NCBI GenBank assembly: GCA_017414565.1
Contig: JAFQLP010000109.1
Span: forward strand, 1 to 43,638
From: Lentisphaeria bacterium
Lineage (GTDB): Bacteria; Verrucomicrobiota; Lentisphaeria; Victivallales; Victivallaceae
Direction of reading: 5' to 3'
Length of the DNA: 43,638 nt
Part shown: in pieces, positions 1 through 43,638 of the stretch
How positions within the stretch are numbered: the first letter of the stretch is position 1
Layout of the letters: each line of letters begins with the position of its first letter
The notes under the pieces: generated by a model
Seen by the model: the letters and a program-made list of their open reading frames with translations, nothing else
The model's database searches: none
What the model was told of the DNA's origin: nothing
Position numbers and translations under genes: made by a program

Positions 1-608
1 GCAACAAGCCCCAAAAATCCCCCGACCACGCCATTGCGGAGCGGCCGGATATTGACCGCCCGCAGCGGCAGTTTGGCATCGTCGATGATCTGCACATTGT
101 TGAATTTCATGATCTCTTCGACGACATCGGCGAACACCTCCACAGTCGTCTGTGCCGCAAACTGCGCCACCTCCGGACTCGGCGAAACCGCGTTGATCGC
201 AATGATACGGGTGTTGCGGGTGTAATTGGCCTTGACGCTGTACTTGACCTTTTCCCCGAACCGCTGGATCAATTTTTCGCGCACCTGATCCTGCACCCGG
301 TTGCTCGTAAGCAGAATCTGATAGTCGACCGTCAGCATCCCGCCAACGGTCAGGTTCTGATAGGAATAACGGGGATTGACACCGGAATTTTCGTCTGCAT
401 CATCCACGCGCCACGCAAAAAGCGTTGCCTGGGCCGTGTAACTGGGCCGGATCACAAACATGGTCAGCAGCGTGGCACCGACCGCACCGAGAACTGCCAG
501 AAGCAGAATGAATTTCCAGAAACGGAGAGACGTTTCGATGATATTGCGCGCACTGAACACGTCTTCAAAGAAAGTATTGAATGATTGTTTCGCCCGTTCG
601 ATTTCCAT
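1..608 (-). CDS. Wzz/YveK-like polysaccharide chain-length determinant, truncated by window edge
   Basis: Only the first 202 codons are present; the gene runs off the left end. The minus-strand frame opens at ATG 608-606 (MEIERAKQSFNTFFEDVF) and stays open. A hydrophobic segment at about residues 34-52 (FILLLAVLGAVGATLLTMF) is followed by an extracytoplasmic region with the pattern SYTAQATLFA and, near the edge, a Pro-containing stretch (IDDAKLPLRAVNIRPLRNG) that leads into a second hydrophobic segment. Membrane segment, periplasmic loop, Pro-rich stretch and second membrane segment is the layout of Wzz/GumC/YveK proteins, which control the length of exported polysaccharide. Whether a C-terminal tyrosine-kinase domain follows cannot be seen. 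It is divergent from a membrane glycosyltransferase, so an exopolysaccharide or O-antigen locus probably lies to the left. The best GGAGG is 15 bases upstream, so the start is slightly uncertain. Confidence 0.82.
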   Translation of the reverse strand, partial: MEIERAKQSFNTFFEDVFSARNIIETSLRFWKFILLLAVLGAVGATLLTMFVIRPSYTAQATLFAWRVDDADENSGVNPRYSYQNLTVGGMLTVDYQILLTSNRVQDQVREKLIQRFGEKVKYSVKANYTRNTRIIAINAVSPSPEVAQFAAQTTVEVFADVVEEIMKFNNVQIIDDAKLPLRAVNIRPLRNGVVGGFLGLV

Positions 609-699
609 AAGTCCGTCACTACCCTCCCGTTTGAAAAACAGCACCAGCCGGCGGGATCTCCGGCAACGATGACTGCATAAGATATCCTGACTTCTGTTT

Positions 700-727
700 A
701 AAATACACATTCCATCGGCAAAATCAA
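700..727 (-). promoter_or_regulatory. Candidate sigma-70 promoter for the Wzz-like gene
   Basis: On the minus strand TTGATT (727-722) and TATTTT (705-700) are separated by 16 bases. Predicted transcription would start near 692 and leave a leader of about 85 bases. The same hexamer pair recurs at other gene starts in this window. Confidence 0.5.
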
Positions 728-797
728 ATGCTGTCACGGTTTTATTTCACCATTTTGCCGCTGGCAATGCCGCGGTTGGCGTGATACAGTAAAGGCC

Positions 798-2681
798 ATG
801 AACGATTTTATTCTCTCATGGATGGGAAATCCCATTCTCAATCTGACTGCCGTGATCCTGCTGCTGACGGCGGCCCTCGGCGTGGGCGGCACGCTATTGC
901 ACCGGTTGATGCCGACGTACCGGCCGCCGCTGACGGTCGCCCTGTGCCTGGGCCTGATCCTGCTGGCATGGCTCGCGTTGACGGCATCGCCCCTGATCCT
1001 GGCGGCTCCGGCGTGGACCGTGTGGCTGTTTCTGCTGCCCGGTGCCGCCGCCGGTATCCTGACGCTCCGCCGGGCCGATCCCGGCCGATGGCTGCGGCAG
1101 CACTGGATGGCAACAGGGATCATCCTGCTGGCGGTGCTGTGGTTCGGGGCATCCACCCTGTTGCCGCCGTTCAGCTGGGACGAACAGACCTACCAACTGG
1201 CCCTGCCGGTACACTGGCTTGCCGAAGGAAGCACCCGCCCCACGCCCGACCTGCCGTATTCGGGATTTCCCCTGCTGCCGCAATTTCTGGTCATGCTGCT
1301 GTTGAAAATGGCCGGGCTGGCCACCGCCCGGATGTTGATCCTGCTGCTTTTCGGGGTCCTCTTTCTGACCCTTTACGATGAATTGCAGCACTGTGCCGGA
1401 CAACGGACCGCCATTCTGCTGACGGTGATCTTTGCCCTGTCGCCGCTGGTGCTGGCCATGATCCGGGAATTTTACGCCGAGGTGTTTCTGGCTCTTCCCC
1501 TGTTGGCGGCGTGGCAGTTGCGGCGGCTGACCGGGGATGACCGGAATCCGCATCAGGGGTGGCTTTACGGCATTCTGGCCGGTGGTGTTGCGGCCGTGAA
1601 ACTGACGGGGGCCGGGACCTCTCTGGCAATCCTGATGCTGGCAATTCCGCCGGGTTTCTTCCGGCGCATCAACCGGCGGGAAAACTGGCTGACGGCAGGC
1701 GGTTTTCTGCTGGCTGCGGTTGTGCTGGCGGCCCCGTTTTATCTGCGGCCCGCACTGTTTCTGGGCAATCCCTGCTATCCGTTTCTGGGCGGTCTGTTCG
1801 GCACGCCGTCACCGGAACTGGAGGCCTATCATCACGCCATGGGGGATTTCCGTTACGGCATCGGCTGGCTGCCGGGAATCGCCTACAGTTGGCTGTTTAC
1901 GGCTTTTTACGAAGACATTTATGACGGCATCACGACCGGCTGGCCGTTTGCGGTTTGCGCGCTTGCCGCGCCGCTTCTCTGCTATCTGGCGTGGTGGCGC
2001 GGGAACCGGCCGGCAGGGGCACATCTGCTGGCCGGAGCAATCACGCTGGTGCTGTATCTTTTCTGGTGTGTCACGGCCCAGCAGACACGGTTCCTGCTGC
2101 CGCTTTATCCCATCCTGCTGATCTTTGCGGCGCAGGGGCTGGCAACGCTCGGCAACCGGTTCAAAGCGTTGATTTTGGGGGTTTTGCTGCTGGGCGGCGC
2201 GCTGTCGTTTGACTGGTACGCTTTCCGGCACGGCTGGTACAGTTGGATGCTGACCGATCTCTCCCTGACCCGACCCGCCGAAGTGCTGGCCCGGGCCATG
2301 CGCGGTCCGGACATGGTCAGCGGCTACCATTACCTGTTGCAGAATACGCCGCCGGAAACGCGGGTCCTGCTGCTTTTTGACCGCCGCTCGCTGTATTGTC
2401 CGCGCTTTTCCCGCAATGGCACACCGGGATTTCAGGAGTGGATCGACTGGGGGGATGATCCGCAGGCCGACCTTATGCCGAAATTGCGCGAACACCGGAT
2501 CGACTGCATTTTGCTGAACACGCTGGAACGCAACCCGGACCAGTTGGAAGTCGCTCGCAACAAAGATATTGCGCTTGCGGAACAACTGCGCGGTGCGCTC
2601 CGTCGCGGCGATCTGGTCATGGAAGAGATCCCCGACTCCCCCGCCATGTTGCTGCTCCGGGTCAGAAAACCCTCTTTTTAA
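798..2681 (+). CDS. Polytopic membrane glycosyltransferase, GT-C/GT39 (PMT/ArnT)-like
   Basis: A 627-residue protein with about ten hydrophobic segments over residues 1-470 and a soluble C-terminal domain of roughly 150 residues. After the first hydrophobic segments comes the loop motif SWDEQTYQLALPVHW with Asp128-Glu129. GT-C glycosyltransferases (PMT, ArnT, Alg families) carry such an acidic pair in their first extracytoplasmic loop, where it binds the lipid-phosphate sugar donor or a metal. By that analogy it would move a sugar from a polyprenyl-phosphate donor to a periplasmic acceptor. Acceptor and sugar are unknown. It is divergent from the Wzz-like gene, which fits a surface-polysaccharide role. 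Only a weak AAAGG precedes the ATG by two bases, so initiation may be inefficient or the start may differ. No promoter could be assigned. Confidence 0.72.
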   Translation: MNDFILSWMGNPILNLTAVILLLTAALGVGGTLLHRLMPTYRPPLTVALCLGLILLAWLALTASPLILAAPAWTVWLFLLPGAAAGILTLRRADPGRWLRQHWMATGIILLAVLWFGASTLLPPFSWDEQTYQLALPVHWLAEGSTRPTPDLPYSGFPLLPQFLVMLLLKMAGLATARMLILLLFGVLFLTLYDELQHCAGQRTAILLTVIFALSPLVLAMIREFYAEVFLALPLLAAWQLRRLTGDDRNPHQGWLYGILAGGVAAVKLTGAGTSLAILMLAIPPGFFRRINRRENWLTAGGFLLAAVVLAAPFYLRPALFLGNPCYPFLGGLFGTPSPELEAYHHAMGDFRYGIGWLPGIAYSWLFTAFYEDIYDGITTGWPFAVCALAAPLLCYLAWWRGNRPAGAHLLAGAITLVLYLFWCVTAQQTRFLLPLYPILLIFAAQGLATLGNRFKALILGVLLLGGALSFDWYAFRHGWYSWMLTDLSLTRPAEVLARAMRGPDMVSGYHYLLQNTPPETRVLLLFDRRSLYCPRFSRNGTPGFQEWIDWGDDPQADLMPKLREHRIDCILLNTLERNPDQLEVARNKDIALAEQLRGALRRGDLVMEEIPDSPAMLLLRVRKPSF

Positions 2682-2716
2682 ACCTCATTTTTTCCCAAAA
2701 ACCCCGGTCGGAGGAC

Positions 2717-2745
2717 TTGAGAAAATCCTTCTCGCGCGTTATATT
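2717..2745 (+). promoter_or_regulatory. Promoter of gyrA
   Basis: TTGAGA (2717-2722), a 17-base spacer and TATATT (2740-2745), followed by an AT-rich start region. It lies 63 bases before the gyrA ATG at 2809. A GGAGGA (2785-2790) and a second purine run AGAAAGG precede the start codon. Confidence 0.7.
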
Positions 2746-2808
2746 ATATAAAATAACTGCATAAAAAACATCGCCGGTCCGCCCGGAGGAAGAAAGGTTA
2801 TCAAAATT

Positions 2809-5436
2809 ATGAGCGAATTGGAAAACCGCGACATTGCGTTCAGCGTGGAAGAGATCATGCATACTGCGTATCTGCAGTATTCGTTGAGCGTGAACGTCGG
2901 CCGCGCCATTCCGGATGTCCGCGACGGCCTCAAGCCGGTGAACCGCCGCATCCTTTATGCCATGAAGCAGCAGGGGTTCACCCGCAACCATGCCACCGTC
3001 AAATGCGCCAAAGTGGTCGGCGATGTCATCGGTAATTATCATCCCCACGGCGACAACAGTGTTTACGACGCCCTGGTGCGGTTGGCCCAGGATTTCTCCA
3101 TGCGCAATCCGCTGATCAATCCGCAGGGCAACTTCGGTACCATCGACGGCGACCCGGCGGCCGCCTACCGGTACACCGAGTGCCGTCTGGAACGCCTCGC
3201 CGAAGAATTGCTGGCCGATATCGACAAAGATACCGTCGATATGATGCCGACCTTCGACGAAACCCAGATGGAGCCGACCGTTCTGCCGGCCAATTTCCCC
3301 AACCTGCTGGTCAACGGCAGTGTCGGTATCGGCGTGGGTATGGCAACCAATATCCCGCCCCACAACCTGGCCGAAGTGATCAATGCCACCGTGGCTCTGA
3401 TGGAAAATCCCAATGCCACCGTTGACGAATTGATGGAATACCTCCCCGGCCCGGATTACCCCACCGGAGCCATCATCCGCGGCCGTTATTCCCTGCGGCA
3501 GCTTTACGCCACCGGCCACGGCAGTGTGCGCATCCGCTCCCGCGCCGAAATCGAAGAACATGACGGCCGGGAACGCATCGTCATCACCGAGATCCCGTAC
3601 ATGGTCAACAAAGCGGAACTGGTGAAAAACATCGCTTCGCTGGTCACGGACAAACGGGTGACGGGCATCTCCGATATCCGCGACGAAACCAGTGATGATA
3701 TCGGCATCCGGATCGTTGTCGAGATCAAACGCGGTGCCATGGGCTCGGTGGTCCTGAATCAACTCTACGCCCACACCCAGTTGGAAACCTCGATGGGCTG
3801 CACGATGATGGTCGTTGACCACAACCGGCCGCGGGTGATGAATCTGGCAGAAGTCCTGCAGGCCTACATCGACCACCGGCTGGATGTCATCACCCGCCGC
3901 ACCCAGTTTGAACTGAACAAAGCCCAGGCCCGCGCCCACATTCTGGAGGGTCTGCTGAAAGCCGTGGCCAATCTCGACGATGTGGTTTCCATCATCCGTG
4001 CTTCGGCCAACCGTCCGGCGGCGGCGGCGGCTCTGATCGAGCGTTACCAGTTCTCGCAGCCCCAGGTCAACGCCATCCTCGATATGCGGCTGTACCAGCT
4101 CACCGGTCTGGCGGTCGAAGAATTGACCAACGAATACAACGAACTGAAGATCCAGATCGACTATCTGCTGTCGCTGCTGGCGAGCCGGGAAAAACGGCTG
4201 GGCGTGATCCGCGACGAACTGATCGTTGTCCGTGACAAATACGCCGATCCCCGCCGCACCGACATCGTCACCGATGACAGCGACCTCAACATTGCCGACC
4301 TGATCCCGCGGCACAGTTGCGTGATCACCATTTCCAACACCGGCTACATCAAACGGGTCCCGGCCGATACCTACCGAACCCAGCACCGCGGCGGCAAAGG
4401 CATCATCGGCATGGAAACCCGCGATGACGACCATGTGGAACATCTCTTCAATGCCAACAGCCACGATCTGATCTTTTTCTTCACCGACCGCGGCTTCATG
4501 TACTGGCTCAATGTCTATGAGATCCCGGAAGGCTCCCGCACCGGCAAGGGCAAGGCCGTGATCAACATGATCAAGATCCAGCCGGGCGAAAAGATCCGCG
4601 CCATGCTCACCGTATCGCCCGACGAATTCAAGGAACCGGGCAAATTCCTGGTGCTGGCCTCGCGCAACGGCTACATCAAGAAGACGGAACTGACCCAGTT
4701 CCAGAATCTCCGCCGGGCCGGCATCCGGGCTCTGATGATCGAAGAAGACGACGATCTGATCGGGGCCGCCATCAGCGAAAACGGCAACGAAGTTCTGCTC
4801 TCCACCCGTCTCGGCATGGCCTGTCTCTTTGACCAGTGCGACGAAGAGATCCGGCCCATGGGCCGTACCGCCCGCGGCGTCACCGGGATGCGTTTCAAAC
4901 TCGATGGCGACGATCTGGTCGGCATGGAAGTCATCCGCGAACATATCGAATGCGAAGCCGCCGATGAAGATGCGCCGGAAACCGAAAGCGACTCCGTGGA
5001 ACCGGAATCCTGCGAAGGTCCGCAGGTCCTGATCGTCACCTCCGGCGGTATCGGCAAACGCACCGCCGTGGCCAAATACCGCAAGACCCACCGCGGAGCC
5101 AAAGGTGTCACCAGCATCAAACTCCGCAACGACGAAGAAGTCATCGCGGCATTGCAGTTGGTTGACAGCGATGAACTGCTGATCTCCACCGCCGGCGGCC
5201 AGCTGGTCCGTATCCCGGCCGGTGAGATCCGCATGACCGGCCGTGCCGCGATCGGCGTCCGCATCATGAATCTGGCCGAAGGCGACCGGATCATCGGGGT
5301 CGCCAAACTGGTTCAAGTCGAAGCCGCCGCGGCGACCGGCAGCGAAGAAACCGAAAACGGCGATATCCGCGCCGGTTCTGTCGTTGCCGATGTTCAGCAG
5401 CCCGTCACCGGGGAGGACGATGAGTCCAACGAATAA
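2809..5436 (+). CDS. gyrA: DNA gyrase subunit A
   Basis: An 875-residue type IIA topoisomerase subunit that breaks and rejoins DNA and pairs with GyrB (not in the window) to introduce negative supercoils. The catalytic tyrosine is Tyr122 in AYRYTE, at the E. coli position. The quinolone region aligns without gaps: H78-P-H-G-D82-N83-S84-V-Y-D87. The C-terminal wrapping domain holds the gyrase-specific GyrA box as QHRGGKG (525-531), which favours gyrase over topoisomerase IV ParC. Two oddities: residue 83 is Asn where E. coli has Ser, and an acidic insertion (about residues 715-735, rich in Glu and Asp) interrupts the C-terminal domain. The tail is acidic, as in other GyrA proteins. folP starts inside the last codons. 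Confidence 0.98.
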
Positions 5437-6211
5437 CATCCGGCGACCCGGTATCCTCGGCATTGTCAATGTCACACCGGATTCGTTTTCCGATGGCGGT
5501 GAGTTTTTCTCCTGCGATCAGGCGGTCCGGCACGCACTGACGCTGCTGGATGACGGAGCCGATATCCTCGATATCGGCGGCGAATCCACCCGCCCCGGGG
5601 CAGTGGAAGTCCCGGCGGAAGAAGAACTCCGGCGGGTCATTCCGGTGATCCGGGGGATCCGCTGTCTGCGCCCGGATGCGCGGATCAGCATCGACACCCG
5701 AAAAGCCGGGGTCGCGGCCGCGGCAGTGGAAGCCGGGGCAACGGTCATCAACGATGTCAGCGGTCTGGCATCCGATCCGGACATGGCGGCGACTGCCGCC
5801 CGAACCGGTGCGCATTTGATCCTCGGTCATGCCGGGCCGCCGGTGGATACCGGCGATATTGTTGCCGCGGTCCGGGATCACCTCCGCCGGGCCGGTGAAA
5901 AAGCCCGGCAGGCCGGGGTCGCCGGTGACAAACTGATATTCGATCCCTGCCTTGGATTTGCCAAGACCCCCGGACAGGATTGGGAGATCCTGCACCGGCT
6001 GGCGGAATTGCTGCCGCTGGGGCCGGTCCTGATCGCCCATTCGCGCAAATCTTTTCTGGGGCATCTGCTGAACCGTCCCGAACCGCGGGACCGGGAAATG
6101 GCGACGGCGGCGGTAACACTTTATGCGGCACAGCATGGTGCGGCCATGGTCCGGGTACACGATGTCCGGGCGGCCCGCGACCTCCTGACCGTATGGGAAA
6201 GGTTGGCGTGA
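5420..6211 (+). CDS. folP: Dihydropteroate synthase
   Basis: A 263-residue TIM-barrel enzyme that joins dihydropterin pyrophosphate to p-aminobenzoate in folate synthesis, and the sulfonamide target. Signature blocks appear in order: GIVNVTPDSFSDGG, DIGGESTRPGA, SIDTRK, INDVSG, DPCLGFAKT and HSRKSFLG, ending with a VRVHDV block. The usual MHMxG block is changed to GHAGPP with a shortened loop, and the usual DPGxGFGK appears as DPCLGFAK. The start at 5420 is preferred over the in-frame ATG at 5384 because GGGAGG (5411-5416) precedes it. The gene overlaps the end of gyrA by 17 bases and is probably translated from the same mRNA. cdaA starts one base after its stop. Confidence 0.95.
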   Translation: MSPTNNIRRPGILGIVNVTPDSFSDGGEFFSCDQAVRHALTLLDDGADILDIGGESTRPGAVEVPAEEELRRVIPVIRGIRCLRPDARISIDTRKAGVAAAAVEAGATVINDVSGLASDPDMAATAARTGAHLILGHAGPPVDTGDIVAAVRDHLRRAGEKARQAGVAGDKLIFDPCLGFAKTPGQDWEILHRLAELLPLGPVLIAHSRKSFLGHLLNRPEPRDREMATAAVTLYAAQHGAAMVRVHDVRAARDLLTVWERLA

Positions 6212-6212
6212 T

Positions 6213-7049
6213 ATGACAGAACTGCTTCTGGCCATTTGGGACATGCTGCGGACCGGTCCGCTCCACATCGTTCTGGAAATCGCCATCATCGCCTGGCTGA
6301 TCTATCTGCTGCTCCGGGTGTTGCGCGGGACCCGCGCCATCTACATTCTGATCGGTCTGGTCATCCTGATGTTCCTCATCGGATTTGTGGCGCATGTGAT
6401 GAATTTCGGCATCATCGAGCGGCTGTTGGAAGAAGCCCGGATGGGGCTGATTCTCGGTTTGCTGGTGCTGTTCCAGCCGGAATTGCGCCGTGCGCTCGCT
6501 CAACTTGGCAGTTATTCTTTCTGGCATGGCAAACAGCAGCGGGAAACCATCGGGGAAACGGTTTCCGCGGCCATTGAAATGAGCCGCCGGAAATGCGGTG
6601 CCCTGATCGTCTTTGAACGGCGCATTTCCCTCAATTCGCTGGAAGAAGACACCGTGCGGCTGGATTGCAAAGTCAACTCCATGCTGCTCCAGTCGATCTT
6701 TTTCCCGCGCTCCCCGCTGCATGACGGCGCGGTATTGATCCGCGACAACCGGATCGTTGCCGCCCGGGTGATCCTCCCGCTGCCGCGCGGCAAAATCAGC
6801 CTCAATACCCGCATCGGCACCCGCCACCGGGCCGCCATCGGCATTACCGAAGAAACCGATGCGGTGGTGCTGGTGGTATCGGAGGAAACCGGGGTCATCA
6901 GCATTGCCACCGGCGGCCTGCTCAAGCGGGACCTGCTGCCGGATCAGCTGGAAGAAGTCCTGCGCCGTCTGATCATCAATGACCGGCCGGAAGAAAACGA
7001 TTTCGATGCCGATCCGATGCGCGACAGTTTGAAAGGAGGCGGCAAATGA
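6213..7049 (+). CDS. cdaA: Membrane diadenylate cyclase CdaA
   Basis: A 278-residue enzyme that condenses two ATP to c-di-AMP. Three N-terminal hydrophobic segments (about residues 15-33, 42-62 and 72-90) are followed by the DAC domain. Its two diagnostic motifs are present: D171-G-A in SPLHDGAVLI and R204-H-R in GTRHRAAIG, with VSEETG behind. The transmembrane layout is that of CdaA/DacA, not of the soluble DisA type. It begins one base after the folP stop (TGATATG) and its TGA overlaps the cdaR ATG by four bases, so translation of folP, cdaA and cdaR is probably coupled. c-di-AMP usually controls potassium and osmolyte uptake and cell-wall homeostasis; no effector can be identified here. 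Confidence 0.95.
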   Translation: MTELLLAIWDMLRTGPLHIVLEIAIIAWLIYLLLRVLRGTRAIYILIGLVILMFLIGFVAHVMNFGIIERLLEEARMGLILGLLVLFQPELRRALAQLGSYSFWHGKQQRETIGETVSAAIEMSRRKCGALIVFERRISLNSLEEDTVRLDCKVNSMLLQSIFFPRSPLHDGAVLIRDNRIVAARVILPLPRGKISLNTRIGTRHRAAIGITEETDAVVLVVSEETGVISIATGGLLKRDLLPDQLEEVLRRLIINDRPEENDFDADPMRDSLKGGGK

Positions 7050-8062
7050 ACCGGAACAACTGGTTTGTCTCCCTTTACCGCCGCCTGATCGTCCGGCATT
7101 TCCGCGACAAACTGCTGGCCGTGGTGCTGGCCCTGATGCTTTACAGTGCCACGATTTCGTCCGGCATGACATTTCAGGTGGCGGAGATCCCGGTCAAGTT
7201 GATCCTGCCGGAAAAAATGGTTCTCCGGAATACCGAACTGCCGACCATCGCCGTCCGCCTCAGTGCCCCGCCGGCACTCCACGAAAAAATGAACAACCGG
7301 AATATCCTGTGTACCGTGGATGTCCCGGCGGATTCGCCCTCCGGCCAAACCTTTGAGATCCCCCTTTCGGAAGCCAATTTCCAACTTCCGGCGGGCGCGG
7401 TCGTCCGGCGCATCGTGCCGGACCGGATCACGGTCAATCTGGAATCTGTGGTCGTGCGGAACATTCCCATTGAAGCCCAATTCAATCCGGATGAATCACC
7501 GGCACCGGGGTATCAGGTGGCGACCGTTCATTTCACGCCCGAAACGGTGCAGGTCAGCGGGCCCGCTTCGCTGGTCGGCAAATTGAAAGCGGTGCAGACC
7601 GCCCCCATTCCGCTGGACAAAAGCATTGATGAAAATTTCCAGTACACGGTTCCGCTGCGCAATCCGGGCGGCACGGTGACACTTCAGCCCGCAACCGTCA
7701 TGGCAAGCGTGGTCGTCGAGCGCGACAACGACCGTCACACGGTACGCGGTCTGCCGCTCCGGATCATTCCCGGCCGCCGGATGGAGGCCTCGTTGCTGAC
7801 GCCCGGCACCATGCGGCTCGAAGTAGTGGCCCCGCCATCGGAACTGGCCAAACTTTCTTCCAGCGATTTTCTGGTCTATCTTGATCTGACCGACCTGGCG
7901 GAACCGGGGGAATACGATGTTGCACCGCGCGCGGTCACAGCATCCGGCACCGGCAAAGTCAGGATCGAATCCATTTCGCCGAATCCGGTCCGGGTGCGGA
8001 TACGGAAACTTTCCGATCACGAAACCGGTTCCGATAATCTTTCGCCAGTTAAAAACAATTGA
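7046..8062 (+). CDS. cdaR: YbbR-domain protein, CdaR-like regulator of CdaA
   Basis: A 338-residue protein with one N-terminal membrane anchor (about residues 23-42, DKLLAVVLALMLYSATISSG) and a long extracytoplasmic part. That part contains repeated units of the YbbR type with the pattern 'PxTVQVSGPASLVGKLKAVQT' in the second unit. In Firmicutes, CdaR is encoded next to CdaA, binds it and modulates its cyclase activity; the ATGA overlap with cdaA supports the same partnership here. There is no adjacent glmM, which completes the triad in many Firmicutes. The protein lacks a cytoplasmic domain, so any signal must pass through the single membrane helix. Confidence 0.82.
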   Translation: MNRNNWFVSLYRRLIVRHFRDKLLAVVLALMLYSATISSGMTFQVAEIPVKLILPEKMVLRNTELPTIAVRLSAPPALHEKMNNRNILCTVDVPADSPSGQTFEIPLSEANFQLPAGAVVRRIVPDRITVNLESVVVRNIPIEAQFNPDESPAPGYQVATVHFTPETVQVSGPASLVGKLKAVQTAPIPLDKSIDENFQYTVPLRNPGGTVTLQPATVMASVVVERDNDRHTVRGLPLRIIPGRRMEASLLTPGTMRLEVVAPPSELAKLSSSDFLVYLDLTDLAEPGEYDVAPRAVTASGTGKVRIESISPNPVRVRIRKLSDHETGSDNLSPVKNN

Positions 8063-8097
8063 CATAAACAATAAAACAGAAAAGGACTGAAACCAAA

Positions 8098-9726
8098 ATG
8101 CTTATCCGTCATCTCAACCTCGCCTTCCGGAAACACGGCCGGTGGCTCTTCGGGATCTTCACCATTGTCATCATCATCTCCTTCATCGGCTTCATGGTGC
8201 CGGGGCAGTTCGGTGTCGGCGGCTGCAATGATCCGATGGCCAACGCGGTCGGCAGTGCATTCGGCAAACCGGTGACCTACAACGAAGCATTCCAAACGCT
8301 TCAGAATTTCCTGCTGGCCAATGAACTGATGTACAACCGCCGGGTCGGCCGCATCAGCAACGAAGCCCGCGAAGGTTTTCTGCTGACCGCCCAGCTGCGC
8401 GCCGCCAGGGAACAGGGGCTGGCCGCCTCCGATCAGGAAATGGCCGATCTGATCCGCCGGATGGCGGCTTTCCAGAAGGACGGCAAATTCGATCCGCAGA
8501 CGTACAAGGACCGTCTGGAGGAACTCCGCCGCAACGGTATCAGCAGTCAGGATCTGGCCGATGCGCTTGCCAGCATGATCATTCTTGAAAAATTCCAGCA
8601 GGAACAGATGGCGGCCGTCACCACCACGCCGGGCGAAGCCAGAGCGTTCTACGATTTCTTCCACGAAACGTTCCAACTCCGCACCGCCACATTCCGCACG
8701 GCGGATTACACGGCCAAAGTCGATACTTCGGATGCCGCTGTCAAAGCATTTTTCGACAAAAACAGCAGCGGTTACGAAATCCCGGCGCAGTTGTCCGCGC
8801 TGCTGATCGAATTTCCGTATGACGATCCCGCCGCCCTCGCGGAAGGCAAAAAATTCACCGAAAAAGAGGTGACGGAATTTTACGAAAAGAACCGTCAGGC
8901 TTTCGCCGATGCCAAAGGCAATGTGCCGGCACTGGCCAAGATCAAAGCCAAGGTCCAGGCGGAACTGGCCGCCAGCAAGACCCGCGCGATCGTCAATCAC
9001 AAGGCCCAACTCTTCGCCCGCGATGCCTATGAACTGGTCAGCGATGCCCGCGAACAGCAGTCCGCTTTTGCCAAACTGGTCGCGGAACGCAAAGTCAAGT
9101 GCATCAAAACCCCGGTCTTTGCCGCCGATTCCCGTAAGATCGGGCCGCTGGAAGAACCGGAACTGGTCAAACAGCTTGATCTGGCGATTCCGTCCGCCCC
9201 GGTCACCAATCCGGTCTTCGGCAAACGCGGTGCCTATGTCGGTTTTCTCCTGACCCGCGAAGAAAAACGCCCGGCCAAACTGGAGGAAGTCGCCGCAAAA
9301 GTCAAAGCCGACTGGATCGCCCGGAGTGCTTCCGAAATGGCGATGGCGGCCGCCCGTACCGCCCATGACCGGGCCGCGGCACTCGCCCCCGATAAACGCA
9401 CGGCCGATCCCTGCTGGAACGGCAAAGGCACTTTCAAATTGGCCGATTACATGTTTGCCACAGCATTCAATCCGGAACTGCTCTCCCCCATGCTGGCCCA
9501 GACGGCGGTGACGCTGGCCGATAACGAAGTCAGCGAGATCGTGCCGTCGGCAGACGGATTCGTTTTTGCCATCATCACCGGGCGCACCCCGGCGGACGGC
9601 AAAGAATTTGAAAAAGATGCCGAACTGTGGAAATCGCTCTGGTCGCAGCAGAAAATGAACCTCCGGAATGTTGCGTTCCAGCAGTATCTGTCGGAAAATT
9701 GCCAGATCAGTCAAGAGGTTCGCTGA
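8098..9726 (+). CDS. Membrane-anchored SurA/PpiD-like periplasmic folding factor
   Basis: A 542-residue protein. Residues about 15-34 form a single membrane anchor, followed by a conserved-looking ANAVGSAFGKPVTYNEAFQ segment and a long helical SurA N-terminal-like chaperone region. The layout resembles PpiD, the inner-membrane chaperone that handles newly exported outer-membrane and periplasmic proteins. In the middle I could not find a clear parvulin motif set, so the prolyl-isomerase domain is degenerate or absent and the protein may act only as a chaperone. AAAGGA (8081-8086) precedes the ATG by 11 bases. Its stop codon overlaps the speD start by one base (TGATG). Confidence 0.72.
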   Translation: MLIRHLNLAFRKHGRWLFGIFTIVIIISFIGFMVPGQFGVGGCNDPMANAVGSAFGKPVTYNEAFQTLQNFLLANELMYNRRVGRISNEAREGFLLTAQLRAAREQGLAASDQEMADLIRRMAAFQKDGKFDPQTYKDRLEELRRNGISSQDLADALASMIILEKFQQEQMAAVTTTPGEARAFYDFFHETFQLRTATFRTADYTAKVDTSDAAVKAFFDKNSSGYEIPAQLSALLIEFPYDDPAALAEGKKFTEKEVTEFYEKNRQAFADAKGNVPALAKIKAKVQAELAASKTRAIVNHKAQLFARDAYELVSDAREQQSAFAKLVAERKVKCIKTPVFAADSRKIGPLEEPELVKQLDLAIPSAPVTNPVFGKRGAYVGFLLTREEKRPAKLEEVAAKVKADWIARSASEMAMAAARTAHDRAAALAPDKRTADPCWNGKGTFKLADYMFATAFNPELLSPMLAQTAVTLADNEVSEIVPSADGFVFAIITGRTPADGKEFEKDAELWKSLWSQQKMNLRNVAFQQYLSENCQISQEVR

Positions 9727-10118
9727 TGTTGATTTCTCCGGCTCCGGCACCTCATGCACTCGGTCATCAGATGATGATCGAGTACTACGGGTGCGATGCG
9801 GACATTCTGAATGACCCCGTCAGAATGGAGCAGATCTTTCTGAATGCGGCACGCACCTCCGGCGCCCATGTCATCAGTTCCCATTTCCACCGGTTCCAGC
9901 CCCAGGGGGTGAGCGGCATCGTTGTGATCGCCGAATCCCATTTCGCCGTTCACGCCTGGCCGGAATACGGCTACGCGGCAGTCGATATCTTCACCTGCGG
10001 CAAGACCATTGATTTTCAGACGGCCGAGGAAACCATGCGCCGGGAAATGGCCAGCAAACGGCATGTTGTCATCGGCGAATTTGACCGCGGGCTGATCCCG
10101 CCGGAAACGGTTGAATGA
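9726..10118 (+). CDS. speD: S-adenosylmethionine decarboxylase proenzyme
   Basis: A 130-residue prokaryotic-type AdoMet decarboxylase, which supplies the aminopropyl donor for spermidine. The self-cleavage site is Glu70-Ser71 in AESHFAVHAWPEYG, where Ser71 becomes the pyruvoyl group. His76 and Cys91 (FTCG) are the processing and catalytic residues expected for the family. The start at 9726 is preferred over an in-frame ATG at 9627, because the 33 residues upstream are unlike the family and would overlap the previous gene. The gene shares one base with the preceding stop and overlaps the next gene by four bases (ATGA). No spermidine synthase gene is in the window. Confidence 0.93.
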   Translation: MLISPAPAPHALGHQMMIEYYGCDADILNDPVRMEQIFLNAARTSGAHVISSHFHRFQPQGVSGIVVIAESHFAVHAWPEYGYAAVDIFTCGKTIDFQTAEETMRREMASKRHVVIGEFDRGLIPPETVE

Positions 10119-11371
10119 TACACCGGGGCTTTTCCGGCTGGCTTTTGCTGCTGTTGACGGCTTTTGCGGCCGCCGCGGCGGAACCGGCGGCAGACGATCA
10201 TCTGCGCCGCACCGCCGAAGCCGGCGATGCCGATGCCGCCGTCCGGCTGGGCAGCGATTATTTCAACGGCAATAACGGCCGTCAGCGCAATCTGACCGCC
10301 GCCGCCTACTGGTTCCGGCGGGCGGCACAGCAGAAACATCCCGAAGGCCATTACCGTTTTGCCTTCTGTCTTGACCACGGATACGGGGTGTCCCGCGACC
10401 GCGCCACGGCTTTTGAAGAATATTCCCGCGCGGCCGCCGCCGGGATCACCGATGCCGCCGTCCGTCGCGCCGAGATCCTCTTTGACGGCCTGGCTCCGGG
10501 TTTTGATCCCGGGTCCCCGGGCATAACGGCCGATCCCGCCGCCGCCGGAGCGATCCTCCGGGAATGTGCCGCGCAGGACCATCCGGTCGCCATGCGGCTG
10601 CTGGCGGTCTTCGCCCTCCGCCAACCGGCCGGAAAACGGGATGATGCCCAAATCGAAACCCGGCTCCGCCGCGCCGCCGAACTCGGGGACACCCCGGCCA
10701 AACGCATCCTCGGTGAACGGCTGCTGGCCTCGGCCGACCGGCGGGAACGGCAGCGCGGTGCCGATCTGCTGACCGCCGCCGGTGATGCCGGTGATGCCGC
10801 CGCCCTGACCCGGCTCGGCATCGTCCGGGAACAGGGTTTGGCGGAAGCCCCGCCGGATGAAGAAGCTGCTTTTGCGTGTTTCCGCCGCGCCGCCGAAATG
10901 GGCGATGCCGCCGCCCGGATCCATCTGGCCGGGTATATGTGGCGCGGTTCAGTGGTGCGGCAGAATATCCCGGAAGCCATCAAATTGTACCGTGCCGGGG
11001 CCGCCGCCGGGCATCCGCTTGCCCAGTACATGCTCGGTCAGGCCATGCTGAAGGGGATCGGCACCGAACCGGATGCGGCCGGCGGGGCCGAATGGCTCCA
11101 GCGCGCCGCCGCCAACGGCGAAATCGAAGCACAACTGCTGTTGGCTTCGCTGTACGAAAATGGCCGGCATCTGCCATCTGATCCGGCGGCCGCAGTTTAC
11201 TGGTACCGCCGCGCCGCCGAACTCGGTTCACGCGACGGGATGCGGGAATTCGGACTGCGGCTGCTCCGCGGCCGCGGCATCACGGCTGATCCGGCGGCCG
11301 CCCGGGCGATCCTCCGCCGCGCCGCCGGAATGGGCGATGCCGTTTCCGCGGATCTGCTCAAGAATCTCTGA
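10115..11371 (+). CDS. Secreted Sel1-repeat protein
   Basis: A 418-residue protein with a signal peptide (about residues 1-21, WLLLLLTAFAAAAA, likely cut before EPAADD). The rest is a run of roughly nine Sel1-type helical repeats of about 36 residues with the pattern 'A..G...A...LG..Y..G.GV..D...A..WYRRAA'. Sel1 repeats act as protein-protein interaction scaffolds. The protein is very rich in Ala and Arg, in keeping with the repeat family. Its start overlaps the speD stop by four bases, so it is translated from the speD mRNA. Its last 14 bases overlap the 3' end of a convergent histidine-kinase gene. The partner is unknown. Confidence 0.85.
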   Translation: MIHRGFSGWLLLLLTAFAAAAAEPAADDHLRRTAEAGDADAAVRLGSDYFNGNNGRQRNLTAAAYWFRRAAQQKHPEGHYRFAFCLDHGYGVSRDRATAFEEYSRAAAAGITDAAVRRAEILFDGLAPGFDPGSPGITADPAAAGAILRECAAQDHPVAMRLLAVFALRQPAGKRDDAQIETRLRRAAELGDTPAKRILGERLLASADRRERQRGADLLTAAGDAGDAAALTRLGIVREQGLAEAPPDEEAAFACFRRAAEMGDAAARIHLAGYMWRGSVVRQNIPEAIKLYRAGAAAGHPLAQYMLGQAMLKGIGTEPDAAGGAEWLQRAAANGEIEAQLLLASLYENGRHLPSDPAAAVYWYRRAAELGSRDGMREFGLRLLRGRGITADPAAARAILRRAAGMGDAVSADLLKNL

Positions 11372-13286
11372 TATCCGCGGTATCCACCGGCAGGAAAATG
11401 CAAAATGTACTGCCTTTGCCGGGCGTGCTTTCGACCTGCGGCCAGCCGTGGTGGTGGATCACAGCGCCATAGACCAGAGCCAATCCCATCCCGGTCCCCT
11501 GACCCACCGGTTTGGTCGTGAAAAACGGCTCAAAGATCCGCGATATCATGTCGCGGGACATCCCGCAGCCATTGTCGGTAACAGAGAAAAAACAGTAATC
11601 CGCCGGATCGAATGTCCGGATGCCGTCCGGCGGGACCGGTGTCAACGGAGCATCGGCGGCGGGACCGCACCGGATGATGATCTCCGGATCGGGTCGCCCT
11701 TTCAAACCGTCGTAGGCATTGAGCAGCAGGTTGACCAGCACCTGTTCCAACTGGATGGGATCACCGCACACCCGGCATTCCCGGGACGGCGGCAGACAAT
11801 GACAATTCATCTCCGCCCGGTGTTTCGGTGTCAGCAGATCGAAACTTTTGCGGATCAGATCCGTCAGCAGGAGCCGTTCACGCCGGTACTGGCCGCGCCG
11901 GGCAAAACCGAGAAGCTGGGAGGTCAATTTACCGGATTCCTCCGCAATAACGGCAATCTTTTCCAAATGCTGTACCACCACCGGGTCTTCCGGCGGATGC
12001 AGATAACGGATCACATCCACATGCCCCAGAATCGCGTGCAGATGGTTGTTGAAGTCGTGCGCCACCCCGCCGGCCAGCTGACCGATGGATTCGATCCGCT
12101 GCGAATGGGCCAACTGTTCGCTGAGCCGTTCCTTTTCCTCCGCCAGACGGGCTTCTTCGGTCACATCCCGGCCGATCATGACCGGAAAAGAACCGCTTTG
12201 CATCTGCAACAGCGACAGCGATCCGTTGACCCGTCTGCCGCTGGCGAAAATCACCTCGAACCGGATCGGCGTTTTCTGATCCCGGGACAGCGGAAACCGC
12301 GGCAGATCATCCCCCGAAACCGATTGAGCCCCCTCAAATATCAACCGACCCGATGCTTTGCCGCCCGTCAGACCGAGGATCTTCAATGCCGCCCGGTTGG
12401 CCTCCAGAATACATCCGGCGGAATCCAGCAGCAGGATCATTTCCCCCGCTTCCTGCATCAACTGCCGGTAACGCCCCTGCCACTCCTGCAAAAGTTTTTC
12501 CAGATGCCGGGTGCGCCGGCTGCCGCCGAAAAAAGCCCAGACGATATCAAACGCGGCCCGGATATCCGGTTCGTTGTGGTCTTCGATCCGGCTCAAATAA
12601 ACACTGAGCAGGATCGATACCCAACAGGAAAAAAGACTCCGTATCAGCAGTGTCCCCGTCACCAGATCCACCGGTACCGGCTGATGACGGTACAAAACCG
12701 CCAGATAAAGCGACGCATCTGCCAACTGCGCCACCAGCAGCGAAGCAAAAACCGCTAAATGCTGACGGACCCGGTTCTTCTTCAACTGGGAATAAAGCAC
12801 CGGCAACAAAAACACATCGGCCGCACAACCCGCGGCCGCAGCCTGTATCCGGCGGCGGCTTTCATCCAGCAGCATATCCAGCGTTCCCTCGGCAAAACCG
12901 GATGCCTTGACAAATCCGCGCCAACTGAGTTGAAGCTGGGTCACATCCCCAACGTAAAGAAACAGACCGAACAGCACCAGAAATCCGATAATAAGCCGTT
13001 TGGCCTCCACCGTACCATCGGTAATGTAAATCATCAGCAAAGCCGCCATGAACGGCAACGAAAACACGGTGGTCATCAACTGGAAATCCAACCGGTCAAA
13101 AAGCGACACCCGGATATCCGCCGCCCCCACGATCAGGGCAAAAAAGAAAAACATTCCCAGTGCCAGATAAAACGGTGCCAATCCCAGCGTTTTCCGCAAA
13201 TTGTGGAGCAATCCCAACGCCACACTGATAAAGGTCATCTCCAGCAGTGCCAGGACCAGCGCGTAAATGTACTCCATTTCCGCCAT
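11358..13286 (-). CDS. Membrane sensor histidine kinase (PAS-HisKA-HATPase), last gene of glycogen operon
   Basis: A 642-residue kinase. The first 235 residues contain about seven hydrophobic segments and form an integral membrane sensor that I cannot assign to a named family. A PAS domain follows (about residues 275-385, ILLLDSAGCILEANRAAL). The dimerisation and phosphorylation helix has His410 in GGVAHDFNNHLHAILGH. The ATPase domain has N-box (LVNLLLNAYDG), G1 (DNGCGM), F (FEPFFTTK) and G2 (GTGMGLALVYG) motifs. No receiver domain is attached and no response regulator is adjacent. It begins four bases after the glgB stop, so it is almost certainly cotranscribed with the glycogen genes. ATG 13277 is an alternative start. 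Its 3' end overlaps the convergent Sel1 gene by 14 bases. Confidence 0.92.
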   Translation of the reverse strand: MAEMEYIYALVLALLEMTFISVALGLLHNLRKTLGLAPFYLALGMFFFFALIVGAADIRVSLFDRLDFQLMTTVFSLPFMAALLMIYITDGTVEAKRLIIGFLVLFGLFLYVGDVTQLQLSWRGFVKASGFAEGTLDMLLDESRRRIQAAAAGCAADVFLLPVLYSQLKKNRVRQHLAVFASLLVAQLADASLYLAVLYRHQPVPVDLVTGTLLIRSLFSCWVSILLSVYLSRIEDHNEPDIRAAFDIVWAFFGGSRRTRHLEKLLQEWQGRYRQLMQEAGEMILLLDSAGCILEANRAALKILGLTGGKASGRLIFEGAQSVSGDDLPRFPLSRDQKTPIRFEVIFASGRRVNGSLSLLQMQSGSFPVMIGRDVTEEARLAEEKERLSEQLAHSQRIESIGQLAGGVAHDFNNHLHAILGHVDVIRYLHPPEDPVVVQHLEKIAVIAEESGKLTSQLLGFARRGQYRRERLLLTDLIRKSFDLLTPKHRAEMNCHCLPPSRECRVCGDPIQLEQVLVNLLLNAYDGLKGRPDPEIIIRCGPAADAPLTPVPPDGIRTFDPADYCFFSVTDNGCGMSRDMISRIFEPFFTTKPVGQGTGMGLALVYGAVIHHHGWPQVESTPGKGSTFCIFLPVDTADIRDS

Positions 13287-13290
13287 CCCG

Positions 13291-15333
13291 TTACTGCAAC
13301 ATCAGGGGTTGCGGCGGCCGGCGGCGCAACACCTGTACCGTCCGGCACGGCAGATAGAGCCGCAACATTTCCCGGAACGGTTCGTTTTCCGCATACCGGC
13401 ACGGCATGGTCCGGTAGCATTGCTCCGGTGCGATCCGCCCGAAACCGCCGAACCGCGGTTCATCGCTGTTGAACACCGCATCGTATATCCCCGGCAATGC
13501 CTCAAATGCATAACCGGAAACCGAATTCACCGGGTGAAAATTGAAAACAAAAAGAAATGAATCGCGCTCAAAAATCAGCACCTTTGCCGGATCATCCCGC
13601 CGAACCAGCTGCGGGGCCCGGTCATAAAAATCCGCATCGTTCCGCAACAATCCGAGCATTTCCCGGTCAAATGCCGCCAACTGGCTGTAACGGAGTGCCG
13701 GATCATCCGCCAGCGACCATTGCCGCCGGGCATAATCGTAGGTCCATTGATTCCCCTCCCGCGGAAAATCGATCCACTCCGGATGGCCGAATTCATTGCC
13801 CATGAAGTTCAAATACCCATTGCCGCAGGCCGCCGCCGTGGCCAACCGGATCATTTTGTGCAATGCCACCGCCCGATCCACCGCATCATTCCCGGAATCC
13901 CGGTGCATCCCATCGTACATGGCGGCTCCTGCCAGCCGGAAGATCGCCGTCTGGCCGCCGACGATCGCCTGATCGTGACATTCCACATAACCGATCGTGC
14001 GTTCATCAGCCCGCTGCGCCGTGACTTCGTGGTAAAGATATCCCAGATCCCAGTCTTCATCCGGCCGGTCGAACAACCGGAACCACATGTCGGAGATCCC
14101 CATCGCCAGCCGGTAATCGAATCCGCATCCGCCCTCTGCCGCCGGCGATGCCATCCCCGGCATACCGCTGACATCCTCCGCCACCGTGACCGCATCCGGC
14201 CGGAGCGTATGCACCAATTCATTGGCCAGTGTCAGATAGGTCAGCGCATCCCCATCCACCGAAGAATCGAAATAATCTTCGTAACTGGTAAAACAACGCC
14301 CCAGTCCGTGATGCCGGTAAACCATGCTGGTGACACCGTCGAACCGGAATCCGTCGATATGATATTCCTCGAGCCAGAAACGGCAGTTGGACAGCAGAAA
14401 ATGCAGCACCTCCGGCTTGCCGTAATCGAAACACAGCGAATCCCAGGCCGCATGTTCCCCGCGGCTCCCGTGGTGAAAATACAGGGTCCGGGTCCCGTCA
14501 AAACGGGCGATCCCCTCCACTTCATTCCGCACCGAATGGGAGTGGACCAGATCCATGATGACCCGCAACCCCATCCCATGGGCGGCATCCACCAGTTCGC
14601 GGAAATCATCGGGCGTTCCGAATCCCCCGTAGATCGAGAAATAGTTGGCCACATGATAACCGAAAGAACCATAGTACGGATGGCTCATCACCGCCATCAG
14701 CTGAATGGTGTTGTAACCGGCCGCCACGATTCGCGGCAGGACCTGTTCACGGAACTCGGCAAAAGATCCGACGCCCCGTTTCTCCTGCGCCATCCCCGGA
14801 TGCGCCTCGTAGATCAGCGGCGCGGCCGGTGCCGGTGAATGATGCCGGAAACGATACCGTTCCGGCGGCTCCCAGACCATCGCGCTGAACTGCCCGGTCG
14901 TTGCATCCTGTACCACATAACGGGCAAAAGACGGCAGCCGCACCCCGCCGCCGCCCGGCCAGCAGACATGCAGTTGATAATGCTGGCCGTGCGCCAACTG
15001 ATCCGGTGCCAGATGCAATTCCCATTCGCCGGAATCCCCGATCATCTGCATCCGGTATGCTTCGTCTTCGCGCCATCCGGTGGCATCCCCCACCAGAAAA
15101 ATCCCGGTGGCAAACGGAGCCCGTTCCCGGAAAACCCATCCGTCCGCCGTCCGGTGCAATCCGAAAAATTCATGCCCGGAAGCAAAATCCGCCAGCGACA
15201 TCCGTCCGCCGGTCAACCGCCGCCGCATCTGCTCCACTGCCAGACGCCGCTGTTCCAGTTCACCGCGGTAGGGTGACAACCACGGGTCTGCGGTCAACGG
15301 CAGGGGGGCATTGAGGCGGGGGGGGAATTTCAT
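13291..15333 (-). CDS. glgB: 1,4-alpha-glucan branching enzyme, eukaryote-type (GH13_8-like)
   Basis: A 680-residue enzyme that transfers an alpha-1,4 glucan segment to an alpha-1,6 branch. An N-terminal CBM48-like domain precedes the GH13 barrel. Catalytic residues are Asp332 (GFRFDGVTSM), Glu386 (AEDVSGMP) and the Asp of ECHDQA. Blocks such as YGSFGYHVANYF, FHHGSRGEH, GCGFDYRLAMGISD and YLNFMGNEFGHPEWIDFPR match plant, fungal and animal branching enzymes much better than bacterial GlgB, so I class it as the eukaryote-like subfamily. The start at 15333 is set by the ATGA overlap with glgA; a longer open frame to 15510 only runs through glgA. It is followed after four bases by the histidine kinase. 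Confidence 0.94.
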   Translation of the reverse strand: MKFPPRLNAPLPLTADPWLSPYRGELEQRRLAVEQMRRRLTGGRMSLADFASGHEFFGLHRTADGWVFRERAPFATGIFLVGDATGWREDEAYRMQMIGDSGEWELHLAPDQLAHGQHYQLHVCWPGGGGVRLPSFARYVVQDATTGQFSAMVWEPPERYRFRHHSPAPAAPLIYEAHPGMAQEKRGVGSFAEFREQVLPRIVAAGYNTIQLMAVMSHPYYGSFGYHVANYFSIYGGFGTPDDFRELVDAAHGMGLRVIMDLVHSHSVRNEVEGIARFDGTRTLYFHHGSRGEHAAWDSLCFDYGKPEVLHFLLSNCRFWLEEYHIDGFRFDGVTSMVYRHHGLGRCFTSYEDYFDSSVDGDALTYLTLANELVHTLRPDAVTVAEDVSGMPGMASPAAEGGCGFDYRLAMGISDMWFRLFDRPDEDWDLGYLYHEVTAQRADERTIGYVECHDQAIVGGQTAIFRLAGAAMYDGMHRDSGNDAVDRAVALHKMIRLATAAACGNGYLNFMGNEFGHPEWIDFPREGNQWTYDYARRQWSLADDPALRYSQLAAFDREMLGLLRNDADFYDRAPQLVRRDDPAKVLIFERDSFLFVFNFHPVNSVSGYAFEALPGIYDAVFNSDEPRFGGFGRIAPEQCYRTMPCRYAENEPFREMLRLYLPCRTVQVLRRRPPQPLMLQ

Positions 15334-16856
15334 CGGCGGCTCCGATCCAGCAGCGGCCGCATCAACATGGATTCGTAGATGTTGATATACGCCTGCGCGG
15401 TCACGTCCAGATTGAACCGGGTGCGAGCCTCGCGCATGATGCGTTCGATCGCCGGGTAACGGACCTCCTGCGGCCGGTGATAGAACCGCATGGCCTCTTC
15501 CATGGCCCACAACAGTCCGTTGGCATCGTAATCGTCAAACCGGAACCCGTTGCCGGTACTGCCGTCTTCCGACAACACCTCCACGGTATCGTGCAGACCG
15601 CCGGTATTGTGGACAACCGGCAATGTTCCGTAATACTGACCGATCATCTGCGGCAGCCCGCACGGCTCGAACCGGGACGGCATCAGCATGAAATCCGCAC
15701 CGGCGAAACCGATGCGCGACAATTCCTCGCTGAAATCACACACCGCAATGCGCCGCTGCATATCGTGAAATGCGGCAATGTTGCGGAAAATCGGCTGATA
15801 ACTGCCATTGGCAATGATTGCGATCTGAAGCCGGTCACGGTAATACCGGCTGACAATGTCAAACAGGATCTCCGCCAGCAACTGGCACCCCTTCTGCATC
15901 GGATCAAGCCGCGACGGCCACAGGAAAATCGGCGCATCCGGATCGACCTCCAATCCCATCCGCTGCTGCAATTCCCGCTTGTTGGCGGCTTTACCGGCAA
16001 CGAAATCGCGCCAGCTGTACTTCTGCGGCAGATACGGATCGACCTCCGGATCGTTGGAGGCATCCGGCGCATTGAGGATCCCGGAGGCACACCCGGCGTG
16101 ATATTTGGCCGCCATCTCCTGCTGGATCTGCGGCGGTACAAAATCATGCCGGTTTTCCACGATCTCCCGGAGAAAGGTGGGACTGACCGTGTTGATGAAG
16201 TGACCGGCAAAGATCCCGCTGGTCAGAAAATCGACCGGGTTGGAAGCGCGGCTTTCTTCATAATTCTGCGGCATCCGGTGATAATACAGATTTTCCCAGA
16301 ATTCCGCCGCATCGATCCCGCGATCCTCGATCGCCGCCAATGTCGTGGTCTGGGTATGGATATTGTGCACCGTGAACAGACACGGGATCCCCATCCGGCG
16401 TGCCATCGCCGGGATCAGTCCGGTCATCCAGTCGTTGCAATGGATCAGATCCGGCCGGACCTGCGGGATGATGTTGTTGATGACCTCCCGTTCAAAGGCC
16501 AGTGCCGCCAGGAAACGCTCTTCACCGTAACTGCTGTAAACGGTATCGCTGTAGTAAAAGATCCGGTCTTCCGCCAGATGCACCCGGGAATTGGAAAGAT
16601 GACTCTGGTAGACCCGCAATTCATTGCTGATCAAACGCCCGACATCGACGTGAAACATCTTCCGGTAATGCGGAAGCGTCACATGGACATCGGCCCCCTG
16701 CCGGAAAAGTGCCGCCACCAGCGACGCGGACACATCGGCCAACCCTCCGGCTTTGGCCCGGAGGGCATTCGACATATTGCCCATCCCTTCCGGCAGATAG
16801 GTGATTTCCGGCGTAACGATCAATACCCGCGGTTTTTTTCTACCAGATCTCCACAT
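15330..16856 (-). CDS. glgA: Glycogen synthase (ADP-glucose type, GT5)
   Basis: A 508-residue GT-B glycosyltransferase that extends alpha-1,4 glucan from a nucleotide-glucose donor. The N-terminal domain carries KAGGLADV (35-42), which binds the donor phosphates, then HCNDWMTGLIP and FTVHNIHTQ. The C-terminal domain holds WPSRLDPMQKGCQL and the acidic motif PSRFEPCGLPQM, followed by NTGGLHDTV. Length and motif order are those of bacterial and plastid starch/glycogen synthases. An insert between MGNMSNALR and the KAGG motif places that motif slightly later than usual. It starts 15 bases after the glgP stop with GAGGTGGG upstream, and its stop overlaps the glgB start by four bases. No glgC is in the window. 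Confidence 0.94.
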   Translation of the reverse strand: MWRSGRKKPRVLIVTPEITYLPEGMGNMSNALRAKAGGLADVSASLVAALFRQGADVHVTLPHYRKMFHVDVGRLISNELRVYQSHLSNSRVHLAEDRIFYYSDTVYSSYGEERFLAALAFEREVINNIIPQVRPDLIHCNDWMTGLIPAMARRMGIPCLFTVHNIHTQTTTLAAIEDRGIDAAEFWENLYYHRMPQNYEESRASNPVDFLTSGIFAGHFINTVSPTFLREIVENRHDFVPPQIQQEMAAKYHAGCASGILNAPDASNDPEVDPYLPQKYSWRDFVAGKAANKRELQQRMGLEVDPDAPIFLWPSRLDPMQKGCQLLAEILFDIVSRYYRDRLQIAIIANGSYQPIFRNIAAFHDMQRRIAVCDFSEELSRIGFAGADFMLMPSRFEPCGLPQMIGQYYGTLPVVHNTGGLHDTVEVLSEDGSTGNGFRFDDYDANGLLWAMEEAMRFYHRPQEVRYPAIERIMREARTRFNLDVTAQAYINIYESMLMRPLLDRSRR

Positions 16857-16871
16857 TGTCCCACCTCACTG

Positions 16872-19394
16872 TCAATCTTTCGGCCAGCAAATGAAACCGG
16901 GAATGCTGTTGTCCCAATCGTTTCCTTTCGGCGTGATCCGCGTTGTCAATCCGAACCGGCCCGAAGCACGGCATTCCAGACGGCAGCTGTACTGGTAACG
17001 GTTCCCTTCGATCTGCCGGACCTGCTGCATCAACTGCACATGGCCTTCCAGGATCTCATTGTGAACGTCAACGGTCCCGTAATACACTTCCACATCCAGT
17101 TCGTCCGGCGACAGGCCGCCGAAATCGACCTCGGTGGACAACACGATCGTATCGCCGATATGGATGTTTTCCAACCGGGCGGACGCCGTCGGATTGTTGA
17201 TGCGCAATTCATTGAAATGGTTTACCAGACGGCGTTTTTTCTCCACCAACTGAACCGCCAGCGCATTGTTGTCGCGGGTCAGTTCACGGAACGCGGCGGC
17301 CGCCGGTTCGTAGAACATGTCTTCGTATTCCTGCACCATTCTGGCACTGGAGAAATTACCCAGCGACATCACGATGGATCCTTTCATGATCTGGATCCAG
17401 CGGGTCGGCAGATCCCCCGCACCCCGTTCATAGAAGCAGGGAATGATCTCGTCTTCCAGCACCGTGAACAACGACTGCGCCTCAAAATTATCCGCGTCAT
17501 CATCGTTGGTGTAATTTTCGTTGCCGCGGATCGCCCAGCCGCATTCCGGGGTGTACGCTTCCGCCCACCAGCCGTCAAGAATGCTGCAGTTGATCACCCC
17601 GTTGACGGCGGCTTTCATGCCGGAAGTCCCGCTGGCCTCCTGCGGACGGCGGGGATTGTTGAGCCACACATCCACCCCCTGAACCAGTTTCCGGGCCAAT
17701 GCGATATCGTAGTCTTCCAGAAAGAGCAGCCGGTCCTGCACCCCGTGTTCACGGGCGAAAAGCACCAGGTTCTGGATCAGTTTTTTACCGGCATCATCCG
17801 CCGGATGCGCTTTACCGGCAAAGACGAACTGCACCGGCCGGGCTTTGTTGGTCAGCAGTGCCAGCAGCCGCGCCGGATCACGCAGCAGCAGAGCCCCCCG
17901 CTTGTAGGTGGCAAACCGGCGGGCGAAACCGATGGTCAGCGCATCCGGGTCGAGCAGAGTCTTGCCGGCGCAGTGCCCGGCGAGCGAAGGATTGCTGCTG
18001 ATGGTTTTGCGGGCGTAACGGATCACGGACTGACGGCACAATTCATGGGCCATCCACAATTCTTCGTCGGGAATATTGCTTACCGACTGACAAAGCTGCG
18101 CCGCATCGGCACCGAGAGCCCAGTTGGCCCCCAGATAGCGGTCAAAAAGTTCCCGCATCCGCGGAGCCACCCACGACGAAATATGCACCCCGTTGGTAAT
18201 GTGGGTGATCGGGATCTCCGCCACCGACCGCTGCGGCCACAGATTCTTCCACATGGCCCGCGCCACTTCGCCGTGAAGCCGGCTGACCCCGTTGCTGTAA
18301 TTCGCCATCCGCAAACCGAGTACGGTCATGGACATTTCTTTGGCGTGTTCGCGTTCCCCGATCGGCACGCCCCAGCGGATGATCCGGTCCACATCGATCC
18401 CGATGGCCCGGGCAATGGGTTCCAGATACGGCCGTGCCAGCCCGATCTCAAAGACTTCATTACCGGCGGGCACGGGGGTATGCGTGGTGAAAACATTGGT
18501 ACGCCAGACGATCTCCAGAGCGGTTTCCGCATCGATGCCGTTTCTGACCAGTTCCTCCAACCGGGCCAGCGGCATGAAGGCCGCATGACCTTCGTTCATG
18601 TGGCAGACTTCCGGACGGCATCCGAGCGCGATCAAAGCCTTGTAACCGCCGTAACCGAGCAGCAGTTCCTGCCGGATACGCATGGTTTTGTCGCCGCCGT
18701 AAAGCCGCCATGTGATCTCGCGGAATTCCGGCGGATTTTCCGCGATCTCGGTATCCAGCAGGACCAGCGGGATCGTACCGACCCACAACAGCCACACCGC
18801 CGCGTACAATGTTTTGTCCATCAACGGGATCGAGATCGTGATACTGCGGCCGCGCGCATCCCGGGCCCGGATCAGCGGCATATGGTTGATCTCGTTGGCG
18901 GGATAACGCTCGATCTGCCAGCCGTTGCGATCGAGCACCTGCCGGAAATACCCCTGCCGGTAGAGCAGCCCCACCGACACCAGCGGCAGCCGCAGATCAC
19001 TGGCGGCTTTCAGATGGTCGCCGGAAAGGATGCCGAGGCCGCCGGAAAAGATACGGATACTTTCGTGGATCCCGAATTCCATGGAAAAATAAGCCATCCG
19101 GCGGGCGGCAAAACCGGGATCTTCGGGCACATCCCGTTCAAATTCCTCCTGCACCGCCCGGAGTGTCTGTAAATAACTGCGGTCGTGGGCCAGCTCCTCC
19201 AGCCGTTCCTGGGGGATCATGTTCATAAAGCGGCGGGAATTGCCCTCCACGCGCCGCCACAGGTTGGGATCTATCCGCAAAAAGAGTTCGATCGCCAACG
19301 GATGCCAGCACCACCACATGTTGTAAGAAAGCGTTTCCAGGAATTTGAGTTCTTCCGGGATGCTCGGTGCCACATTGAAAAGTTTGAGATTCAT
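16872..19394 (-). CDS. glgP: Alpha-glucan phosphorylase (GT35, short GlgP family)
   Basis: An 840-residue pyridoxal-phosphate enzyme that releases glucose-1-phosphate from glycogen. It begins with the DUF3417-like N-terminal block (LETLSYNMWWCWHP) that marks the alpha-glucan phosphorylase subfamily found in many bacteria and archaea, not the E. coli GlgP/MalP form. Other blocks are AYFSMEFGIHES, IFSGGLGILSGDHLKAASDL, HMNEGHAAF and FARRFATYKRG. The cofactor lysine is Lys594 in GTSGMKAAVNG. A C-terminal beta-rich region of about 130 residues follows, as in this subfamily. It lies between the CBM48 gene (90-base spacer) and glgA (15 bases), so breakdown and synthesis enzymes share one operon. 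Confidence 0.95.
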   Translation of the reverse strand: MNLKLFNVAPSIPEELKFLETLSYNMWWCWHPLAIELFLRIDPNLWRRVEGNSRRFMNMIPQERLEELAHDRSYLQTLRAVQEEFERDVPEDPGFAARRMAYFSMEFGIHESIRIFSGGLGILSGDHLKAASDLRLPLVSVGLLYRQGYFRQVLDRNGWQIERYPANEINHMPLIRARDARGRSITISIPLMDKTLYAAVWLLWVGTIPLVLLDTEIAENPPEFREITWRLYGGDKTMRIRQELLLGYGGYKALIALGCRPEVCHMNEGHAAFMPLARLEELVRNGIDAETALEIVWRTNVFTTHTPVPAGNEVFEIGLARPYLEPIARAIGIDVDRIIRWGVPIGEREHAKEMSMTVLGLRMANYSNGVSRLHGEVARAMWKNLWPQRSVAEIPITHITNGVHISSWVAPRMRELFDRYLGANWALGADAAQLCQSVSNIPDEELWMAHELCRQSVIRYARKTISSNPSLAGHCAGKTLLDPDALTIGFARRFATYKRGALLLRDPARLLALLTNKARPVQFVFAGKAHPADDAGKKLIQNLVLFAREHGVQDRLLFLEDYDIALARKLVQGVDVWLNNPRRPQEASGTSGMKAAVNGVINCSILDGWWAEAYTPECGWAIRGNENYTNDDDADNFEAQSLFTVLEDEIIPCFYERGAGDLPTRWIQIMKGSIVMSLGNFSSARMVQEYEDMFYEPAAAAFRELTRDNNALAVQLVEKKRRLVNHFNELRINNPTASARLENIHIGDTIVLSTEVDFGGLSPDELDVEVYYGTVDVHNEILEGHVQLMQQVRQIEGNRYQYSCRLECRASGRFGLTTRITPKGNDWDNSIPGFICWPKD

Positions 19395-19447
19395 CGGACT
19401 GTCATTTCCTTATCTGATTGTTCGCAGTATCCCCGGCAGGTTCCGGC

Positions 19448-19478
19448 TGATATCACGATATCACCGCTGCTGCGGTGA
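19448..19478. promoter_or_regulatory. Two overlapping inverted repeats between CBM48 gene and glgP
   Basis: TGATATC (19448-19454) pairs with GATATCA (19457-19463). TCACCGC (19461-19467) pairs with GCGGTGA (19472-19478) around a TGCT loop. The two 7-bp hairpins share three bases, so in RNA they would compete. The site lies in the 90-base spacer inside the glycogen operon. It could be an operator, a processing site or an attenuator; no T-tract follows. Confidence 0.4.
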
Positions 19479-19484
19479 CAGAGG

Positions 19485-19802
19485 CTACTTCTTTTCCACC
19501 ACCCGGATCACGCTGTTCAGGGTGCCCAGATCATTCGAGGCGAAACAGGGATTGTTTTCGTCGATGCACCACTCCCCATCGATCACGAATTTGTATTCAT
19601 ATTCCCCCGGTTCGAGCATCACGATCCCGCGATAGATACCGTCTCCGTTGCGGTCTTTCAGCACTTTTGCCTCCGGGTCCCAGTTATTGAAAGAACCGGC
19701 GACGGAAACCTGCCGTCCCGGGGTGTTGATAACCGAAAATTCCACCCTGCGGCGAGTGGGGCTGTTCTTTTTTACGCTTTTGCTCTTGCTTTTTTCCGAC
19801 AT
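19485..19802 (-). CDS. Stand-alone CBM48/AMPK-type glycogen-binding protein
   Basis: A 105-residue protein. A basic, Ser/Lys-rich N-terminal 20 residues precede a single CBM48-like beta-sandwich: VEFSVINTPGRQVSVAGSFN, then NNWDP, and LEPGEYEYKFVIDGEW near the end. This matches the glycogen-binding domain of AMPK beta and branching enzymes, including the Trp in NNWDP and the Trp in DGEW that contact glucan. No catalytic domain is attached. It is the first gene of the glycogen operon, so it may tether partners to glycogen or sense it. Start 19802 is chosen over an upstream in-frame ATG (19829) because AAAGGAGGT lies six bases before it. Small size and a consensus ribosome site suggest abundant expression. 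Confidence 0.88.
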   Translation of the reverse strand: MSEKSKSKSVKKNSPTRRRVEFSVINTPGRQVSVAGSFNNWDPEAKVLKDRNGDGIYRGIVMLEPGEYEYKFVIDGEWCIDENNPCFASNDLGTLNSVIRVVEKK

Positions 19803-19807
19803 TTTCC

Positions 19808-19816
19808 ACCTCCTTT
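19808..19816 (-). promoter_or_regulatory. Consensus Shine-Dalgarno of CBM48 gene
   Basis: The minus strand reads AAAGGAGGT then GGAAA and ATG (19802). This near-perfect anti-16S complement decides the start codon. Just upstream is the short palindrome GAGCCTGGCTC, which could partly mask the site. Confidence 0.75.
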
Positions 19817-19880
19817 GAGCCAGGCTCATCTGCTTCCGGCAGTCGGATGCCTTCTGACAACGCTTATTTCACTGCGCTAT

Positions 19881-19908
19881 ACTATAATTTAAAAGCGGAG
19901 AAAAACAA
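19881..19908 (-). promoter_or_regulatory. Promoter of the glycogen operon
   Basis: On the minus strand TTGTTT (19908-19903), a 16-base spacer and TATAGT (19886-19881). Placed 79 bases before the CBM48 start codon. Confidence 0.55.
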
Positions 19909-19988
19909 ATCGGCGATACAGAAAAGAGTCAGATAAGCATTCCTGCTGTTTTTTTCTGAAAAAAAAGCCTTTTTTTAAAATTTTCACC

Positions 19989-20017
19989 TTGCTTTTCTTG
20001 CGTTTCAAGTGTATAAT
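19989..20017 (+). promoter_or_regulatory. Strong promoter of the pseudopilin gene
   Basis: TTGCTT (19989-19994), exactly 17 bases, and a perfect TATAAT (20012-20017). An A/T-rich tract lies immediately upstream. This is the best -10 element in the window and fits a highly expressed gene. Confidence 0.75.
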
Positions 20018-20105
20018 ACTCTATGCACGGATTCTCTTCTGACGGGAAGCGGGTCCTGTTATTTATGCTGAACGCACAACACAAAACGTACTTTAAGGAG
20101 AAAAA

Positions 20106-20774
20106 ATGAAAAAGAATCGTGGGTTTACCCTCATCGAGTTGCTCGTGGTGATCGCGATCATCGCCATTCTGGCCGCCATCCTGCTGCCGGCTCTGAACAA
20201 TGCGCGTGAAAAGGCCCGTCGCATTTCCTGCACCAACAACCTCAAACAGATCGGTCTCGCCGTCCGTCAGTATGCCATGGACTACAGCGACCGTTATCCG
20301 GCCAGCGGCGGTGTTGTTGCTCTCGAATTGATCCGTCGTTACTCCTACATCGTTGACTACTCCGTGTATGTCTGCCCCTCCACCGTGACCGAAAAAGGTA
20401 CCGGTACCCTCGCGCTGCACCGTCAGGCCTCCTACATGCCGAGCGGCCGTCAGCGTTATCCGAAACTGACCAGCGACAAGCCGGCTTTCACCGACTATTC
20501 TTTCGCGGCCAACATGATGGAAGGCAGCTCCTCCGTCTTCGGTACTGCTGAATCCGCCATCGCCACCGACACGGTCCTGAGCAAGTCCTCCGAACCGGTT
20601 GCCCACTACAACAACGGTGGTACCGATGCTGCGAACCACACCGACTACGGCAACATCCTCTTCCACGACGGTCACGTCAATGGTTTCTCCGGTGCCAACT
20701 GGTACTGGTGGAAGAACCGCGGCAAGTCCGTCATGTGGCCGGAAGTCAAGAGTTTCTGGCAGGCCAAGTTCTGA
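20106..20774 (+). CDS. Type IV pilin-like / pseudopilin, H-x-DG family
   Basis: A 222-residue prepilin. The leader MKKNRG is followed by the class III cleavage site G6/F7 with [24 protein letters not shown], including Glu at +5. The helix continues into [20 protein letters not shown], characteristic of the large pseudopilin families of Planctomycetes, Verrucomicrobia and Lentisphaerae. The C-terminal part has [11 protein letters not shown], the H-x-DG-type signature of that group. It would be cut by a PilD-type peptidase and assembled into a pilus or type II secretion pseudopilus; neither machinery is in the window. Codon choice (CGT, GGT, AAC, TCC) looks more biased than in neighbouring genes, and promoter, AAGGAG ribosome site and terminator all suggest high expression. 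Confidence 0.9.
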
Positions 20775-20795
20775 TCAGAACCGGGTTCAAAATCC

Positions 20796-20823
20796 AAAGG
20801 AGGCTCACGGGCCTCCTTTTTTT
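20796..20823 (+). terminator. Intrinsic terminator after the pseudopilin
   Basis: AAAGGAGGC (20796-20804), loop TCACGG, and GCCTCCTTT (20811-20819) form a perfect 9-bp stem followed by T residues. It lies 22 bases after the pilin stop and 25 bases before the next start codon. Confidence 0.85.
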
Positions 20824-20847
20824 ATTTCTGTAAATCGCATTTCTGAC

Positions 20848-22482
20848 ATGAAACTTTCCCGTTACCTTCCCTTTGCGCCGGTACTTTTTCTGGCCGGCGC
20901 GTGGTTCACCTATCCGGCATTGTGGATCGGCGGCAGCTGTTTTGCGGATTTCCGGCTTTTCGGACACGCTTCGCTGGCTCTGGCGGCCCTGCTGCTGCTC
21001 GCGCTTGATCCGGAACGGCTGCGGCGGTTCTTTCTGCCCATGCGGCCGCCGGTGATGCAGGTGATCGGGGCCGCCGTACCGGGATGTGTGGCGATCCTGC
21101 TTCATTATTATCACAATCAGGGCGACCCGGTGGCGTTTCTGAATGCGATTTTTTACCTGGTGGTCCCGCTGGCGGCGGCGGTGTGGGCCGATGAATTCCG
21201 GAAGCCTTTTCTGCTTTACATCGTCCTGCTGGGGGCAGCCAATCTGATCTTTCTGCTGCTCCAGCGGATCAACGGGATCCCCGGTTACGGTGTCACCGGC
21301 AACTGGAACTGGAGTGCCACGGTCATGATCCTGGCCGGGGCCGCCTTTGCTATGCTGTTCCGGCCGAAGGAATGGCCTTTCGGTGCGCTGTGCGGTATGC
21401 TGCTGACGCTGATCGGCGGCCTTGCGTTCTATTCCCGCGGGGCAACCGCCGCCATGCTGGTTGCCATACCGGCCTCGCTGGCTCTGTTGAGCCGCATCCG
21501 GGCCCTCCGGATCGGCGGACTGTGTCTTGTGATCGGCGGGACCCTGATGATGCTGGCGGCATGTTACACTGACACGGACCGGACCCGCCGCGATCTGGCG
21601 ACGGCCGCGGCAACGCTTTTCCGCGGACATCCGCTGATCGGCATCGGCATCGACCGCTTTGAAAGCGAATCTCCGGCGGCTCTGCCGGAGTCCTACTTTG
21701 ACAATCGTTACACCGCGGAGCGGCACCCGCATCCGCATAATGAATTTTACCGTTTTGCGGCGGAACTGGGCATTGGCGGCATCGCCCTGTGCGGTGCGGT
21801 CATTCTGATTTTGTATGGAGCCATACGCCGTTATGTGGCCGGTGAAGATGACATTTACGAACCGGCCTTTCTGCTTTTTGCCGTACTGCTGCCGCTGCTT
21901 CACGGTCAGGTGGATGTACTGCTTGCCGAATGGCCCGTCGATACGATCCTGCTGATCGCCCTCGGGCTGAACTGGCACGCGGCGGCCGGTGAAAACGAAG
22001 CGGCGGACCGGCCGGAATCGGAAATCAGCACCGTCCGCTGGCCGCTGTATGCGGTTCAGATCATTCTGGCCGGTTTTCTTCTGTCACTGCTGATCCGCAC
22101 CGGGCTTTCCGGCTGGTACGCCCGGCAGGCAACGCTGGCGGCCCGCCATGGCCAGGATGCCGGAATGCTCTGGGAAACCTCCCGCCGATGGTTTGTCACG
22201 CCGCACAATCTCTATGCCGGGGCGGCCATTGCGCTTTATGACCGCAAAGATCCGCAGACGGCGATCGCGCTGCTGCGCCGCCTCGAAACTGAAACGCCCA
22301 TGCAAAATTACCTCCACAATCAGGGGATGATGGCGCGGGCACTGGCGGCTTCCGGCGATCTGGATGCGGCGATCCCGCGTTTTGAAGCGGAACTGAAAAA
22401 CTTTCCCCGCGATGAAGCCACCCGCCGTCTGCTGGCGGCGACCAAAGCGGAACGCGACCGCCTCCGGAACAACCGTAAATAG
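20848..22482 (+). CDS. O-antigen ligase / O-oligosaccharyltransferase-like membrane protein (Wzy_C)
   Basis: A 544-residue protein with about ten hydrophobic segments up to residue 425 and a soluble C-terminal part containing TPR-like helices. The Wzy_C region is recognisable: RGATAAMLVAIPASLAL, LIGIGIDRFE, then a periplasmic loop ending in H293-P-H-P-H-N-E-F and AAELGIGGIAL. That family includes WaaL ligases, Wzy polymerases and the PglL/PilO/TfpO enzymes that glycosylate pilins; sequence by eye does not separate them. The C-terminal TPR-like part also occurs in several ligase relatives. The ATG at 20848 has no recognisable Shine-Dalgarno site and follows the pilin terminator by 25 bases, so expression would be low and probably by readthrough. 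Confidence 0.82.
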   Translation: MKLSRYLPFAPVLFLAGAWFTYPALWIGGSCFADFRLFGHASLALAALLLLALDPERLRRFFLPMRPPVMQVIGAAVPGCVAILLHYYHNQGDPVAFLNAIFYLVVPLAAAVWADEFRKPFLLYIVLLGAANLIFLLLQRINGIPGYGVTGNWNWSATVMILAGAAFAMLFRPKEWPFGALCGMLLTLIGGLAFYSRGATAAMLVAIPASLALLSRIRALRIGGLCLVIGGTLMMLAACYTDTDRTRRDLATAAATLFRGHPLIGIGIDRFESESPAALPESYFDNRYTAERHPHPHNEFYRFAAELGIGGIALCGAVILILYGAIRRYVAGEDDIYEPAFLLFAVLLPLLHGQVDVLLAEWPVDTILLIALGLNWHAAAGENEAADRPESEISTVRWPLYAVQIILAGFLLSLLIRTGLSGWYARQATLAARHGQDAGMLWETSRRWFVTPHNLYAGAAIALYDRKDPQTAIALLRRLETETPMQNYLHNQGMMARALAASGDLDAAIPRFEAELKNFPRDEATRRLLAATKAERDRLRNNRK

Positions 22483-22505
22483 TCACGCGATTTTGCATTC
22501 CCCGG

Positions 22506-22533
22506 TTGATTTCTGCCGACTGAAGATTATATT
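22506..22533 (+). promoter_or_regulatory. Promoter of the DUF4091 gene cluster
   Basis: TTGATT (22506-22511), 16 bases, and TATATT (22528-22533), 48 bases before the ATG at 22581. GGGAG (22569-22573) precedes that ATG by seven bases. Confidence 0.6.
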
Positions 22534-22580
22534 CTATCGGAACAGATCCATTACTTAACATTCACCCCGGGAGATCCATC

Positions 22581-24260
22581 ATGCAACTTGTATCACGCTT
22601 TGTCAGTTCTCTGGAAAAAATCTTTCTGGACGAAGACATCCGCGCCCCTGAACTTTTTTCCGCCACGGCGTTGAAGGGACAGGTCTATTCTTTCCAGCTG
22701 GCACTGAAAAACATCAGCCCCAGCGAGTATCCGGCATTCGGCAGCAACCAGATCACCACCCGGATGGAGGTGATCAGTAAACTCCCGGTGGAACTGCGCG
22801 CCGTCCGGCTGGTTCCGGTCGATATCCCCTGTCTCCGCCGGGATGGTTTTGTTCTCCGTGACAAACCGGGCCTGTTCCCGGACCTGCTGCAGCCGCTGGA
22901 TGACGGCTGCTACCGTCTCCCGGTCGATCAGTGGCGCAGTTTCTGGCTCACCTGCCGCATCCCGGAAAACTGCCGGGCGGGGAAATACGATATCACGGTC
23001 CGGGTCACGCCGCTCAACAACAGCCGCTGGACCGATCCGGAACTGGGTCAGCCCCAGGATTTCACCTTTACGCTGGAAGTGCTGAAAGCCAAGCAAAAGG
23101 CGTCTTCGGTCCTCCGTTACGAATGGTTCCACCACGACGGTCTGCTCAATTACTACAAGGTCGATGCCTGGAGCGAAGAACATTGGCAGATCTTTGAAAA
23201 CTTCATCACCGGTGCCGTGGCGCACGGTATGCGGGTCCTGATGACCCCGCTGTGGACGCCGCCGCTGGATACCGGTATCAACCGTGAACGGCGCACCGTC
23301 CAGCTGCTCAAGATCAAAAAGAACAAAGATCGATATACTTTTGACTTTTCACGGCTCGACCGTTATGTGAAAATCGCCCGGCAGGTGGGGATCACCCATT
23401 TTGCCATGTCGCACGCGTTCTCCCAGTGGGGCGCGCTGGCCACGCCGAAGATCATGGCGGAGGTCGATGGCAAAGAACAGCGCATCTTCGGCTGGGATGT
23501 GCCGTCCAACGATCCGGAATACAAAAATTTCCTTTCCCAGTTGATCCCGCAACTGCTTGCGTTCTTCCGGGAACGGGACCTGATCGACAACATCATGTTC
23601 TCGGTGTCCGACGAACCGCAGGAAAAAGACTTTGAAATGTATGGGGCTGCCAGCAAACTGTTGCGCAGTCTGGTCGGCAATGTTTCCGTCATCGATGCGT
23701 TGTCGAGTTTTGAATTCTACCGCCGCGGTCTGATCTCCAACCCGATCCCGGGCAACAACCACATCGAAGACTTTGTCGGCCGGGTGGAGCCGCTCAACAC
23801 CTACTACTGCATCGGTCAGGAAGAACTGGTCTCCAACCGTTTTATGGCCATGCCGTCGTGGCGCAACCGCTGTATCGGGGTCATGTTCTATCTCTACCGC
23901 ATCAACCTTTTCCTGCAGTGGGGGTACAACTTCTACAACCAGATCTACTCGGTGGGAGCCCCCTGTGATCCCTTCCGCGACACCTGCGCCGGTAATTGGG
24001 CTCCGGCCGGGGATGCCTTTATCGTCTATCCCGGTCCCGACGGCAAGCCCTACGATTCACTGCGCCACGAAGTCTTTTTTGAGGCCATGCAGGACCACGG
24101 TGCCCTGCAGGCTCTGGAAAAGAAGATCGGCCGGGAAGCGGTCATTGCCATGATCCAGGACGGGGTTCCGTACACCGTCACCATGCGTGATTATCCGCGG
24201 GATGCCAACTGGCTCCTGAACCTCCGGGAAAGAGTCAACCGGAAGCTGGCGCAATCATGA
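22581..24260 (+). CDS. DUF4091 / GH123-like protein without signal peptide
   Basis: A 559-residue protein. Residues 1-170 form a beta-rich N-terminal domain and the remainder a TIM-barrel-like domain. The C-terminal segment YPGPDGKPYDSLRHEVFFEA followed by a helical region is the typical DUF4091 ending. SVSDEPQ with Asp344-Glu345 matches the acidic pair used for substrate-assisted catalysis in GH123 N-acetyl-galactosaminidases, to which DUF4091 is related. That suggests a glycosidase acting on an N-acetylhexosamine, but the substrate is inferred only. No signal peptide is visible, so it appears cytoplasmic, which is unusual for a glycan-degrading enzyme. Its stop overlaps the next start by four bases (ATGA), linking it to the dehydrogenase and glycosyltransferase behind. 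Confidence 0.78.
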   Translation: MQLVSRFVSSLEKIFLDEDIRAPELFSATALKGQVYSFQLALKNISPSEYPAFGSNQITTRMEVISKLPVELRAVRLVPVDIPCLRRDGFVLRDKPGLFPDLLQPLDDGCYRLPVDQWRSFWLTCRIPENCRAGKYDITVRVTPLNNSRWTDPELGQPQDFTFTLEVLKAKQKASSVLRYEWFHHDGLLNYYKVDAWSEEHWQIFENFITGAVAHGMRVLMTPLWTPPLDTGINRERRTVQLLKIKKNKDRYTFDFSRLDRYVKIARQVGITHFAMSHAFSQWGALATPKIMAEVDGKEQRIFGWDVPSNDPEYKNFLSQLIPQLLAFFRERDLIDNIMFSVSDEPQEKDFEMYGAASKLLRSLVGNVSVIDALSSFEFYRRGLISNPIPGNNHIEDFVGRVEPLNTYYCIGQEELVSNRFMAMPSWRNRCIGVMFYLYRINLFLQWGYNFYNQIYSVGAPCDPFRDTCAGNWAPAGDAFIVYPGPDGKPYDSLRHEVFFEAMQDHGALQALEKKIGREAVIAMIQDGVPYTVTMRDYPRDANWLLNLRERVNRKLAQS

Positions 24261-25264
24261 AAGAGATCCATGTGCTGCTCTACGGGTTCGGCGAGATCGG
24301 CCGCCGGACTCTCGAACTGCTGGCACGCCGCCCCGGTCTGGTACCGGCTGCGGTGGTGGACAATGATCCGGCACTTGCCGGCTGTGATGCGGCGGCCTGT
24401 TGCGGTCTGACCGGGCTTTCGCTCCCGATCCGCCCCTCGGTCAAAGGGCTGGGCGAGATCGCCGAAGTTGCCATTGTCACGACCGTGAGCGATGGGGAAA
24501 CCGTGCTGGAACAGATGCGGGAGATCATCGCCGAAGGCATGTCGGTGGTCACGGCGTGTGAAGAATTGTTTTTCCCGGCTCCGGAACTGGCAGACCCGTT
24601 GCGCGAAGTGGCCCGGGAGGCGGAGGCACGCGATCTGGCGATCCTCGCTACCGGGGTGAACCCGGGATTCCTCATGGATTACCTGCCGGCGACGCTTTCG
24701 GGCATTTCGTCGCTGATCGAATCGGTCACGGTGGAACGGGTCCAGGATGCCGCGCCGCGCCGCCCCAAATTCCAGCAGAAGATCGGGGCGGGGCTCGCGC
24801 CCGATGAATTTGTCCGCCGGGCGGAAGCCGGACAACTCCGGCATGTCGGGCTGTGTGATTCCGTGCGTTATCTGGAAGCCGCCCTCGGCTGGGAACTGGC
24901 GCAGATCACCGAAGATCTGACACCGGTCCTCGCCGATACCGATCTGATACTGCCGGGAGCCATTCCGGTCCGGGCGGGACAGGCGCGCGGCGTGCGGCAG
25001 ACGGCCCGCGGCTGGCTGGCTGACGGACGCTGTGTCATCACGCTCGACTTTATTGCGGCCATCGGCGAACCGGACCCCCGGGAACGGATCGTGATCGAAG
25101 GCACGCCCCGCATCGAAAGCATCATTCCCGGCGGAATCAACGGGGATCAGGCGGCATGTGCCATGCTCTGTTCCGCGGCCCGGCGGATCGCCTCCTGCCG
25201 CGCCACCGGCTTTCTCACCATGCGTGATCTGCCGGCACCCACCGGATCGGTCCGGATGGCATAA
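24257..25264 (+). CDS. DapB-like NAD(P)-dependent amine dehydrogenase family protein
   Basis: A 335-residue oxidoreductase with an N-terminal Rossmann fold (LLYGFGEIGRRTLELL, GxGxxG at 10-15) and the block ATGVNPGFLMDYLP (131-144). That block is typical of the 2,4-diaminopentanoate dehydrogenase family, which shares the DapB fold. The C-terminal residues IIPGGINGDQAACAML also fit. The family reduces or oxidises C-N bonds on amino compounds, but the substrate here is not known and dihydrodipicolinate reductase itself is unlikely because its signature is absent. It is translationally coupled to the DUF4091 gene and followed after two bases by a glycosyltransferase, so a substrate such as an amino sugar derivative is conceivable but unproven. 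Confidence 0.75.
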   Translation: MKEIHVLLYGFGEIGRRTLELLARRPGLVPAAVVDNDPALAGCDAAACCGLTGLSLPIRPSVKGLGEIAEVAIVTTVSDGETVLEQMREIIAEGMSVVTACEELFFPAPELADPLREVAREAEARDLAILATGVNPGFLMDYLPATLSGISSLIESVTVERVQDAAPRRPKFQQKIGAGLAPDEFVRRAEAGQLRHVGLCDSVRYLEAALGWELAQITEDLTPVLADTDLILPGAIPVRAGQARGVRQTARGWLADGRCVITLDFIAAIGEPDPRERIVIEGTPRIESIIPGGINGDQAACAMLCSAARRIASCRATGFLTMRDLPAPTGSVRMA

Positions 25265-25266
25265 CA

Positions 25267-26313
25267 ATGCCGCATCCGATCACACTGTGTACCCGCTACA
25301 GCCGGCTCGGGGCATCCAGCCGGCTCCGTTTCCACGCGCTGCTGCCGTTTCTGGAAGAAGCCGGTTTTGCGCCCCGGCTCGACGAACTGCTGCCCGACCG
25401 CTATCTTGAAAAACTTTATGCCGGATCACCGGCAAAGGGGGTGGCGGCGGCGGCTCTTTTCCGCCGGTTCGGCCGGATGCCCCACTGGGAAAGAGATCTT
25501 CTGATCGAATACGAACTTTTCCCCCGACTGCCGGAAATGCTCGAAATGACGGTTCTCCGCCGTCACCGCTATGTCCTCAATTTTGACGACAATGTGTGGG
25601 AAAATTATGTTTCAAACCCGCTTCTGCGTACCAAATTCGACACGCTCTGCCGGGGAGCCGCCGGGATCATTGCCGCCAACGACTTTCTGATGCAAAAAAT
25701 CTCCGCGCTCAATCCCCGGTGCTGTAAAATCCCGACGCCCGTCGATCTGACCGCGTATATTCCGTCATATTCTTACCGGAATGATGGTAATATCCCAAAT
25801 GACGGCAAAGTGACGGCCGTCTGGATCGGCACGCCCGTCACTTTTCCTTTTCTGCAGGAACTGGCTCCGGTCCTCCGGCAGGAAAACCGTTGGCTGCGAT
25901 TGCTCATCATCGGCGGCGGCAGTCCGGTCCCCGGCGTGGAATGTCTGGTGGAGCCGTGGTCGGAGGCCACGGAAAAACAATTGCTGGCAACCGCCGATTT
26001 CGGGATCATGCCGCTGCCGGACACGCCTTTTGCCCGCGGCAAATCCAGTTACAAACTGCTTCAGTATTTCGCCGCCTCACTGCCGGTGATCGCGTCGCCG
26101 GTCGGCGAAAACCGTCTGGTCGTCACGCCGGGTTGCGGCCTGACCGCAACGTCGCCGCAGGAATGGCACCAGGCATTGAAGCATCTCGCAGACCCGGAAA
26201 ACCGCCGCCGTCTTGCCGCCGGAGCGGCCCGCCGGGCCGCGGATTTCTCGCTCGCCCTGCACGGCCCCCGGGCCGCGGCGTTTCTGGCCGGATGCCTCTC
26301 CCGTCCGGCGTGA
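25267..26313 (+). CDS. GT-B family glycosyltransferase (GT4-like)
   Basis: A 348-residue protein with two Rossmann-like halves. The N-terminal half has CTRYSRLGASSRLRFHALLP and the central block LNFDDNVWENY. The C-terminal half has VTAVWIGTP, LIIGGGSPVPGV and the donor-site segment GKSSYKLLQYFAASLPVIASPVGEN, where a Lys and a Gln/Glu-position contact the nucleotide in GT4 enzymes. The usual acidic residue of the 'E(x7)E' motif is not obvious, so activity is less certain. It starts two bases after the dehydrogenase stop. The three genes form one transcription unit from the promoter at 22506. Confidence 0.78.
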   Translation: MPHPITLCTRYSRLGASSRLRFHALLPFLEEAGFAPRLDELLPDRYLEKLYAGSPAKGVAAAALFRRFGRMPHWERDLLIEYELFPRLPEMLEMTVLRRHRYVLNFDDNVWENYVSNPLLRTKFDTLCRGAAGIIAANDFLMQKISALNPRCCKIPTPVDLTAYIPSYSYRNDGNIPNDGKVTAVWIGTPVTFPFLQELAPVLRQENRWLRLLIIGGGSPVPGVECLVEPWSEATEKQLLATADFGIMPLPDTPFARGKSSYKLLQYFAASLPVIASPVGENRLVVTPGCGLTATSPQEWHQALKHLADPENRRRLAAGAARRAADFSLALHGPRAAAFLAGCLSRPA

Positions 26314-26352
26314 TCGACGGCCGTCAGGCTTGCGGCATCCGGCGATCCCCGG

Positions 26353-27426
26353 TCAATCCAGACCGGGACGGAACGTTTCTTTGCCGGTAAAGGACAGAAT
26401 CGTTTCGGTAATCAGTTCCACCGCCCCGTAGGCATCCCGCAGGTCGCAAATCTCCACCTGCGAATGCATGTAACGGTTCGGAATACTGATCAGCGCGGTG
26501 GCAACACCATCGCGGTTCATCTGCATACAGCAGGTATCGGTACCGCCGGTGGCACGGTGGCCGGTGGAAATCTGGACCGGGATCTTGTTCTCCCGGGAAA
26601 TCCGCATGATCCGGTCATAAAGCGGCAGGTTGCTGTCGCAACTGCGGTTGACTTCCGGACCTTTGCCGAGCGCGACATCGCCGAAGACTTTTTTCGGAAT
26701 ATCGGGCAGATCGGTAGCGAAACCGACGTCGATGCCAAAGCCCACCTGCGGTGCCACGCCGAAACAACTGACCTTGGCCCCACGGTAACCGACTTCCTCC
26801 TGCACCGTGCCCACACCGAAAACCCCGACCGCCGGACGGCGTTCCGCCAGTTTCCGCATGACTTCCGCCACCACAAAGGCACCGATCTTGTCATCCAGCC
26901 CTTTGGAGCAGATCCGGTTCTCATTGAGCATCCGGAAATTGGTCCGGTTGGCCACCGGATCGCCGACCGACACGAGTTTTTCCGCTTCTTCGCGGGAATC
27001 CACCCCGATATCGATCCACATATCTTCCAGAGCCAACGCCCGGTCGCGCTCTTCGGCTTTCAGCAGATGGATGGGTTTCTTGCCGATCACCCCGCGCACC
27101 GGCCCGTTCGCCGTAAGGATATCGACTTCTGAAGACGGCACATTGAGTTTGTCGATACCGCCATTGGCACGGAAATAGATCAGACCGTCATCGGAGATGT
27201 AGGTGATCTGAAACCCGATCTCATCGTAATGCCCGGCCAGCATCACCCGGAACGGAGCATCGGGATTGATGGCGGCAATGGTGTTGCCGAGCACATCGGT
27301 TTCCACCCGGTCGCAGAAGGTTTCCGTTTCTTCGCGGAACACTTTGGCGGCCGCCGATTCAAAACCGGTGGGGCTGGAGGTCAAAAGCAATTTTTCCAGG
27401 AATGCCAGACTTTTTTTCTGAAACAT
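26353..27426 (-). CDS. M42 family metallo-aminopeptidase
   Basis: A 357-residue cytosolic peptidase of the M42 (FrvX/glutamyl- or leucyl-aminopeptidase) family, which forms large tetrahedral complexes that trim peptides. Metal and catalytic residues are visible: His66 and Asp68 in AGHYDEIGF, Asp178-Asp179 in KGLDDKIG, Glu210-Glu211 in VQEEVGYRG, Asp233 in GIDVG and the terminal His of PNRYMHS. ATG 27426 has AAAGGAGGCGG about seven bases upstream. It follows argC after 29 bases on the same strand and may be its distal operon member. The gene is convergent to the glycosyltransferase gene with 39 bases between, where a 7-bp hairpin (26348-26367) spans its own stop codon; without a T-tract I do not call it a terminator. 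Confidence 0.92.
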   Translation of the reverse strand: MFQKKSLAFLEKLLLTSSPTGFESAAAKVFREETETFCDRVETDVLGNTIAAINPDAPFRVMLAGHYDEIGFQITYISDDGLIYFRANGGIDKLNVPSSEVDILTANGPVRGVIGKKPIHLLKAEERDRALALEDMWIDIGVDSREEAEKLVSVGDPVANRTNFRMLNENRICSKGLDDKIGAFVVAEVMRKLAERRPAVGVFGVGTVQEEVGYRGAKVSCFGVAPQVGFGIDVGFATDLPDIPKKVFGDVALGKGPEVNRSCDSNLPLYDRIMRISRENKIPVQISTGHRATGGTDTCCMQMNRDGVATALISIPNRYMHSQVEICDLRDAYGAVELITETILSFTGKETFRPGLD

Positions 27427-27455
27427 GAGAACCGCCTCCTTTGGTACGGAAATTC

Positions 27456-28481
27456 TTAAAGCAAACCTTCCGCTTCATCCAGACCGAAGCGGATATTCAT
27501 ACACTGGATCGCCTGCCCCGCCGCACCTTTGGTCAGATTGTCGATGCAGGAGGTGATGATGATCCGGTTGGTGTGGTCATCCAGCGTGTAACCGATCTCA
27601 CAGCAGTTGGTCATGGCCACATACTTGGTGTCTGCCAACCGGCCGAACGGCAGGACCCGCACAAACTGCTCGTGCCCATAGGCGCGCTCATAGACCTCGC
27701 CGATCTTTTCGATGGTACAGCCGGGCATGGCATTGAGCAGGATCGTGGAATTGATGCCGCGGTTCAGCGGTGCCAGATGCGGAATGAAGTTGATCGCCAT
27801 TTCCGGCACACCGGCGGCCACAGCCATTTCCTGCTCGATCTCCGGCAGATGACGGTGGCCTTTGACACTGTACGCCCGGATGCTCTCGTTGCATTCCGGG
27901 AAAATGTAGGCCTGATCCACCTTGCGCCCGGCCCCGGAAACCCCGGAGCAGCTGGACACGATCACCCCTTCGGGACTGGCCAGACCGGCCGCCAGCAGCG
28001 GGGCCGTCGGCAGGATCGAACTGGTGGGATAACACCCGGCACAGGCGACCAGATCCGCGGTGCGGAGTTGTTCGCGGTAACGCTCCGGCAGACCGTAAAC
28101 CGCCCGGGAGAGCAATTCCGGCGCGGGATGTTCCCCGTAATACTGGCGGTATTTGTCAAGACTGCGGAGCCGGAAATCGGCACTGATGTCGATCACCTTG
28201 ATCCCCGCTTCCAACAGCGGCACGGCGAATTCAGCGGCCAGCCCGTGCGGCAGAGCCAGGATCGCCGCATCGCAGGATTTGGCGATCGCCTCCACATCCG
28301 GCGCGGTAAACGAAAGATCCAGCCCGGTAAAACGGGGGAAAACAGTGGAAACCGGTTTCCCGGCATTCTGACGGGATGTGATCGCCACGATCTCCGCCTG
28401 CCGGTGCCGCAGCAGCAGCCGCAGCAGTTCTTCACCGGCGTAACCGGAAGCACCGAAAACAGCAACCCGGACTTTGGACAT
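27456..28481 (-). CDS. argC: N-acetyl-gamma-glutamyl-phosphate reductase
   Basis: A 341-residue enzyme of arginine synthesis that reduces N-acetylglutamyl phosphate to the semialdehyde. The nucleotide-binding GASGYAG (10-16) and the catalytic Cys150 in CAGCYPTS are present, with the C-terminal block IRFGLDEAEGL. Start 28481 is used because AGGAG lies six bases upstream; the six codons before it are out of place. It follows purQ after 14 bases. With argJ two genes upstream, it forms part of an arginine cluster, but argB, argD and argF are not here. Confidence 0.96.
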   Translation of the reverse strand: MSKVRVAVFGASGYAGEELLRLLLRHRQAEIVAITSRQNAGKPVSTVFPRFTGLDLSFTAPDVEAIAKSCDAAILALPHGLAAEFAVPLLEAGIKVIDISADFRLRSLDKYRQYYGEHPAPELLSRAVYGLPERYREQLRTADLVACAGCYPTSSILPTAPLLAAGLASPEGVIVSSCSGVSGAGRKVDQAYIFPECNESIRAYSVKGHRHLPEIEQEMAVAAGVPEMAINFIPHLAPLNRGINSTILLNAMPGCTIEKIGEVYERAYGHEQFVRVLPFGRLADTKYVAMTNCCEIGYTLDDHTNRIIITSCIDNLTKGAAGQAIQCMNIRFGLDEAEGLL

Positions 28482-28495
28482 GATATTCTCCTGTG

Positions 28496-29302
28496 TCAAA
28501 AATTTGCTTCGATGTAATCGGCCGCATTGCGGAAAAATGCCACCCCGTCACCTTCGACCGGCAGACGGCCTTCCTGTTTGGCGACCGTCCAATCCGGCGC
28601 ATTGAAGGGCGAAAGATAGGCTTCCGGATGCGGCATCAGCCCGAAGACCCGGCCGGTAACATCGCAGATCCCGGCAATGGAATCCAGCGAACCGTTGGGA
28701 TTTTCCGGGAAATCGACCGCCGGTTCACCGTTGGCATCCACATAACGGACCGCCGCCAGATGACGCTTGCGGATCTCTTCGAGGACCTCCGGATCGGCCA
28801 CAAATTTGCCTTCGCCATGCCGCAGCGGCAGCCGGACGGTGGTGATCCCTTTGGTAAAGACGCAGGGAGATTCCGGGTCCGCGGCCAACCGGCACCAGTC
28901 ATCGCGGAAAGTACCGCAATCGTTGTGTGCCAGAGCCACGGTCTGTTTGAAATAATCGCCGTCCAGTGCCGGCAGCATACCGAGCCGGGTCAGCGTCTGG
29001 AACCCGTTGCAGATACCGATAATGAGTTTACCGGCATCGACGAATGCCTGCAACTGTTCCCGGAGCCGGAATTTGACCCGGTTGGCGAAAACCGTACCGG
29101 ACCCCAGATGGTCGCCGAAGGAGAAACCGCCGATAAATGCCAGGATCTGGAATTCATCCAGACTGCGGTCGCCCGCGATGAGATCGTTCAAATGCACCTG
29201 TTCGGCCGTGATCCCGACCAGTTCAAAAGCGGCCGCCGTTTCGCGTTCGCAATTCAGTCCGAACCCGGTAATGACCAAAGCTTTGATGTCTTTTCTGTTC
29301 AT
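28496..29302 (-). CDS. purQ: Phosphoribosylformylglycinamidine synthase, glutaminase subunit
   Basis: A 268-residue class I glutamine amidotransferase. It supplies ammonia to PurL in purine synthesis. The nucleophile is Cys98 in GICNGFQ and the His-Glu pair lies in LMPHPEAYL near the C-terminus. The blocks VITGFGLNCERE, GGFSFGD and HGEGKF are characteristic of PurQ rather than other amidotransferases. It is longer than the usual ~230-residue PurQ, mainly through extra residues after HGEGKF. Start 29302 is preferred over an ATG nine bases upstream that abuts the AAAGGGA ribosome site. Lying between argJ and argC is an unusual placement; purL and purS are not in the window. Confidence 0.92.
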   Translation of the reverse strand: MNRKDIKALVITGFGLNCERETAAAFELVGITAEQVHLNDLIAGDRSLDEFQILAFIGGFSFGDHLGSGTVFANRVKFRLREQLQAFVDAGKLIIGICNGFQTLTRLGMLPALDGDYFKQTVALAHNDCGTFRDDWCRLAADPESPCVFTKGITTVRLPLRHGEGKFVADPEVLEEIRKRHLAAVRYVDANGEPAVDFPENPNGSLDSIAGICDVTGRVFGLMPHPEAYLSPFNAPDWTVAKQEGRLPVEGDGVAFFRNAADYIEANF

Positions 29303-29328
29303 CGTTGCCATTCCCTTTCCAAAAGCGA

Positions 29329-30564
29329 TTATGTATGATAATCCGCATTGATTTTGACATATTCATACGACACATCGGAGGTCCACACCCAATAGTCGGC
29401 ATCGCCGCTGTTGAGGTCGATCAGGATCTCCACGATCCGGCCATTGACCGCTCCGGCCAATTCCGATTCCGGCGTACCGGCATCGCCGCCGTCCCGGACC
29501 ACCGGAATCCCGCCGTAATATATATCGGTACGGTCGGGGTCGAATTCCGCCCCCGAATACCCCAACGCCGCGATCACCCGCCCCCAGTTCGGATCGTTAC
29601 CGAACCAGGCGGTTTTGCAAAGCAGGGAATTCGCCACTGCCTTGGCACACTTGCGGGCATCCTCCCGGCTGGGGGCGTGTTGCACCTGAATATCCACAAA
29701 TTTGGTGGCCCCTTCGCCATCCATGACCATCTGCCGCGCCAATTCGCGCAAGACCGCCTCCAATGCCGTCCGGAAAAGCTCCGCTTCCGGCGTACCGCGC
29801 CGGATGGTCACACCGGAACAGCCGTTGGCCATCAGCAGTACCGTGTCATTGGTGCTCATGTCGCCGTCCACGCTGATGCGGTTGAAGGAATCCTCGGTGC
29901 AGGGCTCCAGACAATCTGTCAGCAAATCTTTTTCCACCCCGGCATCGGTGGTCACAAAACACAGCATCGTGGCATGCAGGGTCTTCAACTGCGGCTCGAT
30001 CATCCCCGCGCCTTTGGTCATTGCGCCGATGGAAACGGTTTTGCCGCCGCACTCAAACTGCACCGCCACCGATTTCGGCACGGTATCCGTGGTCATGATC
30101 GCCCGGGCCGCATCCGCGCCGCCGTCCGCCGAGAGGGCCGCCGCCGCCAGATCCACGCCCCGCCGGATCAGATCCAGATCCAACTGCACCCCGATCCGGC
30201 CGGTGGAAGCGCAGAACACCTGCGCGGGGTCCACGCCCATCACCCGGGCCGCATAATCGCAACTGGCCGCCGCGGTCTGCAACCCGGTCTGACCGGTACA
30301 GGCGTTGGCAATGCCGCTGTTGATGATCACACCGTAAAAAAGGCCGTCCGCCGAATCCAGCAGTTTCTGCCGCGACAACTGCACCGGCGCGGCGGCAAAT
30401 TTGTTGGAGGTAAAAGCCCCCGCCACCGTGGCCGGCACCGTGGACCGGAGCATGGCAAAGTCCGGCGCGCCGGTTTTCTTGAATCCGGCCGTGACCCCGG
30501 CGGCCAGAAAGCCGGCCGGCGTCGAAACCGATCCGTTTTCCACAAATCTGAATTGTTTTTCCAT
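29329..30564 (-). CDS. argJ: Ornithine acetyltransferase / N-acetylglutamate synthase
   Basis: A 411-residue self-processing enzyme that recycles the acetyl group in arginine synthesis. The cleavage and nucleophile site is A198-T199-M-L in KTLHATMLCF, dividing alpha and beta subunits. Other ArgJ blocks are INSGIANACTG, ASTGRIG, GAMTKGAGMI, DGDMSTNDTVL and GNDPNWGRVIAA. Having argJ suggests a cyclic arginine pathway. The start at 30564 is set by the one-base TGATG overlap with the queF stop; the longer frame upstream only runs through queF. purQ follows after 26 bases. Confidence 0.96.
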   Translation of the reverse strand: MEKQFRFVENGSVSTPAGFLAAGVTAGFKKTGAPDFAMLRSTVPATVAGAFTSNKFAAAPVQLSRQKLLDSADGLFYGVIINSGIANACTGQTGLQTAAASCDYAARVMGVDPAQVFCASTGRIGVQLDLDLIRRGVDLAAAALSADGGADAARAIMTTDTVPKSVAVQFECGGKTVSIGAMTKGAGMIEPQLKTLHATMLCFVTTDAGVEKDLLTDCLEPCTEDSFNRISVDGDMSTNDTVLLMANGCSGVTIRRGTPEAELFRTALEAVLRELARQMVMDGEGATKFVDIQVQHAPSREDARKCAKAVANSLLCKTAWFGNDPNWGRVIAALGYSGAEFDPDRTDIYYGGIPVVRDGGDAGTPESELAGAVNGRIVEILIDLNSGDADYWVWTSDVSYEYVKINADYHT

Positions 30565-30992
30565 CAGAATTTTTCTCCATACCGGGCCGTCACATGAATG
30601 GCGATACCGCCGCGCGGCCGGAAGATCCCCACCACCTCCGCGGCCCGGGGGGAACAGGCCGCGACCACCGCATCCAGCACCTTGTTGACCGCTTCTTCGT
30701 GAAACGTGGCATGGTTGCGGAAGGAATACAGAAACAACTTGAGCGATTTGCTCTCGATGCAGTTCTGATCCGGAATGTAACGGATCGTCAGATGCCCGAA
30801 ATCGGGCTGGCCTGTCACCGGACACAACGAAGTATACTCGGGGCAGTCAAACTCGATGATATAGTCGCGGTCCGCGTAGAGGTTCCGAAAACTTTCGAGA
30901 TGCGCCTCTTCCGGCCTGGTGGGATAACGCTGTTCCGAAGCTTTCAACAGCGTCAAATCCGCAAAACGTTCCTGATCTTTTTGCACGGTCAA
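30564..30992 (-). CDS. queF: NADPH-dependent 7-cyano-7-deazaguanine reductase (type I QueF)
   Basis: A 142-residue enzyme of queuosine synthesis that reduces preQ0 to preQ1 for tRNA modification. The thioimide nucleophile is Cys57 in EYTSLCPVTGQPDFG, with Asp64 nearby, and the NADPH/substrate motif ESKSLKLFLYSFRNH follows. The single-domain length is that of the type I (Bacillus) enzyme. No ATG lies at the beginning: TTG 30992 has AGGGGAG four bases upstream and GTG 30986 is ten bases from it; I chose TTG. It is the first gene of a minus-strand set with argJ, purQ, argC and M42 peptidase. No clear promoter could be fixed; AT-rich sequence lies upstream. Confidence 0.92.
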   Translation of the reverse strand: MTVQKDQERFADLTLLKASEQRYPTRPEEAHLESFRNLYADRDYIIEFDCPEYTSLCPVTGQPDFGHLTIRYIPDQNCIESKSLKLFLYSFRNHATFHEEAVNKVLDAVVAACSPRAAEVVGIFRPRGGIAIHVTARYGEKF

Positions 30993-31080
30993 CAGTCTCC
31001 CCTGTTTTTAATATGATGCCATAAGATAGCACTTTTTTCAAAAATTTCGCCATAAATTTGCGTTCAGGCCATTTTTTTTC

Positions 31081-31108
31081 TTGATTTTTACGATGGGTCA
31101 ATTATATT
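31081..31108 (+). promoter_or_regulatory. Promoter of the small secreted protein gene
   Basis: TTGATT (31081-31086), 16 bases, and TATATT (31103-31108). A leader of about 65 bases follows, ending with AAAGGA upstream of the ATG at 31180. It lies in the 187-base divergent gap opposite queF. Confidence 0.6.
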
Positions 31109-31179
31109 TGGTGGAGACAAAAGAGTTTATTTGGACATACAACGACTTTTAATATCTCGATTTACGAAAGGATTTCAAC

Positions 31180-31620
31180 ATGAGTTTCGGTAAGAAAGCA
31201 ATGATGGCGGGCCTCCTGATGGCGGCGATTTTCTGCACGGTTTCCGCTTCCGCGGAAGAAACCCGCGTTACCCGCCCGGTGTGGGATCAGATGACGGAAA
31301 AGTTCGGCCGCGGTGTTGCCAATATCGCGTTCGGCCCGCTGGAACTCCTGATGAAGCCCTACGATGTCGCCAACGATGACGGTGCCATCCCGGCCCTGAC
31401 CTACGGCGTGTTCAAGGGCGTGATCTACACGGTCGCCCGCGAACTCGTCGGCATCACCGATGTCGTCACCTTCTTCATGCCGCTCCCGGATTGCCCGTGG
31501 GATGAAATGGACGGCGGCTGGGGTTACGGCCCGATCATGCGTCCGGCCTGGGTCGTGGACCCCGGTCACAACGCGTTCAACTTCTTCTTCAACGAACAGA
31601 CCATTGTCGATGCCCGCTGA
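31180..31620 (+). CDS. Small secreted protein, resembles exosortase-associated TIGR04073 family
   Basis: A 146-residue exported protein. Signal peptide residues 1-25 (AGLLMAAIFCTVSASA, cut before EETRV). The mature part has MTEKFGRGVANIAFGPLELLMKP then a central stretch ALTYGVFKGVIYTVARELVGITDVVTFFMP. This ordering (GRG.AN...GPLE, then a Gly-spaced hydrophobic stretch) is how I recall the TIGR04073 family of Verrucomicrobia and Lentisphaerae; the assignment is from memory. Function is unknown. It has its own promoter and strong terminator and uses preferred codons (CGC, GGC, AAC), so it is probably made in quantity. No sorting signal of the PEP-CTERM type is on it. Confidence 0.7.
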   Translation: MSFGKKAMMAGLLMAAIFCTVSASAEETRVTRPVWDQMTEKFGRGVANIAFGPLELLMKPYDVANDDGAIPALTYGVFKGVIYTVARELVGITDVVTFFMPLPDCPWDEMDGGWGYGPIMRPAWVVDPGHNAFNFFFNEQTIVDAR

Positions 31621-31641
31621 CCGGCATTGATGTCTGACTGG

Positions 31642-31680
31642 AAATCCGTGTCCGCTGTTGCAGCAGGGCACGGATTTTTT
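31642..31680 (+). terminator. Intrinsic terminator after the small secreted protein gene
   Basis: AAATCCGTG (31642-31650) pairs with CACGGATTT (31669-31677). An inner GCTG/CAGC stem around TTG extends the hairpin. A run of T residues ends at 31680. The next start codon is only 23 bases further on. Confidence 0.85.
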
Positions 31681-31703
31681 GTATCACTCAAACGGACATT
31701 GAT

Positions 31704-33032
31704 ATGATGGAAAAGATCTTCTACATGGTCAGCCTCGGCTGTCCGAAAAATCTGGTTGACAGCGAAATCATGGCGGCACAACTGCTGCTCGACAACTGGC
31801 AGATCACGCCCGATGCCTCCCGCGCTTCGCTTTACCTTATCAACACCTGCGCCTTTCTTCCGGCCGCCCGCCGGGAAGCCGAAGATGCCATCCGCGATGC
31901 CATCCGCTGGAAACGGCGCAAGATCGGCCGCCGCATCGTCGTAGCCGGGTGCCTGCCGGAGCGTCTGCGCGACAGCAACGCCGCCGATGTTTACCCGCAG
32001 GTCGATTTCTTTCTCCGGGTCGATGCCATCCCGCAACTGCCGGAGATCCTCCGCACCGGATTCCAGCCGGCATTCGGCGGCGAACCGCGTTTTCTGGCCG
32101 ATCACACCATGCCGCGCCTGCTGCTGACGGTTCCTTCGACCGCTTACCTGAAGATCTCCGACGGTTGCGACAACCGTTGTGCCTACTGCGCCATCCCCTT
32201 GATCCGCGGCGGCTTGCGCAGCCGTCCCGCGACCTCGGTCCTGACCGAAGCCAAAGCCCTGATCGACGGCGGGGTAAAAGAACTGGTCGTGATCGCCCAG
32301 GATATCACCGCATTCGGGCACGACCGGCCGGAGAGCGGCGACAACATCGCAGCCCTGCTCCGCGGCCTGGCGGCGATCGACGGCGATTTCCGGATCCGTC
32401 TGCTCTACACCCATCCGGCCCATTATACCGATGAATTCATCGATACGGTAGCCTCCACCAAAAAAATCGTTCCCTATCTTGATATCCCGCTGCAGCATAT
32501 CAGCGACCGCATTCTGAAAGCCATGGGGCGGCGGGTCACCCGGGAACAGACGGAAGAGCTGCTGGACCGCATCCGTCAGCGCATCCCCGGCGTTGTACTG
32601 CGGACCACATTCATCACCGGTCTTCCCGGCGAAACCGAGGCGGAATTCGCGGAACTTTGCGACTTTGTCACCCGCCGCCGCTTTGAACGCTGCGGGGTCT
32701 TCACCTACGCCGCCGAACCCGGCACACCGGCCGCTGAAATGCCCGATCAGGTCCCCAATCCGCTGGCGGAGGAACGGGCCGATCAACTGATGGAATTGCA
32801 GCACCCGATCATGGAATCCCGCAACCGTGAATGGATCGGCAGGACCGACCGGGTGCTGATCGACCGGATCGCCGGCGGACGCGCCTGGGGCCGCGGCACC
32901 ATGGATGCGCCCGATATCGACAATGCCATCGAAATTTCCGGTACCAAAGGCTTGAAAAACGGCCAATTCAGTGATATAGTCGTAACCGGTGCGGATGCCT
33001 TTTCTCTTTCGGGGCGGCCCGCCCGGAAATAA
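31704..33032 (+). CDS. rimO: Ribosomal protein S12 methylthiotransferase
   Basis: A 442-residue radical-SAM enzyme that adds a methylthio group to an aspartate of ribosomal protein S12. The N-terminal UPF0004 domain has SLGCPKNLVDSE and NTCAFL; its extra-cluster cysteines are the Cys of SLGCPK, NTCAF and AGCLPE. The radical-SAM triad is Cys155-Cys159-Cys162 in CDNRCAYC. A C-terminal TRAM domain (WIGRTDRVLIDR onward) closes the protein. The motif pattern is that of RimO rather than the tRNA enzyme MiaB. The ATG at 31704 (or 31707) has a poor ribosome site and sits 24 bases after a terminator. It is followed by pgsA, a neighbour pair seen in many bacteria. Confidence 0.96.
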   Translation: MMEKIFYMVSLGCPKNLVDSEIMAAQLLLDNWQITPDASRASLYLINTCAFLPAARREAEDAIRDAIRWKRRKIGRRIVVAGCLPERLRDSNAADVYPQVDFFLRVDAIPQLPEILRTGFQPAFGGEPRFLADHTMPRLLLTVPSTAYLKISDGCDNRCAYCAIPLIRGGLRSRPATSVLTEAKALIDGGVKELVVIAQDITAFGHDRPESGDNIAALLRGLAAIDGDFRIRLLYTHPAHYTDEFIDTVASTKKIVPYLDIPLQHISDRILKAMGRRVTREQTEELLDRIRQRIPGVVLRTTFITGLPGETEAEFAELCDFVTRRRFERCGVFTYAAEPGTPAAEMPDQVPNPLAEERADQLMELQHPIMESRNREWIGRTDRVLIDRIAGGRAWGRGTMDAPDIDNAIEISGTKGLKNGQFSDIVVTGADAFSLSGRPARK

Positions 33033-33072
33033 CAGGTCTTCCGTCTGAAATAAAGTAACAGGAATTTACCGT

Positions 33073-33696
33073 ATGAATATTCCGAATATTTTGACTGTTG
33101 CCCGGGTTGTCATCATCTTGGTATTTGTTGTCCTCGCCTCGCTTGCCGGCGGGGAATTCTACTCCGCCGACAAAATGCCCGGCAGTATCCTGCTCATCCG
33201 GGGGACCGCGTATGCACTGGCGATCATTGCCGCGCTGACCGACCTGCTCGATGGTTATCTGGCGCGCCGCTGGAATCAGATCACCGATTTCGGTGCGCTG
33301 ATGGACCCGTTGGCAGACAAAGTTTTCATCACCGCCACCATGATCATTGCGGTTTACTACCAGCTGATGCCGGCGTGGATCGTGATCCTGGTGCTCAGCC
33401 GGGAATTCATGGTAACGGGACTCCGCACCATGGCCGCCAAACGCGGCGTGGTCATTGCGGCCGACCGCTGGGGCAAACTCAAAACCTTCCTCCAGATGCT
33501 CATGCTGGCCCTGGCGGGGGCATCGTGGATCGGGCTTTATAACCTGAAAGACAAAAGTTTCAGTTTCCACGGCATTCTGCTGTGGGATCTCTGGCTGCTC
33601 TTCCTGATCGCCATTGTGCTGATAACCGTACTCTCCGGGCTCGGTTACTTTATCCGTTACCGCGAAGTCTTTCTGCCGGGTACGGAACAGAAATAG
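33073..33696 (+). CDS. pgsA: CDP-diacylglycerol-glycerol-3-phosphate phosphatidyltransferase
   Basis: A 207-residue integral membrane enzyme that makes phosphatidylglycerol phosphate. The CDP-alcohol phosphotransferase signature is complete: Asp57, Asp60-Gly61, Ala64-Arg65, Gly74, Asp78 and Asp82 in DLLDGYLARRWNQITDFG. Hydrophobic segments surround it. The downstream block VLSREFMVTGLRTMAAKRG fits PgsA. It starts 40 bases after rimO with AGGAA upstream and is followed after 12 bases by a GntR-type regulator. Confidence 0.93.
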   Translation: MNIPNILTVARVVIILVFVVLASLAGGEFYSADKMPGSILLIRGTAYALAIIAALTDLLDGYLARRWNQITDFGALMDPLADKVFITATMIIAVYYQLMPAWIVILVLSREFMVTGLRTMAAKRGVVIAADRWGKLKTFLQMLMLALAGASWIGLYNLKDKSFSFHGILLWDLWLLFLIAIVLITVLSGLGYFIRYREVFLPGTEQK

Positions 33697-33708
33697 CCGG
33701 GTGCGGCT

Positions 33709-34701
33709 ATGGCGCATACGCCCAAATATCTCCGGCTCAAACAGCAGTTGCTCACGGAACTCCGGGAGGGCCGCTATCCGGTCGGGGAGCGTATCCCCAC
33801 CCGCGAAGAACTGGTCGCCCGGTTCAAAGTCACCCGGACGACCGTCAATCTGGCCTTGAAAGAACTGGTCGCCAGCGGTGTTCTGGTCACCAGCCGCCGC
33901 GGCGGGACCATCTTTACCGGCAAAGAACCGCCGCGCTGTATTGCGGTTTTGAGCGGTTTTGATCCTGCGGTACAAAAACGCGGCGGCGATGATCTGTGGG
34001 CGATCCTCGAATCGCTGGTTTACCGTTCACAGGAATTCAAATTACAGTTTTTCAAACACGGAACCGCGCCGTCGGACACGGCTCTTTCTGTCTGCGACAA
34101 ACTGGTGGCGATCATGCCGACGACCGATGAATTCTCCGCCCTGCGGCAACGGGATGATCAGGTTATTTTTGTCAACCGTTACGGCGATGCCCTGAACTTC
34201 ATCTCCACGCCGCACCGGGAAACCATGCGGCAACTGGTGCGCCGCAATCTGGATGCTGCCGGAGAACGGCCGCTGATGGTCTTTCTGGCCCCGGACCGAC
34301 CCGCCGGATTTGTGGAACAGGAGCGGCGGGCCGGTTTCATCGATGAATGTGCCGATCGGGAACTTTTTTACCGGCTGTGCGAAACCGCCCCTGATTTTAA
34401 CAGCGTTCCGGCGGCATTGGATGCTCTGCCCCTACCGTCCGGCCAGCCGCTGGTTCTGGCGGCCCCTTCGATGCACTACACCGGAGCGGTAGTCGAATGG
34501 GCCCGGCGGAACGGCCGTCGTTTCGGCGTGGATCTTTTTTATTCTGACTTTGACAATCCTGCCCCGGAACGCGATTTCGGCGTGCCATTTCTTTCTGCCG
34601 TACAGGATTATCCGGAAATGGGGCGGCAACTTTATGAAATTCTGAAACAGCCCGGTCATACCCCGGTGCAACGTTTTATTCCCTGCCGTCTGATCGGCTG
34701 A
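33709..34701 (+). CDS. GntR-family regulator with LacI-like ligand domain (AraR-like)
   Basis: A 330-residue transcription factor. The N-terminal winged helix-turn-helix (about residues 1-72) has PKYLRLKQQLLTELREGRYP and IPTREELVARFKVTRTTVNLAL, the GntR pattern. The remaining 255 residues look like a periplasmic-binding-protein-like ligand domain, as in AraR of Bacillus: LVAIMPTTDEFSALR, VIFVNRYGD, RRNLDAAGERPLMVF, RRAGFIDEC and AVQDYPEMGRQLYEIL. Such proteins usually respond to a sugar. Its regulon is unknown; no operator could be identified. It lies between pgsA and a small membrane protein in the same direction. Confidence 0.87.
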   Translation: MAHTPKYLRLKQQLLTELREGRYPVGERIPTREELVARFKVTRTTVNLALKELVASGVLVTSRRGGTIFTGKEPPRCIAVLSGFDPAVQKRGGDDLWAILESLVYRSQEFKLQFFKHGTAPSDTALSVCDKLVAIMPTTDEFSALRQRDDQVIFVNRYGDALNFISTPHRETMRQLVRRNLDAAGERPLMVFLAPDRPAGFVEQERRAGFIDECADRELFYRLCETAPDFNSVPAALDALPLPSGQPLVLAAPSMHYTGAVVEWARRNGRRFGVDLFYSDFDNPAPERDFGVPFLSAVQDYPEMGRQLYEILKQPGHTPVQRFIPCRLIG

Positions 34702-34712
34702 AGGAGGCAATG

Positions 34713-35261
34713 ATGAACATACCGGACCCGCAAAGCATTCCCCGTACCACCATGAACCGCCGTCCATCACGGTTGTGCGTGTGCCGTCTGCACGAAAAAA
34801 ATCCGGATATGCTGGCCACCCGGATGACCGGCCGGTATCTGACCACATTGGCATTTTCGCTGCTGCTGGGGGTGGGCGCGATCGTACTGGCGGGGTGTCT
34901 GCTGGCAGACCATCAGGACAAATCCGGTGTCATTGTCTTTGCGGGATTCGGCGGGCTGTATCTGCTGTTTTCCCTGCTGGCGTTCCGGGGCACATTATCC
35001 CGGCTGACGGTTTTCGACCGGGCCGCCGGAACCTTCCGGCAGCGGAACGGGACCGCGATCTGCCAACTCGATCAGATCGCCGCACTGCAACTGCTGCCGC
35101 CGGGCGAAATGCGGCGGAACGGGGAAATCAATCTGGTACTGACCGATGGCACCCGTCTGCATCTGCTGTCATTCCCGAATGACGAAACCATGCAGCAGGA
35201 GGCCGCATTGCTGTCCCGGTGGCTGGGCGGCGTGGCGGTCTGGCAGAATGGAGGGCTCTGA
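34713..35261 (+). CDS. Small two-helix membrane protein of unknown function
   Basis: A 182-residue protein. A basic N-terminal 40 residues containing CVCRLHEKN precede two hydrophobic segments (about residues 46-63 and 70-90). The remaining ~90 residues are beta-rich and alternate in a pattern that could be PH-like (LTVFDRAAGTFRQRNG, then ICQLDQIAALQLL, and INLVLTDGTRLHLL), an organisation seen in many membrane proteins with a small cytosolic domain. I do not recognise a named family. The second of two adjacent ATGs is chosen because AAGGAGG ends five bases before it; ATG 34710 is two bases away. It starts after the GntR gene and may be its target. Confidence 0.65.
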   Translation: MNIPDPQSIPRTTMNRRPSRLCVCRLHEKNPDMLATRMTGRYLTTLAFSLLLGVGAIVLAGCLLADHQDKSGVIVFAGFGGLYLLFSLLAFRGTLSRLTVFDRAAGTFRQRNGTAICQLDQIAALQLLPPGEMRRNGEINLVLTDGTRLHLLSFPNDETMQQEAALLSRWLGGVAVWQNGGL

Positions 35262-35323
35262 CGGCCCGCCGGAAAAACCCTGCCACGTTGCCGGATAAAG
35301 ACTCAAAACCAAGGATTTGCACC

Positions 35324-37894
35324 ATGCGACTGTTGATTCTGATGCTGTGGCTGTCGGTAACCGCCGTATCGGTATTTGCCGCCGACCGGCCGGCTTATCC
35401 GGGCCGGCTCGGCCGGTGGAAGACCGCCGGCAATGTCAAAGAACTGTATCAGACGCCGGAGGGGACGGTTTACCGTTTTGAGCCTTCGCCCCATTTTGCC
35501 GATCTGCACCGGCCGATTTACTCCAACGGCAAAAAACATCCCGATGACTGCACCTGCCGGACCTGCCGTGTCAAACGCAATCTGAATGCCCTGCAACTGC
35601 CGCTGAAAAAACTGAAACCCGGCCGCGATGATGCTCTTTTTGCTGTCATCGAATTCAAGGTGCGACTGTTTCCGGCACTGGAAAAAAATCAGGACCCGTC
35701 CCAACTGGCACTGGCATTTTATTTTGCGGAAAATACCGCCCCCGGCGTGAATGGAGACAGTCTTTATCAGGTTTTCCGGATTTCGCCGCAGGGGGTACAG
35801 CAGGAAAATCTGATCCACCGTTACAAAGCGGAAATGCAGGAACGGCTTTACGGCCGGTTTTATATGCCGCTTTTCGACTGGATCTCGGTACAAATGATCG
35901 TGGATATCTCCGAACACATCTGCCGACTCTATGTCAACGGCGCGCTTTATCAATGTATCGACCTGACCAAACGGGAGGATGAAGGCCCCAAATTCAACAG
36001 CATCGGCCTGTTTATCGAGATGGGAAAAAAACGCCCCACGGTATTTGAAGTCACCCGGCCGCGGCTGTCGTATCTGCCGACGAACAACAATGCGCTGGCG
36101 GCGTATCCGCCGACGGTCTGCGAACGGTACGATTACCGGGCGTATGAACAGGGCCCCCGGAAACGCATCCTCACCCCGGAGGAAATCATTGCGGCCGACC
36201 GTGACAATCCGGACCGGTATCATGCCGCCGCCATGAAGATCATGGCCGATCCGGATGCCGATCCGCGGACCGCATTGAAATACTGGCAGACGGCGGCCAA
36301 AGCCAATCATCTGCCGGCGCGGTATCAACTGGCGGTCTGTCAATGGCGCGGCATGGGCATGGAACCGGATCCGGACAAAGCGATCGAAATGCTCCGGGAA
36401 ATGCCGGAGTATCCACCGGCCGCCGCACTGGCCGCTCTGATCGAATGGAAACAATATCCGTATCCCGCCCTGCCGTCCCGGCATTTGCTGGACCGCACCC
36501 GGCGGGTCCTGGCCGATCAATCCGGCAATACCGTGATCCCGGCTCCGGATTTTCAACGGTTGCGCTCTTTCTGCGCCGGTATCACCCCGACACTGATGGA
36601 CCTGCGGCAGCAGCCCGCTCTTTCGCTCAAACAACTGCTCCGGCTCCGGCCGTTTCCCGCCATCCGGCATCTCACACAGCAGGAAATCAACGGCTTCCTG
36701 CCCTATGACATCCCGGATGACCGGCTTCATTCCCTCGATGATGCGGCATTTTACCGGGCCGTCCTGACCCGTGCGCTGCAAGCCAAAATGCCGCTGGCCA
36801 GACAGTGGATGGCGGAATGGCTCCGGAGTCTGGCTCTGTCCGGCAATGCCCCCGATGCCCTGCTGCTGGAGGCGGCCGAAGCCCAACTGCAATTTCCGGA
36901 AGCCCAGGCAGATCACGACTGTTCCCTCCTGCGCCTGCAACTCCGCTGGGAACGCAATCAGTTGACCATGGCGGAATTAGATACTCCGGCCAACCGGTTG
37001 CGGTTCCGTCATGATCCGACATTCGCCCTGCTCCAACTGGCCCTGCGTTACCCGGACACGCCGGGGTTGAAAGAACTGCGCCTCGGTCGAACGGACCGGG
37101 CCGTTGCGATCTGGCGGCAGGATCTGTCGCCGGAGTGCCGGATGATGCTCGCATTGGTGCAATGGCGCGCCGCCATGGGAACGCCGCCGGGATTCGGCTC
37201 CACCGTGGCCGGGCAGCCGGCCAACCGGGAACTGTGGCGCGAAACATTCCAACAATTGGCCGAAGCGGCCGCCGATCAATTACCGGAAGCCGAAATTGCG
37301 CTGGCCCGTTTGAGCGTGGAACTGCCGCCCGATGCCCAACCCCGCCCGAACCGGCTTTATCCGCTTTCCACGGCGATAGCCAAACTCAATCAGGCCGCCG
37401 GGAATGGCGATCCGGTTGCCGGGATGTCGCTGGTGAATCATTACCGGCGCGCCACCGGCGGCACGATCACGCCCCGGGTATTGCCACATCTGCAAACCGC
37501 GGCCGGTCTCGGTGATACCGAAGCATGTCGGCTGCTGGGGGAATCTTTGCTCAAAACGGGACGGCGGCAGGAGGCGTTGACATGGTTGAATCGGGCCGCT
37601 GACACCGGTGATCCGGCGGCATTGGCGATCATCGCCCGGCAGACCACCGGGGATGGGGCGGCGGCGGCATGGCGGCGGTTCGTCGAAGCCGACCGGCAGG
37701 CGCGGCTGAATGATCCGCTGGATTTTCCGGAACCGGAACTGCCGGTCAATCAGAACATATTGAACGGCATTCCCGCCTGGGAGGATTTTGCCGAAGCCAT
37801 GAAGCGGCGGGGCCGGGTCCAGCGTTACGAAGACTGGAAAAAATGGGGCCGCCAGAGCGAAGGCAAAATCGGCGGCACATCGCTGTCATTTTAA
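35324..37894 (+). CDS. Large secreted LamG-like plus Sel1-repeat protein
   Basis: An 856-residue exported protein. The signal peptide is residues 1-20 (MRLLILMLWLSVTAVSVFAA). Residues about 25-255 form a beta-rich module like LamG/concanavalin lectin domains (IEFKVRLFPALE, LYQVFRISP, YVNGALYQCIDL) with a CTCRTC motif near residue 78 that could bind a metal or form a disulfide. Residues about 290-400 and 650-790 have Sel1-type repeats (YHAAAMKIMADPDADPRTALKYWQ; GDTEACRLLGESLL), separated by less clear helical sequence. The start was placed at 35324, with AAGGA about nine bases upstream and a signal peptide right after it. It is the second secreted Sel1 protein in the window. Function unknown. 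Confidence 0.82.
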   Translation: MRLLILMLWLSVTAVSVFAADRPAYPGRLGRWKTAGNVKELYQTPEGTVYRFEPSPHFADLHRPIYSNGKKHPDDCTCRTCRVKRNLNALQLPLKKLKPGRDDALFAVIEFKVRLFPALEKNQDPSQLALAFYFAENTAPGVNGDSLYQVFRISPQGVQQENLIHRYKAEMQERLYGRFYMPLFDWISVQMIVDISEHICRLYVNGALYQCIDLTKREDEGPKFNSIGLFIEMGKKRPTVFEVTRPRLSYLPTNNNALAAYPPTVCERYDYRAYEQGPRKRILTPEEIIAADRDNPDRYHAAAMKIMADPDADPRTALKYWQTAAKANHLPARYQLAVCQWRGMGMEPDPDKAIEMLREMPEYPPAAALAALIEWKQYPYPALPSRHLLDRTRRVLADQSGNTVIPAPDFQRLRSFCAGITPTLMDLRQQPALSLKQLLRLRPFPAIRHLTQQEINGFLPYDIPDDRLHSLDDAAFYRAVLTRALQAKMPLARQWMAEWLRSLALSGNAPDALLLEAAEAQLQFPEAQADHDCSLLRLQLRWERNQLTMAELDTPANRLRFRHDPTFALLQLALRYPDTPGLKELRLGRTDRAVAIWRQDLSPECRMMLALVQWRAAMGTPPGFGSTVAGQPANRELWRETFQQLAEAAADQLPEAEIALARLSVELPPDAQPRPNRLYPLSTAIAKLNQAAGNGDPVAGMSLVNHYRRATGGTITPRVLPHLQTAAGLGDTEACRLLGESLLKTGRRQEALTWLNRAADTGDPAALAIIARQTTGDGAAAAWRRFVEADRQARLNDPLDFPEPELPVNQNILNGIPAWEDFAEAMKRRGRVQRYEDWKKWGRQSEGKIGGTSLSF

Positions 37895-37921
37895 GCGGGA
37901 CCACAGTCGCCGGATACGGAT

Positions 37922-37939
37922 CTGCCGGTTGTCCGGCAG
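37922..37939. terminator. Candidate hairpin between convergent genes
   Basis: CTGCCGG (37922-37928), TTGT loop, CCGGCAG (37933-37939). A perfect 7-bp stem in the 45-base convergent gap. There is no T-tract on either strand, so a bidirectional terminator role is a guess. Confidence 0.35.
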
Positions 37940-39118
37940 TCACCACGCCCGGACGACCCTGTCAGCCGCTGCCGCGGCCTGTTCCCACGCTTCGCCCCAG
38001 AACGGATCAAAAACGGCGGTGACCGGGAATCCGGCGGCACGGGCTGTGGCCATGGCATAAGGGGCGTCTTCGCAAACCGGGGTTTCCGCCAGCCGGGTCC
38101 CCAATTTCTCCAGGGCCCGGAAATAAACATCCGGCGTTTCTTTGCCGCCCGAAACGATCCCCTCAAAACAATCCAGCATACCGAGCCGCTGAAGTGCCGC
38201 CGTGGCCAACGGGGTTTCCGTAGCCGTTGCCAACACCAATTTCCAGCCATCCGCTTTGAGTTTCCGCAAACGGTCTGCTGCACCGGGTTTGGCCGTTACC
38301 TGCATCCGGTAGGAATCATCCGCAAATGCCATCAAACCGGCTTCAATGGCGGCCACATCGGCTTCCAAATCAAAACGCGCTTTCAAAAAAACAGCCGCAT
38401 CGTGCAGATTGGATACCCGGATCAGATCCTGATCCAACGCCGGATCGGGTTCCATGCCGCAACGGCGCATCCATCCGGACCCGATGGAATACCACATCGG
38501 CATGGAATCAAGCAATGTCCCGTCCAGATCAAAAATCATGCCGCGCCCGCCGGCAAACGGTTCCGCGATCGCCGCCGCCGCCCGGCTCCCCAACGCCGGA
38601 TCAGCAGCCAATTGTCCGGCCGGCAGCGCAATCCCCGTCACCCCGCTTCCGGCCACACGCGGCAGATCATCCGCACCCCGGCAATCGGCGATCACCGGGA
38701 TCTTCACCGCTCCGGCGATCGCCCGCAGCCGTTCAACCGGCATGAATGGAAGCTGTAAAAATGCGGCACCGCCGGATTCGGCCTGCAACGCATCTTTTAC
38801 CGATGCCGCGACCCACCCCGCGGCACCATCGTCCGCCGGAGCCGTCAACACGGTCAACCGGTCACAGTCCGGCGACCGCCCGCTATCCCAATGTTCCCGG
38901 ACAACGGCCGTTCCGCCTCCGGCGATCAACGCCACCCGGCACGCCCGGCAGACCGGCAACGCCTGCTCCACTGCCAAACGAAATGCGGCGGCGGCAGCCC
39001 CGCCCTGCCGGAGCAGAATGGCCGTGGCACCGCCATCGACGGCCGCGCGTATCCGGTCTTCCGACACTCCGTCCGGCAAAAAACCGGCACACAATGCTGT
39101 TGCATCAGCGATCGTCAT
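37940..39118 (-). CDS. Degenerate ThiE-like domain fused to HAD phosphatase
   Basis: A 392-residue two-domain protein. Residues 1-190 look like a (beta/alpha)8 fold related to thiamine-phosphate synthase: GGATAILLRQGG near the start, and IPVIADCRGADDLPRVAGSGVTGIALPAGQLAADP at the position of the ThiE C-terminal phosphate site. The canonical ThiE motifs QLR-K, DGVHLGQ and VAIGGI are missing or altered, so catalysis is doubtful. Residues 193-392 are a HAD phosphatase with FDLDGTLLDS (Asp197, Asp199), a mutase-like cap, KETPDVYFRALEKLG and CEDAPYAM. Fusion to ThiE would suit hydrolysis of thiamine monophosphate to thiamine, but that is inference. ATG 39118 has GGGA nine bases upstream. Confidence 0.72.
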   Translation of the reverse strand: MTIADATALCAGFLPDGVSEDRIRAAVDGGATAILLRQGGAAAAAFRLAVEQALPVCRACRVALIAGGGTAVVREHWDSGRSPDCDRLTVLTAPADDGAAGWVAASVKDALQAESGGAAFLQLPFMPVERLRAIAGAVKIPVIADCRGADDLPRVAGSGVTGIALPAGQLAADPALGSRAAAAIAEPFAGGRGMIFDLDGTLLDSMPMWYSIGSGWMRRCGMEPDPALDQDLIRVSNLHDAAVFLKARFDLEADVAAIEAGLMAFADDSYRMQVTAKPGAADRLRKLKADGWKLVLATATETPLATAALQRLGMLDCFEGIVSGGKETPDVYFRALEKLGTRLAETPVCEDAPYAMATARAAGFPVTAVFDPFWGEAWEQAAAAADRVVRAW

Positions 39119-39181
39119 TTTTTATTTCCCATCAAAAGCAATATCACAAAATGTCCACCCCCGCGGCATCACGCCGGATAA

Positions 39182-39670
39182 CTACGGACGGCGGCACGGC
39201 GGCAATCCCCGTTCCGCCCGGCATTGATTGACATACTGCCACAACGCCGGGTCCCGGTACAGTTTCTTTGCCAGCCCGGAAACACGCCACGCCAATTTTT
39301 CCGCGGCAGACTTCAAATCAAAATCCGCCGCCGCCAGATGATCCAACAGCCGGGCGCACCACAGCGGATAATCCGCATGGGTCACAGCACATTCCGCCCG
39401 CGGCAGCGGCTGCGGTTCCCGCCGGTACTCCAACGCGAACCGGAACCGGAGTTTCCGCAATGCCTCGGTACGGTTGCGCAACTGGCTCCGCTCGGTGCAG
39501 TCAGAGGCGGTCAATCCGGTCGCCGTATGCCGCACCCGGACGGCGGTGCAGGTACGGTTGCGATGCTGACCTCCGGCCCCGGTACCTTTGACAAATTCAA
39601 ATTGACACAGTTCTCCGAGTTCCCGGTCATCCAGCATCAACAGCCGGTCACGGTCGACGATCTCATTCAT
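39182..39670 (-). CDS. GGQ-motif release-factor-like protein (no codon-recognition domain)
   Basis: A 162-residue protein that matches only domain 3 of class I release factors. G33-G-Q35 in GTGAGGQHRNRT is the peptidyl-tRNA hydrolysis loop. There is no codon-recognition domain. It may rescue stalled ribosomes like ArfB/YaeJ, but the tail (WQYVNQCRAERGLPPCRRP) is much less basic than the lysine-rich ArfB tail, so the mode of mRNA-channel binding would differ. Start 39670 overlaps the end of the glycosyltransferase gene by eight bases. The full-length RF2 gene lies about 3.4 kb away. Confidence 0.85.
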   Translation of the reverse strand: MNEIVDRDRLLMLDDRELGELCQFEFVKGTGAGGQHRNRTCTAVRVRHTATGLTASDCTERSQLRNRTEALRKLRFRFALEYRREPQPLPRAECAVTHADYPLWCARLLDHLAAADFDLKSAAEKLAWRVSGLAKKLYRDPALWQYVNQCRAERGLPPCRRP

Positions 39671-40583
39671 GATAGAAATGGCGGACGATGGTCCCCGGCC
39701 GCCGTTTGGTTTCCACAAAAACTTTGGCCAGATAGATCCCGACGGTACCGAGCGAAATCATGATCAATCCCCCCAGCCCCCAGATCGAAGCGGTCAGATA
39801 ACTCCATCCCCACGGCACATGGAAAAAAAGTTTGTTGATGACCAGAAACGCCATCTGTCCCAGGGTTGCCAGAAAAATCACCCAGCCGAGCAGAAAAATC
39901 AGATAAAGCGGACCGGCACTGGATGATGTCAGCGATTCCACCGCATGACGCACCTTCCGCCGCAGGGAATAAGCACTGGAGCCTTTGTCCCCTTTGACAG
40001 CCATCACCGGCAACTGCCGGAATCCGGCCAGCGCGAAATTGACCCATAAATCGTATTCACTGCCGGCAAACTGCTTCAATGCCTCCACATAACGGCGGCT
40101 CATCAAACGCGCCGTCAGCGTATCCGCCGGATACTCGAAATCGGCACACCACCGCATCAACTGGTAAAAAACCGACCCGGAGATCCGTTCAAACCAACCG
40201 CCCCGGCGTTTTTCCTGGACCCCGTAGGCCACATCGGCCGCCGGATCGGCCTGCAATGCCGCAGCCAGTTCCGCCAGCAATTCCGGCGGTTCTTCCAGAT
40301 CGCAGTCGATCAGGTAAACCCATTCCCCCTGTGCCAGCGAGACCCCGGTCATCAGGGCTTTGTGATGGCCGAAATTGCGGGAAAGATCCGCCACCTTGAT
40401 CCGGGCATCCTGCTGCCGCAATTTCAATGCCAGATCCAGCGCATCATCCGGCGAACCATCGTTGACCAGCACGATCTCCCAGTCATCCCCGGCGAATCCG
40501 GCGGCGGCGGCGGCGGCACGCGACACAAATTCCGCCAGATACGGCTCCGACCGGTACAAACTTGTAACAATGGACAACTTCAT
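39663..40583 (-). CDS. GT2 glycosyltransferase with C-terminal membrane helices (GtrB/DPM1-like)
   Basis: A 306-residue enzyme. The N-terminal GT-A domain has LSIVTSLYRSEPYL, NDGSPDDAL (41-49) and the metal motif Asp93-x-Asp95 in LIDCDLEEPPE. Two hydrophobic segments near residues 228-250 and 265-287 anchor it. The order matches GtrB, ArnC and polyprenyl-phosphate glucosyl- or mannosyltransferases, which place a sugar on undecaprenyl phosphate for later use by GT-C enzymes. It could feed the GT-C-like enzyme at 798, but they are 38 kb apart. It starts within the stop codon of the kinase gene upstream (ATGA). Confidence 0.92.
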   Translation of the reverse strand: MKLSIVTSLYRSEPYLAEFVSRAAAAAAGFAGDDWEIVLVNDGSPDDALDLALKLRQQDARIKVADLSRNFGHHKALMTGVSLAQGEWVYLIDCDLEEPPELLAELAAALQADPAADVAYGVQEKRRGGWFERISGSVFYQLMRWCADFEYPADTLTARLMSRRYVEALKQFAGSEYDLWVNFALAGFRQLPVMAVKGDKGSSAYSLRRKVRHAVESLTSSSAGPLYLIFLLGWVIFLATLGQMAFLVINKLFFHVPWGWSYLTASIWGLGGLIMISLGTVGIYLAKVFVETKRRPGTIVRHFYHE

Positions 40584-41755
40584 TTTCCGCTTTCCTCTCC
40601 TCCGGTTGTGTCACCGGGTGCCGGAAGGACCTGCATCCGTTTGCCGCCCAGCGGGAAACGGATGAAAACCGTGGTTCCGGAGTTCAACTCCGACTCAATC
40701 CCGAACTCGGCCCCGTGTTCGCGGCAGATCCGCTCAATGACCATCATCCCCAAACCGTTTCCATTGGCTTTGGAGGTTTGAAACGGGACAAACAACCGGC
40801 TCATACCGTCCGGCGAGATCCCGCTGCCCTGATCGGTAAATGCGACCTGCAATTCCTCTTCGTTGAGGGTTGCGGAAATCACCAGTTCCCCGCCGCCGGT
40901 CATGGCTTGCAGAGCATTTTTGAGGATATTGAAAAATGCCTGTTTCAACTGCTTCGGATCACCGTTGATCAACGGCAGGTCGCGTTCCGGCCAACGGCAA
41001 ATCACCGAAATGCGCCGTTCATCCAGTTCCCGCCGCATGAAACTGATCGTTTCCAGCAGCAACTGCCGGATGTCAACATTTTCAAACCGCGGCCGCCCGG
41101 GCCGGATCGCCGTCAGAAAACCGGTGATGATGCCATCCAACCGCTCCACCTCATGTTTGCAGTCGCGGATCATATCCGCCATTTCCTGCGCGGTCAGCGT
41201 GTCACTGCGCTCGAGCAGCTGCAAATTGAGATAAAGGCTGTTCAACGGATTGCCGATCTCGTGCGCCACACCGGCCGCAAGCATGGATACGGCGGTGGCG
41301 GTCTGCCGCTCGATATCATCCAGATCTTTCCGGCGGCTGTCGGTCACATCGCGCAGGATCATCACGGCTTCCTTCTGGTTTTCCAGCGGCACCAGATAAA
41401 GCTGGATAAAACGGCGTTGGGGGTAGGCGATCTCCACCTCCTGCCGCGACAATTTGGTCCACTCCTCCGCATCCAGATCCAGGATCCGGCTCCAGTTGAC
41501 CCCCCGGATCAACTGCGGCAGTTTCACCCGGGTCAGATCGTCCGGCAACCCCAGCAATTCATCTGCCGCCCGGTTGTGATACCGGATGGAAAACTGCTGA
41601 TCCAGAACCAGGATACCTTCTTCCACCGCATTGAAAACGGTTTCAAAAAAACCGCGTTCACGCATCAGCCGCAAAATGTACGCCTGACGGCTGTTCGCAT
41701 CAACATCTTCCACCCGTTCAATGAACCGGTCAAGAAATTTTTTCGTCACTGCCAT
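40580..41755 (-). CDS. Cytoplasmic PAS histidine kinase, NtrB-like
   Basis: A 391-residue kinase without membrane segments. A PAS domain (residues 35-145, ETVFNAVEEGILVLDQQF) is followed by the HisKA helix with His165 in AAGVAHEIGNPLNSLY and an HATPase domain with N-box (FNILKNALQAM), G1 (DQGSGISPDG), F box and GNGLGMMVIERI. That architecture is the NtrB/ZraS-like type; its partner regulator is not adjacent. Its gene begins a four-gene minus-strand unit with the GT2 gene, the RF-like gene and probably the ThiE-HAD gene, and is divergent from a secreted protein gene with 118 bases between. Confidence 0.92.
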   Translation of the reverse strand: MAVTKKFLDRFIERVEDVDANSRQAYILRLMRERGFFETVFNAVEEGILVLDQQFSIRYHNRAADELLGLPDDLTRVKLPQLIRGVNWSRILDLDAEEWTKLSRQEVEIAYPQRRFIQLYLVPLENQKEAVMILRDVTDSRRKDLDDIERQTATAVSMLAAGVAHEIGNPLNSLYLNLQLLERSDTLTAQEMADMIRDCKHEVERLDGIITGFLTAIRPGRPRFENVDIRQLLLETISFMRRELDERRISVICRWPERDLPLINGDPKQLKQAFFNILKNALQAMTGGGELVISATLNEEELQVAFTDQGSGISPDGMSRLFVPFQTSKANGNGLGMMVIERICREHGAEFGIESELNSGTTVFIRFPLGGKRMQVLPAPGDTTGGEESGK

Positions 41756-41782
41756 TGCAATTGTCCCGCAAACCTCTATATT
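41755..41782 (+). promoter_or_regulatory. Promoter of the secreted propeller-like gene
   Basis: TTGCAA (41755-41760), 16 bases, and TATATT (41777-41782). Its -35 abuts the start codon of the divergent kinase gene. A leader of about 85 bases with a 16-bp palindrome follows. Confidence 0.5.
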
Positions 41783-41802
41783 TCTAAACAGTTAGTTTGC
41801 CT

Positions 41803-41818
41803 CTTTTTTGCAAAAAAG
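41803..41818. repeat. Perfect 16-bp palindrome in divergent leader
   Basis: CTTTTTTGCAAAAAAG equals its own reverse complement. It lies about 20 bases past the predicted transcription start of the secreted gene. It could be an operator or a hairpin; the A/T-rich arms make chance a real possibility. Confidence 0.5.
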
Positions 41819-41873
41819 CAAGCCCCGCAGTGCTTTTTCCTCAAAAAAAGCCTGCTCAACCCGGAGCCGCCTT

Positions 41874-43034
41874 GTGAAATACGCTATTGCCGTCTTTGTT
41901 TTGTCCGTTGCCATGACAGTCGCCGCCCGTGATTTGCGCCCCGGCCCGATCCATTACGAAGAACCGGAATCCGCCCCGGTAGTGACCGAAACCGGCTTTG
42001 CCGCCTGGCGGCCCGATCCATCTGCCGCCATGCCGCCGGATGGTGCGGCCGCACGCTGGGCCATCGCCGGCCGCACGCTTGACTGGCAACCGTCTCCCGA
42101 TCCCGGCCGCGGCGGAGATGCCGCCCGCATTCCGGATGCCGCCCTGACGGACGATGGCTCCGCTCTGCTGTTGTTGGAAACGATCGGGACCGCCCCCGGT
42201 CCATGGGCCACCAGACTGCTGATTTTTTCGGTTGCGGCCAAACGGATCGTCAATATGCTCCGGCTGGAAAATCACCGTTTTACCGCACTGGAGGAATTGC
42301 CGGACGACCGGCTGCTGCTGATCGCCGCCGGAGAAACCGGAACCACGCTGACGATCCTTGAATTGCCATCCGGCCAAATCCTGACCACCCGGCACGATCT
42401 GCCGGTAATCTCCGGCCACGCCACCGCCAACGGCAAACTCTGGCTCAAAGAAAAGACGACTGACCGGATAACGATTTTCGACCTCAACCGGCAACTGGAA
42501 TCCATCGGCACCATTACCGCCAACCATCCGGGGGGATCTCTGGCCGTCTCCGCGGACGGCTCGGTATTGCTCCATTTCGCTGCCGATCCGGTTTTTTACA
42601 CCGTTGTCGGGCAACCCGATACGCCGCTGCCGGAGGGGGTTCGACCCGCCTGTGCCCTGCCATTGGATGACCGGGCGGAAACGGTCCTGATCTACGCCGA
42701 AAATGCACCGGCCGGATTGTTGATCCGGGGACAATTCCATCCGATTGCGGAACGCGCCGGAGGTACCGCGGCCCGCCGGGGCGAAACGGTTTTTCTGGGA
42801 TTGCAGCGGCAACACGCCATTGCCCTGCTGCAGCAGCCGCCGATCCGGGGAACGGGCCTGCAAAACCCGGCTCCGGGCTGCCGTCCTGTCACCCGGGGCG
42901 AACCGGTCCGGCTTTTCTGCGATCCGGCCGATCCGCGGGCGGTCTTTGTGCTGGATCACCGGGCCAATTTTTACCGGATGATGCCGCCCGACCGCGGCCG
43001 CCGCTGGCGCAAAGAACTGCTGTTGACGCCGTAA
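41874..43034 (+). CDS. Secreted protein with beta-propeller-like repeats, unknown function
   Basis: A 386-residue exported protein. A GTG start at 41874 is chosen over ATG 41808 because GGAG (41863-41866) lies seven bases before it and a clean signal peptide begins there (KYAIAVFVLSVAMTVAA, cut before RDLRP). The mature part has recurring segments such as DAALTDDGSALLLLETI, ELPDDRLLLIAAGETGTTLTILE and GSLAVSADGSVLLHF, spaced 40-60 residues apart, as in WD40/YVTN-like propellers. I do not recognise a named family. It is followed after six bases by the convergent prfB. Confidence 0.65.
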   Translation: MKYAIAVFVLSVAMTVAARDLRPGPIHYEEPESAPVVTETGFAAWRPDPSAAMPPDGAAARWAIAGRTLDWQPSPDPGRGGDAARIPDAALTDDGSALLLLETIGTAPGPWATRLLIFSVAAKRIVNMLRLENHRFTALEELPDDRLLLIAAGETGTTLTILELPSGQILTTRHDLPVISGHATANGKLWLKEKTTDRITIFDLNRQLESIGTITANHPGGSLAVSADGSVLLHFAADPVFYTVVGQPDTPLPEGVRPACALPLDDRAETVLIYAENAPAGLLIRGQFHPIAERAGGTAARRGETVFLGLQRQHAIALLQQPPIRGTGLQNPAPGCRPVTRGEPVRLFCDPADPRAVFVLDHRANFYRMMPPDRGRRWRKELLLTP

Positions 43035-43040
43035 CGGGGA

Positions 43041-43638
43041 CTATTCGCGGCGGATACCGCGGACAAATCCTTCGATGAATTCCTGAATATCACCATCCAG
43101 CACACCGGCGGTATCGCTGGTTTCGATCCCGGTACGGAGGTCTTTCACCATCTGATACGGCTGAAGCACATACGAGCGGATCTGACTGCCCCAGCCATTT
43201 TCCACTTTTTCACCGCGGATCGCATCGGCTTCATCGCGCCGCTGTTCCAGCCGCAGGGTGTACAATTTGGCTTTCAGCATGTTCATGGCGGTCGCCCGGT
43301 TTTTGTGCTGGGACCGTTCATTCTGGCAACTGACCACGATCCCGGTCGGCAGGTGGGTAATCCGGACCGCGCTGTCGGTGGTATTGACATGCTGACCACC
43401 GGCTCCGCTGGAGCGGTAGGTGTCGATACGGAGATCGTTTTCGTCGATTTCCACCTCGATATCGTCATCAATCTCCGGAAAAACATCCACCGAAACAAAC
43501 GAGGTGTGCCGTCTGGCGTTGCTGTCGAAGGGGGAGATCCGGACCAGCCGGTGGACACCTTTTTCGCTCTTCATATAGCCGTAGGCAAAAGGCCCTTCCA
43601 CCTTCATCGTCACACTCTTGATACCGGCTTCTTCGCCC
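43041..43638 (-). CDS. prfB: Peptide chain release factor 2, C-terminal part
   Basis: The 3' 199 codons are present; the gene continues beyond the right edge. The visible part has the RF2 tripeptide SPF ([16 protein letters not shown]) that reads UGA and UAA, and the GGQ loop in [18 protein letters not shown]. The C-terminal helix [15 protein letters not shown] closes it. The programmed-frameshift region near the start of many prfB genes lies outside the window. Full-length RF2 proteins have about 365 residues, so just over half is here. Confidence 0.97.

Follow-up and report, generated by a model that had tools for sequence, protein, structure and literature searches.

The gene studied here lies in a window of 43,638 nucleotides, the whole stretch of Lentisphaeria DNA that we analyzed. 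It is an open reading frame on the minus strand (37940-39118; ATG at 39118, stop codon at 37940) that encodes 392 amino acids, with a degenerate ThiE-like barrel in its N-terminal half and a HAD phosphatase domain in its C-terminal half. Its features are as follows, with counts referring to the 19 other ThiE-HAD fusions described below.

37940..39118, minus strand: whole gene, degenerate ThiE barrel plus HAD-IA phosphatase, 392 aa plus stop.
38552..39118, minus strand: degenerate ThiE/TenI-type barrel, residues 1-189 (Pfam TMP-TENI 24.5 bits; hhalign 97.9%).
39002..39016, minus strand: residues 35-39, LLRQG, remnant of QxRxK, with R37 the sole residue kept (Q, R, and K in 19/19 fusions).
37940..38551, minus strand: HAD-IA phosphatase domain, residues 190-392 and stop (HAD_2 70.7 bits).
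38516..38530, minus strand: HAD motif I, DLDGT, residues 197-201, nucleophile D197 (D197, D199, and T201 in 19/19 fusions).
38492..38509, minus strand: DSMPMW, residues 204-209, a DS[MIL]xxW-type signature common to close relatives.
38225..38227, minus strand: HAD motif II, T298 (T in 17/19 fusions, S in 2/19).
38141..38143, minus strand: HAD motif III, K326 (K in 19/19 fusions).
38066..38071, minus strand: HAD motif IV, E350 and D351 (D/E then D in 19/19 fusions).

The same-strand genes upstream encode an RF-1-domain protein, a glycosyltransferase, and a histidine kinase; the RF-1-domain (GGQ) protein is small and directly precedes the target (39182-39718, minus strand), and a second GGQ release-factor-like ORF, named by eye, lies at the window edge (43041-43613, minus strand). 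Convergent with the target, an 891-aa protein with a weak Sel1-repeat match (35219-37894, plus strand) ends 45 bases from its stop codon. No thi gene adjoins the target in the window, where no TPP riboswitch reached the gathering threshold either, so the gene lacks the thi-operon setting that marks some bacterial HAD ThMP phosphatases.

The ORF and its two-domain fusion are real, as established by the Pfam matches, by the hhalign comparison of the barrel with ThiE, and by codon scores over both halves. With seven other ORFs of the window as the training set, in-frame codon log-odds were 0.20 for the barrel half and 0.33 for the HAD half, the five remaining frames scored between –0.26 and 0.08, and the gene's own frame scored best in every sub-window tried, which rules out a chance open frame. 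A single-sequence AlphaFold run on the full protein gave a mean pLDDT of 40 and no usable model.

The initial annotation had proposed that the first half is a ThiE-like barrel with decayed motifs, and both parts of this proposal hold. Pfam returned TMP-TENI as the sole family for the barrel up to E 10 (24.5 bits, E 2e-5, below the 27-bit cut-off), which excludes another family; PanB, considered separately, gave a short sub-threshold match only. NCBIfam matches were weak, the best being the thiamine phosphate synthase models PRK00043.2-3 (16 bits, E 0.006), while thiE TIGR00693 reached 13 of 145 bits, under its curated cut-off, and the TenI thiazole tautomerase profile PRK07695 reached 10.9 of 251, too low to assign the barrel to that family. 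In the profile-profile search that had been suggested, hhalign matched residues 13-179 of the barrel to a profile of ThiE over 167 columns (probability 97.9, E 5e-13), with a probability of at most 0.7 for 30 shuffled barrels. A phmmer search with the barrel alone also recovered the ThiE halves of fused relatives (best E 7e-9, in a small set of ORFs drawn from the retrieved loci).

To place the motifs, we aligned the target with the 19 other ThiE-HAD fusions and the stand-alone ThiE of the host genome. QxRxK, ND, HxGQxD, the TxTK loop, and GGI are the catalytic motifs that we take to form the substrate and metal sites of ThiE. In the barrel, Arg37 of QxRxK is kept and Q and K are replaced by Leu and Gly; the ND pair reads GG; HxGQxD and IGGI are absent; and the TxTK loop is deleted, with 12 columns (GAVFPTSTKLDA in the other aligned sequences) missing. 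The barrel thus has neither a profile score above cut-off nor the conserved motifs of thiamine-phosphate synthases, and among the 20 ThiE-HAD fusions this loss is unique to the window's copy. Judged by its sequence, the ThiE half of this protein looks dead.

The HAD half is intact by comparison. Pfam HAD_2 covers it with 70.7 bits against a cut-off of 23.8 (E 2e-19), and motifs I-IV together with this score place it in subfamily IA of the HAD superfamily. Its best NCBIfam match is the sugar phosphatase PRK11587 (50.8 of 282 bits), its closest solved-structure matches are sugar or carbohydrate phosphatases, and it is 27-41% identical to its relatives in the class. The host genome has five HAD_2 genes, and the four besides the target are without the DS[MIL]xxW signature; a peptide-word search of the host's contigs produced a single HAD match, a weak one (28%, E 3e-6).

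The thiamine genes of the host genome (2.0 Mb, 183 contigs, 96% complete) define the step that this domain could serve. As the initial annotation had asked, we searched for an intact thiE elsewhere and found one clear stand-alone ThiE (179 bits) on contig C12, in a gene run of thi4, thiE, thiD, and thiC, all over NCBIfam cut-offs. This run (locus L017, 1404-5184, minus strand) has a TPP riboswitch at its head and pdxT adjoining, and the thiazole branch is of the Thi4 type (TIGR00292). Thiamine pyrophosphokinase (TPK) is present (64.6 bits versus 30.7 in Pfam; 102 versus 76.4 in NCBIfam). No ThiL was found in this 96% complete genome: the profile gave two sub-threshold genes only, HypE (347 bits as HypE, between HypD and HypB) and PurM (289 bits as PurM), and both were rejected. 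Because ThiE makes ThMP and TPK uses free thiamine, some enzyme must remove the phosphate; thus, an intact ThiE and TPK with no ThiL seen indicate that a ThMP phosphatase step is required in the host. Both the use of TPK without ThiL and the fusion of the phosphatase to a thiamine-synthesis domain, here the ThiE-like barrel, are features expected of a bacterial HAD ThMP phosphatase.

We surveyed 197 genomes of the class for relatives of the HAD half. Matches at E<=1e-10 occurred in 54 genomes, the window's own included, and 49 of these formed a close set at E<=1e-13, a limit chosen after seeing the gap from 1.4e-14 to 1.2e-12. The five matches outside it, at 1e-10 to 1e-12 (G125, G058, G053, G153, and G086), resemble ordinary HADs, and all five genomes have ThiL; the DS[MIL]xxW pattern or its E/T variants occurred in 49/49 close relatives and in 0/5 of these distant ones. 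The close set comprises 29 stand-alone HADs and 20 ThiE-HAD fusions (13 in genus g48, 5 in g79, 1 in g69, plus the window's). Fusions appeared in this whole-class search; none of full length was among the 60 relatives of our first search for relatives. A search of the phylum, by an even draw of genomes with at most four candidates scored per genome, gave matches at E<=1e-15 in 31 of 387 genomes, 30 of them in the class. No other member of the host's genus turned up in these searches.

In all 19 other fusions the ThiE half is essentially intact, the sole change being ND to DD in L102. We compared neighbors within about 4 kb (less at contig ends) by BLAST with ThiC, ThiD, ThiE, ThiM, Thi4, TPK, and PdxT only. 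Operon context with thiM, thiD, and/or thiC was found for 18 of these 19 fusions, often in the order thiC-thiM-[thiE-HAD]-thiD, and seven stand-alone HADs directly adjoin thiC (L019, L091, L097), thiD (L121, L128), or thiE (L122, L123). Altogether, 25 of the 49 HAD genes have thiC, thiM, thiD, or thiE as neighbors, and 24, the window's included, do not. TPP riboswitches at the gathering threshold were present in 3 of the 53 relatives' loci scanned (L019, L091, L119), in each case preceding the HAD's gene run in the same orientation.

The close relatives and ThiL exclude one another across the class. ThiL over its curated cut-off is found in 125 of the 197 genomes and TPK in 68. None of the 49 genomes with a close HAD relative has ThiL, compared with 125 of the 148 others (Fisher p 6e-29), and TPK is found in 44/49 compared with 24/148 (p 7e-21), although these p-values overstate the case because the genomes are related. 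With the looser E<=1e-10 set, the counts were 5/54 for ThiL and 44/54 for TPK (p 8e-23 and 3e-17). The exclusion recurs inside genus g15, where ThiL is found in 0 of 16 genomes with the HAD versus 13 of 18 without it (p 1e-5), and in each of the genera g18 and g45, the HAD occurs in one member and ThiL in a different one. Exceptions run in both directions: five HAD genomes have no TPK match, and nine genomes with TPK and no ThiL have no HAD at threshold (G030, G100, G133, G134, G175, G178, G180, G187, G191). These nine should have another ThMP phosphatase or a more divergent HAD, or be incomplete, as many of the exception genomes are. The exclusion, repeated within single genera, provides a sharp test set for this HAD subfamily as the functional substitute of ThiL.

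The TPK domain of genera g75 and g80 sits in open frames of 658-741 codons (G099:C84, G100:C246, G101:C263, G102:C25, G113:C85, G114:C32), compared with about 170-450 in the others listed, which may mean that TPK belongs to a larger fusion in these two genera.

In a maximum-likelihood tree of the 54 HAD domains, the window's HAD groups on a long branch with the g48 and g69 fusions with moderate support (92/69), and it is homologous to the relatives' fusions in both halves (residues 20-390 aligned). From this grouping and homology, we infer an intact ThiE-HAD fusion as the ancestor of the window's protein. The fusions of g79 are placed apart from this group, next to stand-alone g77 forms, and joining or splitting of the two domains may have occurred more than once. 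In G108, G111, and G140 (about 88-94% complete), the fused ThiE is the sole ThiE found at E<=1e-10 and therefore should be active there; the separate ThiE of the host would have freed its fused ThiE to decay.

We conclude, with a probability of about 0.8, that the target is the ThMP phosphatase of its host, derived from a bifunctional ThiE-HAD fusion whose synthase half has decayed; the phosphatase activity, the order of events, and the role of the barrel are what we infer here. The stand-alone ThiE on another contig would make ThMP, the HAD half would hydrolyze it to thiamine via an aspartyl-phosphate on Asp197 with Mg2+, as is general in HAD chemistry, and TPK would pyrophosphorylate thiamine to ThDP, replacing the ThiL route. 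The ancestor would have been a bifunctional TMP synthase/ThMP phosphatase, whose synthase half, once a separate ThiE was present, was presumably free to lose its active site, the barrel persisting as a folded scaffold that possibly serves in docking or substrate binding. The suggestion in the initial annotation that the HAD domain acts on ThMP is thereby strengthened by a host with TPK and without ThiL, and by relatives that replace ThiL class-wide and often carry an intact ThiE half or belong to thi operons. Its further idea, that synthesis and dephosphorylation are placed on one chain, probably no longer applies to the window's copy because the ThiE half looks dead.

Two other assignments of the HAD half must be weighed. 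It could be a general sugar-phosphate phosphatase (beta-phosphoglucomutase/HxpB-like) whose link to thiamine is historical only, as its best NCBIfam and solved-structure matches, all to sugar or carbohydrate phosphatases, and the position of the gene outside a thi operon would allow. All of those NCBIfam equivalog matches are, however, far under cut-off, and the relatives go together with thi genes and occur where ThiL is missing, which makes this reading improbable. We consider it quite improbable that the domain acts on HMP-P or HET-P, or on several thiamine phosphates in salvage or damage control, rather than mainly on ThMP: the operon partners of the relatives do include thiM, thiD, and thiC, which handle those precursors, but TPK and the HAD together take the place of ThiL, which points to ThMP, and dephosphorylation of HMP-P or HET-P would be expected to undo the pathway.

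For the barrel, continued activity as a TMP synthase, which would make the protein bifunctional, is scarcely credible. The barrel is clearly homologous to the ThiE halves of the 19 other fusions, which look intact, but it retains the Arg alone of QxRxK, has GG for ND, lacks HxGQxD, IGGI, and the 12 loop columns, and an intact ThiE is encoded elsewhere in the genome. More speculatively, and doubtful in our estimation, the barrel could now be a ligand-sensing or substrate-capturing domain that holds ThMP (or ThDP) via the remnant site and gates the fused phosphatase; if so, a former bifunctional synthase-phosphatase would have become a regulated ThMP phosphatase. Returning to the preferred reading, that of a ThMP phosphatase with a decayed synthase half, it is well supported that the target is a missing-step enzyme of known kind, probably a ThMP phosphatase that carries a relic ThiE domain. 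It is only modestly surprising, through its decayed half and through how cleanly this HAD and ThiL exclude each other. Bacteria that use TPK need a ThMP phosphatase, which profile annotation labels only as a HAD hydrolase or sugar phosphatase.

Enzymes of this kind have been described. According to an excerpt of PMC5627462, which cites Hasnain et al. (2016, Biochem J 473:157), TMP is dephosphorylated by HAD-IA enzymes, the bacterial ones being fused to thiD/thiE-like genes or in the same operon, with operon membership given as an alternative to fusion and the two not required together. Table 4 of PMC4921024, the part of that source used here, lists HAD-IA in the thiamin pathway among the cases where fusion led to functional discovery, and a plant ThMPase is described in the portion of PMC4861732 consulted. 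The kind is thus already known, with HAD-IA/ThiE fusions in print, and the small novelty here is a copy whose synthase half appears dead. No fusion with a dead ThiE half was seen in open-licence papers, in searches not aimed at that exact point. The window's protein contributes an example of seeming decay in one half of a bifunctional fusion after a separate gene took over the work of that half.

As the excerpted description goes, the target resembles the bacterial HAD-IA ThMP phosphatases of Hasnain et al. (2016) in its HAD-IA domain, its ThiE-type fusion, and a genome with TPK and without ThiL; it differs from them in that its synthase half is degenerate, its gene lies away from thi genes, and its activity is predicted from comparison. 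The TenA-HAD fusion of PMC4921024 Table 4 likewise joins a thiamine-pathway domain to a HAD domain, but the partner in that entry is TenA rather than ThiE. With ThiE/TMP synthase (PF02581, TIGR00693) the barrel shares its fold and a sequence relation, whereas it scores under the curated cut-offs and has lost the active-site motifs. Closest are the same-class ThiE-HAD fusions (L102-L120), which have the same domain order and length and are homologous in both halves; unlike the window's copy, they keep an essentially intact ThiE half (19/19) and a place in a thi operon (18/19).
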